Made by a program: the position numbers and the translations under genes
The notes under the pieces: generated by a model
Told to the model about the DNA's origin: nothing
Databases searched by the model: none
The model's input: only the letters and a program-made list of their open reading frames with translations
Shown: one piece after another, positions 1-64,000 of the stretch
Layout: every line of letters starts with the position of its first letter
How positions within the stretch are numbered: position 1 is the stretch's first letter
NCBI GenBank assembly: GCA_004296455.1
Contig: AP018280.1
Location: 7,118,794-7,182,793, forward strand
Direction: 5' to 3'
DNA length: 64,000 bases
DNA from: Calothrix sp. NIES-4101
GTDB taxonomy: Bacteria > Cyanobacteriota > Cyanobacteriia > Cyanobacteriales > Nostocaceae

Positions 1-1201
<1,201 letters not shown>

Positions 1202-2485
1202 ATGAATCCTGCCCTGACAAAAATTGGCGCTCAAATGTCCAACTTAACTGGCGTTCGAGCTATTATGAAGGACATTATCGAAACATTGCGAGCAGGCACG
1301 GGGCAGCAATTTATTAATTTAAGTGCGGGAAATCCGTTGATTTTGCCAGAAGTTGAACAATTATGGCGGGATTGCACTGTAGATTTATTAAATAGCTCAG
1401 AATACGGTGAAGTCGTTTGTCGTTACGGTTCTTCTCAAGGCTACGCACCGTTAATTGATGCGATTGTGAATGACTTTAACCACCGCTACGGTTTAAATCT
1501 CAACGATAAAAACATTTTAATTACTCCTGGTAGTCAAACACTTTATTTCTACGCTGCCAATGCTTTTGGTGGTTACACCGAATCAGGCTCTTTGAAACAA
1601 GTTGTTCTTCCTCTTAGCCCAGATTATACGGGTTATGGTGGTGTCGCCCTCTCTCCAGAATCTTTAATCGCTTACAAACCAACTTTAGATATTGACGCAC
1701 CTGCACATAGATTTAAATATCGTCCCGATTTTAGTCAATTATCAATTAATGAAAATACTGGTTGCGTAATTTTCTCGCGCCCCTGTAATCCTACTGGTAA
1801 TGTTTTGACTGATGATGAGGTACATAAAATCACTGCATTAGCCGCGCCACACGATATCCCAGTATTTATCGATTCGGCATATGCCCCACCATTTCCAGCA
1901 TTGAATTTTACCGAAATGACACCAATCTTTGGCGGTAATATTATCCACAGCATGAGTTTATCAAAAGCCGGTTTACCTGGCGAGAGAATTGGGATTGCCA
2001 TTGGTAATGAGCGAGTCATTCAAGTTTTGGAATGCTTCCAGACGAATATGTGTATACACCCATCGAGATATGGACAAGCGATCGCATCTCGTGCAATTAA
2101 TTCGGGTAAGTTGGCGCAAATTTCGGAAACTGTAATTCGTTCCTTTTATCAAAATAAATTTACGATTCTGGAAAATGCTTTAGATGCGGCAATTTCAAAG
2201 GATTTACCTTGGTTTTTACATCGAGGTGAAGGGGCTATTTTCGCTTGGTTGTGGCTGAAGGATTTACCCATAACTGATTGGGAATTTTATCAAAAACTAA
2301 AGCAAGTGGGTGTGATTGTTGTTCCTGGAAGTTCTTTCTTCCCTGGTTTGCGGGAAGATTGGCAGCACAAGCATGAGTGTTTGCGAATTAGTTTAACAGG
2401 TAGTGATGAGGAAATTGCGATCGCTATGCAAAAGTTAGCGAAGGTTGCTGAGGAAGTTTATCGTGGTGCAGTCGTAGGTGCTTAA
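1202..2485 (+). CDS. avtA: Valine--pyruvate aminotransferase, PLP fold type I
   Basis: Transfers an amino group between valine or alanine and the matching keto acid using pyridoxal phosphate; cytosolic, at the end of branched-chain amino acid synthesis. The 427 residues follow the AvtA pattern along their whole length: the N-terminal LSAGNPLILPEVE segment, the GSQ motif after ITP, the SRPCNPTGN loop near residue 190-200, and the PLP-binding lysine K255 in SMSLSKAGLPGERIG. The C-terminal half keeps the EGAIFAWLWLKDLPIT and VPGSSFFPGL segments characteristic of AvtA rather than of aspartate aminotransferases. ATG start; no partner gene is closely linked. Substrate range in cyanobacteria is inferred from the family. 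Confidence 0.88.
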   Translation: MNPALTKIGAQMSNLTGVRAIMKDIIETLRAGTGQQFINLSAGNPLILPEVEQLWRDCTVDLLNSSEYGEVVCRYGSSQGYAPLIDAIVNDFNHRYGLNLNDKNILITPGSQTLYFYAANAFGGYTESGSLKQVVLPLSPDYTGYGGVALSPESLIAYKPTLDIDAPAHRFKYRPDFSQLSINENTGCVIFSRPCNPTGNVLTDDEVHKITALAAPHDIPVFIDSAYAPPFPALNFTEMTPIFGGNIIHSMSLSKAGLPGERIGIAIGNERVIQVLECFQTNMCIHPSRYGQAIASRAINSGKLAQISETVIRSFYQNKFTILENALDAAISKDLPWFLHRGEGAIFAWLWLKDLPITDWEFYQKLKQVGVIVVPGSSFFPGLREDWQHKHECLRISLTGSDEEIAIAMQKLAKVAEEVYRGAVVGA

Positions 2486-2610
2486 TTTAATTAAAAGCTG
2501 AATTAAAAGCGAAATCGTCAAAGCGACATCAAGCCAAATCTACAGGCACAGAGTGATTTTGGCAAAAGATTTTGTCTAGGCTAAACATAGATTTAAACAT
2601 AAATTAAAAA

Positions 2611-3306
2611 ATGAAAGGAAAGATTAGAGATATGAAGGAGAAAAGAGAGATACAGGAAAAAGGTAAACAACCTGGGCAAGCCAAAAAAGTAAATCAGCAA
2701 AAATCCTCTTCCCCGACTCTCCCGTTATCACCCTCTGCTTCCCTGCCTACTCCCATTCCTGATGGCTATTTAGAAATTGGTACAATTGTTGCTCCACAGG
2801 GATTAAATGGAGAAATGCGCGTGTACCCAGACACAGATTTCCCGGAAAGGTTTGAGGTTCCTGGTATGCGTTGGCTACTACCTCCTCATACTTCCCAACC
2901 ACGGGAAATACAATTAATTTCGGGGAGATATGTTGAAGGAAAAAACATTTATATAATTGAATTAGAAGGCGTAAAAAATCGCAATCAAGCCGAAGAAATG
3001 CGCGGTTGTAAAATGTTAGTATTAGAAAGCGATCGCCCGCATTTGGAGGAAGGGGAATATCACATTTTAGATTTAGTTGATTTGCAGGTTTTTATCCAAG
3101 AGTCGGGAGAATGTATTGGTACTGTAGTGAATTTGATTCCTGCGGGAAATGATTTATTGGAAGTTAAATTACATGCAACCAGTGACAACAAAAAAACAAA
3201 AAATCTTTTAATCCCCTTTGTCAAAGAAATCGTTCCTGTTGTAGATATAGCAGCAGGTAAAGTCGAAATTACTCCCCCAGAGGGATTATTAGAAATTAAT
3301 GATTAA
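2611..3306 (+). CDS. rimM: Ribosome maturation factor RimM with a low-complexity N-terminal extension
   Basis: RimM binds ribosomal protein S19 and assists maturation of the 3' domain of 16S rRNA. The RimM N-terminal beta-barrel starts near residue 51 (DGYLEIGTIVAPQGLNGEMRV), followed by the PRC-barrel from about residue 140 (GEYHILDLVDLQV) to the end (PPEGLLEI). The protein is 231 residues, about 50 longer than the core, because of an N-terminal stretch rich in K, Q, S and P. Bases 2700-2760 that encode SPTLPLSPSASLPTP look like the C/T-rich intergenic repeat of this genome read in frame. ATG codons exist only in the first few residues, so the extension is probably translated, though a non-ATG start closer to the core cannot be excluded. 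Confidence 0.93.
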   Translation: MKGKIRDMKEKREIQEKGKQPGQAKKVNQQKSSSPTLPLSPSASLPTPIPDGYLEIGTIVAPQGLNGEMRVYPDTDFPERFEVPGMRWLLPPHTSQPREIQLISGRYVEGKNIYIIELEGVKNRNQAEEMRGCKMLVLESDRPHLEEGEYHILDLVDLQVFIQESGECIGTVVNLIPAGNDLLEVKLHATSDNKKTKNLLIPFVKEIVPVVDIAAGKVEITPPEGLLEIND

Positions 3307-3326
3307 TTATTTATGCTAACTAAATC

Positions 3327-3450
3327 TAATATAGGAGTACGATTTGATTATTGAAAATATACTTAGGGTACGTTAGCAACAGCGTAACTTACCATTCGCG
3401 GAGATTGTGTGCGTTACAGCCAACAACAATCAAACATGATTCCTATATTA
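3327..3450. repeat. MITE-like element with long terminal inverted repeats
   Basis: A roughly 124-bp non-coding element between rimM and ndhH. Its left end starts TAATATAGGA and runs into TTTGATT; its right end read on the other strand starts TAATATAGGA and also runs into TTTGATT, giving terminal inverted repeats of about 24 bp with a few mismatches. The inside contains a ...GTACGTTAGC...GTGCGTTAC... segment related to a hairpin repeat also seen at 51342-51363. It carries no ORF. The form fits a miniature inverted-repeat element mobilised by a transposase elsewhere; no target duplication was confirmed. Confidence 0.55.
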
Positions 3451-3628
3451 ATCTTTAATTGGAAATATAAAAATCATATCTGAACAGAAGCAAAATAATC
3501 AAAATAAATAAAGATGAGTATAATACCCACCTTTTGATGTAAAAATCTATTTGATATTCAGTTGGGAATTACAATTTTTAACATGGGCTTTTCGCAACTT
3601 TCAAAATCCCAAAATTAAAAACATTTAA

Positions 3629-3648
3629 AGACGCGATATCTCGCGCCT
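3629..3648. terminator. Hairpin downstream of ndhH
   Basis: Stem AGACGCGA / TCGCGCCT with a 4-base loop, one mismatch, starting 14 bases past the ndhH stop codon. It belongs to the same GAGACGCG-type palindrome family as 35863-35886. It may stop ndhH transcription but has no U-run, so the terminator role is a guess. Confidence 0.35.
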
Positions 3649-3661
3649 CTACAATCCCAAA

Positions 3662-4846
3662 TTATCGATCAACCGACCCCATAATTACGTCAATACTACC
3701 GAGAATTACCACAATATCCGCAACCTTCATCCCCCGTAATAAATGCGGCAAAATTTGCAAATTATTGTAATCAGCCGGACGAATCTTAAACCGCCAAGGG
3801 AAGACATTATCATCACCAACCATATAAATTCCCAACTCACCCTTACCGCTTTCAATCCGCGCATAAGCTTCACCCTTAGGAATTTTAAAGGTTGGCGAAA
3901 CCTTCTTAGCAACAAACTGGTAATCAAACCCGTTCCATTCCGATTTTGCCCCTTCCATCATCCGCTTGGCTTCGAGATTTTCGTATGGCCCACCAGGAAG
4001 TCCTTGCAGAGCTTGGCGTAGAATTTTCACAGATTCACGCATTTCCCGCATCCGCACCACATAGCGCGCCATACAGTCGCCAGCAGTTTCCCACTGTACA
4101 TCCCAATCAAAATCATCGTAGCATTCATAATGGTCAACTTTCCGCAAGTCCCACTTCACGCCAGAAGCGCGTAACATTGGGCCAGAAAGTCCCCAATTAA
4201 TCGCCTCATCGCGGGTAATCACACCAATACCTTCAATCCGGCGACGGAAAATTGGGTTATTTGTCACCAATTTTTCATACTCATCAATTTTAGGGACAAA
4301 ATACTCGCAGAAATCCAAGCATTTGTCTACCCACCCATAGGGTAAATCTGCGGCGACACCACCAATGCGCCAATAATTGTTATTAACCATACGGTAGCCT
4401 GTTGCAGCTTCCCATAGGTCATAAATCATTTCCCGCTCGCGGAATTGATAAAAGAAGGGAGTTTGCGCGCCTACGTCAGCCAGGAAGGGACCAAACCATA
4501 ATAAATGGTTAGCGATGCGGTTCAATTCCAGCATAATCACGCGGATGTAGCTAGCGCGTTTAGGAACTGTAATCCCTGCAATTTTTTCCGGTGCGTTTAC
4601 CGTCACAGCTTCATTAAACATTCCCGCAGCATAGTCCCAACGACTCACGTAGGGAACATACATAACTGTGGTGCGGTTTTCGGCGATTTTCTCCATTCCC
4701 CGGTGCAGATAACCAATCACGGGTTCACAGTCGATACAATCTTCACCATCGAGGGTGACTATCAACCGCAAAACTCCGTGCATTGAGGGATGGTGTGGTC
4801 CCATATTCAACACCATCGGTTCTGTGCGAGTTTCAATTCTTGCCAT
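3662..4846 (-). CDS. ndhH: NAD(P)H-quinone oxidoreductase subunit H (NDH-1 49 kDa homologue)
   Basis: Core hydrophilic subunit of the thylakoid NDH-1 complex, which takes electrons from ferredoxin to plastoquinone in respiration and cyclic electron flow. All 394 residues match the family length. Hallmarks are the start [20 protein letters not shown], the [15 protein letters not shown] segment of the quinone-binding region near residues 45-60, the [20 protein letters not shown] stretch, and the end [16 protein letters not shown]. Start ATG at 4846. It stands alone, as is usual in cyanobacteria where ndhH is not with ndhAIGE. A 534-bp divergent region separates it from rsmH. Confidence 0.98.
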
Positions 4847-5380
4847 AAATGTTCATGTTCTCCGTTTGTCAAAATATAAAATTGAATCGCTCAGAAGCCA
4901 AGCCAATCGATGACGTGTCTAGCTGATTCGCCATCAGTGCCCTTATCAATTTACCTTGGAGAGAGGGTGGCAGTTGCCGGATGCGATTAAATGTTTGTTT
5001 TTGCTGCACATATACAATTATATGGATTATTAGATATTGAATTTTAGATTTGGGATGAGAGATTTGACTTTTGGCGATCGCAATAACTGATCTACGGCGG
5101 TAGAATTAAATCGTCGAATGTCATCTCTACTGAAGGTAACAGGTGGGCTTGGCGACATAAAGACAAGGCAAACCCCGGTAAATCACACCTTTTTACCAAA
5201 CATAACAACCATGCCTCAATATAAACCTATCAATTTTATGGCGACAGCCGAATCAAACTTGTATCTCAATAACCAATCACAAGCATAAGTAAACATTTAT
5301 TCATTTATCTGGATTTTTCTAAGATTATCTCCGGAAGAGTTACAATTAAATGCTGCTATATTTGCCATCATCTTGTTTGA
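4847..5380. other. Divergent intergenic region, ndhH / rsmH
   Basis: 534 bases without a credible ORF on either strand. One HIP1-type site lies near 5074. It must hold the promoters of two divergent housekeeping genes. I see no tRNA, riboswitch or strong hairpin. Confidence 0.5.
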
Positions 5381-6277
5381 ATGACTTCTGATTCCTCCCA
5401 ACCGCTAGAAGATACCCAAAACCCAACATTTTCCCATACTCCCGTCTTACCAAAAGAAGTCATCGAAGGTTTGCAGATTCAAGCCGGGGGACATTATTTG
5501 GATGCAACTGTTGGGGGTGGAGGGCACAGTCGATTGATTTTAGAAGCCGCAAGTGATGTACTAGTAACAGCACTCGATCAAGATGAAGAAGCTTTAGCAG
5601 CAGCGAGGCAAGAATTAGCGGAGTTTGGCAATCGGGTAAAATTCATCCACTCGAATTTTGCCACTTATAATTACCCAGCGAATACTTTCGCCGGAATTGT
5701 CGCCGATTTGGGTGTGAGTTCCTATCATCTCGATACACCTGAACGGGGTTTTAGTTTCCGCAATGAAGGTAATCTCGATATGCGGATGAATCGTCAACAA
5801 ACCCTAACAGCAGCAGATGTAATCAACAATTGGACGGAAGCTGATTTAGTCGATATTTTCTTTCGCTACGGAGAGGAAAGGCTTTCTAGACGCATCACCA
5901 GGCGCATTCTCGAAAAACGCCCCTACCAAACAACTAAACAATTAGCTGATGTCATTGCCGGTTCCGTTCCGCCAAAATATCGCTATGGGAGAATTCACCC
6001 CGCCACACGGATTTTTCAAGCGTTACGCATCGCTGTTAATGATGAATTGGGAGTGCTAGAACAGTTCTTAGCAAAAGCACCGCTAGCACTTGTACCTGGA
6101 GGAAGATTGGTAGTCATCAGCTTCCACAGCTTAGAAGATCGGATAGTCAAGCATAGTTTGCGTGAATCGTCAATAGTTAATGTGGTAACAAAAAAACCAA
6201 TTATTGCTCAGGAAGAAGAGATAATTGAGAATGCCCGATCGCGATCGGCAAAATTAAGAATTGCCCAGAAGAATTAA
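5381..6277 (+). CDS. rsmH: 16S rRNA (cytosine-1402-N4)-methyltransferase
   Basis: RsmH (formerly MraW) methylates the N4 of C1402 in the decoding centre of 16S rRNA using S-adenosylmethionine. Seen here: HTPVLPKEVIEGL at residues 19-31, the SAM motif YLDATVGGGGHS near residue 38-49, ALDQDEEAL, the FAGIVADLGVSSYHLD motif, the DMRMN segment, and FHSLEDRIVKH near the end. Length 298 is normal. In many bacteria this gene opens the division/cell-wall cluster; here, as usual in cyanobacteria, it is on its own. The next gene is convergent, 25 bases away. Confidence 0.97.
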   Translation: MTSDSSQPLEDTQNPTFSHTPVLPKEVIEGLQIQAGGHYLDATVGGGGHSRLILEAASDVLVTALDQDEEALAAARQELAEFGNRVKFIHSNFATYNYPANTFAGIVADLGVSSYHLDTPERGFSFRNEGNLDMRMNRQQTLTAADVINNWTEADLVDIFFRYGEERLSRRITRRILEKRPYQTTKQLADVIAGSVPPKYRYGRIHPATRIFQALRIAVNDELGVLEQFLAKAPLALVPGGRLVVISFHSLEDRIVKHSLRESSIVNVVTKKPIIAQEEEIIENARSRSAKLRIAQKN

Positions 6278-6302
6278 CTACTTTAAAGTTGATTATTAAT
6301 GT

Positions 6303-7160
6303 TTATTTGTACACTAAAAAACCATTAATTGCATCTATTAAAGCTTCCGGTTCATCAGCCCGAATTAAATGACCGCTATTTTCAAAAATCCTCAAATCAG
6401 CATTCGGAATACCCCTAGCAATCTCTTCCGAAAACTCCGGCGCACAAATCCAATCATGCCTACCACCAATTACTAAAGTTGGTGCAGTAATTTTGTTTAA
6501 TTGTTTAAGCACATCATAAGTTCTTAAAAACCCACCAAAAGCAATATTGATAGCATCAACGGAAAGAATTTTATGATCCCAAATTTTGACAGATGTATTC
6601 GGGTCATGTTTGAGTGAATACATCGAAGCCATTATTTTAAAATAATCCCGCAATTGCTCCTCATTCTCAAAATTCCCTTCCCAAAGCCTTTGAGCAATTT
6701 GCTTTTGTTCTTCGCTTCCCCGTACTGCTAAAATTTGCTGCGCCCGTTCCAAAAAGCGATAACTTCCACTACTAGCAATAATAATTAAATGTGAAACATT
6801 CTGGGGATATTTGACTGCATAAGATAATGCCACCATTCCACCATAGGAAGTACCTAAGACAACAATTTTATCCAAGCCCAAATACTTCCGTAACGCTTCC
6901 ATATCCTCAACATTATTGTCCAGAGTATAGGTTTCTTTGGCACCGCGCGCCGACCTTCCTTGTCCCCGATGATCGAAATATACTAGTTGTAACCTGCGTG
7001 TCAATGCTGAAAATGTTGGTTTATAACCAGTATGATCGGCACCAGGGCCACCGTGTATCAAAAAAGCCACAGGTTGAGTATAGGTTTGAAAACCATTCAC
7101 CACCACACTACAACCTTCAATATCAAAGAAAATTTCTGTATCCCGAATTTTTGCCAGCAT
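6303..7160 (-). CDS. Alpha/beta hydrolase, proline iminopeptidase-like
   Basis: Serine hydrolase of the alpha/beta fold, cytosolic (no signal peptide). The oxyanion motif HGGPGAD at about residues 36-42 is the form seen in prolyl iminopeptidases; the nucleophile elbow is GTSYGGM (near residue 105), the acid is likely the D in GGRHDW, and the catalytic histidine is in NSGHLIRADEPE near the end. All three members of the triad are therefore present. The 285-residue length fits the family. Substrate cannot be read from sequence: HGGPG proteins include aminopeptidases, lactonases and esterases. It converges with rsmH and is not in an evident operon. Confidence 0.82.
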   Translation of the reverse strand: MLAKIRDTEIFFDIEGCSVVVNGFQTYTQPVAFLIHGGPGADHTGYKPTFSALTRRLQLVYFDHRGQGRSARGAKETYTLDNNVEDMEALRKYLGLDKIVVLGTSYGGMVALSYAVKYPQNVSHLIIIASSGSYRFLERAQQILAVRGSEEQKQIAQRLWEGNFENEEQLRDYFKIMASMYSLKHDPNTSVKIWDHKILSVDAINIAFGGFLRTYDVLKQLNKITAPTLVIGGRHDWICAPEFSEEIARGIPNADLRIFENSGHLIRADEPEALIDAINGFLVYK

Positions 7161-7443
7161 CTTAAATAAAAGCTAATCCAAAAGCTAAGTTTAATTAATT
7201 ATCACGTCAGAAGATAGAAGTGAAAATATAAGGTCAAAAATTGATACATCCTTGACTGTGACAGATAACAAAGTTTAGATTTTGTATATATTGGGACTTA
7301 GCCCAAACCGACGATTTTAGGCGATGACGTAGTTTTCTCCCGTGCAGGGTAGTGATTCCCAAAACTTATTTTTTCGTCATGGATGTGTCAGTCTGATATT
7401 TAATAGCAATATTTCAATGACTGTGTATAAATGAAAAAATTTT

Positions 7444-8121
7444 ATGAATACTGATGTAGAAAAACTCGTAGAAAATGTTTTTCAAAACCTACTTACCGAA
7501 ATCCAGATTAAAAGTATACACCCTCACGACCCTGTAGATGTTCAGAATATACCCCATTCTTGGGAACTATTGGGGGCAGGAAACTATGCTGCGGTGCTAT
7601 ACCATTTAGACTACCCAAATTATGTCGTTAAGATTTACGCACCTACCCGCCCAGGGTTTGAAGAAGAGGTGGAAGTATATCGTCGTTTGGGTTCACATCC
7701 AGCCTTCTCTGAGTGTTTTTTTGCTAAAGATGGCATTTTAATTTTAAAGCGGTTATATGGTATTACCCTCTATGATTGCATTCAGCGTGGCTTGAGAATA
7801 CCCAAGCAAGTCATCCAAGATATTGATCAAGCTTTAGAATATGCTCGTAGTCGAAATCTTTATCCCCATGATATTCATGGTCGTAATGTCATGATGTCTC
7901 ACGGTAGGGGATTAGTTGTCGATATATCAGATTTTCTTCACCAAGAAAAATGCTCGAAGTGGAATAACTTGAAAAGAGGATATTACTGGTTTTATCGTCC
8001 GATTATTTCGCCACTGAAATTACGAATCCCTCATTTCCTGCTCAATGCAGTCCGTAAAATATATCGAATCGCAACTGTAGTGAAAATATATATACGGCGA
8101 AGATTGGGGATGAAGATGTGA
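7444..8121 (+). CDS. Small protein-kinase-like protein
   Basis: 225 residues with the layout of a protein-kinase fold lacking most of the C-lobe. Residues about 37-60 carry a glycine-loop-like LGAGNYAAVLY followed by VVKIYAP with the ATP-binding lysine. HDIHGRNVMM near residue 140 corresponds to the HxDxxxxN catalytic loop, and VVDISDF to the metal-binding DFG region. The C-terminal part is basic and ends KIYIRRRLGMKM. The pattern resembles the RIO/aminoglycoside-kinase-like proteins annotated in cyanobacteria as serine/threonine kinase. Catalytic residues look present, but activity and target are unknown. Single gene; ATG start directly after an A-rich leader without a clear ribosome binding site. 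Confidence 0.65.
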   Translation: MNTDVEKLVENVFQNLLTEIQIKSIHPHDPVDVQNIPHSWELLGAGNYAAVLYHLDYPNYVVKIYAPTRPGFEEEVEVYRRLGSHPAFSECFFAKDGILILKRLYGITLYDCIQRGLRIPKQVIQDIDQALEYARSRNLYPHDIHGRNVMMSHGRGLVVDISDFLHQEKCSKWNNLKRGYYWFYRPIISPLKLRIPHFLLNAVRKIYRIATVVKIYIRRRLGMKM

Positions 8122-8129
8122 AAAAGACG

Positions 8130-8290
8130 CGGGCGGAGATGGGGAGATGGGGAGATGTGCTGAACTTAATATCTAACTAGATACAGGATTTAAGATACAG
8201 AATTAAGATGCGGAATTATAGGACGGTAAAGACGTAGGAAAATAACTCTCCGCATCTCCTTGTCTCCTCATTCCCCTATTGCCTTCTTTT
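8130..8290. repeat. Intergenic G/A-rich and C/T-rich repeat tracts
   Basis: Between two convergent genes lies GGAGATGGGGAGATGGGGAG (8136 onward) and, 110 bases later, the complementary-type tract CTCCGCATCTCCTTGTCTCC. Similar tracts occur near 9100, 20860, 25200, 53330 and 58580. They are a dispersed repeat of this genome and could pair as a long-range inverted repeat here. Confidence 0.6.
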
Positions 8291-8292
8291 CC

Positions 8293-8808
8293 CTAACGTC
8301 CCATATACTTACTTGCCATTTGCATCGCGTCTGCAATGTCAATATCACCGTCACCATCAGCATCTAAAAATGTGCTGAGAACTGAATTACCATCACCTTG
8401 AAGACTCGATCCGGAATTTAAGAAATTGAGTACCATTGGTACAATCACTGGCAACATCTGTTGAATTGTGGCAGCATCAATACCAGTACGTTGTGCAGCT
8501 ACGTCAGCTACTTGTTGTTGCATTCCCGGCGAAAATAAAGATGCCACTGCTGAAGGATTGGCAGAAGTACCTGCAAATTGATTTACTAATGCTTGTACTG
8601 CACCTGTGCCTTCATTGGCTTGTTTTTCTTGTAAAGCCGATCGCACCTGACCACCTACAATTGACATAACTGTTTGCATTGCCGAGGAATCTGCACCAGT
8701 ATTATTACTCAATTCCTTGACGGCATTCATAATACCGCCGATTTGAGCTAAACTACCTTGTTGATTGGGATTGGCGACTGCGCCCAAAATTTGGTCAAAA
8801 AGTCCCAT
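8293..8808 (-). CDS. DUF937 family protein with a C-terminal calcium-loop motif
   Basis: 171 residues beginning MGLFDQILGAVANPNQQGSL, the form of DUF937 proteins (YidB-like). The body is a helical, A/Q/N-rich domain of unknown function. The C-terminus holds DADGDGDIDIADAM, a D-x-D-x-D-x-D loop like those of dockerin repeats and EF-hands, so a calcium site is plausible. No signal peptide or membrane segment. Single gene between convergent and divergent neighbours. The function is unknown. Confidence 0.8.
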   Translation of the reverse strand: MGLFDQILGAVANPNQQGSLAQIGGIMNAVKELSNNTGADSSAMQTVMSIVGGQVRSALQEKQANEGTGAVQALVNQFAGTSANPSAVASLFSPGMQQQVADVAAQRTGIDAATIQQMLPVIVPMVLNFLNSGSSLQGDGNSVLSTFLDADGDGDIDIADAMQMASKYMGR

Positions 8809-9268
8809 GAGGAAAGTTTCTCCGTTGGTTCATTATTCCCGCTTAATTCTTACATATTTGCTGCGATCGCTACGAAGTATTTAGGAAAAAATAAGTTTTT
8901 TGTATTAACAATTGCAGAAATGAGGCTATTCATCATTACGAATTTAGCTATTTAACCTCAAACAAACATTTTTCGTCTGCCGTACTCATTATTTCCCTTC
9001 CCTGCTGATAACCATGTACTGGAAGTACTTTAACAGCACATTTTATACACATTTATCTCCTAGTAGTTTACCAAAGTAACTTTGCAGGGACAAAAATCTC
9101 CGCGTTTCCCCGTCTCTTTCTCCAAGTCAATCTCAACCGTCAATTCTGGGTTGGCGAACCACTAGTTGCTCAAAAAGGTTGTGATTCTACTCTCAAGAAA
9201 AACACTGAAACTATTAACATAAGAAGCATCGACGTTAATAATCTACTTCCTTTAACTATCCATAATCC
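8809..9268. other. Intergenic region with no recognised gene
   Basis: 460 bases. It contains one HIP1 site (about 8862) and a C/T-rich repeat tract at 9098-9122. No RNA gene or small conserved ORF recognised. Confidence 0.5.
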
Positions 9269-10822
9269 ATGCCTCTCCCGCGCTTAATTACCCTCATCGT
9301 TGGTTTAATTGTGATTTTGAGTCTTAGCCTCTGGCTAATTCAATATCTCAACCAACTTTCTTGGCAACTTTCCTATTTCGGGTTTTTTGGTAATATCTTA
9401 CTGCTACTGCTAATTCTCCTCATTGGTAGTTTGATTGCCGCCTTTGTTTACTATGTCATGGTAATTCAAGCGGGGGAAGGACGTTCTTCGCGTCGTCCCA
9501 AACGCATCACGCCATCGGAAATTCCAGTAGTGAAAACAGAAGCTGCTTCTTCAACACTGCAAGCAGTACGCCAGCAAGTCTCGCAAATTCAAGATGAAGT
9601 AACGCGACAAGCCTTATTGAGTAAATCACGGGAAATTGAAGCCAATTTAGCCCGAGGCGAAATTCAAGTTGTTGTCTTTGGAACCGGGAGTGCGGGTAAA
9701 ACATCCCTGATTAATGCTGTAATTGGGCGCATGGTTGGTAAAGTTGATGCACCAATGGGAACAACAACCGTAGGCGAAACCTACTGTTTGCGATTGAAGG
9801 GATTGGAGCGCAAAATTTTAATTACCGACACACCAGGGATTTTAGAAGCAGGGGTGGCAGGAACCGAACGGGAACAGTTAGCCAGGGGATTGGCAACGGA
9901 AGCGGATTTATTGCTGTTTGTCGTCGATAATGACTTGCGACGTTCTGAATATGAACCGTTGAAAGCTCTAGCAGAAATTGGCAAGCGATCGATTTTAGTT
10001 CTCAATAAAACCGATTTATATACGGACGAAGATAAAGAAGTGATTTTGGCAAGGTTGCGGGAACGGGTACGCGGGTTTATTTCTACAAACGATGTAGTGG
10101 CAATATCGGCAAATCCCCAATCTGTGGAATTAGAAGGTGGGGAAATGGTCAAGCCAGAGTCAGAAATACTACCGTTGTTGCGGAGAATGGCAGCAATATT
10201 ACGGGCAGAAGGTGAAGACTTGATCGCCGATAACATTCTTTTACAATCATTACGATTGGGTGAAGAAGCCAGAAAGCTGATAGATGCTCAACGTCGCCGC
10301 CAAGCAGATAAGATTGTCGATCGCTTTCAGTGGATTGGAGCCGGTGTAGTCTCGATGACACCTTTACCCGTAGTCGATTTATTAGCAACAGCAGCAGTAA
10401 ACGCACAAATGGTAGTTGAAATTGGACGGGTATATGGTTGCGAATTAAACATGGAGCGCGGACGGGAGTTAGCCCTATCTTTAGCGAAAACGATTGGAGG
10501 ATTGGGAATAGTTAAGGGTGCATTAGAACTACTTTCGACAGCATTACAGTTGAATATTGGCACATTTGTCATTGGTAGAGCTATTCAAGGGGTAACGGCT
10601 GCTTATTTAACGAGAATTGCCGGAAAAAGTTTTATTGAGTTTTTCCGCAACGATCAAGATTGGGGAGATGGGGGAATGACAGAAGTTGTTCAGCGCCAAT
10701 TTCAATTAAATAAGCGCGATGAATTTGTCAAAGCATTTGTTCAAGAAGCGATCGCTAAAGTCGTAAAACCTTTGGCTGACAAAACGGCGGAAATTCTGGA
10801 GGAAGATGAGAGGAGAAGGTAA
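9269..10822 (+). CDS. Membrane-anchored Era-like GTPase with DUF697 domain
   Basis: 517 residues. Two hydrophobic segments lie at about residues 6-26 and 36-66, then a cytosolic TRAFAC GTPase domain: P-loop GTGSAGKTSLINAVIG near residue 141, DTPGILEAG (G3), and NKTDLYTDED (G4). The last 170 residues (IGAGVVSMTPLPVVDLLATAAVN onward) are the DUF697 region found in YcjF-like and chloroplast-type GTPases. It binds and hydrolyses GTP at the membrane; the process it serves in cyanobacteria is not settled. All G motifs are intact, so it should be active. Single gene; a short AATTCGC tandem repeat follows the stop codon (about 10826-10850). Confidence 0.85.
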   Translation: MPLPRLITLIVGLIVILSLSLWLIQYLNQLSWQLSYFGFFGNILLLLLILLIGSLIAAFVYYVMVIQAGEGRSSRRPKRITPSEIPVVKTEAASSTLQAVRQQVSQIQDEVTRQALLSKSREIEANLARGEIQVVVFGTGSAGKTSLINAVIGRMVGKVDAPMGTTTVGETYCLRLKGLERKILITDTPGILEAGVAGTEREQLARGLATEADLLLFVVDNDLRRSEYEPLKALAEIGKRSILVLNKTDLYTDEDKEVILARLRERVRGFISTNDVVAISANPQSVELEGGEMVKPESEILPLLRRMAAILRAEGEDLIADNILLQSLRLGEEARKLIDAQRRRQADKIVDRFQWIGAGVVSMTPLPVVDLLATAAVNAQMVVEIGRVYGCELNMERGRELALSLAKTIGGLGIVKGALELLSTALQLNIGTFVIGRAIQGVTAAYLTRIAGKSFIEFFRNDQDWGDGGMTEVVQRQFQLNKRDEFVKAFVQEAIAKVVKPLADKTAEILEEDERRR

Positions 10823-11182
10823 TAGCAATTCGCAATTCGCAATTCGCAATTAAAAAATCTAGATTTAGCAATGGTTCTGTAGATTCCATCTGTAGCCTAA
10901 TTTTAGATAATTGGTATAATTTGTTACGTCACCTTCGCCGAAATATCTATGAGAAAATACACTCATTTGCAGTATACTCCAGCACAAACTTACCAAAGAG
11001 AATAAACGCGAGTTTGACGGATTGGGGTTAAGTTCCGCCAAACTCACGTTAAATTAGGCCAGTAGACGAAATAGAAACAAATTATGTAACGAAATCGAAA
11101 TCGGCTAGTAATTGCACCTCAAGTACCACTACGAACCTGCGCGTCTATTCATCTACCAACTTATTAATCAGTCAATCACTGA
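10823..11182. other. Intergenic region between a GTPase gene and psaI
   Basis: 360 bases. Starts with a tandem AATTCGC repeat (three copies, about 10828-10850). Otherwise AT-rich with no credible ORF. Confidence 0.5.
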
Positions 11183-11293
11183 TTAACCGATGTTATCGCT
11201 TTCGATGTATAAGAACATAAACGCTATTGTTACAGCAGAAAAAACGTAACCAATACAAGGAACGAGGATAGAAGGCAAAAATGATGCTGCCAT
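11183..11293 (-). CDS. psaI: Photosystem I reaction centre subunit VIII (PsaI)
   Basis: A 36-residue single-span thylakoid protein. It begins MAASFLPSILVPCIGYVF and ends FLYIESDNIG, matching the PsaI pattern of an N-terminal SYLPxILVPL-type segment, a hydrophobic membrane helix and a C-terminal FxYIExx. PsaI sits beside PsaL and helps form PSI trimers or tetramers. Start ATG at 11293, stop TAA at 11185-11183. It is too short for normal ORF cut-offs and could be missed in automatic annotation. No psaL is adjacent. The large acidic protein gene ends upstream on the same strand, 144 bases away. Confidence 0.9.
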   Translation of the reverse strand: MAASFLPSILVPCIGYVFSAVTIAFMFLYIESDNIG

Positions 11294-11437
11294 AGTAAAT
11301 ATTCCTATTAAAAGAAACTACAATTCAAAACGAGCTTACTGCAAATTCCCACAGCTTTTTCTAAATTCTAAAGATTTTTAACATGAATTGAGTATGGGTA
11401 TTTAGACGAAGTTGAGATGATTCCCTTGAGTCTTTCC

Positions 11438-14400
11438 CTAAATCCCTAACAACTCGTCCATCTGCAAATTAGGCAAGTCAGGGGGAATAACAGTACGTTG
11501 GATGCTGGCTTTATGACTTTCCTGTTGGGAGACAATATCGATCGCAATTGCTTCGATGCGGATTTCTAGACAGCCAAAGGGTATATTGATTTCGGCAAGG
11601 GCTTCCATACCTCCCCCGAAGGAGTTTGGTAGTAAGTCTGTGAGTATATGGGGGCCTTCTAGCAACCACCGAGTTTGGCAATCCTCAACCCATAATTTTA
11701 CTGCTGTTTGGGGACGAATTTCTGGGACTACGACTCTGACTCGAATCATTTTTCCGGAAACCAGTTCACCTGTTGGTAAGCTGAGTTGAGGTATTGGTAG
11801 CGATTCGATTTCTTCATCAAGATTTAGTCCTAAGCAGGATAATACATCTGCAACTGATGACACTAGTTCTTGATCTGGTTGTTTGTTGCTGTTGGGAATA
11901 GTTTCATTTTCGGTTCTAATATAATTAGAAATATCATCGACAATATCATCATCAACGACTATTTCCTGTGCCAACCAAGATTGAGAAATTGGGGTATTTG
12001 TAGCCGCAGGTTGATTCTGTTCTGTTACTTCTAAGATGTGAGGTTCTGGAATCAATGCTAAATCATCATTCTCTTGATAATTTAAATCAGCATTCTCTTG
12101 GGAAGTTACATCAGAATTTAATGCAAAATTTAAATCAGCATTTTCTTGAGAATTTACATCAGAATTTAATTCTGAATTTATATCAGTACTTAAATCAGAA
12201 TTGAATCCTGAATCTGGCTCTAATATTGTTTCTTCTACTACTTCGTTAGACAGTTCTTCATCAATATTTTCTGGTTCATGATGATTAGTTTCCGAAACAT
12301 GAACCGCAGAAATATTTGTAGCTGTTGGAATGTTGATATTGTAATTTTGATAATTGAAATCGATTGTTTCCAATCCCGAATAGCCTTGGCTTTCCATCCA
12401 TTTACGAATAAGTGGAGATACAAAAGGACGACTCTCTAAAGTGTTTTCTCCAGATACCGGAGGATAAATAAGTTGTGGTGCGGAATTATCTTGAGTTTGT
12501 AGATTACCCTGATTTTGGGTGTGTAACTCGTCTGTAATCATCTCATTTGCTGATTTTTGATTTTCAACCATTTCTAAATCGTTAGAAGTAGTTGTCACCA
12601 TTTCCTGATTAACAATTTTCTCCATATTATCTATCGAATTTGTTAAGGATTGAACAGGTCTTTTCCTTAAAAATGGCAAACATCTAGCTTCACTTGCCAA
12701 ATCATGGGCATGAGATGATATTTCCCAAGTATTGGGCAGCAATTTGCGCGATTCTATTTCTAGAGGTAAAGCCCGTTTTGGAGATGGCTGAACAACTAAA
12801 GGCTGGGGATTTTTCGCAGATTTAACCAGGTTGAAAAGTTCTAAATCTATCGATACAGCAGGTTCTGGTGTCATTTGCGCTAGCCCGTAATCCAACATAT
12901 CCGGCTCGGTTGGTTTAACTGCGGTGCTAACAGCTAACAAATCACTGACATCAGCCGCGATTGTAAACGACTGGCTGGCTAATAATTCTACATCTCCAAC
13001 ACCACCAAGTGCGCCGTAGAAGCTAATATCTACTAAAAGCAACTTCGATTGACAATCTGCGGGAATTTTGATCGCTAAATCAAACTCAAATGGTAACAAC
13101 TTCTCTGGTAAAGCTTGTTGTACCTGCATCAAAACTTCTAACTCTTGTGATGATCCTCCTGAGATTAATTTTCCATAGGGCGATCGCAATTCTAAGCGTA
13201 ATTCTCCCCCAGCGACGCTTTCAAACTCGGCGGCATCATTTGTTTCCTTCAGTTGCACCCGTCCATCAATTGTCAAGCTTTCTCCCCAATGGGCAATGTA
13301 TGTATGCTGAACCAGCATCAGTGACAATGGCAATTGAGCATCATCTTTCAGTGATTCCGCTACTTTCTCTTCTGCAAGTAGGGGTTCGGTAGCAGGTAAA
13401 GCTAATTCAATCAGATTATGCAGTATTTGTTCGGCGGTGTCGCCTTTTACCCACACTGGACTGATGGGAAAATCTTTAATTGTCTCCTCTGGGATGTCTG
13501 GGCGTTTTGTTTGCCTGAGATTACTAGTATTAACTCTGATTGGCTCATCAAATTCCCTGGGAATATCGTCTATTTTATCGCTAGCATTTTGCTCATGCTC
13601 TTGACTTATATGTTCATCTATGTTTCTAGGATAATTTATATTGTTTGCCGACTCTAAATAGTCCTCATTGTCAATTATTTCTGTCGGCTCCAGGGAAATG
13701 CGATCGCTAAATATTAGGCTTTCTGCATCGATTTCGTTAACTGAGAATGGTTGTAATGGTTCTAATGGTAATTGTTCCAGTGATAATTGCAGTTGGCGAT
13801 CGCTTTGTTCGCTACTCCCAATTATATTTTCAGTAGTAATTTCGGTAGCAATTTCTGTATTCTCTTGAGATTCGTTGGTCGCGAAATCCTCACCAGCATG
13901 ATCAATTATATTTTCTGGCTGCAAGTCAGCATCACGAATAATCGCATCAATATCTATATCAAAATCAATATCTATATCGGTTGAATGCTGGCGGTTGTTA
14001 ATCTTTTCTGTGGGGATGGTTGCTTTTTCGGCATCGCCGAGAGGAGTCTCACAAACCTCAGCAGTAATATCAATAATGTCAGGTTGCTGAATTTGTTGAT
14101 CTTGATTAGAAGCAGGTTTCTCAGGTGGCGATACTATTTCCGCGTTTGTCGATTCGCGACTTGAGACTGGTGTTGAGGTGGCAAAATTGGGAGGAACTGG
14201 AGGTATTGGCAGATGAGAATCAACAGAAACTGGAGAAATTTGCGATCGCAAACTCGTGTTTTCTGCTTCCGCAGGTGCAAATAAAGAAGAATCTACATTG
14301 TCCTCACCATCATCACTTTCTGGAGCATGGTTACTGGCAACGCCTTGGGGGAGAACTTGCAGTTTTAAAGTATGTTGCCAAGATGTACCCAGCACATCCG

Positions 14401-14695
14401 ACATTAAATCGCCAGAACAACGAACTTCCCAAACTCCCGGCGCAAAGTAAGTAAAAGGAATAACCGCCATTAACCCTTCATTATTGGTACGCCGCAAACG
14501 CTTATGAATACGCCGTCTTGGTGGTATCTCCCAAGGGGAAATGTGAGTTACCCGTACTTCTACGTCCGTATTCGCACGAGACGAACGAGCGACGACTCGA
14601 TACCGTCCTTCAATAATTTCTACATAGGGCGATTCTAAGGATTGCCAATTGCGATCGCCTTGCTTCTGTATTAGAAATTGCCACTGTTCCATCAT
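11438..14695 (-). CDS. Large acidic low-complexity protein, unknown function
   Basis: About 1085 residues from the tandem ATG codons at 14695/14692; an upstream TTG at 14707 is less likely. No signal peptide or membrane span. Folded parts appear at the N-terminus (about residues 1-115, EGRYRVVARSSRAN... and APGVWEVRCSGDLMSD), in the middle (about 455-570, YIAHWGESLTIDGRVQL and LRLELRSPYGKL, beta-rich), and at the C-terminus (about 985-1085, GKMIRVRVVVPEIRP and GGGMEALAEINIPFG). Between them lie long D/E/N/S/Q-rich linkers, probably disordered. One linker has a 16-residue repeat, LNSDVNSQENADLNFA then LNSDVTSQENADLNYQ (bases about 12065-12200). I know no function; the beta domains and linkers suggest a scaffold or adhesin-like cytosolic protein. 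Confidence 0.75.
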   Translation of the reverse strand: MMEQWQFLIQKQGDRNWQSLESPYVEIIEGRYRVVARSSRANTDVEVRVTHISPWEIPPRRRIHKRLRRTNNEGLMAVIPFTYFAPGVWEVRCSGDLMSDVLGTSWQHTLKLQVLPQGVASNHAPESDDGEDNVDSSLFAPAEAENTSLRSQISPVSVDSHLPIPPVPPNFATSTPVSSRESTNAEIVSPPEKPASNQDQQIQQPDIIDITAEVCETPLGDAEKATIPTEKINNRQHSTDIDIDFDIDIDAIIRDADLQPENIIDHAGEDFATNESQENTEIATEITTENIIGSSEQSDRQLQLSLEQLPLEPLQPFSVNEIDAESLIFSDRISLEPTEIIDNEDYLESANNINYPRNIDEHISQEHEQNASDKIDDIPREFDEPIRVNTSNLRQTKRPDIPEETIKDFPISPVWVKGDTAEQILHNLIELALPATEPLLAEEKVAESLKDDAQLPLSLMLVQHTYIAHWGESLTIDGRVQLKETNDAAEFESVAGGELRLELRSPYGKLISGGSSQELEVLMQVQQALPEKLLPFEFDLAIKIPADCQSKLLLVDISFYGALGGVGDVELLASQSFTIAADVSDLLAVSTAVKPTEPDMLDYGLAQMTPEPAVSIDLELFNLVKSAKNPQPLVVQPSPKRALPLEIESRKLLPNTWEISSHAHDLASEARCLPFLRKRPVQSLTNSIDNMEKIVNQEMVTTTSNDLEMVENQKSANEMITDELHTQNQGNLQTQDNSAPQLIYPPVSGENTLESRPFVSPLIRKWMESQGYSGLETIDFNYQNYNINIPTATNISAVHVSETNHHEPENIDEELSNEVVEETILEPDSGFNSDLSTDINSELNSDVNSQENADLNFALNSDVTSQENADLNYQENDDLALIPEPHILEVTEQNQPAATNTPISQSWLAQEIVVDDDIVDDISNYIRTENETIPNSNKQPDQELVSSVADVLSCLGLNLDEEIESLPIPQLSLPTGELVSGKMIRVRVVVPEIRPQTAVKLWVEDCQTRWLLEGPHILTDLLPNSFGGGMEALAEINIPFGCLEIRIEAIAIDIVSQQESHKASIQRTVIPPDLPNLQMDELLGI
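12060..12210 (-). repeat. In-frame tandem repeat inside the acidic protein
   Basis: Two near-identical 48-bp units plus shorter degenerate copies, coding for LNSDVNSQENADLN-type sequence. The unit contains ACATCAGAATTTAA and CAGCATTTTCTTGAGAA variants. Copy number may vary between strains. Confidence 0.6.
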
Positions 14696-14707
14696 CCGTG
14701 ATGTCAA

Positions 14708-15248
14708 TACCTTACAACCGAAAAGTAATAATTAGGTTACCTTGCTTGTCAGTTTACCTCAGCAACCTGTAATTGCATCACTTATTATGTTGTTTTTATT
14801 TAAACAATGCCACTATTTTGCCTAAGTGTGCTAATTTATCGCCCCAAACCCTTGCAAAATCAGCATTGACCCTATACAGAATTGACTACTAAACAATATC
14901 TTTAAAAAGCTAATTGTTAACTTTATGACTACTTGCTCAATTTTTAATTTTTATGTTTTGAATTTTACCAGGCATCCCAAAGACGAATTGAACAGTACCC
15001 AGTACAATGCTGTTCAGTAAACTGAAACTTGCACCCAGACACAGATAGCACAAATCGAAAAATACTATGTAGCAAAATTATCTTTTGAATTCAGGAATAT
15101 AAATGTTAGTTTCTGAGAAATTAGGTTTTTCCTGATCTCTAATTAAATCTCTAAACTTAAAATCTTTAAATTCAAACTAAAAGCTGGGTAGAGATACACC
15201 CAACCCAACTAGATTTTTGGCATATATTTTCAGATACTCAATAAAAAT
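14708..15248. other. AT-rich intergenic region
   Basis: 541 bases without a credible gene. The only structure noted is a weak hairpin at 15184-15201 (TGGGT/ACCCA) just past the stop codon of the minus-strand 87-residue gene, followed on that strand by CTTTTAG; it may act as its terminator. Confidence 0.5.
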
Positions 15249-15512
15249 TCAGGCAGCTATTTCCCGCCTATTACCGTAACAACTTTCGTAATAAGCCAAA
15301 ATTTCCTCAACCTGTTGTTGGCTGGAGATAGAAGAGTTGGAGGAAAACTCAATCCACAAACCCTCTATCTGACTTTGGTTATAGTCAAACTCCTGAGACG
15401 ATTGGCTGATTAAACTAACTTGTACCCCTTCGAGTTGACGTAAATGTGCTGCAATCTCACGATATACAGCCAAAGGTAAACCAACAAATTCGATTTTTCG
15501 ACTTGCCTGCAT
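15249..15512 (-). CDS. Small conserved-looking protein, unknown function
   Basis: 87 residues, beginning MQASRKIEFVGLPLAVYREIAAHLRQLEGVQVSLISQ and ending in ESCYGNRREIAA. A soluble alpha/beta fold is likely; no motif of known function. The ATG at 15512 lies 4 bases past the stop of the upstream PilP-like lipoprotein gene, so the two are almost certainly one transcript. That context suggests a link with the pilus or cell envelope, but this is only inference from position. Confidence 0.7.
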   Translation of the reverse strand: MQASRKIEFVGLPLAVYREIAAHLRQLEGVQVSLISQSSQEFDYNQSQIEGLWIEFSSNSSISSQQQVEEILAYYESCYGNRREIAA

Positions 15513-15516
15513 TATT

Positions 15517-16422
15517 TTAAGAAGCTCCGGTAGGAAAACTATTTGCTGATGGAGCCACAGTGTCCGCAGAAGCCGTTGTAGACGATGCTGCGGGGGGTGC
15601 TCCTTCTCCTACCATTCTCGCAACTTCAATGCCAAATTGCTCAAAAATTACTATAGGTTCAGAACCTTCATTCATTTCAATACGTTTTACCAACAATCCG
15701 CTAGACAAGCGATCGCCTGCTTGTACGTAGCGACTGGTAGGTTCGTTGGGTACTTTAATAATTGCTTGTGCCTGATTACCCACAGAAATTACACCCGAAA
15801 CAAAAATACCCCTTGCTAATTCCGGTTGTTGAGTTGGTGGCAATACTGATACTAGAGAAGGATTTGCGACAACTTGCGGCATTACTCTTGGTAAAATTGG
15901 AGTATTCCCGCGATTAGGCTGAGGTAATTTGGCGATTGCTCCTGTGGGAACTCTTCTGTTCGGCACAACAGGAACCTGAATACGACCAGACATAACCACA
16001 CTTCGAGGTCGTGTTCTTGCTTGCACTACCGAAGGTAGTGGTGCTACAGATGGAACAGGTCGGCGTGGCGGAATACCAACGCTATTTGTTGCCAATTGCG
16101 GGTTCACAATTTGTGCAAACGGGTCAGGTCTACCTTTGGACACTCCAATAGACCTTTGGATAGCATCTGTCGGTTGAATTAAGTTGGGATTGGCGATCGC
16201 AACTACACCACCTGCGGGTTGCTGTTTACCTGCTATAACCGGATTACTAAATGGTTGAGCAACTGGTGTCGGAGTCGCTGATGGAGTGGCTGCGGTTGTT
16301 TGTTCTGGAGTTGCAGCAGGTGTATTGGTAGGATTACTAGCTTGCTCTCCCCCATCAGATGAACACCCTGCGATCGCCACTATCGTCATGGCTACAACTG
16401 CTATGTTTGAATATCTACCCAT
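15517..16422 (-). CDS. PilP-like lipoprotein
   Basis: 301 residues from ATG 16422 (a TTG at 16431 is possible). The N-terminus has a short hydrophobic stretch and a lipobox ending in C (VAIAGCSS), then about 60 residues rich in P, T and A. The middle has the R-P-DPF motif (GRPDPFAQIV) typical of PilP, and the C-terminal third (about residues 205-275, FVSGVISVGNQAQAIIKVP... VQAGDRLSSGLLVKRIEM...IVIFEQFG) has the small beta-barrel pattern of PilP, which couples the PilN/PilO inner-membrane pair to the PilQ secretin. Cyanobacterial pil clusters are usually described as lacking PilP, so this is an inference. It lies downstream of pilQ with sigF between. Confidence 0.6.
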   Translation of the reverse strand: MGRYSNIAVVAMTIVAIAGCSSDGGEQASNPTNTPAATPEQTTAATPSATPTPVAQPFSNPVIAGKQQPAGGVVAIANPNLIQPTDAIQRSIGVSKGRPDPFAQIVNPQLATNSVGIPPRRPVPSVAPLPSVVQARTRPRSVVMSGRIQVPVVPNRRVPTGAIAKLPQPNRGNTPILPRVMPQVVANPSLVSVLPPTQQPELARGIFVSGVISVGNQAQAIIKVPNEPTSRYVQAGDRLSSGLLVKRIEMNEGSEPIVIFEQFGIEVARMVGEGAPPAASSTTASADTVAPSANSFPTGAS

Positions 16423-16431
16423 TAGTGTCAA

Positions 16432-16825
16432 AAGCCATTGGAAAATTTGTTTACTGAAATCTACCTTTGGATAACCGTAATTAAAGGTGAAATCTCATTC
16501 TGTTATAACCTAGCTTTTTGAAAACAGGAGTAATTTTTAATCCTGAAATCTTTAGTAATGGTACGGTTGAATACTATTTTTAATTTTACAAATCTACTCT
16601 GAAATTGAATTTTAGAGTAAATTTTAGATCGAATTGTATGATTGAAAAAATGGTTTGAAATCAGTATTTACACTACTTCTGCTCAGAATGTCACTAAATA
16701 TCAACATTAGATATTGAGAACTGTAGCAGTGAGGAAATAAATCTCAAGGGTGTAACACAATTGACCAACATTTAATGACTAATCTTCAATCACAAGTCTC
16801 CAATCACAAATCCCCAATCTGAGAA
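16432..16825. other. Intergenic region with short repeats
   Basis: 394 bases between sigF and the PilP-like gene. The part next to sigF (about 16770-16820) is a run of CAATCACAAGTCTCCAATCACAAATCCCC-type short repeats typical of Nostocaceae. No gene seen. Confidence 0.5.
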
Positions 16826-17620
16826 TTAATTCTCCGTTACACCCATCAAATTTTTTAAAGAATCGAGTCCTTTTTTCACTTGACGAGAAACAGTAACCAC
16901 ACTAATACCCAAACGTTCTGCCACCTGCTTTTGCGTCAAATCCTGTAGAAACACAAATTCTAAAACATCACGAGTACGTTGTTCGAGTTGAAGTAGTGCT
17001 TGTTGGAGACGAAGTTGATCTTCTTGCGCGAGTTGAAAGCTGTGATACTGCTTATCAGGTACTAATTCACCTAAGCAAGCAGAACCTTCTTCACCATCTT
17101 GTACAGGTACATCCAGACTTAAGGGAGCGCGATTCACCCAAGCCAGCTTAATTTCTTGCCACTCTTCCAGACTTATATCTAGTGCTGCTGCTAGTTCCCC
17201 ATCAGTTGGTTGACGATTATATTGTTCCCGAAGCGATCGCGAAACACTAATAGCTTGCTGTTGTATCGCTAACCAACGTCGGGGAATTCTGACTGTGACA
17301 CCCTTATCTCGTAAGTAGTGCTGAATTTCACCACGAATGTAAGGAATCGCAAAAGAACTGAAAGCATGTCCCTTTGTAATTTCAAATCTTTCAATTGCCC
17401 GAATCAGTCCTAAACAACCGACTTGTAGTAAATCCTCATAGCTTTCTTGGCATTGATTTATCCAATAATGAGCTTCTTTTCTTACTAGTCCAAAGTTCAG
17501 TTTTACAAGTTGATTGCGAATCTCAGGCGAAGGTTCTCGTTGATAATCACGCAACAACTGCCAAATTTCATGCTTCAGTTCATTGGTGGCTATGGTAGGC
17601 ATGGACGGCACCGCGCTCAT
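16826..17620 (-). CDS. sigF: Group 3 sigma-70 factor, SigF type
   Basis: RNA polymerase sigma factor of the SigF/SigB type, 264 residues. Region 2 spans about residues 35-105 (NFGLVRKEAHYWINQ, YEDLLQVGCLGLIRAIERFE, FSSFAIPYIRGEIQHYLRDK), region 3 about 115-170, and region 4 ends with the helix-turn-helix LTQKQVAERLGISVVTVSRQVKKGL. It matches cyanobacterial SigF, which in Synechocystis is needed for pilin transcription and motility. Its position between pilMNOQ and the PilP-like gene on the same strand supports a pilus link. Start ATG at 17620 after an A/G-rich leader. Assignment to SigF rather than another group 3 factor is from similarity and context. Confidence 0.85.
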   Translation of the reverse strand: MSAVPSMPTIATNELKHEIWQLLRDYQREPSPEIRNQLVKLNFGLVRKEAHYWINQCQESYEDLLQVGCLGLIRAIERFEITKGHAFSSFAIPYIRGEIQHYLRDKGVTVRIPRRWLAIQQQAISVSRSLREQYNRQPTDGELAAALDISLEEWQEIKLAWVNRAPLSLDVPVQDGEEGSACLGELVPDKQYHSFQLAQEDQLRLQQALLQLEQRTRDVLEFVFLQDLTQKQVAERLGISVVTVSRQVKKGLDSLKNLMGVTEN

Positions 17621-18028
17621 TTTCTTTTTTTTTCAAACAAACATTAAAAATTCGCAAGCAAACCGAGCTACAACCACCACACATCAATGGAAGTTGAAGC
17701 AAGATTCAAATTAGCGGTTTGAATATTGTCTTTCAGGTAGGTTTGGTCTTATCTTTGGGGAACAAGACTACATAGAGCTAAGATATAAATTTTGCTACTC
17801 AATTAGGAACCGAAATAGTACGTAATTTGTCTGTTGAATGCTGAAAGTGGGTGCTAGATATAAACCGATATTATGAGAAAAATAGTTATTTTTATAAAAA
17901 TTTTGTATCAAGAGAAATACTGAGTCTGTAAGAAGTTATTAAAATAGGAATCAAATTTTATTTCTAAAAAACATTGAGTATTATGGCGTATTGAAAAAGA
18001 TAGGATAGAAAAAAATCCCCAAATCTCA

Positions 18029-18182
18029 AGAAATCGGGTTTCTCTCCCACGAAAAAACTTCCATCAGTACGACAATCTCAGAAACCGGATTTCTCCCCCA
18101 AACGCGAAGGACAGAGAAACCCAGTTTCTATCAGTGATGTATTGAAAATAGTCGTATTGATTTTGAGAGAAACCGGTTTTCT
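18029..18182. repeat. Four copies of the AGAAACCGGGTTTCT palindrome
   Basis: Imperfect copies at 18029-18043, 18080-18094, 18115-18129 and 18168-18182, each a variant of AGAAACCGGGTTTCT with self-complementary arms. Copies are separated by 20-40 unrelated bases. This palindrome is a dispersed cyanobacterial intergenic repeat; four within 155 bp is a local cluster. Confidence 0.75.
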
Positions 18183-18212
18183 AAAGAGGTTTCTGAAGAT
18201 TTCAGCAAAAAA

Positions 18213-18253
18213 TGTAGAGATGCGATATCTACGAGAGTCTACGCATCTCTACA
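18213..18253. terminator. Long hairpin downstream of pilQ
   Basis: Perfect 12-base arms, TGTAGAGATGCG and CGCATCTCTACA, around a 17-base loop, 48 bases past the pilQ stop codon. It belongs to the GAGATGCG repeat family. It may protect or terminate the pil transcript; there is no clear U-run. Confidence 0.45.
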
Positions 18254-18300
18254 AAATTTACATGTTTATTTCAGGTAATTTCAACAACACAAATCCCGAA

Positions 18301-20613
18301 CTACTTTCTCGGTACTTGCAAACCTCGACGTTCAAGCATTTGCCGTACTTCTGGGCTGGGGTTGTAATTGTAACCGTAGGAAGAACGCTCTGAATCATCC
18401 ATGACTTGGGGAGTCAGTAAAACGATTACCTCATTACGCTGGTTTTCTCGATTAGTTCTTCTAAAGAGTGAACCAATTAAGGGGATATCGCCAAGGATAG
18501 GTAGCTTAGATACACTTGTCCGGTCTTGGTCTTGGATAATACCGCTCAGAATCAGTGTTTGCCCATCACGTAGACGAACCATTCCAGAGTTTAGGGAACG
18601 TTCTGATACTAAGAAAATTTGATTAGTACCACTACCCGTGTTGATATTTTGTGATGCTTGAGGAGCTTTGACGGTAGGAGCAACTGACAACGAAACAAAA
18701 CCATTATCGTCAATGCGATCGACTTTCACAGCCAAAGTTAAACCAACGTTTTCCTTTTCAACAGTAATTGTTTCTGTAGAAGCTCCATCACCGCGTGTGA
18801 TTTCCCGCTTAAAGTTGCCAACAACTTGCTGTGTAAGGTTAACGTTTGCTGTTTGCCCTTCTTGAACTATTAAAGTTGGGTCAGTCAAAATCTTCGCATT
18901 ACGATTTTGGACTTGTGCTTGTACTGAAGCCAGGAAACGTTTGGGGAATTGGTACAAAGAAGGCTGATTAAACGTATAAGTATCTGGAGTACCTGGAGTT
19001 GTTCCAGTTGCTGGGGTTCCAGGTGTAAAGTCTGTAATCCCAGTACTTAATGGGTTGCCACTAACCGAAGCATTTGCAGATGGTCTACCATTAGGGTTAA
19101 AAAAACCATTGCCCAAAAATACATTCTCTCCTACTACAGGGTTTGGAATGACGGGTGTTCCTGTCACACTATCCTGAGCTTCAGCAGATGTCGGAGGTCT
19201 AGAACCGCCTATAGTCGAGGAGAAATTACCGTTATCGCTGGAAAAGAAGTTATTTCCAATTCCAAACGAGAAACTGGTGTTGAAATCTTTAATCCCTGTC
19301 AAATTAACATCAACAATTTTGACGTTGACAGCAACTTGGCGACGACGGATGTCTAACTGGCTTAATTGAGCGATCGCTAATTCAACTTGCTTCGGAGTCC
19401 CAATCAAGGTAATCGAATTGCTACGCTGATCGCCCAGTGCTTGCAAGCCTCGAAGTAAGGGAGAAGAATATTTAGAATCCTCAAGGGTGAGACGTTCAAT
19501 TTTAGTTTCTGTGGTCGTCTGAGATTGTGTAATGGGGGTTGCACCTTGCCCTACAGGAATCGCACTGACACTAGTCACCTGACGCTCTCTACTGACGGCA
19601 CTATCTGCACCCAAGCCAACCAAGAAATTCAAGGCGACATCAACTGTTACCTGGTTAAGTCGTAGATTCCGCATCACGACATCACGACTGGAGTTTGGCA
19701 GTCTGGGGCCAACAAAAATTGTCCGTCCGCTACGATTAGCTTCCAAGCCACTCAAACGCAAGACGTAATTAAATACATCCTGTACAGGCTCATTTTGAAT
19801 ATCGAGAGAAACCTTCAACCCATCACCAGGTGTCCCTGCCGCAGGTTGTCCACCCTGTGCAGTTGCATCAACCGATGAATAAGCCAAGTTCATATTTGCC
19901 GCACGAGCTAGCAAAGACAACACTTCACGTACAGGTGCATCCCGCAATACCAAGCGAGGTACACGTTCTTGCGTACCCAAATCAATCACACTTGGGGAAG
20001 CATCAAGCGCCGAAATGGCAATATCTCCCACTGGCGGAGCCACTGCACGGGGTAAGAATGGTGGTGCAGAGTTATTAGGTTGCCCTGGTCCCTCTAATGG
20101 TGCTGGTTGCTGGCTGATAGTTGTATTTGTAGGTGGTGCCATTGGGGCATTTGGTACAGCAGGGGCTGACAATATCGGTGGCGCTGCGGCAACAGTGCCA
20201 TCACCTTCAACAAAACTCAGGGTTAGCCCATCGCGTCCCCGAATCACAGGTTGTGTATTCGGTGTACCTTTGCTACCAGTTACTACAACTCGAATGCTGT
20301 TGGAATCGAGTTGATTAATTGATACAGAAGCAATACCGGGGCCAGGATTATCTTGACGAAAGCTATTACCTTCTGGTAAACGTAGTTGCGTGTTAATAAT
20401 ATCAGCCACCAAAGCGTTACCGCGCTTAGTAGTAAAAACTTGGGCGCGATCGCCTGCCGAAGCGTCTAAAACCAGGTTGACTTTACCATCAACTTGTTTC
20501 AGCTTCACACCTGTAATTTGAGTAGTTTGCGCCCATGCTGGTTGTCCGACTTGTGCAACCAAGATAGCTGCCGTAGCACCAAAAATAAAAGCATTACCGT
20601 GAAGTTGTTTCAC
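18301..20613 (-). CDS. pilQ: Type IV pilus secretin PilQ
   Basis: Forms the outer-membrane ring through which the pilus leaves the cell. 770 residues: signal peptide (about 1-28, ends PAWA-QTT), AMIN domain (about 31-130, VKLKQVDGKVNLVLD...), P/N-rich linker to about 190, secretin/TonB short N-terminal domain (about 205-300, VPRLVLRDAPVREVLSLLARAANMNL), NolW-type domains with a T/G-rich insert, and the secretin core ending in the signature SKLPILGDIPLIGSLFRR near residue 715. The C-terminus SPEVRQMLERRGLQVPRK is usual for cyanobacterial PilQ. It is 299 bases downstream of pilO on the same strand, so it may have its own promoter as well as read-through. Confidence 0.96.
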   Translation of the reverse strand: MKQLHGNAFIFGATAAILVAQVGQPAWAQTTQITGVKLKQVDGKVNLVLDASAGDRAQVFTTKRGNALVADIINTQLRLPEGNSFRQDNPGPGIASVSINQLDSNSIRVVVTGSKGTPNTQPVIRGRDGLTLSFVEGDGTVAAAPPILSAPAVPNAPMAPPTNTTISQQPAPLEGPGQPNNSAPPFLPRAVAPPVGDIAISALDASPSVIDLGTQERVPRLVLRDAPVREVLSLLARAANMNLAYSSVDATAQGGQPAAGTPGDGLKVSLDIQNEPVQDVFNYVLRLSGLEANRSGRTIFVGPRLPNSSRDVVMRNLRLNQVTVDVALNFLVGLGADSAVSRERQVTSVSAIPVGQGATPITQSQTTTETKIERLTLEDSKYSSPLLRGLQALGDQRSNSITLIGTPKQVELAIAQLSQLDIRRRQVAVNVKIVDVNLTGIKDFNTSFSFGIGNNFFSSDNGNFSSTIGGSRPPTSAEAQDSVTGTPVIPNPVVGENVFLGNGFFNPNGRPSANASVSGNPLSTGITDFTPGTPATGTTPGTPDTYTFNQPSLYQFPKRFLASVQAQVQNRNAKILTDPTLIVQEGQTANVNLTQQVVGNFKREITRGDGASTETITVEKENVGLTLAVKVDRIDDNGFVSLSVAPTVKAPQASQNINTGSGTNQIFLVSERSLNSGMVRLRDGQTLILSGIIQDQDRTSVSKLPILGDIPLIGSLFRRTNRENQRNEVIVLLTPQVMDDSERSSYGYNYNPSPEVRQMLERRGLQVPRK

Positions 20614-20912
20614 AGTTCATTCCTCACCTGAAATCGACTAAAAATTTGTGTAATTTATTACTTGAGAATTCACAATCAATTTGCTGCAACAAATTGAACC
20701 TTAATTTGAACTCTTTCCCGGTTTCCCAGAACTTACACTGAATAAGTAATAAGCACTGAGTTAGAAGTTGAAAATTAGAAGAAGCTGGGAATTAGAAATT
20801 CAGAATTAGAAATTAAATATTAGAAGTTAGGAATTCAGAGTTATGAGTGTTCATTCTCCGCATCCCCGCGTCTCCCCATCTCCCTTTCCTTTCTTCACCT
20901 CCCATTCCCCTA
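20614..20912. repeat. Intergenic repeat tracts between pilO and pilQ
   Basis: 299 bases dominated by short repeats: AATTAGAAGTT/AATTCAGAATT phrases (20770-20840) and a C/T-rich tract with CTCCGCATCCCCGCGTCTCC at 20857 onward. The spacer breaks the otherwise tight pilMNO operon from pilQ. Confidence 0.55.
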
Positions 20913-21686
20913 CTACTTCGGTGCTTCCCCATTAGCAGGAGTCGCTGGTTTTGCCTGTGCCGCTAATTCTTGCGGTGTTAATGGCATCAATGCCTGTAGC
21001 TGAAAAGCTGTAGTAATCGAAACAGGGCCAATCTTACGAATTGGTTTACCCAATGCATCTGTCGCACTCTCTTGTGTCAGTGTCGATTGATAATCTTTAA
21101 CGATTAACAATGGCTGCAAACGCTCAATATTGCGAAGAATTGACTGTGTTTGTTCGTAAGTACCAGTAAATTCAATGTTGACTTTACTACGCTTTAACTT
21201 CCCGTTAACTAGCGGCCCAAACGAACTGTCAGTAATTACCTCTGTCTTTTGGGCATCAGGAGTATATTTCTTCATCTTCGACTTGACTGCATTTGCTGGC
21301 AGCAAATCATTACCAGATTCAACCAAACGATTTAAGTCCAGTAGCAACGTATCTAAAGTTTTTTCATTTGAGAATAATCCCAAAACTTGACCCTGTTGAA
21401 CTTTTGCTTGGGCTAATTCCTCTTTCACCTTATCAATTTGCTGAATGCTAGCTTTTTTCTGGTCGATTTGACTTTGCAAATCTGTTTGTTTCGCTTGTTG
21501 CTGCTGAAAAGTTTCCCAACTTGGCATGACCAAATTCATCAGAATATAAGCAGCCCCAGCAACACCAGCAAATCCGATTAAAATACCGCTAACTTTGGGA
21601 GTAAAAGTGATACCGAAGAGAACAGGATGGGCACTTGCCTCTTCAAAACCTCCGCCCTCAAACTCTAAATCTTCGCTATAGCTCAT
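20913..21686 (-). CDS. pilO: Type IV pilus inner-membrane protein PilO-like
   Basis: 257 residues. One membrane span at about residues 32-50 (VSGILIGFAGVAGAAYILMNLV), then a coiled coil (about 58-95, QQQAKQTDLQSQIDQKKASIQQIDKVKEEL), then the ferredoxin-like periplasmic domain with GTYEQTQSILRNIERLQPLLIVKDYQ, the PilO signature. The N-terminal 30 residues are cytoplasmic. It pairs with PilN to link PilM to the outer-membrane secretin. The ATG at 21686 overlaps the pilN stop codon (ATGA), so translation is coupled. Confidence 0.9.
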   Translation of the reverse strand: MSYSEDLEFEGGGFEEASAHPVLFGITFTPKVSGILIGFAGVAGAAYILMNLVMPSWETFQQQQAKQTDLQSQIDQKKASIQQIDKVKEELAQAKVQQGQVLGLFSNEKTLDTLLLDLNRLVESGNDLLPANAVKSKMKKYTPDAQKTEVITDSSFGPLVNGKLKRSKVNIEFTGTYEQTQSILRNIERLQPLLIVKDYQSTLTQESATDALGKPIRKIGPVSITTAFQLQALMPLTPQELAAQAKPATPANGEAPK

Positions 21687-22450
21687 CGTGGAAGCGCTCC
21701 TGTTTGTTGCAGACTGCGAATACGGGTGACTAACCCAACTGTGCCCTTCTGTTCTAACTCGCGCATTAATTCTGATGCTGGAACTTCACTAACATTAGAT
21801 TGAATTGTATATTTCACTACCTGCGGTGGTTTGACTCCAGGAGCCAAGTTAACACCAGGAGCTAAGGGGGCATCAACCAACTCAGCACTACCAATCCGAA
21901 TTTCATTTGACTTGAGGAATCGAGACTGTTGTAGTGAAACTAAAAAGTCATTGACATCATTGAAAGTACGGGCAAAGCCAGCAATCTCGATCGCCCCGGC
22001 ATTATTTGCTTGGGCTGGAACCGATGGGTCTGGAGCAGGTGGTGCAATTTGTTTGACCGCATCCAATTGAACAGTTGCCGGAATCCGGTCTCTAACATCT
22101 TGTAACATTGCCGACCAAGGACGAATTTGGTCGAAGACTGTCACCAGAGCCTGTGTTTCGCTCTTAACTTGAGTAATCTCTGCCCGAATTTTATTAATAT
22201 TGCCAATTTCAGCTTCTAACTTTTGGTTCTCTTGTTCCAATTGAGCAATATTTTGCTCCAACTCACCATTCTTTGCCTGCAAAAACCACCATCCGGTTCC
22301 CACCAGTGCCAAAGTGAAAGCTGCGATCGCTCCACCGATATATAGAGGTGTTAAATCTCCTGGTGTAACTGGTGCTTTACGCCTCTTATCAGAAGTATTC
22401 TTCTGAGAAGCAGACCGCTCTTTCAGAAAATTAACATCTAAACCGTACAC
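21683..22450 (-). CDS. pilN: Type IV pilus inner-membrane protein PilN-like
   Basis: 255 residues. The N-terminus MYGLDVNFLKERSA corresponds to the conserved INLLP-type segment that docks on PilM. A membrane span lies at about residues 34-54, then a coiled coil (NGELEQNIAQLEQENQKLEAEI), then the periplasmic ferredoxin-like domain (IAGFARTFNDVNDFLVSLQQSRFLKSNEI). Start is GTG at 22450, 4 bases after the pilM stop codon. The order pilM-pilN-pilO with 4-base gaps or overlaps shows a single operon. Confidence 0.9.
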   Translation of the reverse strand: MYGLDVNFLKERSASQKNTSDKRRKAPVTPGDLTPLYIGGAIAAFTLALVGTGWWFLQAKNGELEQNIAQLEQENQKLEAEIGNINKIRAEITQVKSETQALVTVFDQIRPWSAMLQDVRDRIPATVQLDAVKQIAPPAPDPSVPAQANNAGAIEIAGFARTFNDVNDFLVSLQQSRFLKSNEIRIGSAELVDAPLAPGVNLAPGVKPPQVVKYTIQSNVSEVPASELMRELEQKGTVGLVTRIRSLQQTGALPR

Positions 22451-22454
22451 TTAC

Positions 22455-23561
22455 TTATACCTCCCGCATTCCCAAACCAAGAACTATCCCTAAGCCAGCA
22501 CGCTGAACTGCGGGAAATTTCTCTTCATCCACTTCCAATGACAAAGCACTTACAGGGTCAATCTGAGTAGTGGGTAAACTCAATCTTTGGGTGAAAAACT
22601 CATCTATTTGTGATAATCCACCACCAGGACCAGCTAATAAAATCTGCGCAATTTCCAAGTTTTCATCCTGATTCAAGTAAAACTCTATAGAGCGACGTAA
22701 CTCATCTGCGAGTTCACCCAATACCCGCATAATTGCTGCTATGCCTGGATTGACTGAGGTTTGACCCGTTTTACCACCATCCATAGGAGTTGAAGGAATT
22801 GTTATTCCTTGGAGCAATTCCATATCTCGTGATGCTGGTAAATTCATTGCTCTTGCCATTGCTATTTGCATTTGATGGGTGCCGATATGTACTGTCCGCG
22901 AGAACTGGGGTACACCATTGACGATAATGGCAATTTCTGTACTATCGAACTCGATATCAAATAACACAGCAGCTTCCTGTGGTCCGAATTGCCGCAGTTG
23001 TTCGCGGATTGTCCGAATCAAGGCAAAACTACTAATTTCTAAGACATCGATTTCTAATCCTGCCTGTTCAAAGGTTCTTACATAAGTATCAGTAATATCT
23101 TTCTGTGTTCCTACTAACAAAACCTGTACTTTTTCGATGCCATCTTCATCGACAAAATACCCCAGCTTCTGGTAATCTACATCAGCTTCTTCGCGAGGAT
23201 AGGGTAAATACAACCCGGCTTCGTGATTAAGTACCATTTCCCGAAGTTCTTTATCATCGAGTTCGGCAGGTACAGATATCAAACGTACAATTGAATGCTC
23301 TCCCGGAACGGAAGTCGCCACTTTAGAGACTTTAATTTTATTTTCAGCTAAAGTCTGTTGAATGATTTCCGCCATTGCTGGAGGGTCAGCAATTTTACCA
23401 TTAGTAAATACACCTTCGGGAACAGGTACGGATGTTAAAGCTTCTAATTTTAAGCCTTGACCTTGCTTGCGTATGCGAGCGATATTAACTCGTTGTGATG
23501 CAAGTTCGATGCCTATCCCTTTGTTTGATTTTCCAAATAAACTATTAAAACGTTTAGCCAC
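22455..23561 (-). CDS. pilM: Type IV pilus assembly ATPase-like protein PilM
   Basis: Cytoplasmic actin-fold protein that forms rings at the base of the pilus and binds PilN. 368 residues with the family order: GIELASQRVNIARI near residue 18, VATSVPGEHSIVRLISVP near 82-100, ETGL-like domain with QAGLEIDVLEISSFALIRTIREQL, the second phosphate loop AAVLFDIEFDSTEIAII, and LLAGPGGGLSQIDEFF near the end. Start is GTG at 23561. First gene of pilMNO. Confidence 0.94.
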   Translation of the reverse strand: MAKRFNSLFGKSNKGIGIELASQRVNIARIRKQGQGLKLEALTSVPVPEGVFTNGKIADPPAMAEIIQQTLAENKIKVSKVATSVPGEHSIVRLISVPAELDDKELREMVLNHEAGLYLPYPREEADVDYQKLGYFVDEDGIEKVQVLLVGTQKDITDTYVRTFEQAGLEIDVLEISSFALIRTIREQLRQFGPQEAAVLFDIEFDSTEIAIIVNGVPQFSRTVHIGTHQMQIAMARAMNLPASRDMELLQGITIPSTPMDGGKTGQTSVNPGIAAIMRVLGELADELRRSIEFYLNQDENLEIAQILLAGPGGGLSQIDEFFTQRLSLPTTQIDPVSALSLEVDEEKFPAVQRAGLGIVLGLGMREV

Positions 23562-23859
23562 AGTTTTGACCGTAGAACTGCATAAGGTGAAAATTTTATT
23601 GATTTAAGTTGTTGGTTGTTGACTAGTGGTTAGTGGTGATTGGTTTTTAGGTGATTAGCTATTTTTGAACAAGTAATCGAGAACTAAGGAGATAATCACA
23701 AATAACTAAACAACTATGGATCAAGAACAATAACAACGTTTTAGTTATGTCTAGCTACTTACTAAGTAATTTGTTTAGCCTATAATCTCGACAATTCTGC
23801 ACAAGTATTTCACCCCGCTTTAAGTCGAAAAACTACAAATACAATCATTTAAGTTCAAC

Positions 23860-25179
23860 ATGGTTAAAATCAACATGATTAAAACTCAAAGGTTTAAGAA
23901 AATCACAACTTGGGTACTACTCAGCTTATTGACAACCTGGATTGTCAGTTGTAGTACCGGCAATGTTCCCACAAATACGAATCAAGCTGCTTCTGGAGGG
24001 GCAAAAATCGAGTTTTGGACAATGTCACTAAAACCGAAATTTACTGACTACTTCCAAAGTTTGATTACGAGCTTTGAGTCACAAAACCAAGGTATAAAGG
24101 TGAACTGGGTAGATATACCTTGGGATGGCATGGAGAACAAAATTTTAACATCTGTATCCGCAAAAACTCCGCCTGACGTAGTTAACCTAAATCCAGGTTT
24201 CGCATCGCAATTAGCGGGGCGAAATGCTTGGCTAGATTTAGATGCGAAAGTTCCAAGTGATGTTCGTTCCTCCTATCTACCCAATATCTGGAAAGCCAGT
24301 ACATTGAATGGTAAGAGTTTCGGTATACCTTGGTATCTCACAACGCGGTTAACCATTTATAACACTGATTTATTAAAACAGGCAGGTATTGCAAAAGTGC
24401 CCAGTACATATACTGAACTCGCACAAGTTTCTCAACAAATTAAAGACAAAACAGGTAAGTATGCCTTTTTTGTGACATTTGTGCCCCAGGATTCGGGTGA
24501 GGTGCTGGAGTCGTTTGTCCAGATGGGTGTGCAGCTTGTTGATGATTCAGGAAAGGCGGCTTTTAATTCTCCTCAGGGGAAAGCAGCATTTCAGTATTGG
24601 GTGGATATGTACAAAAAAGGTTTACTGCCAAAAGAAGTTTTGACGAAGGGACACCGACACGGAATAAATTTGTACCAGTCAGAGCAAACGGCAATGTTAA
24701 CTTCAGGGCCGGAGTTTTTGAAGACGATCGCCCAAAATGCACCGAAAGTCGCAAACGTAAGTGCGATCGCTCCACAGATGACAGGGGAAACTGGGAAGAA
24801 AAATGTGGCGGTGATGAATGTTGTGATTCCCCGCGACTCGAAGCAACCTGATGCAGCCTTGAAGTTTGCGTTGTTTCTCACTAATGACAAAAATCAGCTA
24901 GCTTTTGCCAAAGCCGCAAATGTCTTACCATCGACAACCAAAGCTCTAACTGATAACTACTTTAAGGAAGTACCCGCAGATGCTTCTACCTATGATAAAG
25001 CCAGAACAGTTAGTGCCAGCCAACTACAACAAGCTGAGGTTTTAACGCCAACTTTGAAGAATTCTAACCTGCTGCAAAAAGCAATTTATGAAAATTTGCA
25101 AGCGGCGATGTTAGGTGAGAAAAATGTTGAACAGGCGATCGCGGATGCGGAAAAAGAATGGAATAGCGCAGGCAGTTAG
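23860..25179 (+). CDS. Sugar-type ABC transporter substrate-binding lipoprotein
   Basis: Extracytoplasmic solute-binding protein of family 1 (MalE/UgpB type), 439 residues. The signal peptide ends in a lipobox with C31 (WIVSC-STGN), so the mature protein is lipid-anchored. The body starts with KIEFWTMSLKPKFTDYFQSLI and has VNWVDIPWDGMENKILTSVSAKTPPDVVNLNPGFA, typical of sugar-binding members, and later QSEQTAMLTSGPEFLK. No permease or ATPase gene is adjacent, so transport partners must be elsewhere. Ligand cannot be assigned. There are two close ATG codons (residues 1 and 6); either could be used. Confidence 0.9.
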   Translation: MVKINMIKTQRFKKITTWVLLSLLTTWIVSCSTGNVPTNTNQAASGGAKIEFWTMSLKPKFTDYFQSLITSFESQNQGIKVNWVDIPWDGMENKILTSVSAKTPPDVVNLNPGFASQLAGRNAWLDLDAKVPSDVRSSYLPNIWKASTLNGKSFGIPWYLTTRLTIYNTDLLKQAGIAKVPSTYTELAQVSQQIKDKTGKYAFFVTFVPQDSGEVLESFVQMGVQLVDDSGKAAFNSPQGKAAFQYWVDMYKKGLLPKEVLTKGHRHGINLYQSEQTAMLTSGPEFLKTIAQNAPKVANVSAIAPQMTGETGKKNVAVMNVVIPRDSKQPDAALKFALFLTNDKNQLAFAKAANVLPSTTKALTDNYFKEVPADASTYDKARTVSASQLQQAEVLTPTLKNSNLLQKAIYENLQAAMLGEKNVEQAIADAEKEWNSAGS

Positions 25180-25337
25180 CTAGGTGGCGGGATGTGGGAT
25201 GCGGGGAGGCGGTCATTTTTATCCCGGCAAAATTGCCTCCTACATTGTCTCATCTCCGCTATAGTTTTCCTAAGTGACCAAATATATCTAAGATTTGAGA
25301 TAGCCTTTTTAGGACGAAGTTAATTAATTAGAAATTT

Positions 25338-26345
25338 ATGGCAAAGCCGCGCATTTTATCTGGAGTACAACCAACTGGCAATTTACATTTAGGTAATTAT
25401 TTGGGAGCAATTCGCAACTGGGTAGAAATGCAAAGCCAGTACGATAATTACTTTTGCGTGGTCGATTTACACGCCATTACAGTGCCGCACAACCCGGCAA
25501 CACTGGCACAAGATACCTATGCGATCGCAGCATTATATCTCGCTTGCGGTATTGATTTGCAGTATTCGACAATCTTTGTCCAATCACATGTTTCCGCCCA
25601 TGCGGAGTTAGCTTGGTTGCTAAATTGCATTACTCCCATGAACTGGTTAACAGATATGATTCAGTTCAAGGAAAAAGCCCTGAAACAAGGGGAAAATGTT
25701 GGTGTTGGCTTACTCGATTATCCCGTATTGATGGCGGCTGATATTTTACTGTATCAAGCTGATAAAGTCCCCGTGGGTGAAGACCAAAAACAACACCTCG
25801 AACTCACAAGGGATATTGTTGATCGATTTAATCATCAATTTGGTAAAGGTCAAAAAATCCTCAAATCACCTGAACCACTGATTCGCAAGGAAGGGGCACG
25901 GGTAATGAGTTTGACCGATGGGACTAAAAAAATGTCCAAGTCAGACCCATCCGAACAAAGCCGCATTAACCTCCTCGACTCGCCAGATGAAATTACCAAA
26001 AAAATCAGAAAGTGTAAAACTGATACCATCTCTGGTTTAACTTTTGATGACCCAGAACGTCCCGAATGTCACAATTTGCTGACATTGTATATGGTGCTAT
26101 CTGGCAAAAACAAAGATGACGTAGCGGCAGAATGTGCTGATCTGCGTTGGGGTGACTTTAAGAAATTGCTGACGGAAACAACTATCAATGCCCTGAAGCC
26201 AATTCAAGATAAATATCACGAAGTCATGAGTGACAAAGGTTATTTAGAATCGGTTTTGCGGGACGGACGGCAAAAAGCAGAAATCGTAGCACAACAAACG
26301 TTAAAAGATGTGAAGACCGCGTTGGGATATTCCCTACCTTTGTAA
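25338..26345 (+). CDS. trpS: Tryptophanyl-tRNA synthetase
   Basis: Class I aminoacyl-tRNA synthetase that charges tRNA-Trp. 335 residues, the normal bacterial length. The HIGH-type signature is PTGNLHLGNYLGAIRNW at residues 11-27, followed by the Trp pocket and MAADILLYQADKVPVGEDQKQHLELTRD; the KMSKS loop is KKMSKSDPSEQSRI near residue 196. The end KTALGYSL is usual. ATG start at 25338 with no strong ribosome binding site. It is 63 bases upstream of metF on the same strand. Confidence 0.98.
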   Translation: MAKPRILSGVQPTGNLHLGNYLGAIRNWVEMQSQYDNYFCVVDLHAITVPHNPATLAQDTYAIAALYLACGIDLQYSTIFVQSHVSAHAELAWLLNCITPMNWLTDMIQFKEKALKQGENVGVGLLDYPVLMAADILLYQADKVPVGEDQKQHLELTRDIVDRFNHQFGKGQKILKSPEPLIRKEGARVMSLTDGTKKMSKSDPSEQSRINLLDSPDEITKKIRKCKTDTISGLTFDDPERPECHNLLTLYMVLSGKNKDDVAAECADLRWGDFKKLLTETTINALKPIQDKYHEVMSDKGYLESVLRDGRQKAEIVAQQTLKDVKTALGYSLPL

Positions 26346-26407
26346 GCGTTGCGTTAATCACTTTCCACTGAGGGACAAATTGTGTTACAGCTGTTCCCAG
26401 AGTTGAA

Positions 26408-27352
26408 ATGCTCAACGTTATGCTTGATACTTTAAATCCGGTTTCATTCAGTTCTTTTCGCACAGCAGCTAGAAATGGCGAATTTCTGGTTACGGCTGAG
26501 GTTTGCCCACCGAAAGGAGGTAATCCAGAACATATGCTCAAAATGGCAGCGACTCTTAAGGGAAGGGTTCATGCTGTCAATATTACTGATGGTAGCCGTG
26601 CAGTGCTGCGGATGAGTCCGTTAATTGCGTCGGCTATTTTACTACAACATGGGATTGAACCAATATGCCAACTAGCATGTCGCGATCGCAATCGCATCGG
26701 CTTACAGGCTGATTTAATGGGGGCACATGCCCTAGGAATTCAAAATATCCTAGCGCTAACGGGTGATCCTGTAAAAGCGGGCGATCATCCCGAATGTAAA
26801 GGGGTCTTTGATTTGGAAGCGGTACGATTGCTGCAAGTGATTAAAAAGCTGAATTTGGGTGTAGATTATAACGACAAACCCCTAACAGATGGGGCGTTAA
26901 ATTTATTTCCTGGCGCAGCAGTTGACCCCCAATGTCCAAGTTGGTCGGGATTACAAAGTCGGTTTGAGAAAAAATTAGCAGCCGGGGCACAATTTTTCCA
27001 AAGTCAATTGATTACTGATTTTGACAGGTTGGAAAAATTCATGGATGGCATTGCGACTGGCTCTAACAAGCCAATATTAGCAGGAATTTTTCTGTTGAAG
27101 TCGGCAAAAAATGCTGAATTTATCAACCGTATGGTTCCGGGTGTGAATATTCCTCAGCATATTATTAATCGCTTGGCAAAGGCGAAAGACCCTTTAGAAG
27201 AGGGGATAAAAATCGCTGCGGAACAGGTGCAAACAGCAAGGCAGTTGTGCCAGGGTGTGCATATGATGGCAGTCAAGCGGGAAGATTTAATAGCACCAAT
27301 TTTGGATATGGCTGGAGTCAAGCCCGTGGGTTTGGTTGCGGCTCATTCATGA
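26408..27352 (+). CDS. metF: 5,10-methylenetetrahydrofolate reductase
   Basis: Flavoprotein TIM barrel that reduces methylenetetrahydrofolate to methyltetrahydrofolate for methionine synthesis. 314 residues: TAEVCPPKGGNPEHMLKMAATLKGRVHAVNITDGSRAVLRMS carries the catalytic glutamate (E of AEVCPPKG) and the N-terminal barrel strands; QLACRDRNRIGLQADLMGAHALGIQNILALTGDP is the family signature; QFFQSQLITD and the C-terminal TARQLCQGVHMMAV segment complete the barrel. The form is the short one without a C-terminal regulatory domain. ATG at 26408; a second in-frame ATG at 26423 is possible. Possibly co-transcribed with trpS. Confidence 0.93.
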   Translation: MLNVMLDTLNPVSFSSFRTAARNGEFLVTAEVCPPKGGNPEHMLKMAATLKGRVHAVNITDGSRAVLRMSPLIASAILLQHGIEPICQLACRDRNRIGLQADLMGAHALGIQNILALTGDPVKAGDHPECKGVFDLEAVRLLQVIKKLNLGVDYNDKPLTDGALNLFPGAAVDPQCPSWSGLQSRFEKKLAAGAQFFQSQLITDFDRLEKFMDGIATGSNKPILAGIFLLKSAKNAEFINRMVPGVNIPQHIINRLAKAKDPLEEGIKIAAEQVQTARQLCQGVHMMAVKREDLIAPILDMAGVKPVGLVAAHS

Positions 27353-27540
27353 GTTGAAATTGGTTTTTCCCTAGAAATTAAAAACTGGGATTCTCAGTAT
27401 ATTCTCTAAAACTGGTTCCTCCATATACCTGACCTAACTACTATTTGCCATAATCCTCACAACTAACCCCTGACAGCTGGTTGATTCCGGCTGTCTTTTT
27501 GTTTATTTTTGGCAATATTAGCACTACTAACTCAAGACCT

Positions 27541-28965
27541 ATGAACCCAGAGATGTTGGCACATTTACGGTCTGTTTGTGGAGATGAAACTGTCTTACAG
27601 GAAATTGAGCGGATTTTAGCAGATGAATTTCAACATTTGCAAGCAGAAATTGAACAAGCCAATTTTCGCCTAGAACAACAACAAACATTATTTCATGTCA
27701 TTACTCGATTGCGGGAACCTCTCGATTTAGAAACGATTTTTCACACAACCGCGACTGAAGTTCGACAACTTCTCCAAGTAGATAGGGTGGGAATGTTTCG
27801 CTTCTACCCAAATTCTGGTTGGGATGATGGGGAATTTGTTTCTGAAGATGTCGATCCAGCATTTACATCAGCTATGGCACATAAAATCCATGACCATTGT
27901 TTTGGGGAACAGTTTGCCAGCCAATACCACCAAGGACGAGTACAAGCAGTTGCAGATATTTTGAATTGTGGCTTGAGTGACTGTCATATTCAAGTATTAT
28001 CTCAATTTCAGGTGCGAGCTAACCTAGTAGTACCGCTATTACAGGGTGACAACCTCTGGGGATTACTCTGCATCCACCAATGTGATGCCCCACGAGAATG
28101 GCAAACAAGAGAAATTGAGTTTGTGTGCCAAATTGCTAATCATTTGGGGGTAGCCTTAAAGCACGCAGAACTAATGGCAGAACTCCAAGCAGAAATAATC
28201 GTGCGACAGCAAGCAGAAGAAGCGGTGCAAACTCTCAATCAGGGCTTGCAACGTGCCATGATCGAAATGAAAGCCGTCAATAAAGAACTCGAAGCCTTTA
28301 GTTACTCGGTTTCCCATGACTTACGCGCACCGTTACGCAGTATTGATGGTTTTAGTCAAGCACTACTCGAAGACTACCTCGAACACTTAGATGCCGATGG
28401 ACAGGACTATTTGCGACGCATCCGGGCAGCGACGCAGCGTATGGGACAATTAATTGATGATCTGCTGAACCTATCGCGGGTGACACGCAGCGAAATGCAT
28501 GTGGAAACGGTAGATTTGAGTCTGTTAGCGAATCATATCTGTCGTGAGTTAGAGGGGAATCAGCCAGAACGTCGGGTAGAATTTCTCATCCAAACTGGGT
28601 TAATAGTCGAAGGAGATACCCATTTGTTACAAGTGCTACTAGAGAATTTACTTAATAATGCCTGGAAATTTACTAGCAAAATCGCGATCGCCAAAATTGA
28701 GTTGGGGATGATGCTCTCTGCCAGTGGTATCCCTACCTATTTTGTCAAGGATAATGGTGCGGGCTTTAATATGGCATACATCAATAAGTTATTTGCGCCA
28801 TTTCAAAGATTGCATAGTTTCCAGGAATTTCCCGGTAATGGCATTGGATTGGCGACGGTGCAGCGAATTGTTCATCGACATGGCGGTAAGGCTTGGGCAG
28901 AAGCAGTAGTGGATCGAGGCGCGACTTTTTACTTTACATTAGTAGCAGAGGAGGAAAAGGTATGA
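27541..28965 (+). CDS. DXCF-type cyanobacteriochrome-like GAF histidine kinase
   Basis: 474 residues from ATG 27541; a TTG at 27481 would add 20 residues that look non-coding. Order: helix, GAF domain (about 55-215), coiled coil, HisKA with H259 (SYSVSHDLRAPL), HATPase with NLLNNAWKF, DNGAGF and GNGIGL. The GAF domain carries both cysteines of a DXCF cyanobacteriochrome: C120 in DHCFGEQ and C148 in DCHIQ, 28 residues apart, the same spacing as Cys494 and Cys522 of TePixJ, and it has the family stretch FQVRANLVVPLLQGDNLWGLLCIHQC. It should bind a bilin and sense short-wavelength light (blue/green or similar). The stop codon overlaps the next start (ATGA), so it is coupled to a response regulator. 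Confidence 0.85.
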   Translation: MNPEMLAHLRSVCGDETVLQEIERILADEFQHLQAEIEQANFRLEQQQTLFHVITRLREPLDLETIFHTTATEVRQLLQVDRVGMFRFYPNSGWDDGEFVSEDVDPAFTSAMAHKIHDHCFGEQFASQYHQGRVQAVADILNCGLSDCHIQVLSQFQVRANLVVPLLQGDNLWGLLCIHQCDAPREWQTREIEFVCQIANHLGVALKHAELMAELQAEIIVRQQAEEAVQTLNQGLQRAMIEMKAVNKELEAFSYSVSHDLRAPLRSIDGFSQALLEDYLEHLDADGQDYLRRIRAATQRMGQLIDDLLNLSRVTRSEMHVETVDLSLLANHICRELEGNQPERRVEFLIQTGLIVEGDTHLLQVLLENLLNNAWKFTSKIAIAKIELGMMLSASGIPTYFVKDNGAGFNMAYINKLFAPFQRLHSFQEFPGNGIGLATVQRIVHRHGGKAWAEAVVDRGATFYFTLVAEEEKV

Positions 28966-29405
28966 GTGCCCCGAATAAAATTATTTTGCTGGTGGAGGAT
29001 AATCCCGATGACGAAACTTTGGCCATTCGTGCCTTGAAACGCAATCATATTAGTAACGATATCATTGTCGCCCATGATGGAGTTGAAGCCCTCGATTTCC
29101 TATTTGGTAGTGGTATGTATGTTGGGCGAGATACAAGTATCAAGCCAGCAGTAGTTTTACTTGATCTCAAATTGCCTCGCGTTGATGGGATTGAAGTATT
29201 GCGCCGTTTGCGCGGAGACGATCGCACAAAACTTCTGCCTGTAGTTATCCTTACCACCTCCAACGAAGAACAAGATATGCTGGATAGTTACAGTTTGGGG
29301 TGCAATAGTTATATCCGCAAACCCGTAGATTTCATCCAGTTTTCCGAGGCGATTCGGCAATTGGGAATGTACTGGTTATTAATGAATGAGCCACCACCGC
29401 TTTAA
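28962..29405 (+). CDS. Single-domain response regulator, Rcp1-like
   Basis: 147 residues consisting only of a receiver domain: acidic pocket VEDNPDDE, phosphoacceptor D68 in VVLLDLKLPRVDG, threonine in VILTTSNEEQDM, lysine in YIRKPVDF. It has no output domain and is of the type paired with cyanobacterial phytochromes (Rcp1), which pass phosphate on or bind partner proteins. The ATG at 28962 is chosen because GAGGAAAAGG lies just upstream and the start overlaps the kinase stop codon by 4 bases. Probable cognate partner of the upstream photosensor kinase. Confidence 0.93.
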   Translation: MSAPNKIILLVEDNPDDETLAIRALKRNHISNDIIVAHDGVEALDFLFGSGMYVGRDTSIKPAVVLLDLKLPRVDGIEVLRRLRGDDRTKLLPVVILTTSNEEQDMLDSYSLGCNSYIRKPVDFIQFSEAIRQLGMYWLLMNEPPPL

Positions 29406-29418
29406 GGAGGTAGTCAAA

Positions 29419-31704
29419 GTGACACCTTGCCTGCACGTACTAATTGTCGAAGATTCCGAAGATGATACGTTACTTACCTTACGGGAGTTGCGTCGGAGTG
29501 GCTATACTTTAGATTATGTGAGAGTTGATACAGCTTCAGCCATGCAAGTGGCACTTGAACAGCAGTCTTGGGATATTGTTATCGCCGATTATACTCTACC
29601 TAATTTTAGTGCCCCCGCAGCCCTAGAACTTCTTCAACAGTTGAATTTGGATTTACCATTTATTATCGTCTCTGGCACAATTGGTGAGGATATTGCTGTT
29701 GCGGCGATGAAAGCCGGAGCTAATGACTACATCATTAAAGGCAATCTTACCCGCCTTGTACCTGCGGTGGAGCGGGAATTACGAGAAGCTAAAGAGCGTC
29801 GCAAACGTCACAGTGCGGAGCAAGCTTTACGGGATTCGGAAGCACGTTATCGCTTACTATTTGAAAGTAATCCCCATCCGATGTGGGTATTTGATTCGGA
29901 AACCCTAGTTTTTTTGGCGGTAAATCAAGCGGCAATCAAGCATTATGGTTATTCGGAGGCGGAATTTTTACAAATGCACATTACTGATATTCGTCCTCCC
30001 GAAGATGTGCCGGCGCTACATCAAGTATCATCGACGACGATTAATAGCTCTAAGCAGGTTGGTATTTGGAGGCATCAGAAAAAAGACGGTAGTTTGATTG
30101 ATGTTGAGATTGTCAGTCATGCACTCACATTTGCTGGTAGAAGTGCATACCTCGTTTTAGTAGACGATATCACTGAAAGTAGGCAGGCAGAACGAAAAAT
30201 TCGTGAACAAGCAGCCTTGCTCGATATCGCCACCGATGCCATTTTTGTACGCGATATGAAACACCACATTCTCTTCTGGAATAAAGGAGCCGAACGTTTA
30301 TATGGGTGGGAAGCAGCAGAAGTTGTCGGTAAAAATGCGATCGAACTTTTAAACAAATCAGAGGAAAATTTACCTCAATTCACAGCAATTCAAACAACTC
30401 TCAAAAAAGAGGGAAAATGGCAGGGAGAATTACACCAAGTTACCAAAAGCGGTGGCAAAATTACTGTTGAAAGTCGTTGGACATTGGTACGAGATGAAGC
30501 AGGTAATCCCAAATCGATTTTAACAGTTAGTACCGATGTTACTGAGAAAAAACAACTAGAGCAACAATTTCTGCGTACCCAACGGCTAGAAAGTCTGGGG
30601 ACTCTGGCAAGCGGTATTGCCCATGACTTTAATAATATTCTGACTCCAATTTTAGCTGTTGCTCAATTACTACCCTTGAAATTACCCGATATTGATGACG
30701 GTAGCAAGCAACTATTGAAAATGTTAGAAAGTAGCGCTAAGCGTGGTGCAGATTTAGTTCAGCAAATCCTCTCTTTTACACGTGGAGGGGGAGAAGGTAG
30801 CCGTACCATTGTTCAGGTTCGTCACTTAATTGCAGATGTGGCACAAGTAGCTCGTCGCACCTTCCCCAAATCCATCGAAACCCAAATGAATATAGCACCG
30901 GAACTGTGGACAATCTCTGCTGATGCCACACAAATCCATCAAGTGCTAATGAATCTAATTGTCAATGCCCGCGATGCCATGCCAGATGGTGGTGATTTGA
31001 GCATTAGTGCTGAAAATCTCTGGATTGATGAAAATTATGCCCGTATGTACGTTGATGCCAAAGTCGGTTCCTACATTGCAATCACTATTACGGATACAGG
31101 AGTCGGTATCCCACCAGAAACAATCGATCGCATTTTTGACCCATTTTTTACTACTAAAGATGTAGGTAAAGGTACTGGATTGGGACTTTCTACCGTCATG
31201 GGTATTGTTAAAAACCATGGTGGCTTTGTTAATGTTTACAGTGAAGTCAGCAAAGGAAGTCAGTTTAAAGTATTTTTACCGAGTCGGCAAGTTACAGAAA
31301 ACCCACTACCCAACAATGCAGAATTCCTCAATGGAAATAACGAATTGATTTTAGTTGTCGATGACGAAATTGCCATCTGTGAAATTGCCAAAACAACTCT
31401 CGAAAGTCATAATTATCAAGTTTTAACAGCCAGTGATGGTATTGAGGCACTAGCTCTTTATGCTCAACACAGAAATAACATTAGTGCGGTGTTGATAGAT
31501 ATGATGATGCCAGGTATGAACGGTTCTACAACAATTCTCACATTACAACGGATGAATCCGCAGATCAAAATTCTTGCCATGAGTGGGCTAATGCTCAATT
31601 GGACAAATGCTCAAAAGATGAGTCTTGGTATTGAAACATTTTTAGCAAAACCCTTCACCGCTCAACTATTACTCAGCACTCTCAAGTCATTACTAGTTGG
31701 CTAA
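29419..31704 (+). CDS. Hybrid histidine kinase: REC-PAS-PAS-HisKA-HATPase-REC
   Basis: 761 residues from GTG 29419, chosen because AAGGAGG lies 8 bases upstream; an ATG at 29386 would add 11 residues and overlap the previous gene by 20 bases. Order: receiver (about 1-120, VEDSEDD and ADYTLPNF), PAS (about 145-260, LLFESNPHPMWVFDS), PAS (about 265-385, IREQAALLDIATDAIFVRD), HisKA with H402 (LASGIAHDFNNIL), HATPase (NARDAMPDGG, DTGVGI, GTGLGLS), and a C-terminal receiver with D694 (LIDMMMPGMNG). All phospho-sites are intact. It lies 13 bases after the response regulator, so the three genes form one light-signalling operon. Confidence 0.93.
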   Translation: MTPCLHVLIVEDSEDDTLLTLRELRRSGYTLDYVRVDTASAMQVALEQQSWDIVIADYTLPNFSAPAALELLQQLNLDLPFIIVSGTIGEDIAVAAMKAGANDYIIKGNLTRLVPAVERELREAKERRKRHSAEQALRDSEARYRLLFESNPHPMWVFDSETLVFLAVNQAAIKHYGYSEAEFLQMHITDIRPPEDVPALHQVSSTTINSSKQVGIWRHQKKDGSLIDVEIVSHALTFAGRSAYLVLVDDITESRQAERKIREQAALLDIATDAIFVRDMKHHILFWNKGAERLYGWEAAEVVGKNAIELLNKSEENLPQFTAIQTTLKKEGKWQGELHQVTKSGGKITVESRWTLVRDEAGNPKSILTVSTDVTEKKQLEQQFLRTQRLESLGTLASGIAHDFNNILTPILAVAQLLPLKLPDIDDGSKQLLKMLESSAKRGADLVQQILSFTRGGGEGSRTIVQVRHLIADVAQVARRTFPKSIETQMNIAPELWTISADATQIHQVLMNLIVNARDAMPDGGDLSISAENLWIDENYARMYVDAKVGSYIAITITDTGVGIPPETIDRIFDPFFTTKDVGKGTGLGLSTVMGIVKNHGGFVNVYSEVSKGSQFKVFLPSRQVTENPLPNNAEFLNGNNELILVVDDEIAICEIAKTTLESHNYQVLTASDGIEALALYAQHRNNISAVLIDMMMPGMNGSTTILTLQRMNPQIKILAMSGLMLNWTNAQKMSLGIETFLAKPFTAQLLLSTLKSLLVG

Positions 31705-31986
31705 AGTCTGAATCAGAAAATCAAAAGTACCGGTTGAATACTTGGCTCTTCGGCAAGTTTTATGGAGCTTGAGGTTTTTTTGCAGTAAAACCCTTACAAA
31801 ACAATGATTACAAGCAACTATGATACTTTTTGAGGCTAAATTCCTATGTAATAAGGCTTTCAAGGATTTTTAGCTAAGTTTTCCATAAAAAGAACTGAAG
31901 AGCCGAATACTTTTGGTTAATACTGACACGGAGACTTAGAGACGCGGAGAAATTTTAATTGTCAGGATTACCGAAAGATGATGCAA
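31705..31986. other. Convergent intergenic region
   Basis: 282 bases between the hybrid kinase and the photolyase gene, which point at each other. No clean terminator hairpin or gene recognised. Confidence 0.45.
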
Positions 31987-33540
31987 CTATTGCTTTCCTG
32001 GTGGTTGTAGATGCCAATCTCGCGCCAATTGGCGAATAGTAGCCAATTCCTCAAGAGACATTTTATCGAGATGTTTCAATATAAAACTCATTCGCCCTTG
32101 CATTGCTAGTTTATCGCGATCGCGGTCTAGAAAATCCCAGTAAAAGAAATTGAAAGGACAAGCATTTTCTCCGGTGCGGGCTTTATAGTTATAAGCACAA
32201 CTCCGACAATAATTACTCATTTTATTAATATAGTTAGCCGAGGCAGCATAGGGCTTTGAGGCAACAATTCCCCCATCTGCAAAAAGTCCCATACCAATCA
32301 CATTTGTTTGCATTACCCAGTCATAAGCATCAATAAAAGCGGTATGAAACCAATTCTCGACTGCCTGGGGTGATAATCCAGCAATTAGCGAAAAATTGCT
32401 TAATATCATCAACCTTTGAATATGATGTACGTATCCTGTATTTAGTAATTGAGAAATCACTTGATGTAAACAATTCATCTTTGTCTCACCTGTCCAAAAA
32501 AATTCAGGTAAGGGTTGCTGGTGATGAAAATAATTTTGTTCAGCATATAAACCTTGATTAGGAAGTTCATAAAAATAGTGATATAACCCATACATATATT
32601 CTCGCCAACCCATAACTTGGCGAATAAATCCTTCGACACTATTTAGAGGTATCTGCTGTTCTTGGTACGCTTTTTCGGCAGCTTTAATAACTTCTAGAGG
32701 ATGTAATAAACCAATATTTAAATAGGGTGAAATCATCGAATGCCACATAGTCTCTTCTCCGATGAGCATGGCATCTTGATATGTACCAAAGCCAGCCAAT
32801 CGCACATGAATAAACCAATTTAAAACTTCCAGTGCTTGTGTACGAGTCACACCCCAATTGAATTTATTCAGTTTACTATCTAACTTTCCAAAAGTCGGAA
32901 TTTTTAAAGAATTAACATGGGCGATTACTTCCAGAGTTATTTTGTCTGGCTCAAACCACTTTGCTGCCGGAGGATGTAAATTTCCCTTTGGAGGTTGACG
33001 ATTTTCTTGATCGTAATTCCATTGTCCACCAATGGGTTTATTACCTGCCATTAAAACTTGCGATCGCTTGCGACTTTCATGATAAAAATATTCCATCAAG
33101 AGGCTTTTACGACCTTTTGCCCAATTAAAAAACTCTTCTTTTGTCCACAAGAAATGATTATTTGGAATCAGCTTAATTGAACATTTTAGAGAGGAAAAAT
33201 GTTGCTTCTCTATATCTTGAATTAGCTTTAAAAATGGTTTATCTGCGGGTATCATCACGCGCACTTCGGTAATGTTATTCGCTTTTACCCACTGTTCTAA
33301 AGGCGCAAGAAAATTATCAGCAATTTCATAAGTAACACTATATCCATCTTGGCTTAATTCCTCAGCGAAATGACGCATTGCTGACCAAATTAGAACTAGT
33401 TTTTGTTTGTGATAAGGACGAGCTTGAACATAGCTTAAAGATTCGATCAGAATCACGGGTATTTTTTTACTTTTGCAGGAAGCTAGAGCTGCTTGCGTGG
33501 TAGAAAGTTGATCGCCTAATATCCAAATACCAATAGTCAT
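31987..33540 (-). CDS. Iron-sulfur bacterial cryptochrome/photolyase (FeS-BCP, PhrB type)
   Basis: FAD-dependent light-driven repair enzyme of the FeS-BCP class, whose studied members repair (6-4) photoproducts. 517 residues: N-terminal Rossmann domain (IWILGDQLSTTQAALAS), linker, and a helical FAD domain. Four cysteines C357 (MNCLHQ), C445 and C448 (YCRSCAY) and C461 (NACPF) have spacings 88, 3 and 13, equal to the [4Fe-4S] ligands C350, C438, C441 and C454 of Agrobacterium PhrB. YVHHIQRLMILSNF, the FAD/substrate-side HHIQRLM motif, is present. ATG start at 33540. It lies next to a predicted blue-light sensor operon and 1.8 kb from a carotenoid protein gene, suggesting a shared light-stress role. 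Confidence 0.93.
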   Translation of the reverse strand: MTIGIWILGDQLSTTQAALASCKSKKIPVILIESLSYVQARPYHKQKLVLIWSAMRHFAEELSQDGYSVTYEIADNFLAPLEQWVKANNITEVRVMIPADKPFLKLIQDIEKQHFSSLKCSIKLIPNNHFLWTKEEFFNWAKGRKSLLMEYFYHESRKRSQVLMAGNKPIGGQWNYDQENRQPPKGNLHPPAAKWFEPDKITLEVIAHVNSLKIPTFGKLDSKLNKFNWGVTRTQALEVLNWFIHVRLAGFGTYQDAMLIGEETMWHSMISPYLNIGLLHPLEVIKAAEKAYQEQQIPLNSVEGFIRQVMGWREYMYGLYHYFYELPNQGLYAEQNYFHHQQPLPEFFWTGETKMNCLHQVISQLLNTGYVHHIQRLMILSNFSLIAGLSPQAVENWFHTAFIDAYDWVMQTNVIGMGLFADGGIVASKPYAASANYINKMSNYCRSCAYNYKARTGENACPFNFFYWDFLDRDRDKLAMQGRMSFILKHLDKMSLEELATIRQLARDWHLQPPGKQ

Positions 33541-33729
33541 TATTTATCTGTGTATAGGGTATTCATATAAATAAACAAAGCCAAATTCCTGACATCAGAG
33601 GAAACCATAGATAACTCTATCGCGTCTTGTGGTTGAACATCACACTTTCTGTCTTTTTAAGATAGTATTGCTGTTGCATCTGTACCAAATCACCCTATCA
33701 TTTACCAGTAGAAGTTGATTCTACGATTT

Positions 33730-34962
33730 ATGCATATCAAATTGAGTCAAAAATTTTACCTATCCCTGAGTTCTACTGTGTTATCGCTGGCTGCTTTAAC
33801 CAGTTGTTCTCACTTGTTGCAATCAAAAGCAGAATCTACAAGTCAGCCCAGAATTTCCCAACCCCAGGTTTCCCAGGTATCTTCACAGCAAATAACTTCT
33901 CCAGCAAAAATAGCCCAGACATCAGCTTCCTACCAAGTAATTGATGAAGCCAAAAAATTTCGATATACGGTTCAACCTAATAAAATTCTCAGTGCGGGAA
34001 ATCTACCAAAGACGAAAGTTAGTTTTAATCAAGCTGATTTATTAACAACTCTTGTGAATACCCGTCAATATTTCCAAGAACATTCCCAAAATGATCCGGA
34101 TGTATTACGCTCTGGATTGCTGGGTTCGCAAGGTATTACTGTTAATGATACTATCAAAACCCTTGATTTTATGATTACAGTTTTACAGGAAGATATTGCG
34201 AAAAAAAGACCAACTCGACTGCAAGATGCTAATTTCATTAATCAAAATTTTCGCGTGATTAAATGGACGGCAAATAACCCCAAAAAAATTAATCAAAAAC
34301 AGGTTCGCATGACCAAATATGCGGTTTTTATCCATCCAGGTTCACGTCAAAAAACTTCTACCTATAACATTCCTATTTACAGCTTAAAAGACGATTTAGC
34401 TGCTGATAAGTTCTACACAAAATATACCAAGCAAGATGTTTTGTCAGGTATTTATGAGCCTGGAGGTAAGGAATATGGTAAAGTTCAACCTCTTGCTTAT
34501 CTAACCAGACAGGGACTGGAAGAAGCATTGATGGAAGGTACGATTTTAATCAACTTTCCTGACGGTACTAGTGAATATTTCAATGTCGATCGCAGTAATG
34601 AAATACCTTTTATTAAAGGAGTAAATCCACGCAACCAAAAACGCTATTGGTATTTTAGAAAAGTCAACGCCATTAAAGGTTATGGTTATAAAATAGATGC
34701 CAAAATTTCGATTAAACCTGGTGTTACCTTTGCTGGAGATGTTTTAAATATCGGTTTAGGTAAAATGATTGTCCTAGAATCAGGGCAAGGCAAAAATAAA
34801 CGCTTACGAATGGGTATTATTGCCGATACTGGTGGGGCATTTTTACCAAGTCTTTATCAACTTGATTTCCTAGCGGGAATTTTCAAAAATAAGAAAGATT
34901 TTCAAAGCTTTGTGAGCCAATTGCCTGAGTACGCTAATGCATATATTTTGGTGAAAAAGTAG
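33730..34962 (+). CDS. Lipoprotein with MltA/3D-like domain, unknown function
   Basis: 410 residues from ATG 33730 (a TTG at 33715 is less likely). Signal peptide with lipobox, C26 (LAALTSC-SH), then a Q/S-rich spacer. The C-terminal 250 residues have features of MltA-type proteins: LMEGTILINFPDGTSEYF resembles the LVEGSGRVRLPDG segment, and the end MGIIADTGGAFLPSLYQLDFLAGIF resembles the 3D motif (DTGGAIKG..DLFxG) of lytic transglycosylases and related double-psi barrels. One aspartate position is not clear. So a peptidoglycan-acting or barrel-fold envelope protein is plausible, but activity is unproven. Single gene, divergent from the photolyase. Confidence 0.6.
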   Translation: MHIKLSQKFYLSLSSTVLSLAALTSCSHLLQSKAESTSQPRISQPQVSQVSSQQITSPAKIAQTSASYQVIDEAKKFRYTVQPNKILSAGNLPKTKVSFNQADLLTTLVNTRQYFQEHSQNDPDVLRSGLLGSQGITVNDTIKTLDFMITVLQEDIAKKRPTRLQDANFINQNFRVIKWTANNPKKINQKQVRMTKYAVFIHPGSRQKTSTYNIPIYSLKDDLAADKFYTKYTKQDVLSGIYEPGGKEYGKVQPLAYLTRQGLEEALMEGTILINFPDGTSEYFNVDRSNEIPFIKGVNPRNQKRYWYFRKVNAIKGYGYKIDAKISIKPGVTFAGDVLNIGLGKMIVLESGQGKNKRLRMGIIADTGGAFLPSLYQLDFLAGIFKNKKDFQSFVSQLPEYANAYILVKK

Positions 34963-35336
34963 TCAATAATTAATCTTTGTTTGCAGGCTCAGATTATCTG
35001 AGCCTTGAGTCTAATTATCTGATTGACTGAGTTATATAGCGGTTTCAAATATGGTGAAGTACATTTTCCCCGCTAATAACCTTTTCCTACGAGATCTAAA
35101 TATACCTCAGTAGTTTAGGAACGGCTATAACCTTTGATAGATGCATCTCTAATATCGATTATTTAATGAAAAAATGTCATTTTGTGATTGCTGTTAGCAG
35201 CCATTTATCATCAAAGTTTTATCTAAAAATTGCTATTCTGATTGATTCTGAGATATCTACCTTCAGTCAGGTTAAACAGTAAATTTATTTTGATAACTTG
35301 GCTTTATTAGAGTATAAATACCAGTTGGAGAAAAGT
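34963..35336. other. Intergenic region upstream of the carotenoid protein gene
   Basis: 374 bases holding a terminator-like hairpin (34986-35004) for the preceding gene and presumably the promoter of the HCP gene. No further feature recognised. Confidence 0.5.
34986..35004 (+). terminator. Terminator-like hairpin
   Basis: Perfect stem GGCTCAGA / TCTGAGCC with a 3-base loop, 24 bases past the lipoprotein stop codon, followed by TTGAGTCTAATT. Stem strength and position suit a terminator; the U-run is poor. Confidence 0.55.
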
Positions 35337-35828
35337 ATGACTTTTACTCAAAGTCAAAATTATCCTGTGAATCAAGCTGTTGAATCTTTTCGCGGTTTAG
35401 ATGTAGACAGTCAGTTAGCTTTGTTTTGGTTTATTTATAAGGAAATGGGGAGTTCAGTGACTCCTGCTGCTCCTGCTGCCAGTACTGTTTCTCCAGATAT
35501 TGCCGAAGGCTTGTTTAACCAAGTTAAAGACATGTCTCACGAGGAGCAACTACAGATTCAAAGAGATTTAATAACAGGCGCAAATACGCAAACTACTCGC
35601 CAATATGGTTCTTTGAGTGATACTACAAAACTGTTGTTTTGGTATTTACTGGCTCAGGGAATGGATAATGGAACTGTGATTCCTATGCCAGAAAACTATC
35701 AATTATCTGGGGCTGCGGAACAATTATTAAATGTAATTAAACAAATGCAATTTGAGGAGCAAATTACATTATTCCGTGATTATGTTTCCCCAATGGGTGC
35801 TGAACCCAAGAGTGGTGCTGGAATTTAA
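35337..35828 (+). CDS. Helical carotenoid protein (stand-alone OCP N-terminal domain)
   Basis: 163 residues matching the N-terminal, carotenoid-binding domain of orange carotenoid protein with no C-terminal sensor domain, i.e. an HCP. Residues that line the carotenoid tunnel in OCP are kept: W31 and Y34 (ALFWFIYKEMG, like OCP W41 and Y44), W102 (LLFWYLLAQGM, like W110), and R147 (ITLFRDYV, like R155). HCPs bind a ketocarotenoid and, depending on clade, quench phycobilisomes or singlet oxygen; the clade is not assignable by eye. ATG 35337 is chosen for the GGAG 6 bases upstream; a TTG at 35298 is upstream. Single gene. No CTD homologue or FRP in the window. Confidence 0.92.
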   Translation: MTFTQSQNYPVNQAVESFRGLDVDSQLALFWFIYKEMGSSVTPAAPAASTVSPDIAEGLFNQVKDMSHEEQLQIQRDLITGANTQTTRQYGSLSDTTKLLFWYLLAQGMDNGTVIPMPENYQLSGAAEQLLNVIKQMQFEEQITLFRDYVSPMGAEPKSGAGI

Positions 35829-35862
35829 GATTAAACCTCAATCTTTGGCAATTAGCTTATTT

Positions 35863-35886
35863 AGAGACGCAATATATTGCGTCTCT
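35863..35886. repeat. Perfect 24-base palindrome between convergent genes
   Basis: AGAGACGCAATA followed by its exact reverse complement, between the HCP gene and larE, which converge. It belongs to the GAGACGCG/GAGATGCG hairpin family also at 3629 and 18213. In this place it may act as a two-way terminator. Confidence 0.7.
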
Positions 35887-35899
35887 AGAATGATTAAAT

Positions 35900-36718
35900 T
35901 TATACTGGCTGCTTATGTAAAACTTGATTTAATTTACCGCTACGATAACCTTCTAAATCGAGTGTTACAAACATAAATCCTAATTCTTGAAACGCAGATA
36001 CAAGAACAGATAAATCTGTATTGGCGACAAAATCTTTGATATCTTCGGCTGCTAATTCAATCCTAGCAGTTTCACCATGCGATCGCACTCGTAAATTTTG
36101 CCAGCCTAATTTTCGCAAATATATCTCTGCCCTGCCTACCCGTTGTAACTTGGCAACAGTAATTTCCTCACCATAGGGAAAGCGGGAACTCAAACAAGGT
36201 TGTGCAGGTTTATCCCACCAAGGTAAACCCAGTTCCTGGGAAAGTTGGCGAACTTCGAGTTTGCTTACCCCAACTTCTGCGAGGGGAGAAATTGCACCTC
36301 GTTCCTTTGCTGCTTGGATACCGGGGCGATAGTCTTGTAAGTCGTCGGCATTTACCCCATCCACCACAAACGGATAACCCAATTTTTTTGCTAAGGGTTT
36401 TAAAGTATCGTGTAATTCGCTTTTACAAAAATAGCAACGATTGACAGGGTTTAATGTGTAATTGGGGTTTTCCATTTCCTTGGTTTCGACTAGTTCATGT
36501 CTAATTCCCATCGTCGCCGCTTGAATTTTGGCATCTTCCAGTTCTTCCGGCAACAGGGAAGGGGACATTGCAGTCACAGCTAAGGCTTTTTCTCCCAAGA
36601 CATCGTAAGCAATTTTTGCGACTAAAGTACTATCAACACCTCCAGAATAGGCAATTAATGCCTGTTCCATTTCGACAAATAATGCTTTGAGTTTGTCTAA
36701 TTTTTCATTTAATCGCAT
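35900..36718 (-). CDS. larE: ATP-dependent sacrificial sulfur transferase LarE
   Basis: PP-loop ATPase that transfers sulfur from its own cysteine to the pyridinium cofactor precursor of the nickel-pincer nucleotide. 272 residues: PP-loop YSGGVDSTLVAKI at about residues 23-35, NRCYFCKSELHDTL near 90, VVDGVNADDLQDYRPG, and QPCLSSRFPYGE with the sacrificial cysteine C175 (C176 in L. plantarum LarE). All key residues are present. larB and larC are not adjacent. Substrate use in cyanobacteria is inferred from the family; the ATG at 36718 is clear. Confidence 0.93.
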   Translation of the reverse strand: MRLNEKLDKLKALFVEMEQALIAYSGGVDSTLVAKIAYDVLGEKALAVTAMSPSLLPEELEDAKIQAATMGIRHELVETKEMENPNYTLNPVNRCYFCKSELHDTLKPLAKKLGYPFVVDGVNADDLQDYRPGIQAAKERGAISPLAEVGVSKLEVRQLSQELGLPWWDKPAQPCLSSRFPYGEEITVAKLQRVGRAEIYLRKLGWQNLRVRSHGETARIELAAEDIKDFVANTDLSVLVSAFQELGFMFVTLDLEGYRSGKLNQVLHKQPV

Positions 36719-37666
36719 TTTTAATCCACCCTAAACCCGATATCACTATTTTAGTGAGTGAAATAATGTTCTTATCGTTGCCCCTTACGAACCATATTTA
36801 ACCCATACAAATACAATTCTGCAATCCCGTATACACGAGGGGGAGGGTCTTTGGGACGAGAACGTTCTGTAAAAATACCAGCTTCTAACATATCTTTAAT
36901 ACGGAGAGCTAACTCACCACCTTCTACATTCCATATTTCTACTAGACGATTCTCATCTATTGGAGAGCGCTCACCTTGAAGACTTAGTAGAAATTGTTCT
37001 AATTCAGGATACTCATTACGTACTTCAGCAACACGTTGTTGTGAAACATAGGGGAAAGCATCGATTAGGGCTTTTGGACGCAAAGTAATTTCAGCACTAT
37101 ATTCTGTAGCGAAATCCTTCTCGAATTTAACAGCTTCTTGTAAAAGTAATATTAAACTTCGTGGAAAACAATTATATTGACTATCAGCGATACGGTTGCG
37201 AACCCAATTGTAAGTGTAAGCCTTTTTAGTACGTCCCATTCGTTCACCCCACAATGTGTAAAGACTTTGACGTAATTGCTCAAGCCCAATCAAATTTAAC
37301 CTATCAACAGTGACCCCCAACTTATTTTCTAAAGCATTGCTTAAAGATGGAGAACTTTTTAAAGCTTGCCTAAGTACTAATCGCCAAAGGTCAGGCTCTT
37401 CCCAGCGTAACTGAAGAGAACGTCCACTATAATGTCCTGTATTGGTAAAGTTGAGTTGATTCCAAATATCTTCGCGTAAAAATATTTTAGGGACTATCTG
37501 TTTCAAACTAGTTCCGCTTTCTAACCACCATGCCAGTAAGGCTTCTAATGCACGTCGCCGACGTTCATAATCATTTTGACTATAACCAAATCCGGCATCT
37601 AGCTCGTCGTAAAGAAACCATACTAGTTGATTATTTTGTTGCAACCATTGGTCAATTGCACGTAAC

Positions 37667-37670
37667 TCGT
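37667..37670. repeat. Target site duplication, left copy
   Basis: TCGT immediately before the IS end at 37671; repeated at 39060-39063 immediately after the other end. Confidence 0.75.
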
Positions 37671-39059
37671 CTCACATCTTGCACCTGGAAATATGAATGT
37701 CAAAACCATGACTACGTGCAAGGGGAGTTAGCCGTTGAATATCAAGTAAAAGAAGATACACAATTATATGTGGAAAAATAGATTCAAGGGCAGATTGTGC
37801 AGCCTGACCCCAATCAGGTGGCGATGCGCCCTGAAAATGGAGATAAGTCCAATGGGCAATGAGGTAAGCAGTCAGTGAAAGGATAAGCCAGCGATACATA
37901 CCCAGCAGAGTCCCTTGCCCAAAACGGTGTAAGCCAAAACGATGCTTTGCAGTTTTAAACCACCCCTCAATCTGCCACCGACGCTTGCCCCACCACTTAA
38001 GAGTAGAAGCTTTAATTGGACGAGTAGACAAAACAAAGCGTTTTTCTAGTTTGCCATTATCGCGTTTTAAGTAATACCAAGAAACGGTAACGGGGAAATT
38101 TAAACCAAATAAATAAACCTGTTGACCCTGTTGATGTAAACGTCTTAAAAATCTGCCATCAGCCAACTTACGACTACTAGATACACCTGTAACAGCATGA
38201 TATTTAAGCCGACGTACACCCTCAAGGAATTCTACACTGCCAAAGGCTGTGTCAGCTAAAATAATTGTTTGAAAATGTTGAGTTAAAGAAAGAGGTAAAC
38301 GTTTAACCAGTTTGAGCCCAAGCATTGCAGGGGAAGGAGTTCCCTTACCTCGCCAAACACGAAAACTCCAAGGAATGCGCCATTGTCCTATTACCAAATA
38401 AACTACGACTAGATGGAGACCACGCTTACCATTATAGACTTTGATTAAATCACTAAATTCTGGGAATTTGCCACGTTTTTCTAAAGTCGTCAGGTCAATA
38501 ATTACTTGTAAAAATGGTCTGCGCCCTTTGCCTGATGACGATAATGAATTGATAACTTTTTGTAATACTGAAGAGCGAATTATCCGAATCATTTCCCTTG
38601 TTGACCAAGGATTGATATTTAAAAATCGACTGATTGCGCTTGGGGATTTTGTCTGACTATGTTCAGGTAATGGGTGTCCTTGTGCCTCTAAGAATAACGC
38701 CAACATCGCTTCTAGGTTATCTTTTTGGTACTGCGTCGGCATCAGTTCTTTGAGGGTGTACACTAAATCTTGGGCGTGAGCAAGCATTTTCTTAGTGCTT
38801 TGTTTAATCAGATATTTCACGCCTTTTCTCTCATGTTTTCGGTTGCCAATGCAAATCTGACAATTTCATGGCGGTCATCCCCTTTGAAACGTACAGCATC
38901 TTAGCATCTGTTATTTTGGCATCCGAACCCGTAGTATTAGTTAGCTTGTAGTATTATTAATTACCTTTTTTTTGCTTTCGACAAGCCTTTGCTTCCTGTA
39001 AGATTTTGCATCATTATATTCGCTTTTACGTGTTTACACAGCTAGGTGCAAGATATGAG
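37671..39059 (-). mobile_element. Insertion sequence, IS4/IS701-like, 1389 bp
   Basis: Terminal inverted repeats CTCACATCTTGCACCTGG (left) and CTCATATCTTGCACCTAG (right, reverse strand), 16 of 18 identical, flanked by a 4-bp duplication TCGT. It holds one DDE transposase gene whose stop codon lies inside the left inverted repeat. Four-base duplications are typical of the IS701 group. Exact duplications, near-perfect ends and an intact transposase all point to recent insertion. Confidence 0.88.
37672..38820 (-). CDS. DDE transposase of the IS4/IS701 superfamily
   Basis: 382 residues, GTG start at 38820. The acidic triad is visible as D in LQVIIDLTTLEKRGKF (about residue 108), D in IILADTAFGSVEFL (about 190), and E in RRWQIEGWFKTAKHRFG (about 285, the Y/W-x2-R-x3-E-x6-K motif). 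The C-terminus SRCKM is coded by the inverted repeat itself. The frame is intact, so the element is likely able to move. Family placement between IS4 and IS701 is by motif only. Confidence 0.88.
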   Translation of the reverse strand: MKYLIKQSTKKMLAHAQDLVYTLKELMPTQYQKDNLEAMLALFLEAQGHPLPEHSQTKSPSAISRFLNINPWSTREMIRIIRSSVLQKVINSLSSSGKGRRPFLQVIIDLTTLEKRGKFPEFSDLIKVYNGKRGLHLVVVYLVIGQWRIPWSFRVWRGKGTPSPAMLGLKLVKRLPLSLTQHFQTIILADTAFGSVEFLEGVRRLKYHAVTGVSSSRKLADGRFLRRLHQQGQQVYLFGLNFPVTVSWYYLKRDNGKLEKRFVLSTRPIKASTLKWWGKRRWQIEGWFKTAKHRFGLHRFGQGTLLGMYRWLILSLTAYLIAHWTYLHFQGASPPDWGQAAQSALESIFPHIIVYLLLLDIQRLTPLARSHGFDIHISRCKM

Positions 39060-39063
39060 TCGT
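39060..39063. repeat. Target site duplication, right copy
   Basis: TCGT directly after the right IS end; pairs with 37667-37670. Confidence 0.75.
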
Positions 39064-40833
39064 CAGTTGCTTGTGGTCTTGCTTGGGGAGATTTTGAACG
39101 TTCTACCAGCCATGAAATAATCTCAGAATGTAAAGGTCGTTGTTGAGCACTTAATTCGACTAATTTATTTTCTAATACAGATATAGAGCGTAGTTCTGGT
39201 TTACTACTACATAATTGTAAAATACCATAATTTAACCAAAAAAATTGCCAGTCATCTTTACCAACTTGTTCTTCATAGCTTTTTAAATCGCCACTTTCTA
39301 AAATACTTCCCGATACTTTCGGCTGACCATGCCCTGGAATAAAATTTACATTATTTAAATTTACATCAGACTGAGATAACTCCTTTGCTGCATCTGGATT
39401 TTCTACAAAAAGTCGAAATAACAGACTTTTACCAGTTCCTTTAGCACCACGAATTAACCAAGTTCGATTACTTAAAAATTTAGGAAAATCTTCTGTACGT
39501 TGAAATATATTAGGAATATTATCTGGTTCTAATTCTTGCGCTGTAGCAGCCTGAAATTCTAACTCATAAAGAATCTTTTTTCTGTCATCAACAGGCTTTG
39601 TTAGTATATTATATTTTGTATCTGGCAAACTTGCATCAATGGTATCAGCAAGAGGTAGATATACATCTATTAAACTTTTCGGTACATCATTAACCAGGCT
39701 AGATAAAGTAGCTATATTTGGATTATATAAAACCTCATAATAAAGTTGCCCAATAGTTGTTTCATTTGGTAATCCCCAGTTATCCTCAATCCATGCTTCG
39801 ACTTTATTTATCCAAATTTTATGTAATTCAGGTGTGACCGTTGGTATAGGAGTTAGTAAAAATATTATGTCAGGTTTACCTTGATACTCTTGCTGTTTAC
39901 GAGTTGCTTGTACAACCCAACGTAATCCCTGAAAACTTTGCTCAGTTGGTGAAAAACAAACTATAGCAGTATCAGCTAGGTCAAAAAGAGCAACTGCTCC
40001 TTCATCAGTAAATCCAGGACGTGCATCAATTAAAATTATATCTGGTTCCAATTTAGATTTAATATCTTCTATCAGTTGTTCAATAGGATTAATTCCACGG
40101 CGGTAGAAAGAGCGTAAATTTAAGTCTGCTAGTCGATGAATATAATTTTCATCATATTCACCAACTGGAACTAAAAATAATTCGCCACGAGTTTGCAAGT
40201 TTATCTTTTTTATACAATCGCTTATATTGGGAATATCTTCTTCTGGAGTTAGACCACGTTGATGTAAATAATCTAGAACTCCATAATTTTGTCCAATTTT
40301 ATTTTCAATATCTGGCTGGAAAAGAATCGAAATCCCAGGTGCCTCCAAATCAAAATCAACCATCACTACTCTACGATTACGAGTTGCTAATATACCAGCC
40401 ACTAGACCTAAAGCAGTGGAACGGCCAACACCTCCTTTAAAAGAGTAAAAAGTAATAATTAAAGGTTTTTTCGGAGTATCTTCATCTGCCTCAATTGACC
40501 TTTCTGCTTCTGGAGCCATTAATATTTCTGACCATAAAGGTAATTGGATATACTGGGCATTCTCTCTAGCATCTTCCTGTGAAGTTAATAGTTCATAACC
40601 AGAAATAGGATATTGACCGAGATTAAATTCTGGATTGAGAAGACCTAACAAATAATCTATTTTTTCTTCACGTTCAACTAAAGTCTTTCCTTGAAAAATT
40701 TTGCTAACTATTTTAATTTTTAGCCAACCTAATGAAGTCCTTTTGACACTTACTTTAACTTTCTTGTCATCAGGTTCTAAATGCTTGATTAGGTGATCTT
40801 GAATAATATCAGGTGTAAATGTTGTTGATAATG

Positions 40834-41277
40834 TCATGAGATTTCACCTTGCTTCTCTAATAAAAATTTATATAATATCTGCACTGACTGAATAAATTTT
40901 TTGCTCGATTCTTCGTTACCTGTTTTGTCAGAATAACGTAACTCATCATTACGCCAAGAAGATGTTATGCAGTTCCATGCATCTTTATATTTACCTGTAC
41001 GATCTGTTTGTATGGAACGTTCTACTACAGGTAAAGCACTTAATAATGTAACTAAATTATGCAAGCTTGCTCCTTGTAGTCCTTTCTGAAAAATCCTAGT
41101 CTCTTTAAAGTTATTTTCACCTTCTTCGTGACATATAAGAGATTTCATAGAACATTCAATAGCATAACCCCCTAAATAAATAGCGCCCGTCCAGCGTTTT
41201 TGGCTATGTAAGACTTGAGCGTCTTCAAATCTACGACGAGAAGCACCTAGTTGACAACATTTGTCGTAAGTATCCAT
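40834..41277 (-). CDS. HEPN-like domain protein, partner of the KGGVGR ATPase
   Basis: 147 residues from ATG 41277 (a TTG precedes it). Residues about 15-50 (RRFEDAQVLHSQKRWTGAIYLGGYAIECSMKSLI) have the HEPN pattern: a helix of A/L residues, then A-x-Y-L-x-G-Y-A-I-E-C-x-x-K. A later LRYSD also suits HEPN folds. The RNase motif R-x4-6-H of toxic HEPN proteins is not seen (the nearest spacing is R-x7-H), so nuclease activity is doubtful. Its stop codon overlaps the ATPase start (ATGA), so the two are coupled and probably interact. HEPN proteins commonly accompany nucleotidyltransferases or ATPases in toxin-antitoxin and defence loci; that role is inference. Confidence 0.72.
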   Translation of the reverse strand: MDTYDKCCQLGASRRRFEDAQVLHSQKRWTGAIYLGGYAIECSMKSLICHEEGENNFKETRIFQKGLQGASLHNLVTLLSALPVVERSIQTDRTGKYKDAWNCITSSWRNDELRYSDKTGNEESSKKFIQSVQILYKFLLEKQGEIS

Positions 41278-41442
41278 CAAGCGTATGTCTTAATTCTATG
41301 TAATATAAGAAATTTACCATTAGAAGCATCGTAATCTGTTTAATTTTATGACATTACTGAATCATGAGATTATTTTGCCTAATTTTCAACCTATTATCAC
41401 GAGTTTTAAGTACCATTTTTTCCATACTGATGCAACGCCTAA

Positions 41443-41474
41443 GAAAAAACCGCCATTGAAAAAGTCAAGGCGGT
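41443..41474 (-). terminator. Rho-independent terminator of the ycf45 gene
   Basis: Read on the minus strand: ACCGCCTTGA, 5-base loop, TCAATGGCGGT (one bulge), then TTTTTTC. It lies about 48 bases past the R3H ATPase stop codon at 41522. Strong GC stem with a U-run. Confidence 0.85.
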
Positions 41475-41521
41475 AGTGAAAAAGAAAAATTGAGATTCAG
41501 ACTTGTTTGTATGTACTTTAC

Positions 41522-43282
41522 CTAAGCTGGATAAATCCGTAATCTCCGGTTTGGTTCCTCACCGAAACTATCAGACTTTAAGCGATAATGCTCGACTAAT
41601 TCATGTTGCATTTTCCGCACTTGAGCCGATCGCGGTAACAATTCTACAGGTTGCCCTTTGGGAATTACAATCTGTTCAACAGCTAACCGCGCTTCCTCTA
41701 AGGCATCCATTTCATCCTCGCTACCATTATGCATCAATAGTTGCAACTCGCGTTCGTCGCTAAAATCTGGATCATCCATATTCAGCATTCGTCGTAAGCC
41801 GCGAGTAATCTGCGGTATGGTACTCGATTTAATCATGTGCAATGGCAAATGTCTCGACTTCGCCAATTGCCTTAACTTGGCGTGGTTTTTCACATGCGAT
41901 CGCAATGCTAAAATTGAATCAGCATTATCGAGGTCTTTTGTCAAGACTACAGGTAAATTAAGCACCTTCACAACCTGTTCCAGTTGATGGCGACTGACAC
42001 CGTAGGGGTAAATGTGCAAAGGCAAATCTTCGCCGTTTGGCCCTGAGTGATGTGGGCGATCGTCAAAACCAAAACTACGATCATCCAGTCCCCATGCTTC
42101 CTCATTCAATAAGCGGTCAAACTCACTACGTCCAGATAAATTGATGGGTTCATTGGGTACTGCCTGCAATGGTGCCATTTTTCCAGAAGAACGCCAGCCA
42201 TTAACTTGACGTGCCGGAGCAAATGCCTCCTCTACATGTGCCACTTGTCCGTTACTACGACCATTTCCGTTACCATTAATTGCTGTCAAATGACGAGCGA
42301 TCGCAACTTTACCATGATCATCAAGGGTTCGAGTTTGCGGATTCGGTTGACGACCACGTAATAATGCATCAACGGTATCAGCCACACTTTCATGAACCAC
42401 CCAGCGCTGGCGCTCGTGCATTTCCACCGCAATATCAAAAGTCGGTAGTGCTTTCCGCTCTAGCACCGTCTTCTGACTGCCGCGTCGTCTTGCTTCATCA
42501 TCTCCCAATGTCACAGCTTGGATGCCACCGACTAAATCTGATAAAGTTGGGTTTTTAATCAGGTTCTCAATTTGGTTCCCATGTGCCGTACCAACTAACT
42601 GCACCCCACGCTCGGCAATGGTACGCGCCGCTAAAGCTTCCAGTTCTGTACCAATTTCATCAATAACGATAACTTCTGGCATGTGGTTTTCCACAGCCTC
42701 AATCATGACTTGATGTTGCTCGCTTGGATGGGCAACTTGCATTCTGCGGGCTTTGCCGATCGCCGGATGGGGAACATCGCCATCACCAGCAATTTCATTT
42801 GAGGAATCAATTATGACCACGCGCTTGTTCAGTTCATCTGCCAAAACGCGGGCAATCTCGCGCAGAGCAGTAGTTTTACCTACCCCTGGGCGACCTAGCA
42901 TGAGGATCGATTTACCAGTTTCTACCAAATCGCGAATCATGCCAATGGTTCCGTAAACAGCCCTACCGACACGACAAGTTAAACCAATTATCTTGCCAGT
43001 ACGGTTACGGATGGCGCTGATTCGATGCAGGGTTTGCTCTATTCCCGCACGGTTATCTCCACCAAAAATTCCCACTCGTTGAATGCAATCATCAATTTGA
43101 GCTTGATTTATCGCGACTTCGCTCAGATATTCTGCTCCTTGGGGAAAGCGAGCTTCTGGGCGGCGACCTAAATCCAAGACCACTTCTACTAAACTATCTC
43201 GTTGCGGGTGATTCTCAAGAACTTGCCGCAGGTCTTGGGGCAAAATATCTAATAACTTTTGGAGATCTTCTGTAATCGTCAT
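41522..43282 (-). CDS. ycf45: AAA ATPase with R3H domain, Ycf45/SpoIIIAA-like
   Basis: 586 residues. A SpoIIIAA/secretion-type P-loop ATPase core spans about 60-300: GRPGVGKTTALREIARVL (P-loop near residue 130), PEVIVIDEIGTELEALAART (Walker B), and VGTAHGNQIENLIKNP. After a variable linker rich in N, G and R, the end (about 530-586) is an R3H-type nucleic-acid-binding domain, LLPRSAQVRKMQHELVEHYRLKSDS. It matches cyanobacterial and algal-plastid Ycf45. The family binds single-stranded nucleic acid; its cell role is unsettled. It lies 89 bases downstream of ldpA on the same strand, so the two may be co-transcribed. Confidence 0.88.
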   Translation of the reverse strand: MTITEDLQKLLDILPQDLRQVLENHPQRDSLVEVVLDLGRRPEARFPQGAEYLSEVAINQAQIDDCIQRVGIFGGDNRAGIEQTLHRISAIRNRTGKIIGLTCRVGRAVYGTIGMIRDLVETGKSILMLGRPGVGKTTALREIARVLADELNKRVVIIDSSNEIAGDGDVPHPAIGKARRMQVAHPSEQHQVMIEAVENHMPEVIVIDEIGTELEALAARTIAERGVQLVGTAHGNQIENLIKNPTLSDLVGGIQAVTLGDDEARRRGSQKTVLERKALPTFDIAVEMHERQRWVVHESVADTVDALLRGRQPNPQTRTLDDHGKVAIARHLTAINGNGNGRSNGQVAHVEEAFAPARQVNGWRSSGKMAPLQAVPNEPINLSGRSEFDRLLNEEAWGLDDRSFGFDDRPHHSGPNGEDLPLHIYPYGVSRHQLEQVVKVLNLPVVLTKDLDNADSILALRSHVKNHAKLRQLAKSRHLPLHMIKSSTIPQITRGLRRMLNMDDPDFSDERELQLLMHNGSEDEMDALEEARLAVEQIVIPKGQPVELLPRSAQVRKMQHELVEHYRLKSDSFGEEPNRRLRIYPA

Positions 43283-43371
43283 GCTTTTTATGGTGACGTT
43301 TATTAGAGATAGTGGGCGGCTTCCACACCCGTTTACCCGCCAACGTAGGTAGGTGTGCGAGTGGGCAATAT

Positions 43372-44523
43372 TTAGCTGATTTGCTGTGATTTAATCTGGG
43401 AAACGAGAGAATGAGCGAGATTAACTGCTTGCCAAAGCAATTCTTTGTCATCCTCTAAGCGGACAGTGGTTGTTGCACTTGTGAGTTTCACCTCCTTTGC
43501 TTCTAATTGTTCGAGAACAGGTGACAGCAATACACGGGCATAGCTACCGTAGGCTACCCCAGAAATTGCAGACACGGGAAATGGAGAATGTAACGACGTG
43601 GAAAGATTTTGTAAGGAAATATTTCCTGTGCCATCCTTCCTCAACAATCCCATTGCTTTTAATTTGGCAACGGTATAACTGTTGGTTCCTCCTGCTAGTT
43701 GCACATAACCCGGTATCTTGGCTGCCAAAACTTTTTGCCCTAGTTTCACGGTTGCTACCGTAGTCCCATCGCCAATATCACCACTCATGGGACGACCATC
43801 GGTTTGCCAAACTAATGCACTCTCAAGGGGAGTGATTAGATCATATAGGGCATGTAAATAATCAATTAAACCTTCACCATCGGCACAACTGATGGCTATC
43901 AACTTTAGCTGCTTTAGATGCGGTTCTATCGCCTGCCACAATCGCTTAAACTCTGCAAAACGCCCAACTTGCGTATGAATTTCGACAGCATCGACTCCTG
44001 TTGATAGTACCAATGGCGCGATCGCTCCTGGTGTTGATACATATGAACTTGTATAAACAATATCATAAGGACAGATGGGGACACAACGACCGCAGCCATA
44101 ACATTTATCAGATGTGACACCTGAGAAATTATCCTGTTGGTTAAAAACGATCGCTTGGGCAGGACAGATTTTTTCGCAAGGGCGGGTACAGCTTGGGGGA
44201 CACAAGGCTGGATTAAATTCAGCTTTACGGAAGTGGGGGTCTTCTCCGTCGTTTAAACTAACCATTAAATAGGGCAGTTTGGCATTTTTACCGTAGCCAA
44301 GTTTGCGAGAATCTGGTATAAGAGTTGAGGCAACTGTCAAAGCCTCACGGGCAGATGCAATTACAGCTGGATCGGCAGCAACATCTATGCAGTCAGCGCC
44401 CGCCAAAGTGTAGGCTAGAGTTAAACTTCTGACCGCAGGCAGATGTTGGAAGCTGGCTCCACAAATTAGCTTGAACCAGTGTCCTTGTTTGAGTGAAAGT
44501 AAAGGGTTTAACAGATCGGTCAC
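43372..44523 (-). CDS. ldpA: Circadian-clock input iron-sulfur protein LdpA
   Basis: LdpA binds iron-sulfur clusters, senses the redox state of the photosynthetic chain and tunes circadian period to light intensity, interacting with clock proteins in Synechococcus elongatus. 383 residues: a TIM-barrel-like N-terminal domain (LICGASFQHLPAVRSLTLAYTLAGADCIDVAADP), then two 4Fe-4S motifs, CPPSCTRPCEKICP and CYGCGRCVPICP (about residues 108-150), and a C-terminal domain with GGTNSYTVAKL. Start is GTG at 44523 without a strong ribosome binding site. It is another light-related gene in this window. Confidence 0.88.
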   Translation of the reverse strand: MTDLLNPLLSLKQGHWFKLICGASFQHLPAVRSLTLAYTLAGADCIDVAADPAVIASAREALTVASTLIPDSRKLGYGKNAKLPYLMVSLNDGEDPHFRKAEFNPALCPPSCTRPCEKICPAQAIVFNQQDNFSGVTSDKCYGCGRCVPICPYDIVYTSSYVSTPGAIAPLVLSTGVDAVEIHTQVGRFAEFKRLWQAIEPHLKQLKLIAISCADGEGLIDYLHALYDLITPLESALVWQTDGRPMSGDIGDGTTVATVKLGQKVLAAKIPGYVQLAGGTNSYTVAKLKAMGLLRKDGTGNISLQNLSTSLHSPFPVSAISGVAYGSYARVLLSPVLEQLEAKEVKLTSATTTVRLEDDKELLWQAVNLAHSLVSQIKSQQIS

Positions 44524-44637
44524 ATTTCTATTATGCTATTTGTGACAGAAAATTGTAGCCGCCAAGCAAGAAAAAGTTTTGAATTTTAAATGTATTTTGC
44601 CTTTTGCCGCTAATTGAGTAAATATCTCACCTATGGG

Positions 44638-46104
44638 TTATTGCTGAATTGGAATTTCGATGATAAATTTACTACCCTCTCCCACTATCGAGTCGTAAGT
44701 CAAGGTTCCTTGATGTTTTTGGACTATTATTTGGTAGCTAATAGATAAGCCAAGTCCAGTACCTTTACCTACAGGTTTAGTTGTAAAAAATGGATCAAAA
44801 ACACGCGATCGCACAGATTCTTCAATACCAGGGCCATTGTCTGATATAGAAATTTTGACGGTATTCATATCGGTGACTTGCGTCTGAATGTGAATTTGGG
44901 GGATGAGGGATTGGGTATAGATTAAGGACGATTGTGAAGAGATGTAGTAATTTTTCCCAGAGTCTGGGGATTGGTTGCGGGAATCTTGGGGGTAGTTATC
45001 ATTATTACCAGTGTCATTACTATCTAAGTTTGTGTCTAGATTCTCTTCGGTCAAGTCATCTGGTGTTAAATTTGATTTGATGTTATTGTTGCCCATTCGC
45101 CATGCTCCATTTCCCATTTCTAAAGCATCAATGGCATTATTTAAAATATGCATAAATACTTGATTTAGTTCGCCAGGGAAACAAGTAATTGGGGGCAAGG
45201 TATTGTAATTTTTGACAACTGCGATCGCTGGACGATGTGCTGTCGAATTGAGCCTATGCTCTAACATAATTAATGTATTATCAATACCCTGGTGGATATT
45301 GACTGACTTCATTTTTGCTTCATCAAATCGTGAAAAGTTTTGCAGGGAGATGACAATTTCCCGAATGCGATCGGCTCCGCGATACATGGCATTCATTAAG
45401 TTTTGCAAGTCATTCACAACAAAATTGAAGTCTATTTCTTTAATTTTTGCTTTAACTTTAGGTGTTGGTTCTGGATATTCTTGCTGATATATATCAATTA
45501 AATTTAATAAATCTTGAACGTATTGATTTGCATATTGAATATTCCCATAAATAAAGCTGACGGGATTATTAATTTCATGAGCTACCCCTGCAACCAATTG
45601 TCCCAATGCAATCATCTTTTCATTCTGGATTTGTTGTACTTGGGCTATTTTTAAATCATCAAATGCTTTTTGTAATAACAAGTTTTTTTCCTGCAATCTA
45701 ATTTGCAACAATCGTAAATTGATTTGATTTTCTATTCGCAGTACAACCTCTGCACCATGAAAAGGTTTAGTGATATAGTCTACTCCACCCACATCAAAAG
45801 CTTTGACTTTATCTAAAACATCATCTAAAGCACTGATAAAAATAACTGGAATGCCAGAGGTTTCTTCATTAGCTTTGAGTTGTTGGCAAACTTCATAACC
45901 ATCCATACCAGGCATGTTAATGTCTAGCAAAATCACATCAGGAAGAAGCATTTTACAGGCTGTCAGCGCCATCTTACCATTTAAGGCTTTACGAACTTCA
46001 TACCCTTGTCCTGTCAGCATTGCGGATAAAAGTCGCAGGTTGTCAGGTGTATCATCGACAACCAAAATATTTGCTTTATAGTTGTTATTTCGCTCTAAAA
46101 GCAT
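44638..46104 (-). CDS. REC-histidine kinase with repeat-derived insert
   Basis: 488 residues: N-terminal receiver (about 12-130, [13 protein letters not shown] in [14 protein letters not shown] in YITKPF), coiled coil, HisKA with [17 protein letters not shown], HATPase with [10 protein letters not shown] (N box), SDNGPGIEE and GKGTGLGLS. Between the N box and the G1 box is an 80-residue insert (about 325-405, [15 protein letters not shown]... [13 protein letters not shown]) low in complexity, whose DNA near 44890-45110 looks like genome repeat phrases in frame. The kinase motifs are all intact. It shares a closely related receiver with the next gene upstream, 190 bases away on the same strand, and the pair may form one signalling unit. 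Confidence 0.92.
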
Positions 46105-46294
46105 TTTGAGTCAAACTCTATCTTTTTTAATATTACAGTTTATTTTATATATTTAATAGAGTTTCTTTATTTCTGTATATTATCGATATTCCCACTATTC
46201 AGGAGAATGGTGTAAACATATCTAATTCTAGCAAACACAAATATGTAGTAGATATAAAGCTTCTCATCTCTTGTACTTGAGTAATATTTTTTGA

Positions 46295-48130
46295 TTACCA
46301 CTTTGGTTTAGTATCAAGAAATTCGAGGACTAATTCTGGTTTAATAGGTTTTGAGAATAAATAACCTTGACCAAGATCGCAATTAAGACTTCTGAGTTGA
46401 GCAAGTTGTTCTGGTGTTTCAATACCTTCTGCGATCGCTCGCATACCCATAGAATGAGAAATACCAATCATTGCGGGTACAAGCCCCATATTCTCCTGAT
46501 TTTCTTGCATGATTTTGACAAAAGATTTATCAATTTTGAGAGAATTAAGGGGAAAACTATGAAGATAGCTTAATGAAGAATAACCAGTACCAAAATCATC
46601 AATGACAAGCTTAAATTTTCTTTGTTTTAACTCCTGAAGAATATTTTTAACAGCATCACTATTTTCCATGATGACACTTTCTGTAATTTCAAGTTCTATA
46701 TGATCTGGATTAATTTTAGTTTGATAAATAATATTATCAATAATTGAAACTAAATTATGATTGGAAAATAATCTGGCAGAAAGATTGATGCTAATTGTAA
46801 TATCTTGAGGGAATTTAGTATTTCGTTGCCAAGTATAAAGTTGTTGGCAAACAGTTTGAAATATCCAAGTATTAATGGGATAAATTAAACCCATTTCTTC
46901 AGCCGCAGGAATAAAATCTGTCGGTAGAATCAGTCCGCGAGTTGGATGCTGCCAGCGAACAAGAGCTTCAAATCCGGCGATTTTACCAGTTTTTAGTAAC
47001 ACAATTGGCTGATAGTAAATAATAAATTCCTGACGTTCGACAGCACGACGCAAATCATTTTCTAACTCCAAAAGCTCAATTGCTTTTTTGTGCATATCTG
47101 GATCAAAAACATGATATCTTGCTCTGCCTAATGATTTTGCACGATACATTGCCGTGTCTGCATCTCGGAGTAGGTATTCAGGTTTATCGTAACTAGGGCT
47201 ACCCCAGCTAATACCAATACTCGCATTCATAAATACTTCATAGCGCGATAATTTAAATGCAAGTGATAGTTTTTGTTTAATTCGATCAGCAACATCAATT
47301 GCCATTTCAATACTGGTAATATTTTCCAGGAGAATAGCAAACTCATCACCGCCAAACCTTGCTAAAGTATCAAACGGACTCAAAGATAATTGGATACGAC
47401 GAGAAATAGCAACGAGTAATTCATCCCCAACAAAATGACCTAGAGAATCATTCACAATTTTGAAGCGATCGCAATCGAGAAATAACACAGCAAATTGATA
47501 ATTACAATCTTGCTTGGCGCGGTTAAGAGATTTTTCTAACTGGCGAATAAATAAAACACGGTTTGGTAAACCAGTCAACGAATCATGTAAAGCAATATCG
47601 AGTAGCTTAGTTTGCAATTCTCGACGAGAACTCATCTCTATCTGGAGTTTATACAAAGTTTCTTCCAACTCCTGAGTTCTTGTCTTGACTCGTTTTTCCA
47701 GTTCGGCATTCAGATGTAAAATTTCTAAACGAGTATCACGTAAAGCAATTTGATTTTGGACTCTAACTAAAACTTCTTCAAACTCAAATGGTTTCGTAAT
47801 ATAATCTACACCCCCAGCTTGAAAAGCTTTCACCTTATCAAAAACATCATCTAAAGCACTCACAAATATCACTGGAATATCCTGAGTTTTTTCCCAATCT
47901 TTTAAACGACGACATACTTCATAACCGTCGATTTCCGGCATCATAATATCCAGCAAAATTAAATCTGGTAAAACTGTTTTACAAGCGGTTAGAGCCATTT
48001 GCCAATTCAACGCTTTGCGAACGTTATACCCTTCTCTAATTAAGATTGCAGATAAAACCCGCAGATTATCTGCGGTATCGTCAATAATCAAAATATCTTT
48101 TTTATGAGTATGTAAGTTCGCGTCATTCAT
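46295..48130 (-). CDS. Receiver-GGDEF-EAL cyclic-di-GMP enzyme
   Basis: 611 residues: receiver (about 10-130, IIDDTADNLRVL, LLDIMMPEIDG, YITKPF), coiled coil, GGDEF (about 180-340, signature ARFGGDEFAILL) and EAL (about 355-605). The GGDEF signature is intact, but the RxxD inhibitory site before it reads SPFD, so product inhibition is probably lost. The EAL domain keeps GFEALVRW, NLSARLF, ELEITESV, DDFGTGYSSLSYL, KIDKSFV and AEGIETPEQL, all the metal and catalytic positions. It could make or break cyclic-di-GMP, under control of phosphorylation, perhaps by the neighbouring REC-kinase. Cyclic-di-GMP governs motility and light behaviour in cyanobacteria, so a tie to the pil genes is plausible but unshown. 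Confidence 0.94.
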   Translation of the reverse strand: MNDANLHTHKKDILIIDDTADNLRVLSAILIREGYNVRKALNWQMALTACKTVLPDLILLDIMMPEIDGYEVCRRLKDWEKTQDIPVIFVSALDDVFDKVKAFQAGGVDYITKPFEFEEVLVRVQNQIALRDTRLEILHLNAELEKRVKTRTQELEETLYKLQIEMSSRRELQTKLLDIALHDSLTGLPNRVLFIRQLEKSLNRAKQDCNYQFAVLFLDCDRFKIVNDSLGHFVGDELLVAISRRIQLSLSPFDTLARFGGDEFAILLENITSIEMAIDVADRIKQKLSLAFKLSRYEVFMNASIGISWGSPSYDKPEYLLRDADTAMYRAKSLGRARYHVFDPDMHKKAIELLELENDLRRAVERQEFIIYYQPIVLLKTGKIAGFEALVRWQHPTRGLILPTDFIPAAEEMGLIYPINTWIFQTVCQQLYTWQRNTKFPQDITISINLSARLFSNHNLVSIIDNIIYQTKINPDHIELEITESVIMENSDAVKNILQELKQRKFKLVIDDFGTGYSSLSYLHSFPLNSLKIDKSFVKIMQENQENMGLVPAMIGISHSMGMRAIAEGIETPEQLAQLRSLNCDLGQGYLFSKPIKPELVLEFLDTKPKW

Positions 48131-49083
48131 CTGCCTTGGTTCTAGCTAATTCCATGAATTGTCTCAAATTTATATTTATTTACACTCGTCCCCAAAAGTA
48201 GGTCAAAGTAGAGATTTATTAAAGGGAATGCTTATTCATTTTTAGTTCTAACCTGCTAACTTAACTCATTTTTTTACCCAATTACACCTCCCCATGTAAA
48301 GTTTTTAATCACGTTTTCGCTCAAGCTCATGATTATAAACTGCGTTAGTCTAAATAATTGCTAGGTTTTTCCAGGTTTTTGCAGTTTATATATCCTCAAC
48401 ACTATTAGTTAATAAAATCTTGTTATAACACCTAAATGTATTAAGTATCACTCATTGTCACAGTCCTTTGTAGCGAAATAGACAAAAATCTGGTTTGTAT
48501 ATGTCTAATTACGTAAGCAACTCATTAAATTTAGGTTATTAATTGACTCTGTAAATTTTTTGTGAATTATTTGGCGAGTTACTAAATAGACACCACAAAC
48601 TACGTATACCAGAACACAAGTATATCCCTTTACCCAATTTTCCTGTTAGTCAGGCAAAGAGTCGCTCTCAAAAACTATATTGCCGGTGTGAAAAGCCAAT
48701 ATTCTCTGGCTTGTAGAATGTTCTGTGAATAATTAGTCAGCTAAAATATCTCAATCGCATTTCATGTTGACAAAGATGCGCGATCGCATTTCATCTTATA
48801 CTTGCTGCCTTAACTTCTAATAATGTCAGCCTGAATTCTGTACTCAGCCAAAAGCTATCGCCCATCTATTTGCAGGACGATAATTTTACGATTATTCATG
48901 GGAAAAATTGGATAATTATACCAATTTCCTAAAAATATGCTAGGGAAAATACAATATGGGAACGCGAAAATACAGAGATATCACAAGATTTTGGAGAATA
49001 GGTATTAGATATTCCAGAGTCAGACAGTTCGTAATATCTAATACCAAAAATCAATTTTTATTAACCAATTAACCATGAAAAAA
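48131..49083. other. Long AT-rich intergenic region without a recognised gene
   Basis: 953 bases. No credible ORF, tRNA or known RNA. A direct repeat ATCGCATTTCAT occurs at about 48754 and 48784, the second copy overlapping a GCGATCGC-type site. A hairpin lies at 49001-49045. The size leaves room for an unannotated small RNA, but I cannot point to one. Confidence 0.5.
49001..49045. repeat. Inverted repeat downstream of lepB
   Basis: GGTATTAGATATT and its exact reverse complement, 19 bases apart, starting 38 bases past the lepB stop codon. May be a weak terminator or a repeat end; no U-run. Confidence 0.55.
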
Positions 49084-49731
49084 CTAAGGATAAAGAGGGG
49101 ATTTCGTATCCAGACCACCAACTTTATTTAGGGGCCAAAACCGAACTACTGCACGTCCAATGATGTTTTCGCGAGGTACAAGACCCCAACAACGTCCATC
49201 ATAGCTTTGAGTCCGATTATCACCAAGTACAAGATATTGACCTTTAGGAATCGTAGTTGGTTGGTATAAAAAAGGTGGATTTTTTCCCGATGTACAAACT
49301 TCAATTGATGTACGCTCTTTGTCTTTACTGAGATAATTGGTCTCTGGAAGTTGTTTCCCATTGATAAAGACGTTACCTTCTCTAAGTTCGACTTTTTCTC
49401 CCGGTAAGCCGATTACACGTTTAATAAAAGCATCTTGATAATCTTCTTTTTGTAGTTCGGCAGTGGGTGAAAAGACAACGATATCACCACGTTGCGGGTC
49501 AGAAAATTTATACTTTAATTTATCGACTATTATTTTATCTGCTTCCCACTGATTTGTCGTTCCGTGCAGAGTCGGTTCCATTGAACCAGAAGGTATCCAT
49601 CGTGCTTCTGCCACAAATGTGCGAATTCCTAAGGCGAGGAGAATACTTAGTACAACAGTTCTAAGCAGTTCTGCAATCCACGAATTATCTGGTTGTTGGT
49701 TTGAGTTTTGATCGGACACTTGATTTTGCAT
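49084..49731 (-). CDS. lepB: Signal peptidase I
   Basis: Membrane serine protease that removes signal peptides from exported proteins. 215 residues: one N-terminal membrane span (about 17-37, IAELLRTVVLSILLALGIRTFVA), catalytic serine in IPSGSMEPTL, box C GDIVVF, catalytic lysine in AFIKRVIGLPGEKVEL, and boxes D and E with LGDNRTQSYDGRCWGLVP. Both members of the Ser-Lys dyad are present. ATG at 49731. Length and single span are usual for cyanobacterial LepB. It is divergent from pyrC. Confidence 0.97.
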   Translation of the reverse strand: MQNQVSDQNSNQQPDNSWIAELLRTVVLSILLALGIRTFVAEARWIPSGSMEPTLHGTTNQWEADKIIVDKLKYKFSDPQRGDIVVFSPTAELQKEDYQDAFIKRVIGLPGEKVELREGNVFINGKQLPETNYLSKDKERTSIEVCTSGKNPPFLYQPTTIPKGQYLVLGDNRTQSYDGRCWGLVPRENIIGRAVVRFWPLNKVGGLDTKSPLYP

Positions 49732-49981
49732 GGAATCACTAGATTAATAGCTTGATACGCAGTTACATTGACTTGTTTAGCAGAAGAAACTATATTGATC
49801 AATTCATTTAGTCATAGGCAAGATGCATATTAGTAGTGTAACTATCTTGACAGGATTTTCGTGAGCTAAAGTGAATTTTTTTGTCGGAATTGGCAATTTT
49901 TTTTTTTGCAGTGCAACCAAGTCTAACCTAAAAGAATAGTTGTTTGTAAAATCGAACTGTTGTGCAAACGCATTTACCTCT

Positions 49982-51310
49982 ATGACATCTCCTACTAATT
50001 TACTTATTCGCCACGCTCGTATCATTTTACCGAATGGTGAATTGATGGTTGGGGATGTACTCACACGCGATCGCGTCATCGTCGAAGTTGCACCCCAAAT
50101 ATCGACTTTAGCTGAACCAATAATAGAAATTGACGCTTCGGGATTAACTTTGTTGCCGGGGGTTATCGATCCGCAGGTGCATTTCCGGGAACCGGGATTG
50201 GAATATAAGGAAAATCTGTTTACTGCAAGTTGTGCTTGTGCCAAAGGTGGAGTGACTTCCTTTTTGGAAATGCCGAATACCCGACCTTTAACTACGACTC
50301 AACAAACTTTAGATGACAAGTTGCAACGTGCCTCCCAGAAGTGTCTGGTTAATTATGGCTTTTTTATTGGGGCTACGTCAGAAAATTTACCCGATATTCT
50401 CTCGGCACATCCGACACCGGGAATTAAAATTTTCATGGGTTCGATGCATGGTCAGTTGTTAGTCGATAATGAAGTGACACTGGAAGCGATATTTTCTCAA
50501 GGGACGCGCCTCATTGCTGTTCATGCAGAAAACCAAGAGAGAATTAACCAACGTCGGCTGGAATTTGCAGGTATTACCGATCCCGCAATTCACTCCCAAA
50601 TTCAAGATAATCAAGCAGCACTAGAAGCGACGCAACTAGCATTAAAACTTTCTCAAAAATATCAGCGCCGGTTACATATTCTGCATATGTCCACCGCAGA
50701 AGAAGCGGAATTACTGCGTCAGGATAAACCAAGTTGGGTGACATGCGAAGTCACACCACAGCATTTACTCATGAATACGAGTGCATACGCCAAGATTGGT
50801 ACTTTAGCGCAGATGAATCCCCCATTGCGATCGCCCCACGATAATGAGGTACTTTGGCAAGCTTTGCGCGATGGTATTATCGATTTTATCGCTACTGACC
50901 ATGCGCCGCATACTTTAGAAGAAAAAGCCCAACCTTATCCCAAAAGCCCTTCGGGAATGCCTGGAGTCGAAACTTCCTTAGCCTTAATGCTGACTGCGGC
51001 AAAAGAAGGAAAATGCACTATTGCTCAAGTTGTCAACTGGATGTCAACAGCAGTTGCAAAAGCTTATGGAATAACCAACAAAGGTGAGATTAAAGCTGGT
51101 TATGATGCTGATTTAGTTCTTGTTGACTTGGATAATTATCGCCCTGTCTTACGTCAAGAACTCTTTAGCAAGTGTGGTTGGAGTCCTTTCGAGGGATGGA
51201 ACTTAACCGGATGGGCACATACAACAATCGTTGGTGGTCAGATTGTTTACCAAAATGGGAAGTTATTTACTGAGATACGTGGACAAGCTTTGCAGTTTGA
51301 AAATTCTTAA
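49982..51310 (+). CDS. pyrC: Dihydroorotase (type I-like) with Q in place of the first metal histidine
   Basis: Amidohydrolase that closes N-carbamoyl-aspartate to dihydroorotate in pyrimidine synthesis. 442 residues from ATG 49982 (a TTG at 49940 is less likely). Seen: GVIDPQVHFREPGLEYKENL, where the usual HxH reads QVH; the carboxylated lysine in GIKIFMGSMHG; histidines in AVHAENQE and HILHMSTAEE; and aspartate in IATDHAPHT. The C-terminal barrel edge GEIKAGYDADLVLVDL is typical. The Q variant occurs in a dihydroorotase subgroup, but loss of a zinc ligand is worth noting; it might be a non-catalytic partner form if another pyrC exists in the genome. Single gene. Confidence 0.85.
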   Translation: MTSPTNLLIRHARIILPNGELMVGDVLTRDRVIVEVAPQISTLAEPIIEIDASGLTLLPGVIDPQVHFREPGLEYKENLFTASCACAKGGVTSFLEMPNTRPLTTTQQTLDDKLQRASQKCLVNYGFFIGATSENLPDILSAHPTPGIKIFMGSMHGQLLVDNEVTLEAIFSQGTRLIAVHAENQERINQRRLEFAGITDPAIHSQIQDNQAALEATQLALKLSQKYQRRLHILHMSTAEEAELLRQDKPSWVTCEVTPQHLLMNTSAYAKIGTLAQMNPPLRSPHDNEVLWQALRDGIIDFIATDHAPHTLEEKAQPYPKSPSGMPGVETSLALMLTAAKEGKCTIAQVVNWMSTAVAKAYGITNKGEIKAGYDADLVLVDLDNYRPVLRQELFSKCGWSPFEGWNLTGWAHTTIVGGQIVYQNGKLFTEIRGQALQFENS

Positions 51311-51341
51311 TTTGAACTTTATTTGCTCAATTTTCGTCGGG

Positions 51342-51363
51342 TGCGTTAGCAAAGTTTAACGCA
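51342..51363. repeat. TGCGTTA/TAACGCA hairpin repeat after pyrC
   Basis: Seven-base arms TGCGTTA and TAACGCA around an 8-base loop, 31 bases past the pyrC stop codon. Related GTGCGTTAC sequence occurs inside the element at 3327-3450; this is a dispersed repeat of the genome. Confidence 0.55.
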
Positions 51364-51717
51364 TCTGTATTTTGTTGGGATATAAGTACTTAGTCACAAT
51401 CAAAACCAATTAATCAACTTGCCGAGGAAACCTTCATAACACAAGTGGTTTACCGTATTAGCCCTGAATAACTCCATAATTCAGCCAATAGCTCATTTAT
51501 GCTGATTGAATTATCTACTGATGGTATGTGTGTTGTATATCTGTGAATAATGTGCGTGAAAGTTGCTAAGTATATTTTTCCACGCTGATGATCAAGATAA
51601 TCACTACGTCAGTAGCTACATCAGTAAATACCAATATTTACTGATATTTAAGTATTTCAATCGATTACTGAAAACTCACTAATTTGTAGCAAAAAACAAT
51701 CTAAAGTTCGATAAATT

Positions 51718-51740
51718 ACTCGCTAAAAGCGAGTTTTTTT
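51718..51740 (+). terminator. Rho-independent terminator with no obvious gene before it
   Basis: Stem ACTCGC / GCGAGT with loop TAAAA, followed by TTTTTTT. Classic plus-strand terminator. The nearest plus-strand gene, pyrC, ends 408 bases upstream. Confidence 0.85.
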
Positions 51741-52319
51741 ATGGCCTCTTAATTATGCGGAAAAAAACTTATCGGTTTTTACTGATTAGCAATTCTACTG
51801 AATGAATACTATTTCTAAGTAAATATTCAAGGTTTTATCAAGAGTAAAGTATTGATTTGAATATTTACCCAAATCACAATAAATTGCCCTTGATAGATTT
51901 TTTGTTTACGAAAAAATACTCAGGTGAAAGTAAAAACTCTATGTAAAGCTTAATGAAAAGTGAATGATTAATCAGGTTACTAATGACAGTTGATAAGTCA
52001 AAAAAACTTTTAACCAAGCTCAATTTATGGATATTTAAAAGATTACAAATCAGTAGGATATCCCATTATTTGAAATTCGAGATAGATTACTGGCTAACAT
52101 GGTTCAGCTTGGTTTCATTCATGAATTATCAAACGCTTTTGCGGTTATTAATTCAAGCTTTAGGGGAATTTCCCCGACAATATATAAATTTTTGAAGTCA
52201 ATTTATGAAGTTTATGAAATTGAAAAATCATTTGCTCCAAGAGGACTTTAGTAAATTTTGATTTTCAGAATCACTCTTTTTAATTATCTTCGTCATCAAT
52301 TTAAACAAAAGGAGAAATT

Positions 52320-52466
52320 ATGATTTTTTTAAATGACGATCGCGGTAGCGGTAGAATCCAAAACATGACATTTTCAGATGATCGCGGTAGTGGTAGAATC
52401 CAAACAATCGTATCTTCAGATGACCGAGGAAGTGGCAGAATCAGAATTTCTGCATTTTTCTACTAA
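52320..52466 (+). CDS. Triple-RGSGR peptide: three tandem PatS-like pentapeptide units
   Basis: A 48-residue ORF with three 14-residue tandem units. RGSGR sits at residues 8-12, 22-26 and 36-40, each time inside DDRGSGRI. RGSGR is the C-terminal pentapeptide of PatS, also found in HetN and PatX, which binds the heterocyst master regulator HetR; the PatS tail is CDERGSGR, so the preceding D-D/E is shared too. AAAGGAG lies 7 bases before the ATG, an in-frame stop lies upstream, and a 12-bp hairpin follows the stop codon. Between unit 1 and unit 3 six of eight core codons differ, all synonymously. There is no signal peptide. Each copy is followed by isoleucine, so release of active peptide would need cutting or internal action as in HetN. 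Role is inferred, not shown. Confidence 0.85.
   Translation: MIFLNDDRGSGRIQNMTFSDDRGSGRIQTIVSSDDRGSGRIRISAFFY
52335..52440 (+). repeat. 42-bp coding tandem repeat (three units)
   Basis: Core blocks start at 52335, 52377 and 52419 with exact 42-base spacing. Each block reads GAY-GAY-CGN-GGN-AGY-GGY-AGA-ATC. Cores keep the protein sequence; the spacers between them (NMTFS, TIVSS) vary. Confidence 0.9.
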
Positions 52467-52471
52467 ATTTT

Positions 52472-52503
52472 ATCTCCCCGAATATTTAAGGATTCGGGGA
52501 GAT
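52472..52503. terminator. Strong hairpin between two convergent genes
   Basis: Perfect 12-base stem ATCTCCCCGAAT / ATTCGGGGAGAT with an 8-base loop, 6 bases past the RGSGR ORF stop and 35 bases from the stop of the convergent sigma-factor gene. Probably a terminator for both; the U-run is weak. Confidence 0.75.
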
Positions 52504-52537
52504 TAGTTATACTTTGGCAACAAATCATAATTGATGT

Positions 52538-53173
52538 TTATAAATAACCCTCTGTCTCTGCAAATTGACGCAAACGAGGTATGCATTGACGCTGATAAAA
52601 GCTACTCAAAGTCGAAACTGTCAAACCGTATTCTTGTGCTAATTCCTTCCAGCTAACTTCTGGAGGTAAGCGTTTCAAAATTAAAACTTGACAATTGACA
52701 TCCGATCGCCCCTGAATGTGAGTCTGGCGTAAATCTCCATCAATATCACGCTCTACCCACAATCTCACATGGTCTAAAATTGGTGGTGGGTCAGGAGGTG
52801 CAGCAATATTATCTATGGGATTAAGAATATCAGCGCGATCGCCTGATGCTGATTGTTGAATAGTCGCAGATGCTTTTCTGGCATTTTCTTCTTGCGTTTT
52901 AATGTAAAAATCTTGTAGCCTATGCCTTAAATAAACATTCAACCAAGTGATTGCAGTTCCCCGATTCGGATCGTAAGCATCACAAATATTGCGACAAAAG
53001 TACAACCAAGTCTGTTGCAGCGCATCTTGATAGTAAACTGTGCTTTCTCTCCACAACTTTGTACTCACCAAGCGAATAATTTGTGTCAACAGTCTTTGTC
53101 GCGGCAAACTTCCGGGTGGATGCCCGCAAGCTTCCTCAACTAATTGACGTAATTGTTCCTCCAATCCTTTCAT
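52538..53173 (-). CDS. ECF-like sigma-70 family factor
   Basis: 211 residues from ATG 53173 (a TTG at 53215 would add 14). Region 2-like: VYYQDALQQTWLYFCRNICDAYDPNRGTAITWLNVYLRHRLQDFY. A linker rich in P and D follows. Region 4-like helix-turn-helix: EVSWKELAQEYGLTVSTLSSFYQRQCIPRLRQFAE. This form is common in filamentous cyanobacteria, where it is annotated as a sigma-70-like protein of unknown regulon. No anti-sigma gene is adjacent. It converges with the RGSGR peptide ORF, 72 bases apart; any link between the two is speculation. Confidence 0.78.
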   Translation of the reverse strand: MKGLEEQLRQLVEEACGHPPGSLPRQRLLTQIIRLVSTKLWRESTVYYQDALQQTWLYFCRNICDAYDPNRGTAITWLNVYLRHRLQDFYIKTQEENARKASATIQQSASGDRADILNPIDNIAAPPDPPPILDHVRLWVERDIDGDLRQTHIQGRSDVNCQVLILKRLPPEVSWKELAQEYGLTVSTLSSFYQRQCIPRLRQFAETEGYL

Positions 53174-53357
53174 ACCAGTGATACCAATAGAACCCCAGCA
53201 GTCAAACTTTGGCAATATTGCTGCTTAAATGCATTTGATAATATTACTCATGCTGGCGATATTAGCAGGTTGCAGGGGGAGGGGGAAAGGCACGATGGGC
53301 AGAAAAAGAAAGATTATCAAATAATTTCCCGTTCTCTCCCCATCTCTGTATTAATTT

Positions 53358-54719
53358 TTACCCTCTTTGCCACCAAGATAATGCAGCTTGACCATTCAGT
53401 TTCATTTTTCTGCGGATATCTTGAATATTCCAGTTAGTCAGTTTGGCTAGTGTTTGCGCTTCTTGCTCATAGCGTCTATTTAAACCGCGTTTATATTCTC
53501 TAGCTGCGGAGCATTTAGCTTCACCCGTAAATGGATGTTGTAAAACGTAGCGTCCTTGAAAATTTTCAGTATTTGCAGTTGTTTGAAACATCAAATCTTC
53601 GGGGAATTTGTCACGGGTATAGCGAACATGCAAGCGGGTGATAAAGACATTGCTAGACACAATCGGAGGGCGGCGAAAACCACTTGGGGGAAAAGGTGCT
53701 ACATCCGATGGATTTTTGTCTAGCCAAAATACACCTGCCTCCTTAAGTTCCTCATTGTTGAGAGGTTCTGCCGAACAAGGGTCACAACTACCCATATCCC
53801 AGGCGTATTCTAAGAATGCCACTTTCCGGTCTTCTTTGAGGTAAGAAGTTTGGAACATGGATTTGTAAAAGTCACCAAATTCTTGTTTCACATATATGGG
53901 AATATTATTGCCGGAGGGGACTTTCACTGTCCGGTAGTTGGTGACTTCCGCTTGTCCTTTGGGAGAAAGAATGTAAGCGATTAAATCTTGTTCAGTGGTG
54001 GCGTTAATCATTCCTAAGCGAATTGGCAACATGAATTTAGGTGATTCATAGGCAATTTGTAAGGGACGCAGATTTTGATAACCGCTTGTTTCAAACTTAT
54101 CTAAATTGACTTTCGCGACAAAAAACTTCATATTTTGGCGAATATAAGGTTTGAGTAGGGCTTTTGCTCCTCGCGGAATTTTGTAACCATTGCGGTTTAA
54201 CCAAGTTTCCAAACCACCAGATTCCTTAGCACTGAGAATCAGAATGTCATATTCGCCAACATTAAACCGTGCTTCTACGGTGACTCCAAGATTGCGATCG
54301 CGTGCCCTTTCCGCTTCCTGTAGAATTCCTGCTGTTGGTGCAGCCATTGGCATAGGACGGCGAACATCGTCATAATCCACACATGGGTTGGAGTCAAAAT
54401 ATTCGACTAAACGTGGGGCGCTGAATGCATCCAGACGTTCAATAATACTAGGTTTGGCGACTCGGACTTGCTCTTTTTGCAGAACTGTCGGTACGGGTAC
54501 AACAATGGCAAAATCCTTGACTTCACCTTGGAAATCATTCGCCATCGTTAAAACAGTTTTATTATCATCCCTGGCAATCACAACTTGGGAAGCTTTGTTA
54601 TAGAGTTTTGTATCTGCTTTGGCAACGTAGAAGCCGCAAAAGGCGGAAGCAGTAGGAGCAAATCCCAGAATTACCACACAGGTAAGCAGTAATGAGATGA
54701 GCCATTTGAGTTTTTTCAT
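53358..54719 (-). CDS. Secreted DUF2330 protein
   Basis: 453 residues with a clear signal peptide (about 1-26, ends ASA-FCGFYV). The mature protein begins with CGFYVAKADTKLYNKASQVVIARDDNKTVLTMANDFQGEVKDFAIVVPVP, the DUF2330 signature. It is mostly beta-rich, with a pair of cysteines in CDPCSAEPL. Function of DUF2330 is unknown. It lies 25 bases downstream of an NqrB/RnfD-like membrane protein gene on the same strand, so the two probably form an operon and may work together at the membrane or cell surface. Confidence 0.88.
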   Translation of the reverse strand: MKKLKWLISLLLTCVVILGFAPTASAFCGFYVAKADTKLYNKASQVVIARDDNKTVLTMANDFQGEVKDFAIVVPVPTVLQKEQVRVAKPSIIERLDAFSAPRLVEYFDSNPCVDYDDVRRPMPMAAPTAGILQEAERARDRNLGVTVEARFNVGEYDILILSAKESGGLETWLNRNGYKIPRGAKALLKPYIRQNMKFFVAKVNLDKFETSGYQNLRPLQIAYESPKFMLPIRLGMINATTEQDLIAYILSPKGQAEVTNYRTVKVPSGNNIPIYVKQEFGDFYKSMFQTSYLKEDRKVAFLEYAWDMGSCDPCSAEPLNNEELKEAGVFWLDKNPSDVAPFPPSGFRRPPIVSSNVFITRLHVRYTRDKFPEDLMFQTTANTENFQGRYVLQHPFTGEAKCSAAREYKRGLNRRYEQEAQTLAKLTNWNIQDIRRKMKLNGQAALSWWQRG

Positions 54720-54744
54720 GTGATGTATTTATTGATTTTATTGA

Positions 54745-55617
54745 TTAATTGGTTATTTCTGCGGTAGGAGACAGGATTATTTCACCCTTTTCCCATTCAA
54801 ATCTGGCTGCTGGCAAAAGTTTATCGATTAATACCGTCATTGGTGCCAGGGCAAATAATGACCAGAAGACTGCGGTAGATAAATAGAAGTAATTACGTAA
54901 AACGAAAGTGAAAATGGCAATCAATAATGCCCAAATAATTCTCCCGATGCGGGCATTGGGAATAGAACGGGGGTCTGTCACCATAAATAGGGCAAATAAC
55001 AGCAACGAACCACTCATCAAGCGATGGTAGTAAACGTCCCAAGTCCAACCCAGCCAGATATTGCGTAGGGCTTCCTGTAAAGCATAGGCAGCCAAAAACG
55101 TCGCCGTCGTATCCCAACGTCCGACACGCTTGAGAACCATTCCCCCACAGCCCACAAATATCATGCAGTACCACCAATCTTCCCCCCATTGTCCAGGTGA
55201 AACCCAAGCATCAGGAGTAATTAACAAAGCGCAGATAATGCCAAAATTTGCCGGGTTAAAGAAGTGTTTGTCACCAATTTGGAAAATGAATTTGCTAGTG
55301 ATCGCACATATTGCTGCTAACATCATTGTTGTCCAATGGTCTGCCCGTAGTAGCAAACTTAGTCCCAAGGATGTAATTAGGGCACTACGCACCGATATGG
55401 AAAATGGGGGTTTGGTTAATAATTCTTGGTTATTAATGAATAATTTTTGATTCAATGCCCATTGCCCAATACTCATGAGCCATTGCCCAAATAAACATGT
55501 AACAATGGCAACACAAATTAATTCAGGTCGTAGCGTCCAATCTCTAGTACCAATTCCTAAAATCAGGAATAAAGAGAGAAAAAGGATTTGATAGTCGCGT
55601 GTGTCTTTAAACAACAT
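54745..55617 (-). CDS. NqrB/RnfD-like integral membrane protein
   Basis: 290 residues with about eight to ten membrane spans. The NPANFGI segment near residue 122 and FALFMVTDPRSIPNARIGR near 215 are landmarks of the NqrB/RnfD family (sodium-pumping or Rnf electron-transport complexes). The other Nqr or Rnf subunits are not nearby. The covalent-flavin threonine motif SGAT is not evident; the matching place reads RLMSGSLL, so flavin binding is uncertain. In this window it pairs with the DUF2330 gene, suggesting a separate function from classic Rnf. Start ATG at 55617. Confidence 0.82.
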   Translation of the reverse strand: MLFKDTRDYQILFLSLFLILGIGTRDWTLRPELICVAIVTCLFGQWLMSIGQWALNQKLFINNQELLTKPPFSISVRSALITSLGLSLLLRADHWTTMMLAAICAITSKFIFQIGDKHFFNPANFGIICALLITPDAWVSPGQWGEDWWYCMIFVGCGGMVLKRVGRWDTTATFLAAYALQEALRNIWLGWTWDVYYHRLMSGSLLLFALFMVTDPRSIPNARIGRIIWALLIAIFTFVLRNYFYLSTAVFWSLFALAPMTVLIDKLLPAARFEWEKGEIILSPTAEITN

Positions 55618-55906
55618 TACCCGCCAGCACCGGGATTACCCGTAGACTTATTGGAATTGATGTCTTAATCTAGACGGGTTCTAGTCCTCTTAGTGCCGCC
55701 GTTACAGAATTTGTTACAACTGATGGGTTATTAGCTGTTTTTTATCTAGCACCACACGACATCCTGTGATAATCTTCTGGAAATTGCCCCTAAAATGTTC
55801 GGTTCTACGACTTTCGACATCAAGAAAATACTTATAACCTCAAGATATAGATATATATGCCTTTAAAAGCTCTGCATATCGCTCGCTAATCAAGGGGTGA
55901 AAATTT

Positions 55907-57433
55907 GTGTATAAATGGATTCTGCCAAGTTTGAGTGAAGTTTTAGCCGCCAATCACATAAATATGGCTGTTGGCTCCTCTGCAAAAGCAGAACGTCAGT
56001 GGCGCTTAAGTATAGCGGTAACAGAAAAGTTGCTATTAAACACACTGACAAGGACTTCGCCTAGTCCCAATGATCAGAAAAATAATAATAGAGGATTAGT
56101 TTTAGCTGCACCCGCACCAGTATTTAGTCAACTCAAACTAATTCATAATCTGGAAACAATTACTTTTACGGCAAAGCCATTTAACCCCTTAGCGCTGATG
56201 CCGTTTCAAATGCCCACGGTGGTGGAGTCAGAAATAGAAACATCTACTAACGAGGCTATATTACCCTTATTAGCAGCTGACCCGCTAGGGAAAGAGCAGT
56301 TTTGTCTAGTTTTTACCCCTAAATTTCAACTGGTTTTGGTTTTAGCAGAAAATGAAAATGGAGAAAAAGTATTTTCCTTTTCTTTTGAACCAGAAATAGT
56401 TCAGCAGGCATGGAAAATTTTAGGGGCGCGGGTAATGATGGTTAACCCGGATGAGTTTACTTATCTAGCTGAATTAGTTCAAGAATATTGTGATGATGTC
56501 ACGCCTGATTTTCGTATTCTCATGGAATTTAGCCAATTACTACTGGCAGAATTTCCCGAGGAAGAGGATAAATCTGTAAGAGGTTATGGAGGGCAAGAAG
56601 AAAAAGACAATAATGAAGAGATTCATAATTCTTCCTTCTCCGAATATTCTCAGGGTACAATACCTTCTTGCCATCGTTCCGATGTCGAATTATTGCAGGC
56701 ATTTGCTCACGAAGTGCGTACTCCCTTGGCAACTATCCGTACAGTCACGCGAATGTTACTCAAACACAAGGATTTACCAGCCACTGTGATGAAGCGGTTG
56801 GAAATGATCGATCGCGAATGTACCGAGCAAATAGATAGAATGGAGTTGCTATTTAGAGCCGCAGAATTAGAAACATCAACTGCCAAGAATACCGCCGGTA
56901 CACAACTGGCACCAATGTGTTTAGAACAGGTACTACAACAAAGCATTCCCCGTTGGCAACAAGCTGCAAGTCGTCGCAATTTAACTTTAGACGTGGTACT
57001 GCCGCAGAAACTACCAACAGTGGTAAGTAATCCGAACATGTTGGATAGGGTACTGACAAATTTGATTGAGAATTTTACGCGCAGTTTACCTGCTGGTAGC
57101 CAAATACAAGTTCATGTGATTCCAGCAGGTAATCAACTGAAATTACAGCTATTACCACAAGTTAAGGATGAGGATACTGCAACTGCTGCATCCTGTACAC
57201 CCCCAATTCGTAAAGCGATCGGACAATTGCTCATGTTTCAACCGGAAACTGGGACAATTAGTTTAAACTTAGCAGCGACCAAGCATTTATTTCAAGCGAT
57301 TGGTGGTAAGTTAATTGTGCGTCAGCGTCCGCAACAAGGTGAGGTAATGACGATTTTCTTGCCCCTAAATAGTGTGGAGGATGCAGCTATAACTGTGGGA
57401 ATGGAACGTTTGAAGGGTGAGAGTTTGGCGTAG
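55907..57433 (+). CDS. Divergent sensor histidine kinase with degenerate ATP-binding domain
   Basis: 508 residues from GTG 55907, with GGGGTG 9-10 bases upstream. The N-terminal 200 residues form an unknown sensor region (DICT-like or GAF-like, with GKEQFCLVFTPKFQLVLVLAENENG). HisKA: H268 in LLQAFAHEVRTPLATIRTVTRMLL. The N box is present (LTNLIENFTRSLP), but the G1 box DxGxG is not found and the G2 region reads ETGTISLNLAATKHLF in place of GxGLGL. It may bind ATP poorly or act as a scaffold. This form, with full H box and weak G boxes, recurs in cyanobacteria. No adjacent response regulator. Confidence 0.82.
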   Translation: MYKWILPSLSEVLAANHINMAVGSSAKAERQWRLSIAVTEKLLLNTLTRTSPSPNDQKNNNRGLVLAAPAPVFSQLKLIHNLETITFTAKPFNPLALMPFQMPTVVESEIETSTNEAILPLLAADPLGKEQFCLVFTPKFQLVLVLAENENGEKVFSFSFEPEIVQQAWKILGARVMMVNPDEFTYLAELVQEYCDDVTPDFRILMEFSQLLLAEFPEEEDKSVRGYGGQEEKDNNEEIHNSSFSEYSQGTIPSCHRSDVELLQAFAHEVRTPLATIRTVTRMLLKHKDLPATVMKRLEMIDRECTEQIDRMELLFRAAELETSTAKNTAGTQLAPMCLEQVLQQSIPRWQQAASRRNLTLDVVLPQKLPTVVSNPNMLDRVLTNLIENFTRSLPAGSQIQVHVIPAGNQLKLQLLPQVKDEDTATAASCTPPIRKAIGQLLMFQPETGTISLNLAATKHLFQAIGGKLIVRQRPQQGEVMTIFLPLNSVEDAAITVGMERLKGESLA

Positions 57434-57474
57434 AAGGAGGCAAATGCCACCCTGACAACAGCACATTTCCTGAA

Positions 57475-58440
57475 TCAGGCATAATACCTAATTCCTAATT
57501 CTTGTAATACCTCTTGATTAACTTCCTGCACTGCTTCTATGTCTGTGTTTGTCTCGGTATTTTGAAATAATGCCGCAAATGCACCTGCACCTAATCCTGA
57601 CTGGGGAAACATACGATAACATGGTATGTCTGTTAAATGCGATCGCATTTTTTCTAAATGGCTAACTGTGATTGGTTGAAATTGCGGAAATCTTTCTAAT
57701 AACCATTTACAGACATCTTCATTTTCTTCTGGAGAATAGGTGCATGTCATATAAGCAAGATAACCTTGGGGAGCAACAATTTGGGCAGAATTGGCAATAA
57801 TTCGCTTTTGGCGATTGGCATTTTTATTAATATTTGTGGGGTGGAAACATCCCGGTACTTTTTCACCTTTTGCCAGTAAAGATTGTCCAGAACAAGGTGC
57901 ATCGACAATGACTAAATCGATAGATTTTGGTATAGCCTCTGCAAAAATACTAGAATCGCGATTTAATACTGCCACTGGTTGAATATGACAGCGTTTAAAA
58001 TTAGCAATTAACATTCCCAAGCGTTTACCAATTACTTCATTAGCAATCAGTAGTTGCGGTTGCAGAAGTTTCCATGCGAAGATACTTTTTCCTCCTGGTG
58101 CTGCACACATATCAAATATAGTATTAATTGGTTGAGGAATATGTGAAAAAATTGAGGCAGCAAACACCGAAGAAAAATCTAAACAATAAAAGTAACCTTG
58201 TGTATGTAAATAATGTTGACCAGGTTTACTATTTAATTCTAAACGGTCTACGAATTGTGGTTGCCATATTAATCTTTCAACTTCATTTAGTAAAAAATCA
58301 TCAGGTTTCGGCTGACACCAGAGAATACTAGAATTATAGTTTTGGGGATTAATTAAAGCATTGATAAATTCTTCTTGCTGTTCTATATTTGTATATAGTC
58401 GTCGAGACAGTTTCAGCAATAAATTGGAAATTTTTTCCAT
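57475..58440 (-). CDS. RsmB/NOP family RNA (cytosine-5)-methyltransferase
   Basis: 321 residues from ATG 58440; the longer TTG start at 58491 would add a hydrophobic leader not seen in this family. SAM-binding motif I is FDMCAAPGGKSIFAWKLL; motif IV VDAPCSGQSLLAKG and motif VI YMTCTYSPEENEDVCKWLLE carry the two cysteines used in catalysis and release. It methylates cytosine in rRNA or tRNA; the exact site cannot be told. An N-terminal PUA or NusB-like domain is absent, as in the short family forms. Converges with the upstream kinase gene. Confidence 0.9.
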   Translation of the reverse strand: MEKISNLLLKLSRRLYTNIEQQEEFINALINPQNYNSSILWCQPKPDDFLLNEVERLIWQPQFVDRLELNSKPGQHYLHTQGYFYCLDFSSVFAASIFSHIPQPINTIFDMCAAPGGKSIFAWKLLQPQLLIANEVIGKRLGMLIANFKRCHIQPVAVLNRDSSIFAEAIPKSIDLVIVDAPCSGQSLLAKGEKVPGCFHPTNINKNANRQKRIIANSAQIVAPQGYLAYMTCTYSPEENEDVCKWLLERFPQFQPITVSHLEKMRSHLTDIPCYRMFPQSGLGAGAFAALFQNTETNTDIEAVQEVNQEVLQELGIRYYA

Positions 58441-58616
58441 AAATTTTTCTATAAATATAAATATAATGAGGTGTAAAAAATAGTAATTCAAAGCCTATTA
58501 GAAATCTATTAAAAATCTATTCATAACTTCTAAATTAGAATATCTGATATCATATTCGGCTAATAACTTACAATTAAAATTTCTCTGCATCTCCCCATCG
58601 GCTTTATCGTAATTAT

Positions 58617-58985
58617 TCAGGCGAAACGGATATCAGCTGACACAGGAACTAAAAAACAACCATTAATTTTCCAACTACTATTTGTTTCTTTTTCCATCAA
58701 ATACAATGCCCTAACAGGAATCCCATCTTGACCTAAAAGTAAAACTAACTGCGTAATATTTCCTTGAATAGTAGTAATATCTTCAAACAAAACCGAGCGC
58801 GGGCGGTAAATTGGCGCATAAGCTCTCTTTACCATCAAAATAAATATCTCTGCCGTGGGAAATTTTTCCTGAATTTGGGGACTGGCACACACAAAAGCAG
58901 CATCCGCGTTATCTTCCTGAAACGCCTGCAATTGCTGCTCAATAATCAGACGAATGGCTGCGCGATCGCAATTAGTAATATCCAT
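58617..58985 (-). CDS. DUF4864 domain protein
   Basis: 122 residues with the DUF4864 pattern: IRLIIEQQLQAFQEDNADAAFVCASPQIQEKFPTAEIFILMVKRAYAPIYRPRSV and a C-terminal beta-sheet half (QLVLLLGQDGIPVRALYLMEKE...WKINGCFLV). The shape is like SnoaL/NTF2 small-barrel proteins. No signal peptide or membrane span. Function unknown. Single gene. Confidence 0.8.
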   Translation of the reverse strand: MDITNCDRAAIRLIIEQQLQAFQEDNADAAFVCASPQIQEKFPTAEIFILMVKRAYAPIYRPRSVLFEDITTIQGNITQLVLLLGQDGIPVRALYLMEKETNSSWKINGCFLVPVSADIRFA

Positions 58986-59112
58986 TCTTAATATTTATCA
59001 ATATACAGTCAAAAAGATACAGTTGGGAATAGTGAAATTTTGCATTCAATATCTAAGCAAAATATTATCACTTTTAATGACTCATCAACACTGCAAATCT
59101 CAAATTTTGATT

Positions 59113-60267
59113 TCAAACTTCTGAATCGGCAATAACAATTTCACCCTGGCGATTAATCTCCACAGCAGTTTTCGGAAAATCTTTCCCCATCAAGCCCCGT
59201 AACAATCCCACAGTCCGAAAACGTTGATCAATGTGAGGAATTCCTTGCTTATCCAGATGCACTGGAATAATCTTTCCCCCAACTAATTCCCCTATCTGAT
59301 TTAACTTGACTTCCAAAATCATTGAATAACCCGTTTCCGCAGCTGTCGATAAAGTTCGATAACCCAAAAAATTACCTAAAGAATAGGCTATCAACTTACC
59401 TTTATATATTTCCATAGCACGTGGTACATGAGGCCCATGTCCCAAAACCAAATCTGCTCCCATATCTATCATTGCCCGCGCAAATTTTACAGAATTGCCG
59501 CGATTTTCTCCATAGAAATATTCTGTCTGATTCTGGGTTCGCAATGCGCCTGTTCCTTCCGCGCCAGCGTGCATTGAGACTATCACAACATCGGCTTTTG
59601 TTTGTGCTTCAACAATTAATGCTTTTGCGGCTTTTAAATCGTGAATCGAATTGTAATACTCGTAAGGTGCAAAACCAACCATCCCCACCTTCACATTATT
59701 GGCTTGGAGTAATAACACTTGGTTTTTGTGACCGACAGTATCAATTCCTACCTGTGCTAAGTTTTTCACAGTATCCCGAAAACCAACTAAACCAAAGTCT
59801 TTGGCGTGATTATTCGCAATATTAAACACATTAAAGCCAACATCACCAAACAGTTTTGCATATCCAGGGGGCGATCGAAATGCAAATATTTGCCCTTTGC
59901 TAATATCTTTGCTGCTATAAGGGTAATTTGTTAAAGAAGTTTCAAAATTACCAAATAAAATATCTGCACGTTGCAAGTGCTTCCTGACAGATTTAGGAAT
60001 TAACTGATTTTTATTTCCAGGTAATCTGTAGTTGGGGTAATTAGTACCAGGAATCACATCCCCTACCGCTTGAATGGTAATCGAGTCAGGAAAAATTTGC
60101 TCCTCAGTCGCAGGAGGTAATATCGGTAAAGTTTCTGCTGGCTTGGGAGGTTGATCTGATGCCTGTATTTTCCCCATACGAATTGCCGTACCGATACCAA
60201 TACCGATAAACAAACAACTAGTAATAAAAGTAAATGAAAGAAATTTCCCGAACCATCGATTAACCAT
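59113..60267 (-). CDS. CapA-like metallophosphatase-fold protein
   Basis: 384 residues; membrane span near the N-terminus (about 8-28, FLSFTFITSCLFIGIGIGTAI), then P-rich linker, then the PGA_cap domain: IQAVGDVIPGTNYPN (metal-binding D), DILFGNFETSLT, NIANNHAKDFG (NNH motif), VVSMHAGAEG and LVLGHGPHVPRAMEIYKGKLIAYSLGNFL. All metal-binding segments are intact. In Bacillus, CapA takes part in poly-gamma-glutamate export, but the family is broad and in cyanobacteria the substrate is unknown. ATG at 60267. Confidence 0.9.
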   Translation of the reverse strand: MVNRWFGKFLSFTFITSCLFIGIGIGTAIRMGKIQASDQPPKPAETLPILPPATEEQIFPDSITIQAVGDVIPGTNYPNYRLPGNKNQLIPKSVRKHLQRADILFGNFETSLTNYPYSSKDISKGQIFAFRSPPGYAKLFGDVGFNVFNIANNHAKDFGLVGFRDTVKNLAQVGIDTVGHKNQVLLLQANNVKVGMVGFAPYEYYNSIHDLKAAKALIVEAQTKADVVIVSMHAGAEGTGALRTQNQTEYFYGENRGNSVKFARAMIDMGADLVLGHGPHVPRAMEIYKGKLIAYSLGNFLGYRTLSTAAETGYSMILEVKLNQIGELVGGKIIPVHLDKQGIPHIDQRFRTVGLLRGLMGKDFPKTAVEINRQGEIVIADSEV

Positions 60268-60542
60268 GATGTTGCCACTCCCGATACCACGAAAACAGTG
60301 TAGCTTAGAAGTCGAATATACACGGATAAATTTAATTGAATTGTGAAGATTTTCAGTAATTTTGCAGCTTTTTATACTTAAACACTGTTTAAGTGCTGGC
60401 GATCGCTCAGTTGATTGAGTCTATTGCCTAAAATCCCCCAAAATCAAGTAATTACCTACCTAATTAAAAACCTCCAACCGAATCCAAGATTCTTGTCAGA
60501 GGCTTTAGTTATATTCAATTACTTAGTCAATTAGTCATAAAC
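60268..60542. other. Intergenic region before the tRNA gene
   Basis: 275 bases with one HIP1-type site near 60400. No gene recognised; should include the promoter of the CapA-like gene. Confidence 0.45.
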
Positions 60543-60626
60543 GGAGAAGGGGGGATTCGAACCCCCGTTAGGTTGCCCTAAAACGCATTTCGAGTGCGCC
60601 GCATTCAACCACTCTGCCACCTCTCC
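60543..60626 (-). tRNA. tRNA-Ser (anticodon CGA)
   Basis: 84 bases on the minus strand forming a full cloverleaf: acceptor stem GGAGAGG / CTTCTCC (ends GGAG...CTCC), D-arm GGCAGAGTGGTTGAATGC, anticodon loop CTCGAAA (CGA at 60592-60590), a long class II variable arm (TTTTAGGGCAACCTAA) and T-arm GGGGGTTCGAATCCCCC. The long variable arm and CGA anticodon define serine. CCA is not encoded. Confidence 0.97.
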
Positions 60627-61069
60627 ATATATGTAGTCACGATTCTACGAGTAAAATCGCACTCTCGTTTGTGGCAATAAAGATTCTATCACGACTTTTT
60701 CGATACTGCATAGGTTTGTGGGCTAGAAGGGAATATTATTTATTGACAGTCATTACAGCTATTTTTCAATGTTTGCAGATTTAGTCTCAAAATCAGCAGC
60801 AACAAATTGCGATCGCATCTTGAACTTTAATGCGTATTATTTTTCACTCAATTGTTCCCACATCAGTGCCACAAAATAAACTGTCTTATCACCAATTTCA
60901 TTATCTAGATAAACCGCTAAAAAGCTCTAAATATAGATATTTCTTCACTAAAATCTCCATCACATTTATTCTTAAATACTTGGTAACATCTGAAAAGTTT
61001 TCTGGAACATTTTAGTATTTTTTCCGACTTTGAATTTAAAAGCAATACCTACAAATTAGGTCTGAAATT
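60627..61069. other. Intergenic region after the tRNA
   Basis: 443 bases, AT-rich, with one HIP1 site near 60810. A 61-codon ORF at 60830-61015 looks non-coding. Nothing else recognised. Confidence 0.45.
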
Positions 61070-61603
61070 ATGAAAGGTGTGATGAAATCTTTGGTGACAA
61101 TTTCTACATTGTCTATATTAGCTGCTGCTCCAATTTTTATGTCTGCTGGTAAAGCATCTGCTGCACCTAAAGGTACTGATGCCAGTTATATCGGGATTGG
61201 AGCTTCTGCTGGGTTAACCAATGGTGGTCAAACTGGTGACGCTGCAACCTTTGGTGGTAATATGGTTGGACGCGCTAAGGTAGGAAGAACACCATTTTCA
61301 GTACGTGGTCAGATTAATTTCAGCGACGAAACCAGCGCAATTATTCCCCATGCAACTGTAGATATTCCCGTTGGCAATAGTACTAATGTTTACGTTGGTG
61401 GTGGTTATCAATTTGTAGAAAAAGATGGCAAACCAACCCCATCTGGTAACAAAGATGGTGTCGCTGTTGTTGCTGGTGTTGAATCAGAAGTTGCTAAAAA
61501 TTTCCTGGTTTATAGCAACGCCACTGTGGGAGTTAACGCTTACAAAAATAGCCCGGCATCTGCTGTCAGTATTAACTCAGGAATTGGTTATCGGTTTAGA
61601 TAA
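61070..61603 (+). CDS. Exported outer-membrane beta-barrel-like protein
   Basis: 177 residues. A signal peptide (about 1-31) ends GKASA-AP. The mature part is G-, V- and A-rich with alternating strands (SYIGIGASAGLTN, FSVRGQINFSDE, TNVYVGGGYQF, VAVVAGVESEV, NFLVYSNATVGVNAY) and ends SINSGIGYRFR, close to the aromatic end expected for outer-membrane barrels. A small eight-strand barrel is likely. Function unknown. A second in-frame ATG at 61082 could be the start. Single gene followed by a terminator at 61759. Confidence 0.82.
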   Translation: MKGVMKSLVTISTLSILAAAPIFMSAGKASAAPKGTDASYIGIGASAGLTNGGQTGDAATFGGNMVGRAKVGRTPFSVRGQINFSDETSAIIPHATVDIPVGNSTNVYVGGGYQFVEKDGKPTPSGNKDGVAVVAGVESEVAKNFLVYSNATVGVNAYKNSPASAVSINSGIGYRFR

Positions 61604-61758
61604 TATTTAGTTAATGGTTAATAGATAATGGGTAATTCGTAAGTTTGTAATTTGTAACTACTCAACACTCAGTGTCTAATGCCCAATGCCTAACACTTAA
61701 TATCCAATCTCCAATCCCCATTAACCAATAACTATTAACAAAATCCAATAAGTATTAT

Positions 61759-61804
61759 TGCTGGGTTTGTCGAATCTTGAATTGCTGACAAACTCGGCAT
61801 TTTT
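61759..61804 (+). terminator. Rho-independent terminator
   Basis: Thirteen-base RNA stem (TGCTGGGTTTGTC with GACAAACTCGGCA, two G-U pairs), 15-base loop, then TTTTT. Placed 156 bases past the barrel protein gene. Confidence 0.8.
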
Positions 61805-61839
61805 GCGTGATAGAATCAAGTTAAATTATTCAACGAAAT

Positions 61840-61857
61840 CCCGACCGGATTACCGGG
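61840..61857 (+). promoter_or_regulatory. Candidate cis element in the sir leader
   Basis: CCCGACCGGATTACCGGG, 83 bases before the sir ATG. It holds a CCGG direct repeat and CCCG/CCGGG arms that can fold. It could be a regulator site or a leader structure; I do not recognise it as a known riboswitch. Low certainty. Confidence 0.3.
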
Positions 61858-61939
61858 AATAAATGTCGAATGGGTGCTGCTAATTACCTGGTTCGGCTTG
61901 TAGCGATCGCTTTATTTTCAGAACACTAAATCAACTGCA

Positions 61940-63712
61940 ATGGTTAAATCTGCTCCTCCCCCTACAACCACTACTCGCAAGCCCTCCAAGGTCGAAGGTC
62001 TGAAAGAAGACAGCAACTTTTTACGCGAACCTGTCGCCACTGAGTTATTAGAGGATACCACTCATTTTAGCGAAGAGGCGGTACAAATTCTCAAGTTCCA
62101 CGGTTCATACCAGCAAGATAATCGGGATAACCGGGCGAAAGGGAAAGAGAAAGATTATCAAATGATGCTGCGGACCCGCAGTCCTGGTGGATTTATTCCA
62201 CCACAGTTGTATTTAACTTTAGATAAATTGGCGGACGAATACGGTAATCATACGTTACGGGCAACCACTCGCCAAGGGTTTCAACTGCATGGAATTTTGA
62301 AGAAAAATCTCAAGCCCACGATTGCAGCGATTGTCAAAAGTATGGGTTCGACTTTAGGTGCTTGCGGTGATTTGAACCGCAATGTCATGGCACCCCCGGC
62401 ACCTTTCAAGAATAAGCCGGAATATCAGTATGCTTGGGAATATGCCAATAATATTGCTGACTTACTAACTCCGCAAACAGGAGCCTATTACGAAATTTGG
62501 CTGGACGGGGAAAAAGTCATCAGTGGGGAAGAAAATCCGGAAGTCGTAGCCGCACGTCAAAAAAATGGTACGGGTACAGTTTTCCATGATAACGAGGAAC
62601 CCATTTACGGTACACACTACATGCCCCGTAAGTTTAAGGCTAGCGTGACAGTACCAGGGGATAATTCCATCGACTTATATACCCAAGATTTGACTTTGGT
62701 GGTGATTACCAATAAAGATGGTGAACTCCAGGGTTTTAACGTGTTTGCGGGTGGTGGTTTAGGACGTACCCATAACAAGGAAGAAACCTTTGCCAGGGCT
62801 GCTGATCCGATTTGTTACGTCCAAAAGGATGATGTGTACGAATTGGTGAAGGCGATTGTGGCGACTCAAAGGGATTATGGCGATCGCAGCGATCGTCGTC
62901 ATGCCCGGTTAAAATATTTAATTAATGATTGGGGTGTGGAAAAATTCCGCTCCAAAGTGGAAGAATATTTCGGCAAACCTCTTGTGCCTTTCAAGTTTTT
63001 GGCAAAGAAATTTAAGTATCAAGATTTTCTGGGTTGGCATGAACAAGGTGATGGTAAGTTATTTTTAGGAATTTCCATCGACAACGGACGCGTTAAGGAT
63101 GAAGGTAGCTTCCAGTTAAAAACAGCATTGCGGGAAATCGTCGAAAAATTCAACTTGACGATGCACCTTACCCCTCACCAAAACCTCATTTTCTGCGACA
63201 TTACCCCAGAAAATAAAGCCGAAATCGAAGCAATTCTTCACCGTTGTGGTGTAGTCAGTGATCCGAATAATATTGACTCTTTGGTACGGTATGGGATGGC
63301 TTGTCCGGCATTACCAACCTGTGGACTCGCAATTACGGAATCAGAACGGATAATTCCCACATTTATGGAGAGAATCCGGGCATTGCTCAAAAAAGTCGGA
63401 TTACCCAAAACACATTTCGTGATCCGTATGACCGGATGTCCAAACGGGTGTGCCCGTCCTTACATGGCAGAATTGGGTTTTGTCGGTAGTTTTACTGAAT
63501 CATATCAAGTCTGGTTAGGTGGATGTCCCAACCAAACAAGGTTAGCGCGTCCATTTACAGAGAGAATGCACGCCGATGATTTAGAGAAATTCTTAGAACC
63601 TTTGTTTGTCTTCTTTAAACAGTCGCGGAAAAGGGGAGAAAGTTTCGGTAGTTTTTGCGATCGCGTTGGTTTTGATGCATTGCGTGAATTCTCTGAAAGT
63701 TATCAAGGATAA
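61940..63712 (+). CDS. sir: Ferredoxin-sulfite reductase
   Basis: Siroheme and [4Fe-4S] enzyme that reduces sulfite to sulfide with six electrons from ferredoxin. 590 residues: two ferrite-reductase-like half domains and two siroheme domains in the usual order. The cluster ligands are C455, C461, C500 and C504 (ACPALPTCG and GCPNGCARP), the C-x5-C ... C-x3-C pattern. The siroheme-binding stretch [16 protein letters not shown] lies near residue 112. The C-terminus ends shortly after [16 protein letters not shown], so the long tail of some homologues is absent. ATG 61940. Confidence 0.94.
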
Positions 63713-64000
63713 ACTTTGATTTAAGTCTAATGGGGTAGGAAAATGCGATCGCTGACCTGCCCCGATAATGACGATATAGAACAATTTAGAAAGACATTAT
63801 TCTGCGAGTTGCTAGTGGATATCGGGATTTAGATGCATTGTTTGAGGAAGATTAATGTGCATAGCGATCGCACCAAAAATTAACTTTACGACTAAAAAAT
63901 ACCATCTTTGTGACAAATTATTAAGTAGGGTTTGTGGAGTCTTTTCACTACAATTGCATCTAATATCCGCTATTTACCCAAAATTTACCCGTGTGGAATT
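63713..64000. other. Downstream flank with no recognised gene
   Basis: 288 bases to the window end, with HIP1-type sites near 63745 and 63864. A 21-codon stop-to-stop frame ending near 63855 reads like the tail of a protein (ASGYRDLDALFEED) but has no start; may be a remnant. Not called. Confidence 0.4.

Follow-up and report, generated by a model that had tools for sequence, protein, structure and literature searches.

In the window, i.e., the whole 64-kb stretch of Calothrix sp. NIES-4101 DNA that was analysed, a short gene lies on the forward strand at 52320..52466, and its position 3′ of pyrC, its orthologues and the NCBIfam profile NF047415 identify it, with high confidence, as a patS gene with three tandem PatS units. 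The reading frame translates to MIFLNDDRGSGRIQNMTFSDDRGSGRIQTIVSSDDRGSGRIRISAFFY*, a product of 48 residues in which RGSGR is found at residues 8–12, 22–26 and 36–40 with a period of 14 residues, and DDRGSGRI forms the core of all three units, an acidic pair preceding every RGSGR. The motifs are located on the forward strand at 52341..52355 (unit 1), 52383..52397 (unit 2) and 52425..52439 (unit 3), as given by translation, a DNA pattern scan and codon comparison. A ribosome binding site, AAGGAG (52309..52314, forward strand), is placed 5 nt before the ATG, and an in-frame TAA (52302–52304) lies five codons 5′ of it; purine-rich stretches also precede the tandem orthologues when the upstream sequences are compared. 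The original prediction, made from the sequence alone, had described this 48-codon frame with its repeat, its core, its upstream stop and its ribosome binding site, and the translation of 52320–52466 and the upstream coordinates confirm all of them. The six codon differences that it had noted between core 1 and core 3 are indeed all synonymous, so that unit 3 differs from unit 1 by synonymous changes only. A degenerate DNA pattern for the motif has three matches in the 64-kb window, all of them in this ORF, sharing one frame with 42-nt spacing; 0.37 matches are expected in the shuffled window, and three matches anywhere were reached in 1 of 100 shuffles. The product continues beyond the last RGSGR with the tail IRISAFFY, i.e., the motif is not C-terminal, and by inspection it lacks a signal peptide. 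This absence had been taken as a difference from PatS, which is wrong: according to the part of PMC12756182 that was available, the signal peptide is a feature of PatX and not of PatS.

Two syntenic markers accompany the gene. The first, 5′ of patS at 49940..51310 on the forward strand, encodes a dihydroorotase with the Pfam domain Amidohydro_1, which we take to be pyrC, and is the same neighbour that is found in single-copy patS loci. The second, at 49084..49731 on the reverse strand and recognized by tblastn synteny, encodes what is presumably a lepB-like signal peptidase. The comparison set consisted of 20 loci around PatS-profile matches in genomes other than that of NIES-4101, of which two come from beyond the window's family. 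The succession of lepB, pyrC and a single-motif PatS, in identical order and orientation, is present at 14 of these loci; at another one (L081) the three genes are close by but rearranged, and the lepB–pyrC pair is absent from five, one of which (L092) has no RGSGR ORF. Among ten further non-tandem patS-like loci (L205–L212, L220 and L221), the lepB–pyrC–patS order occurs in three (L205, L206 and L212), and tblastn synteny has revealed it at the loci of all ten tandem genomes described below. The whole protein reaches 33.1 bits against the PatS equivalog NF047415 in hmmscan, the cut-off being 30. This pass needs the summing of three stretches: in the genome-wide profile search, a single stretch gives 17.5 bits, and several of the tandem genomes (e.g., G001, G002 and G431) have no match at E ≤ 1.5. 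Because the pass is a sum of stretches, orthology with patS rests mainly on synteny and alignment. An order-wide search with the PatS profile found 19 of 388 genomes above the cut-off; below it, 9 of 14 control genomes were matched as well (7 of 14 at a stricter limit), so that weak matches to this profile alone are noise. Other identities have been rejected: PatX, as its profile NF047413 gives this ORF 7.2 bits versus a cut-off of 30 and inspection reveals no signal peptide, and HetN, as a product of 48 residues without a Pfam match is hence without the ketoacyl reductase domain. The presence of a second, canonical PatS in this genome has been discarded too, since the best PatS-profile match (E 0.0644) among the matches listed is this very locus. 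The link to PatS and HetR that had been proposed from the motif is thus borne out in a stronger form, the gene being a patS orthologue by locus, gene order and sequence, and it is filed as a PatS variant, not as canonical PatS, because its tail extends past the last RGSGR; ending at RGSGR is typical of PatS, though the profile does not demand it.

A profile made from eight tandem PatS proteins was run against 217 genomes of the window's family, presumably the Nostocaceae of GTDB. Strong matches (E ≤ 1.9e-13) were obtained in ten genomes, three from the window's genus and seven from a second genus (g30), and the match ranking next belongs to an unrelated polyketide-synthase-like protein. Two motifs are found in seven of these genomes, all of g30, three motifs in two and four in one; in the window's genus, Calothrix sp. 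NIES-4101 and G002 have three and Calothrix elsteri CCALA 953 (G001) has four, and the named records of g30 are Calothrix PCC 7716, PCC 7103, HK-06, FI2-JRJ7 and NIES-4105, and Dulcicalothrix desertica PCC 7102. The search for orthologues in related genomes has therefore yielded the same gene, with two to four motifs, in nine genomes besides that of the window. In a PyrC plus LepB tree of 27 loci, the ten tandem loci form one clade with an ultrafast bootstrap of 100, and the sister of this clade among the sampled loci is G022 (bootstrap 100). As this sister harbors a single motif with a C-terminal extension, the tree suggests that extension may have come first, followed by duplication and then by more amplification in the window's genus. 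Tandem-motif PatS was absent from the literature searched, which comprised open-licence papers without the 2018 PatX survey. This agrees with the original prediction, whose author knew of no characterised three-copy PatS, and within the open-licence literature searched the two to four motif copies, not the usual one, appear to be new for PatS.

The ten tandem proteins contain 24 RGSGR motifs, all identical as collected by exact string match, and no degraded motif copies (at least 3 of 5 residues matching) are present in them. The motif codons vary, the first R being encoded by AGA, CGC or CGA. When six representatives are pooled, pS is 0.56 and pN 0.05 in the core, this pN coming solely from the averaging of CGC–AGA paths, against a pS of 0.60 and a pN of 0.34 in the first spacer; across the tandem genomes, the spacers diverge while the motifs stay intact. 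The distance between motifs is 14 residues in NIES-4101 and 15 in the nine other genomes, indels among the orthologues are in-frame, and the start is conserved in all ten. Purifying selection on the motif, which had been deduced from the units of a single gene, is thereby supported by the orthologues, both in the count of intact motifs with synonymous differences only and in the Ka/Ks-type contrast between core and spacer pN. A chance repeat or minisatellite is ruled out, because the motifs show none but synonymous differences and ten genomes have kept the gene. It could also be argued that only one unit matters and that slippage or the loss of a stop codon produced the other copies in this lineage, where they persist without a special role, as the number of motifs varies within the genus (3, 3 and 4) and other genomes of the family have C-terminal extensions without extra motifs. 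This appears improbable, since none of the 24 motifs in ten genomes is degraded, their changes are synonymous only while the spacers have strongly diverged, and at least two motifs are kept in both genera of the clade. Still more remote is the idea that the ORF is untranslated, or that what is conserved is an element of the RNA or the DNA: the ORF is very short and the genus has an almost unchanged non-coding block upstream, but the synonymous-only variation of the motif, the in-frame indels, the conservation of the start and the purine-rich leader in ten genomes and the orthology with patS all speak for a translated gene. A ribosomally made, modified multi-core (RiPP-like) peptide unrelated to HetR is hardly credible; it would share the multi-core architecture only, RiPP modification and export domains are absent from the five neighbouring proteins scanned, and the locus is the patS locus.

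The context of the motif was studied in 157 RG(S/T)GR ORFs of fewer than 170 codons from selected loci of the window's family, and the PatS census includes chosen loci among the matches listed (E up to about 0.08) plus other loci, so that it is not a full count. In this sample, 123 ORFs stop exactly at the motif, none of them being multi-motif, and 34 carry a tail, nine at tandem loci and 25 with a single motif. The count of the residue following the motif is given for the single-motif tailed ORFs found with the profile, because the A1-based search favours I/V at that place: 18 of these 19 have F/I/L/V directly after the motif (16 F, one L and one I), the exception being R in L342, a doubtful ORF. 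With a background frequency of 0.27, such a result would arise by chance with a probability of about 1e-9, and with 0.35 the probability is 8e-8; because the sequences are related, these values overstate independence. The background of F/I/L/V in nine window proteins is 0.29. The six tailed single-motif ORFs found with A1 have F/I/L/V next in 6 of 6, and the tandem clade has I or V after all 24 motifs. This residue may belong to a processing site or provide an extra contact with HetR. The C-extended single-copy PatS proteins (e.g., L090, L095 and L206) resemble the tandem gene in having a pyrC-linked locus and an internal motif that is followed by F or I, and differ from it in having one motif only.

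The DNA flanking the gene differs among patS loci. Of 20 non-tandem loci, 10 have the DIF1 sequence TCCGGA at 516–643 nt upstream, a distance that resembles its position in PCC 7120, where the DIF1 of patS precedes by 35 bp a start point located at −580 (PMC7377430, available part). It is located 155–156 nt upstream in 4 of 7 two-copy loci and, in contrast to canonical PatS, it is absent within 700 nt upstream from all three loci of the window's genus, the expectation from mononucleotide shuffling being 4% of loci. Since only these fractions of the non-tandem and two-copy loci have TCCGGA, DIF1 is not universal among patS loci. A combined pattern of DIF1 plus a −10 element matched 0 of 30 loci and is uninformative, like its one-mismatch form, as canonical loci were also unmatched, and a sigma-70 promoter scan gave 5 matches versus 6.7 in shuffles. 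Between pyrC and patS, a non-coding block at 51898..51962 on the forward strand is near-identical in the three congeneric genomes while its surroundings diverge; it is a candidate promoter or regulatory region, and a candidate replacement for the DIF1 promoter. Downstream of patS, between convergent genes, the hairpin that had been predicted is real: the stem-loop at 52472..52503 (forward strand) has a 12-bp stem, −20.1 kcal/mol and a z of −4.9, and 0 of 200 shuffles were as good, though it has no T-run and is absent from the terminator-scan list. That scan gives a weaker site at 52435–52453, which overlaps the end of the ORF.

Of 30 genomes searched for HetR, the target of the inhibitor, only G043 gave no match, and the 29 with HetR include the ten tandem genomes. 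In the available part of PMC4649674, PatS6 contacts E253, E254, D256, D270 and D278 of HetR, and R223 is compared with the C-terminus of PatS6; all six residues are conserved in 10 of 10 tandem genomes. The same source, to the extent available, gives HetR an affinity of 7 nM for ERGSGR versus 227 nM for RGSGR, and assigns to E254 and D256 the holding of the amino end of ERGSGR (PMC4649674). Some substitutions have been observed elsewhere: residue 254 is T and not E in G022 (L171) and G451 (L149), both of which have a C-extended PatS, the HetR of G451 additionally has D256N, and D278 is N in G129. All ten tandem genomes, that of NIES-4101 included, also encode a single-copy PatX above the cut-off, separate from the tandem gene.

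PatS is the peptide signal that keeps adjacent cells from differentiating into nitrogen-fixing heterocysts. The proposed model, which is probable, is that tandem PatS would be a multi-copy precursor whose cleavage would release several peptides that inhibit HetR. In a Calothrix-type lineage, the patS coding sequence would have been extended beyond the usual terminal RGSGR, and a unit formed by a hydrophobic stretch, an acidic pair, RGSGR and then I/V would have been amplified to two, three or four copies. The cytosolic precursor would be expressed in differentiating cells, and peptidases would cut it, as proposed for single-copy PatS, giving up to three RGSGR peptides. These would pass into neighbouring cells and bind the hood domain of HetR, taking it off DNA. 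As the precursor would be cut into several peptides, copy number would set the inhibitor yield per translation and thus have an effect on dosage. In the sources as far as available, it is proposed that processing shortens PatS-17 to about 8 residues (PMC4133259), and the processing of PatS is probably cytoplasmic (PMC4133259, PMC12756182). The tight binding of ERGSGR through its amino end favours the release of short peptides, and cleavage is favoured over binding of the uncut chain because the latter has no free peptide ends. Cleavage right after RGSGR may be dispensable, since complementation of a patS mutant has been reported for a patS-like protein from Arthrospira whose motif is internal (Zhang 2009, cited in the available part of PMC2821919). 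It is equally possible that HetR is contacted by the residue that follows each motif, which would count against the precursor.

The main alternative is that the uncut tandem peptide would be a multivalent HetR ligand, occupying both hood clefts of the dimer or neighbouring dimers, which would provide avidity and a longer-lived, less mobile inhibitor. The motif spacing is nearly fixed (14 residues in NIES-4101 and 15 elsewhere) although spacer residues vary, two PatS6 are bound per HetR dimer (PMC4649674, available part), and internal motifs are present in HetN (PMC7761841, available part) and in most PatX sequences read, all of which would suit such a ligand. It is nevertheless less likely, as high-affinity binding makes use of the free amino end of the hexapeptide (PMC4649674, available part), and a chain of 48 residues should travel less well between cells. 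In addition, the accessible text of PMC12756182 describes a signal-less PatX with an internal motif as giving no two-hybrid interaction with HetR, the hexapeptide being reported to bind.

Multi-motif, PatX-like secreted proteins are found in 5 of 14 genomes of another family (f9) of the same order. The protein of G043 (L103:9904–10506) has 11 RGSGR motifs plus one degraded copy and scores 34.1 bits with the PatX profile, that of G129 (L137:1228–2265) has 17 motifs and scores 26.1, below the cut-off, and G072, G094 and G223 (L139, L140 and L141) have three-motif proteins that are not among the PatX matches listed. For the last four proteins "PatX-like" is our own label, because they are below the cut-off or not among the matches listed. 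These proteins with 3 to 17 copies suggest more than one origin of motif amplification. When the 11-copy protein served as the query across the order, 21 of 388 genomes gave a match at E ≤ 0.001; among the loci read, multi-copy RGSGR beyond the window gene was confined to the five f9 genomes, the match in G360 being without a locus. A multi-copy match in G524 (L219:4975–10551) was rejected as a different, polyketide-synthase-like protein; this 1859-residue KS-AT-ACP protein has four tandem EEDERGTGRVNSIL repeats, and a g70 relative in G511 (L218) has one copy. In G043, HetR was unmatched although the genome is about 99% complete.

Other RGSGR-bearing sequences have been noticed. A HEAT/phycobilisome-lyase-like protein of NIES-4101 (C1:5310580–5311320; L213:581–1321) has the C-terminus VPSRGSGRRI, and several g30 genomes have ORFs of 244–247 residues that match the PatX profile weakly, their identity with that protein not being implied. 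A 12-residue PatS-like ORF, MKFASDDRGSGR, occurs in g5 and g9 (L208, L209, L220 and L221), and the 18-kb stretches around it have no pyrC-like match. In yet another family, an ORF at L105 (G374) contains NERGSGRGRETGSGRVGD, in which RGSGR stands beside a second RGSGR-like motif.

Among the known systems, HetN is similar in having an internal RGSGR that acts on HetR (PMC7761841, available part), but it is a putative ketoacyl reductase (PMC4649674, available part) and not a small peptide. PatX (NF047413) is also a small RG(S/T)GR protein that acts on HetR, with the multi-copy PatX-like forms of f9, but its own Sec signal peptide is absent from tandem PatS. The closest likeness is to PatS of Nostoc/Anabaena PCC 7120 (asl2301, NF047415), in the locus 3′ of pyrC, the short length without a signal peptide, the N-terminal style of M, hydrophobic residues, acidic residues and RGSGR, and a whole-protein profile score above the cut-off. 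Canonical PatS has one terminal motif, whereas the NIES-4101 gene has three, non-terminal and each followed by I. The yeast alpha-factor is a multi-copy peptide-hormone precursor that is secreted and cut at dibasic sites; the likeness lies in the several active-peptide copies per precursor, and homology is not claimed.

For one-dimensional patterns of the Turing type, PatS is the textbook example of a diffusible inhibitor, and the natural series of one, two, three and four copies at a single locus lends itself readily to testing inhibitor dosage, and also the cut site of PatS and the need for a free RGSGR end. The F/I/L/V residue that almost always comes after an internal RGSGR of PatS likewise gives a specific hint, open to testing, of either a processing site or a wider contact with HetR. 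Tandem amplification of HetR inhibitors, with 2–4 units in PatS and 3, 11 and 17 in PatX-like proteins, could be a recurrent and convergent tuning of a morphogen, a proposal that is put forward tentatively, with slightly more doubt than belief. If it is true, the spacing of the pattern would be adjusted through inhibitor dosage, with the number of units as a heritable dial. The heterocysts of Calothrix are basal, and it may be speculated that the dosage dial is linked to this basal position.
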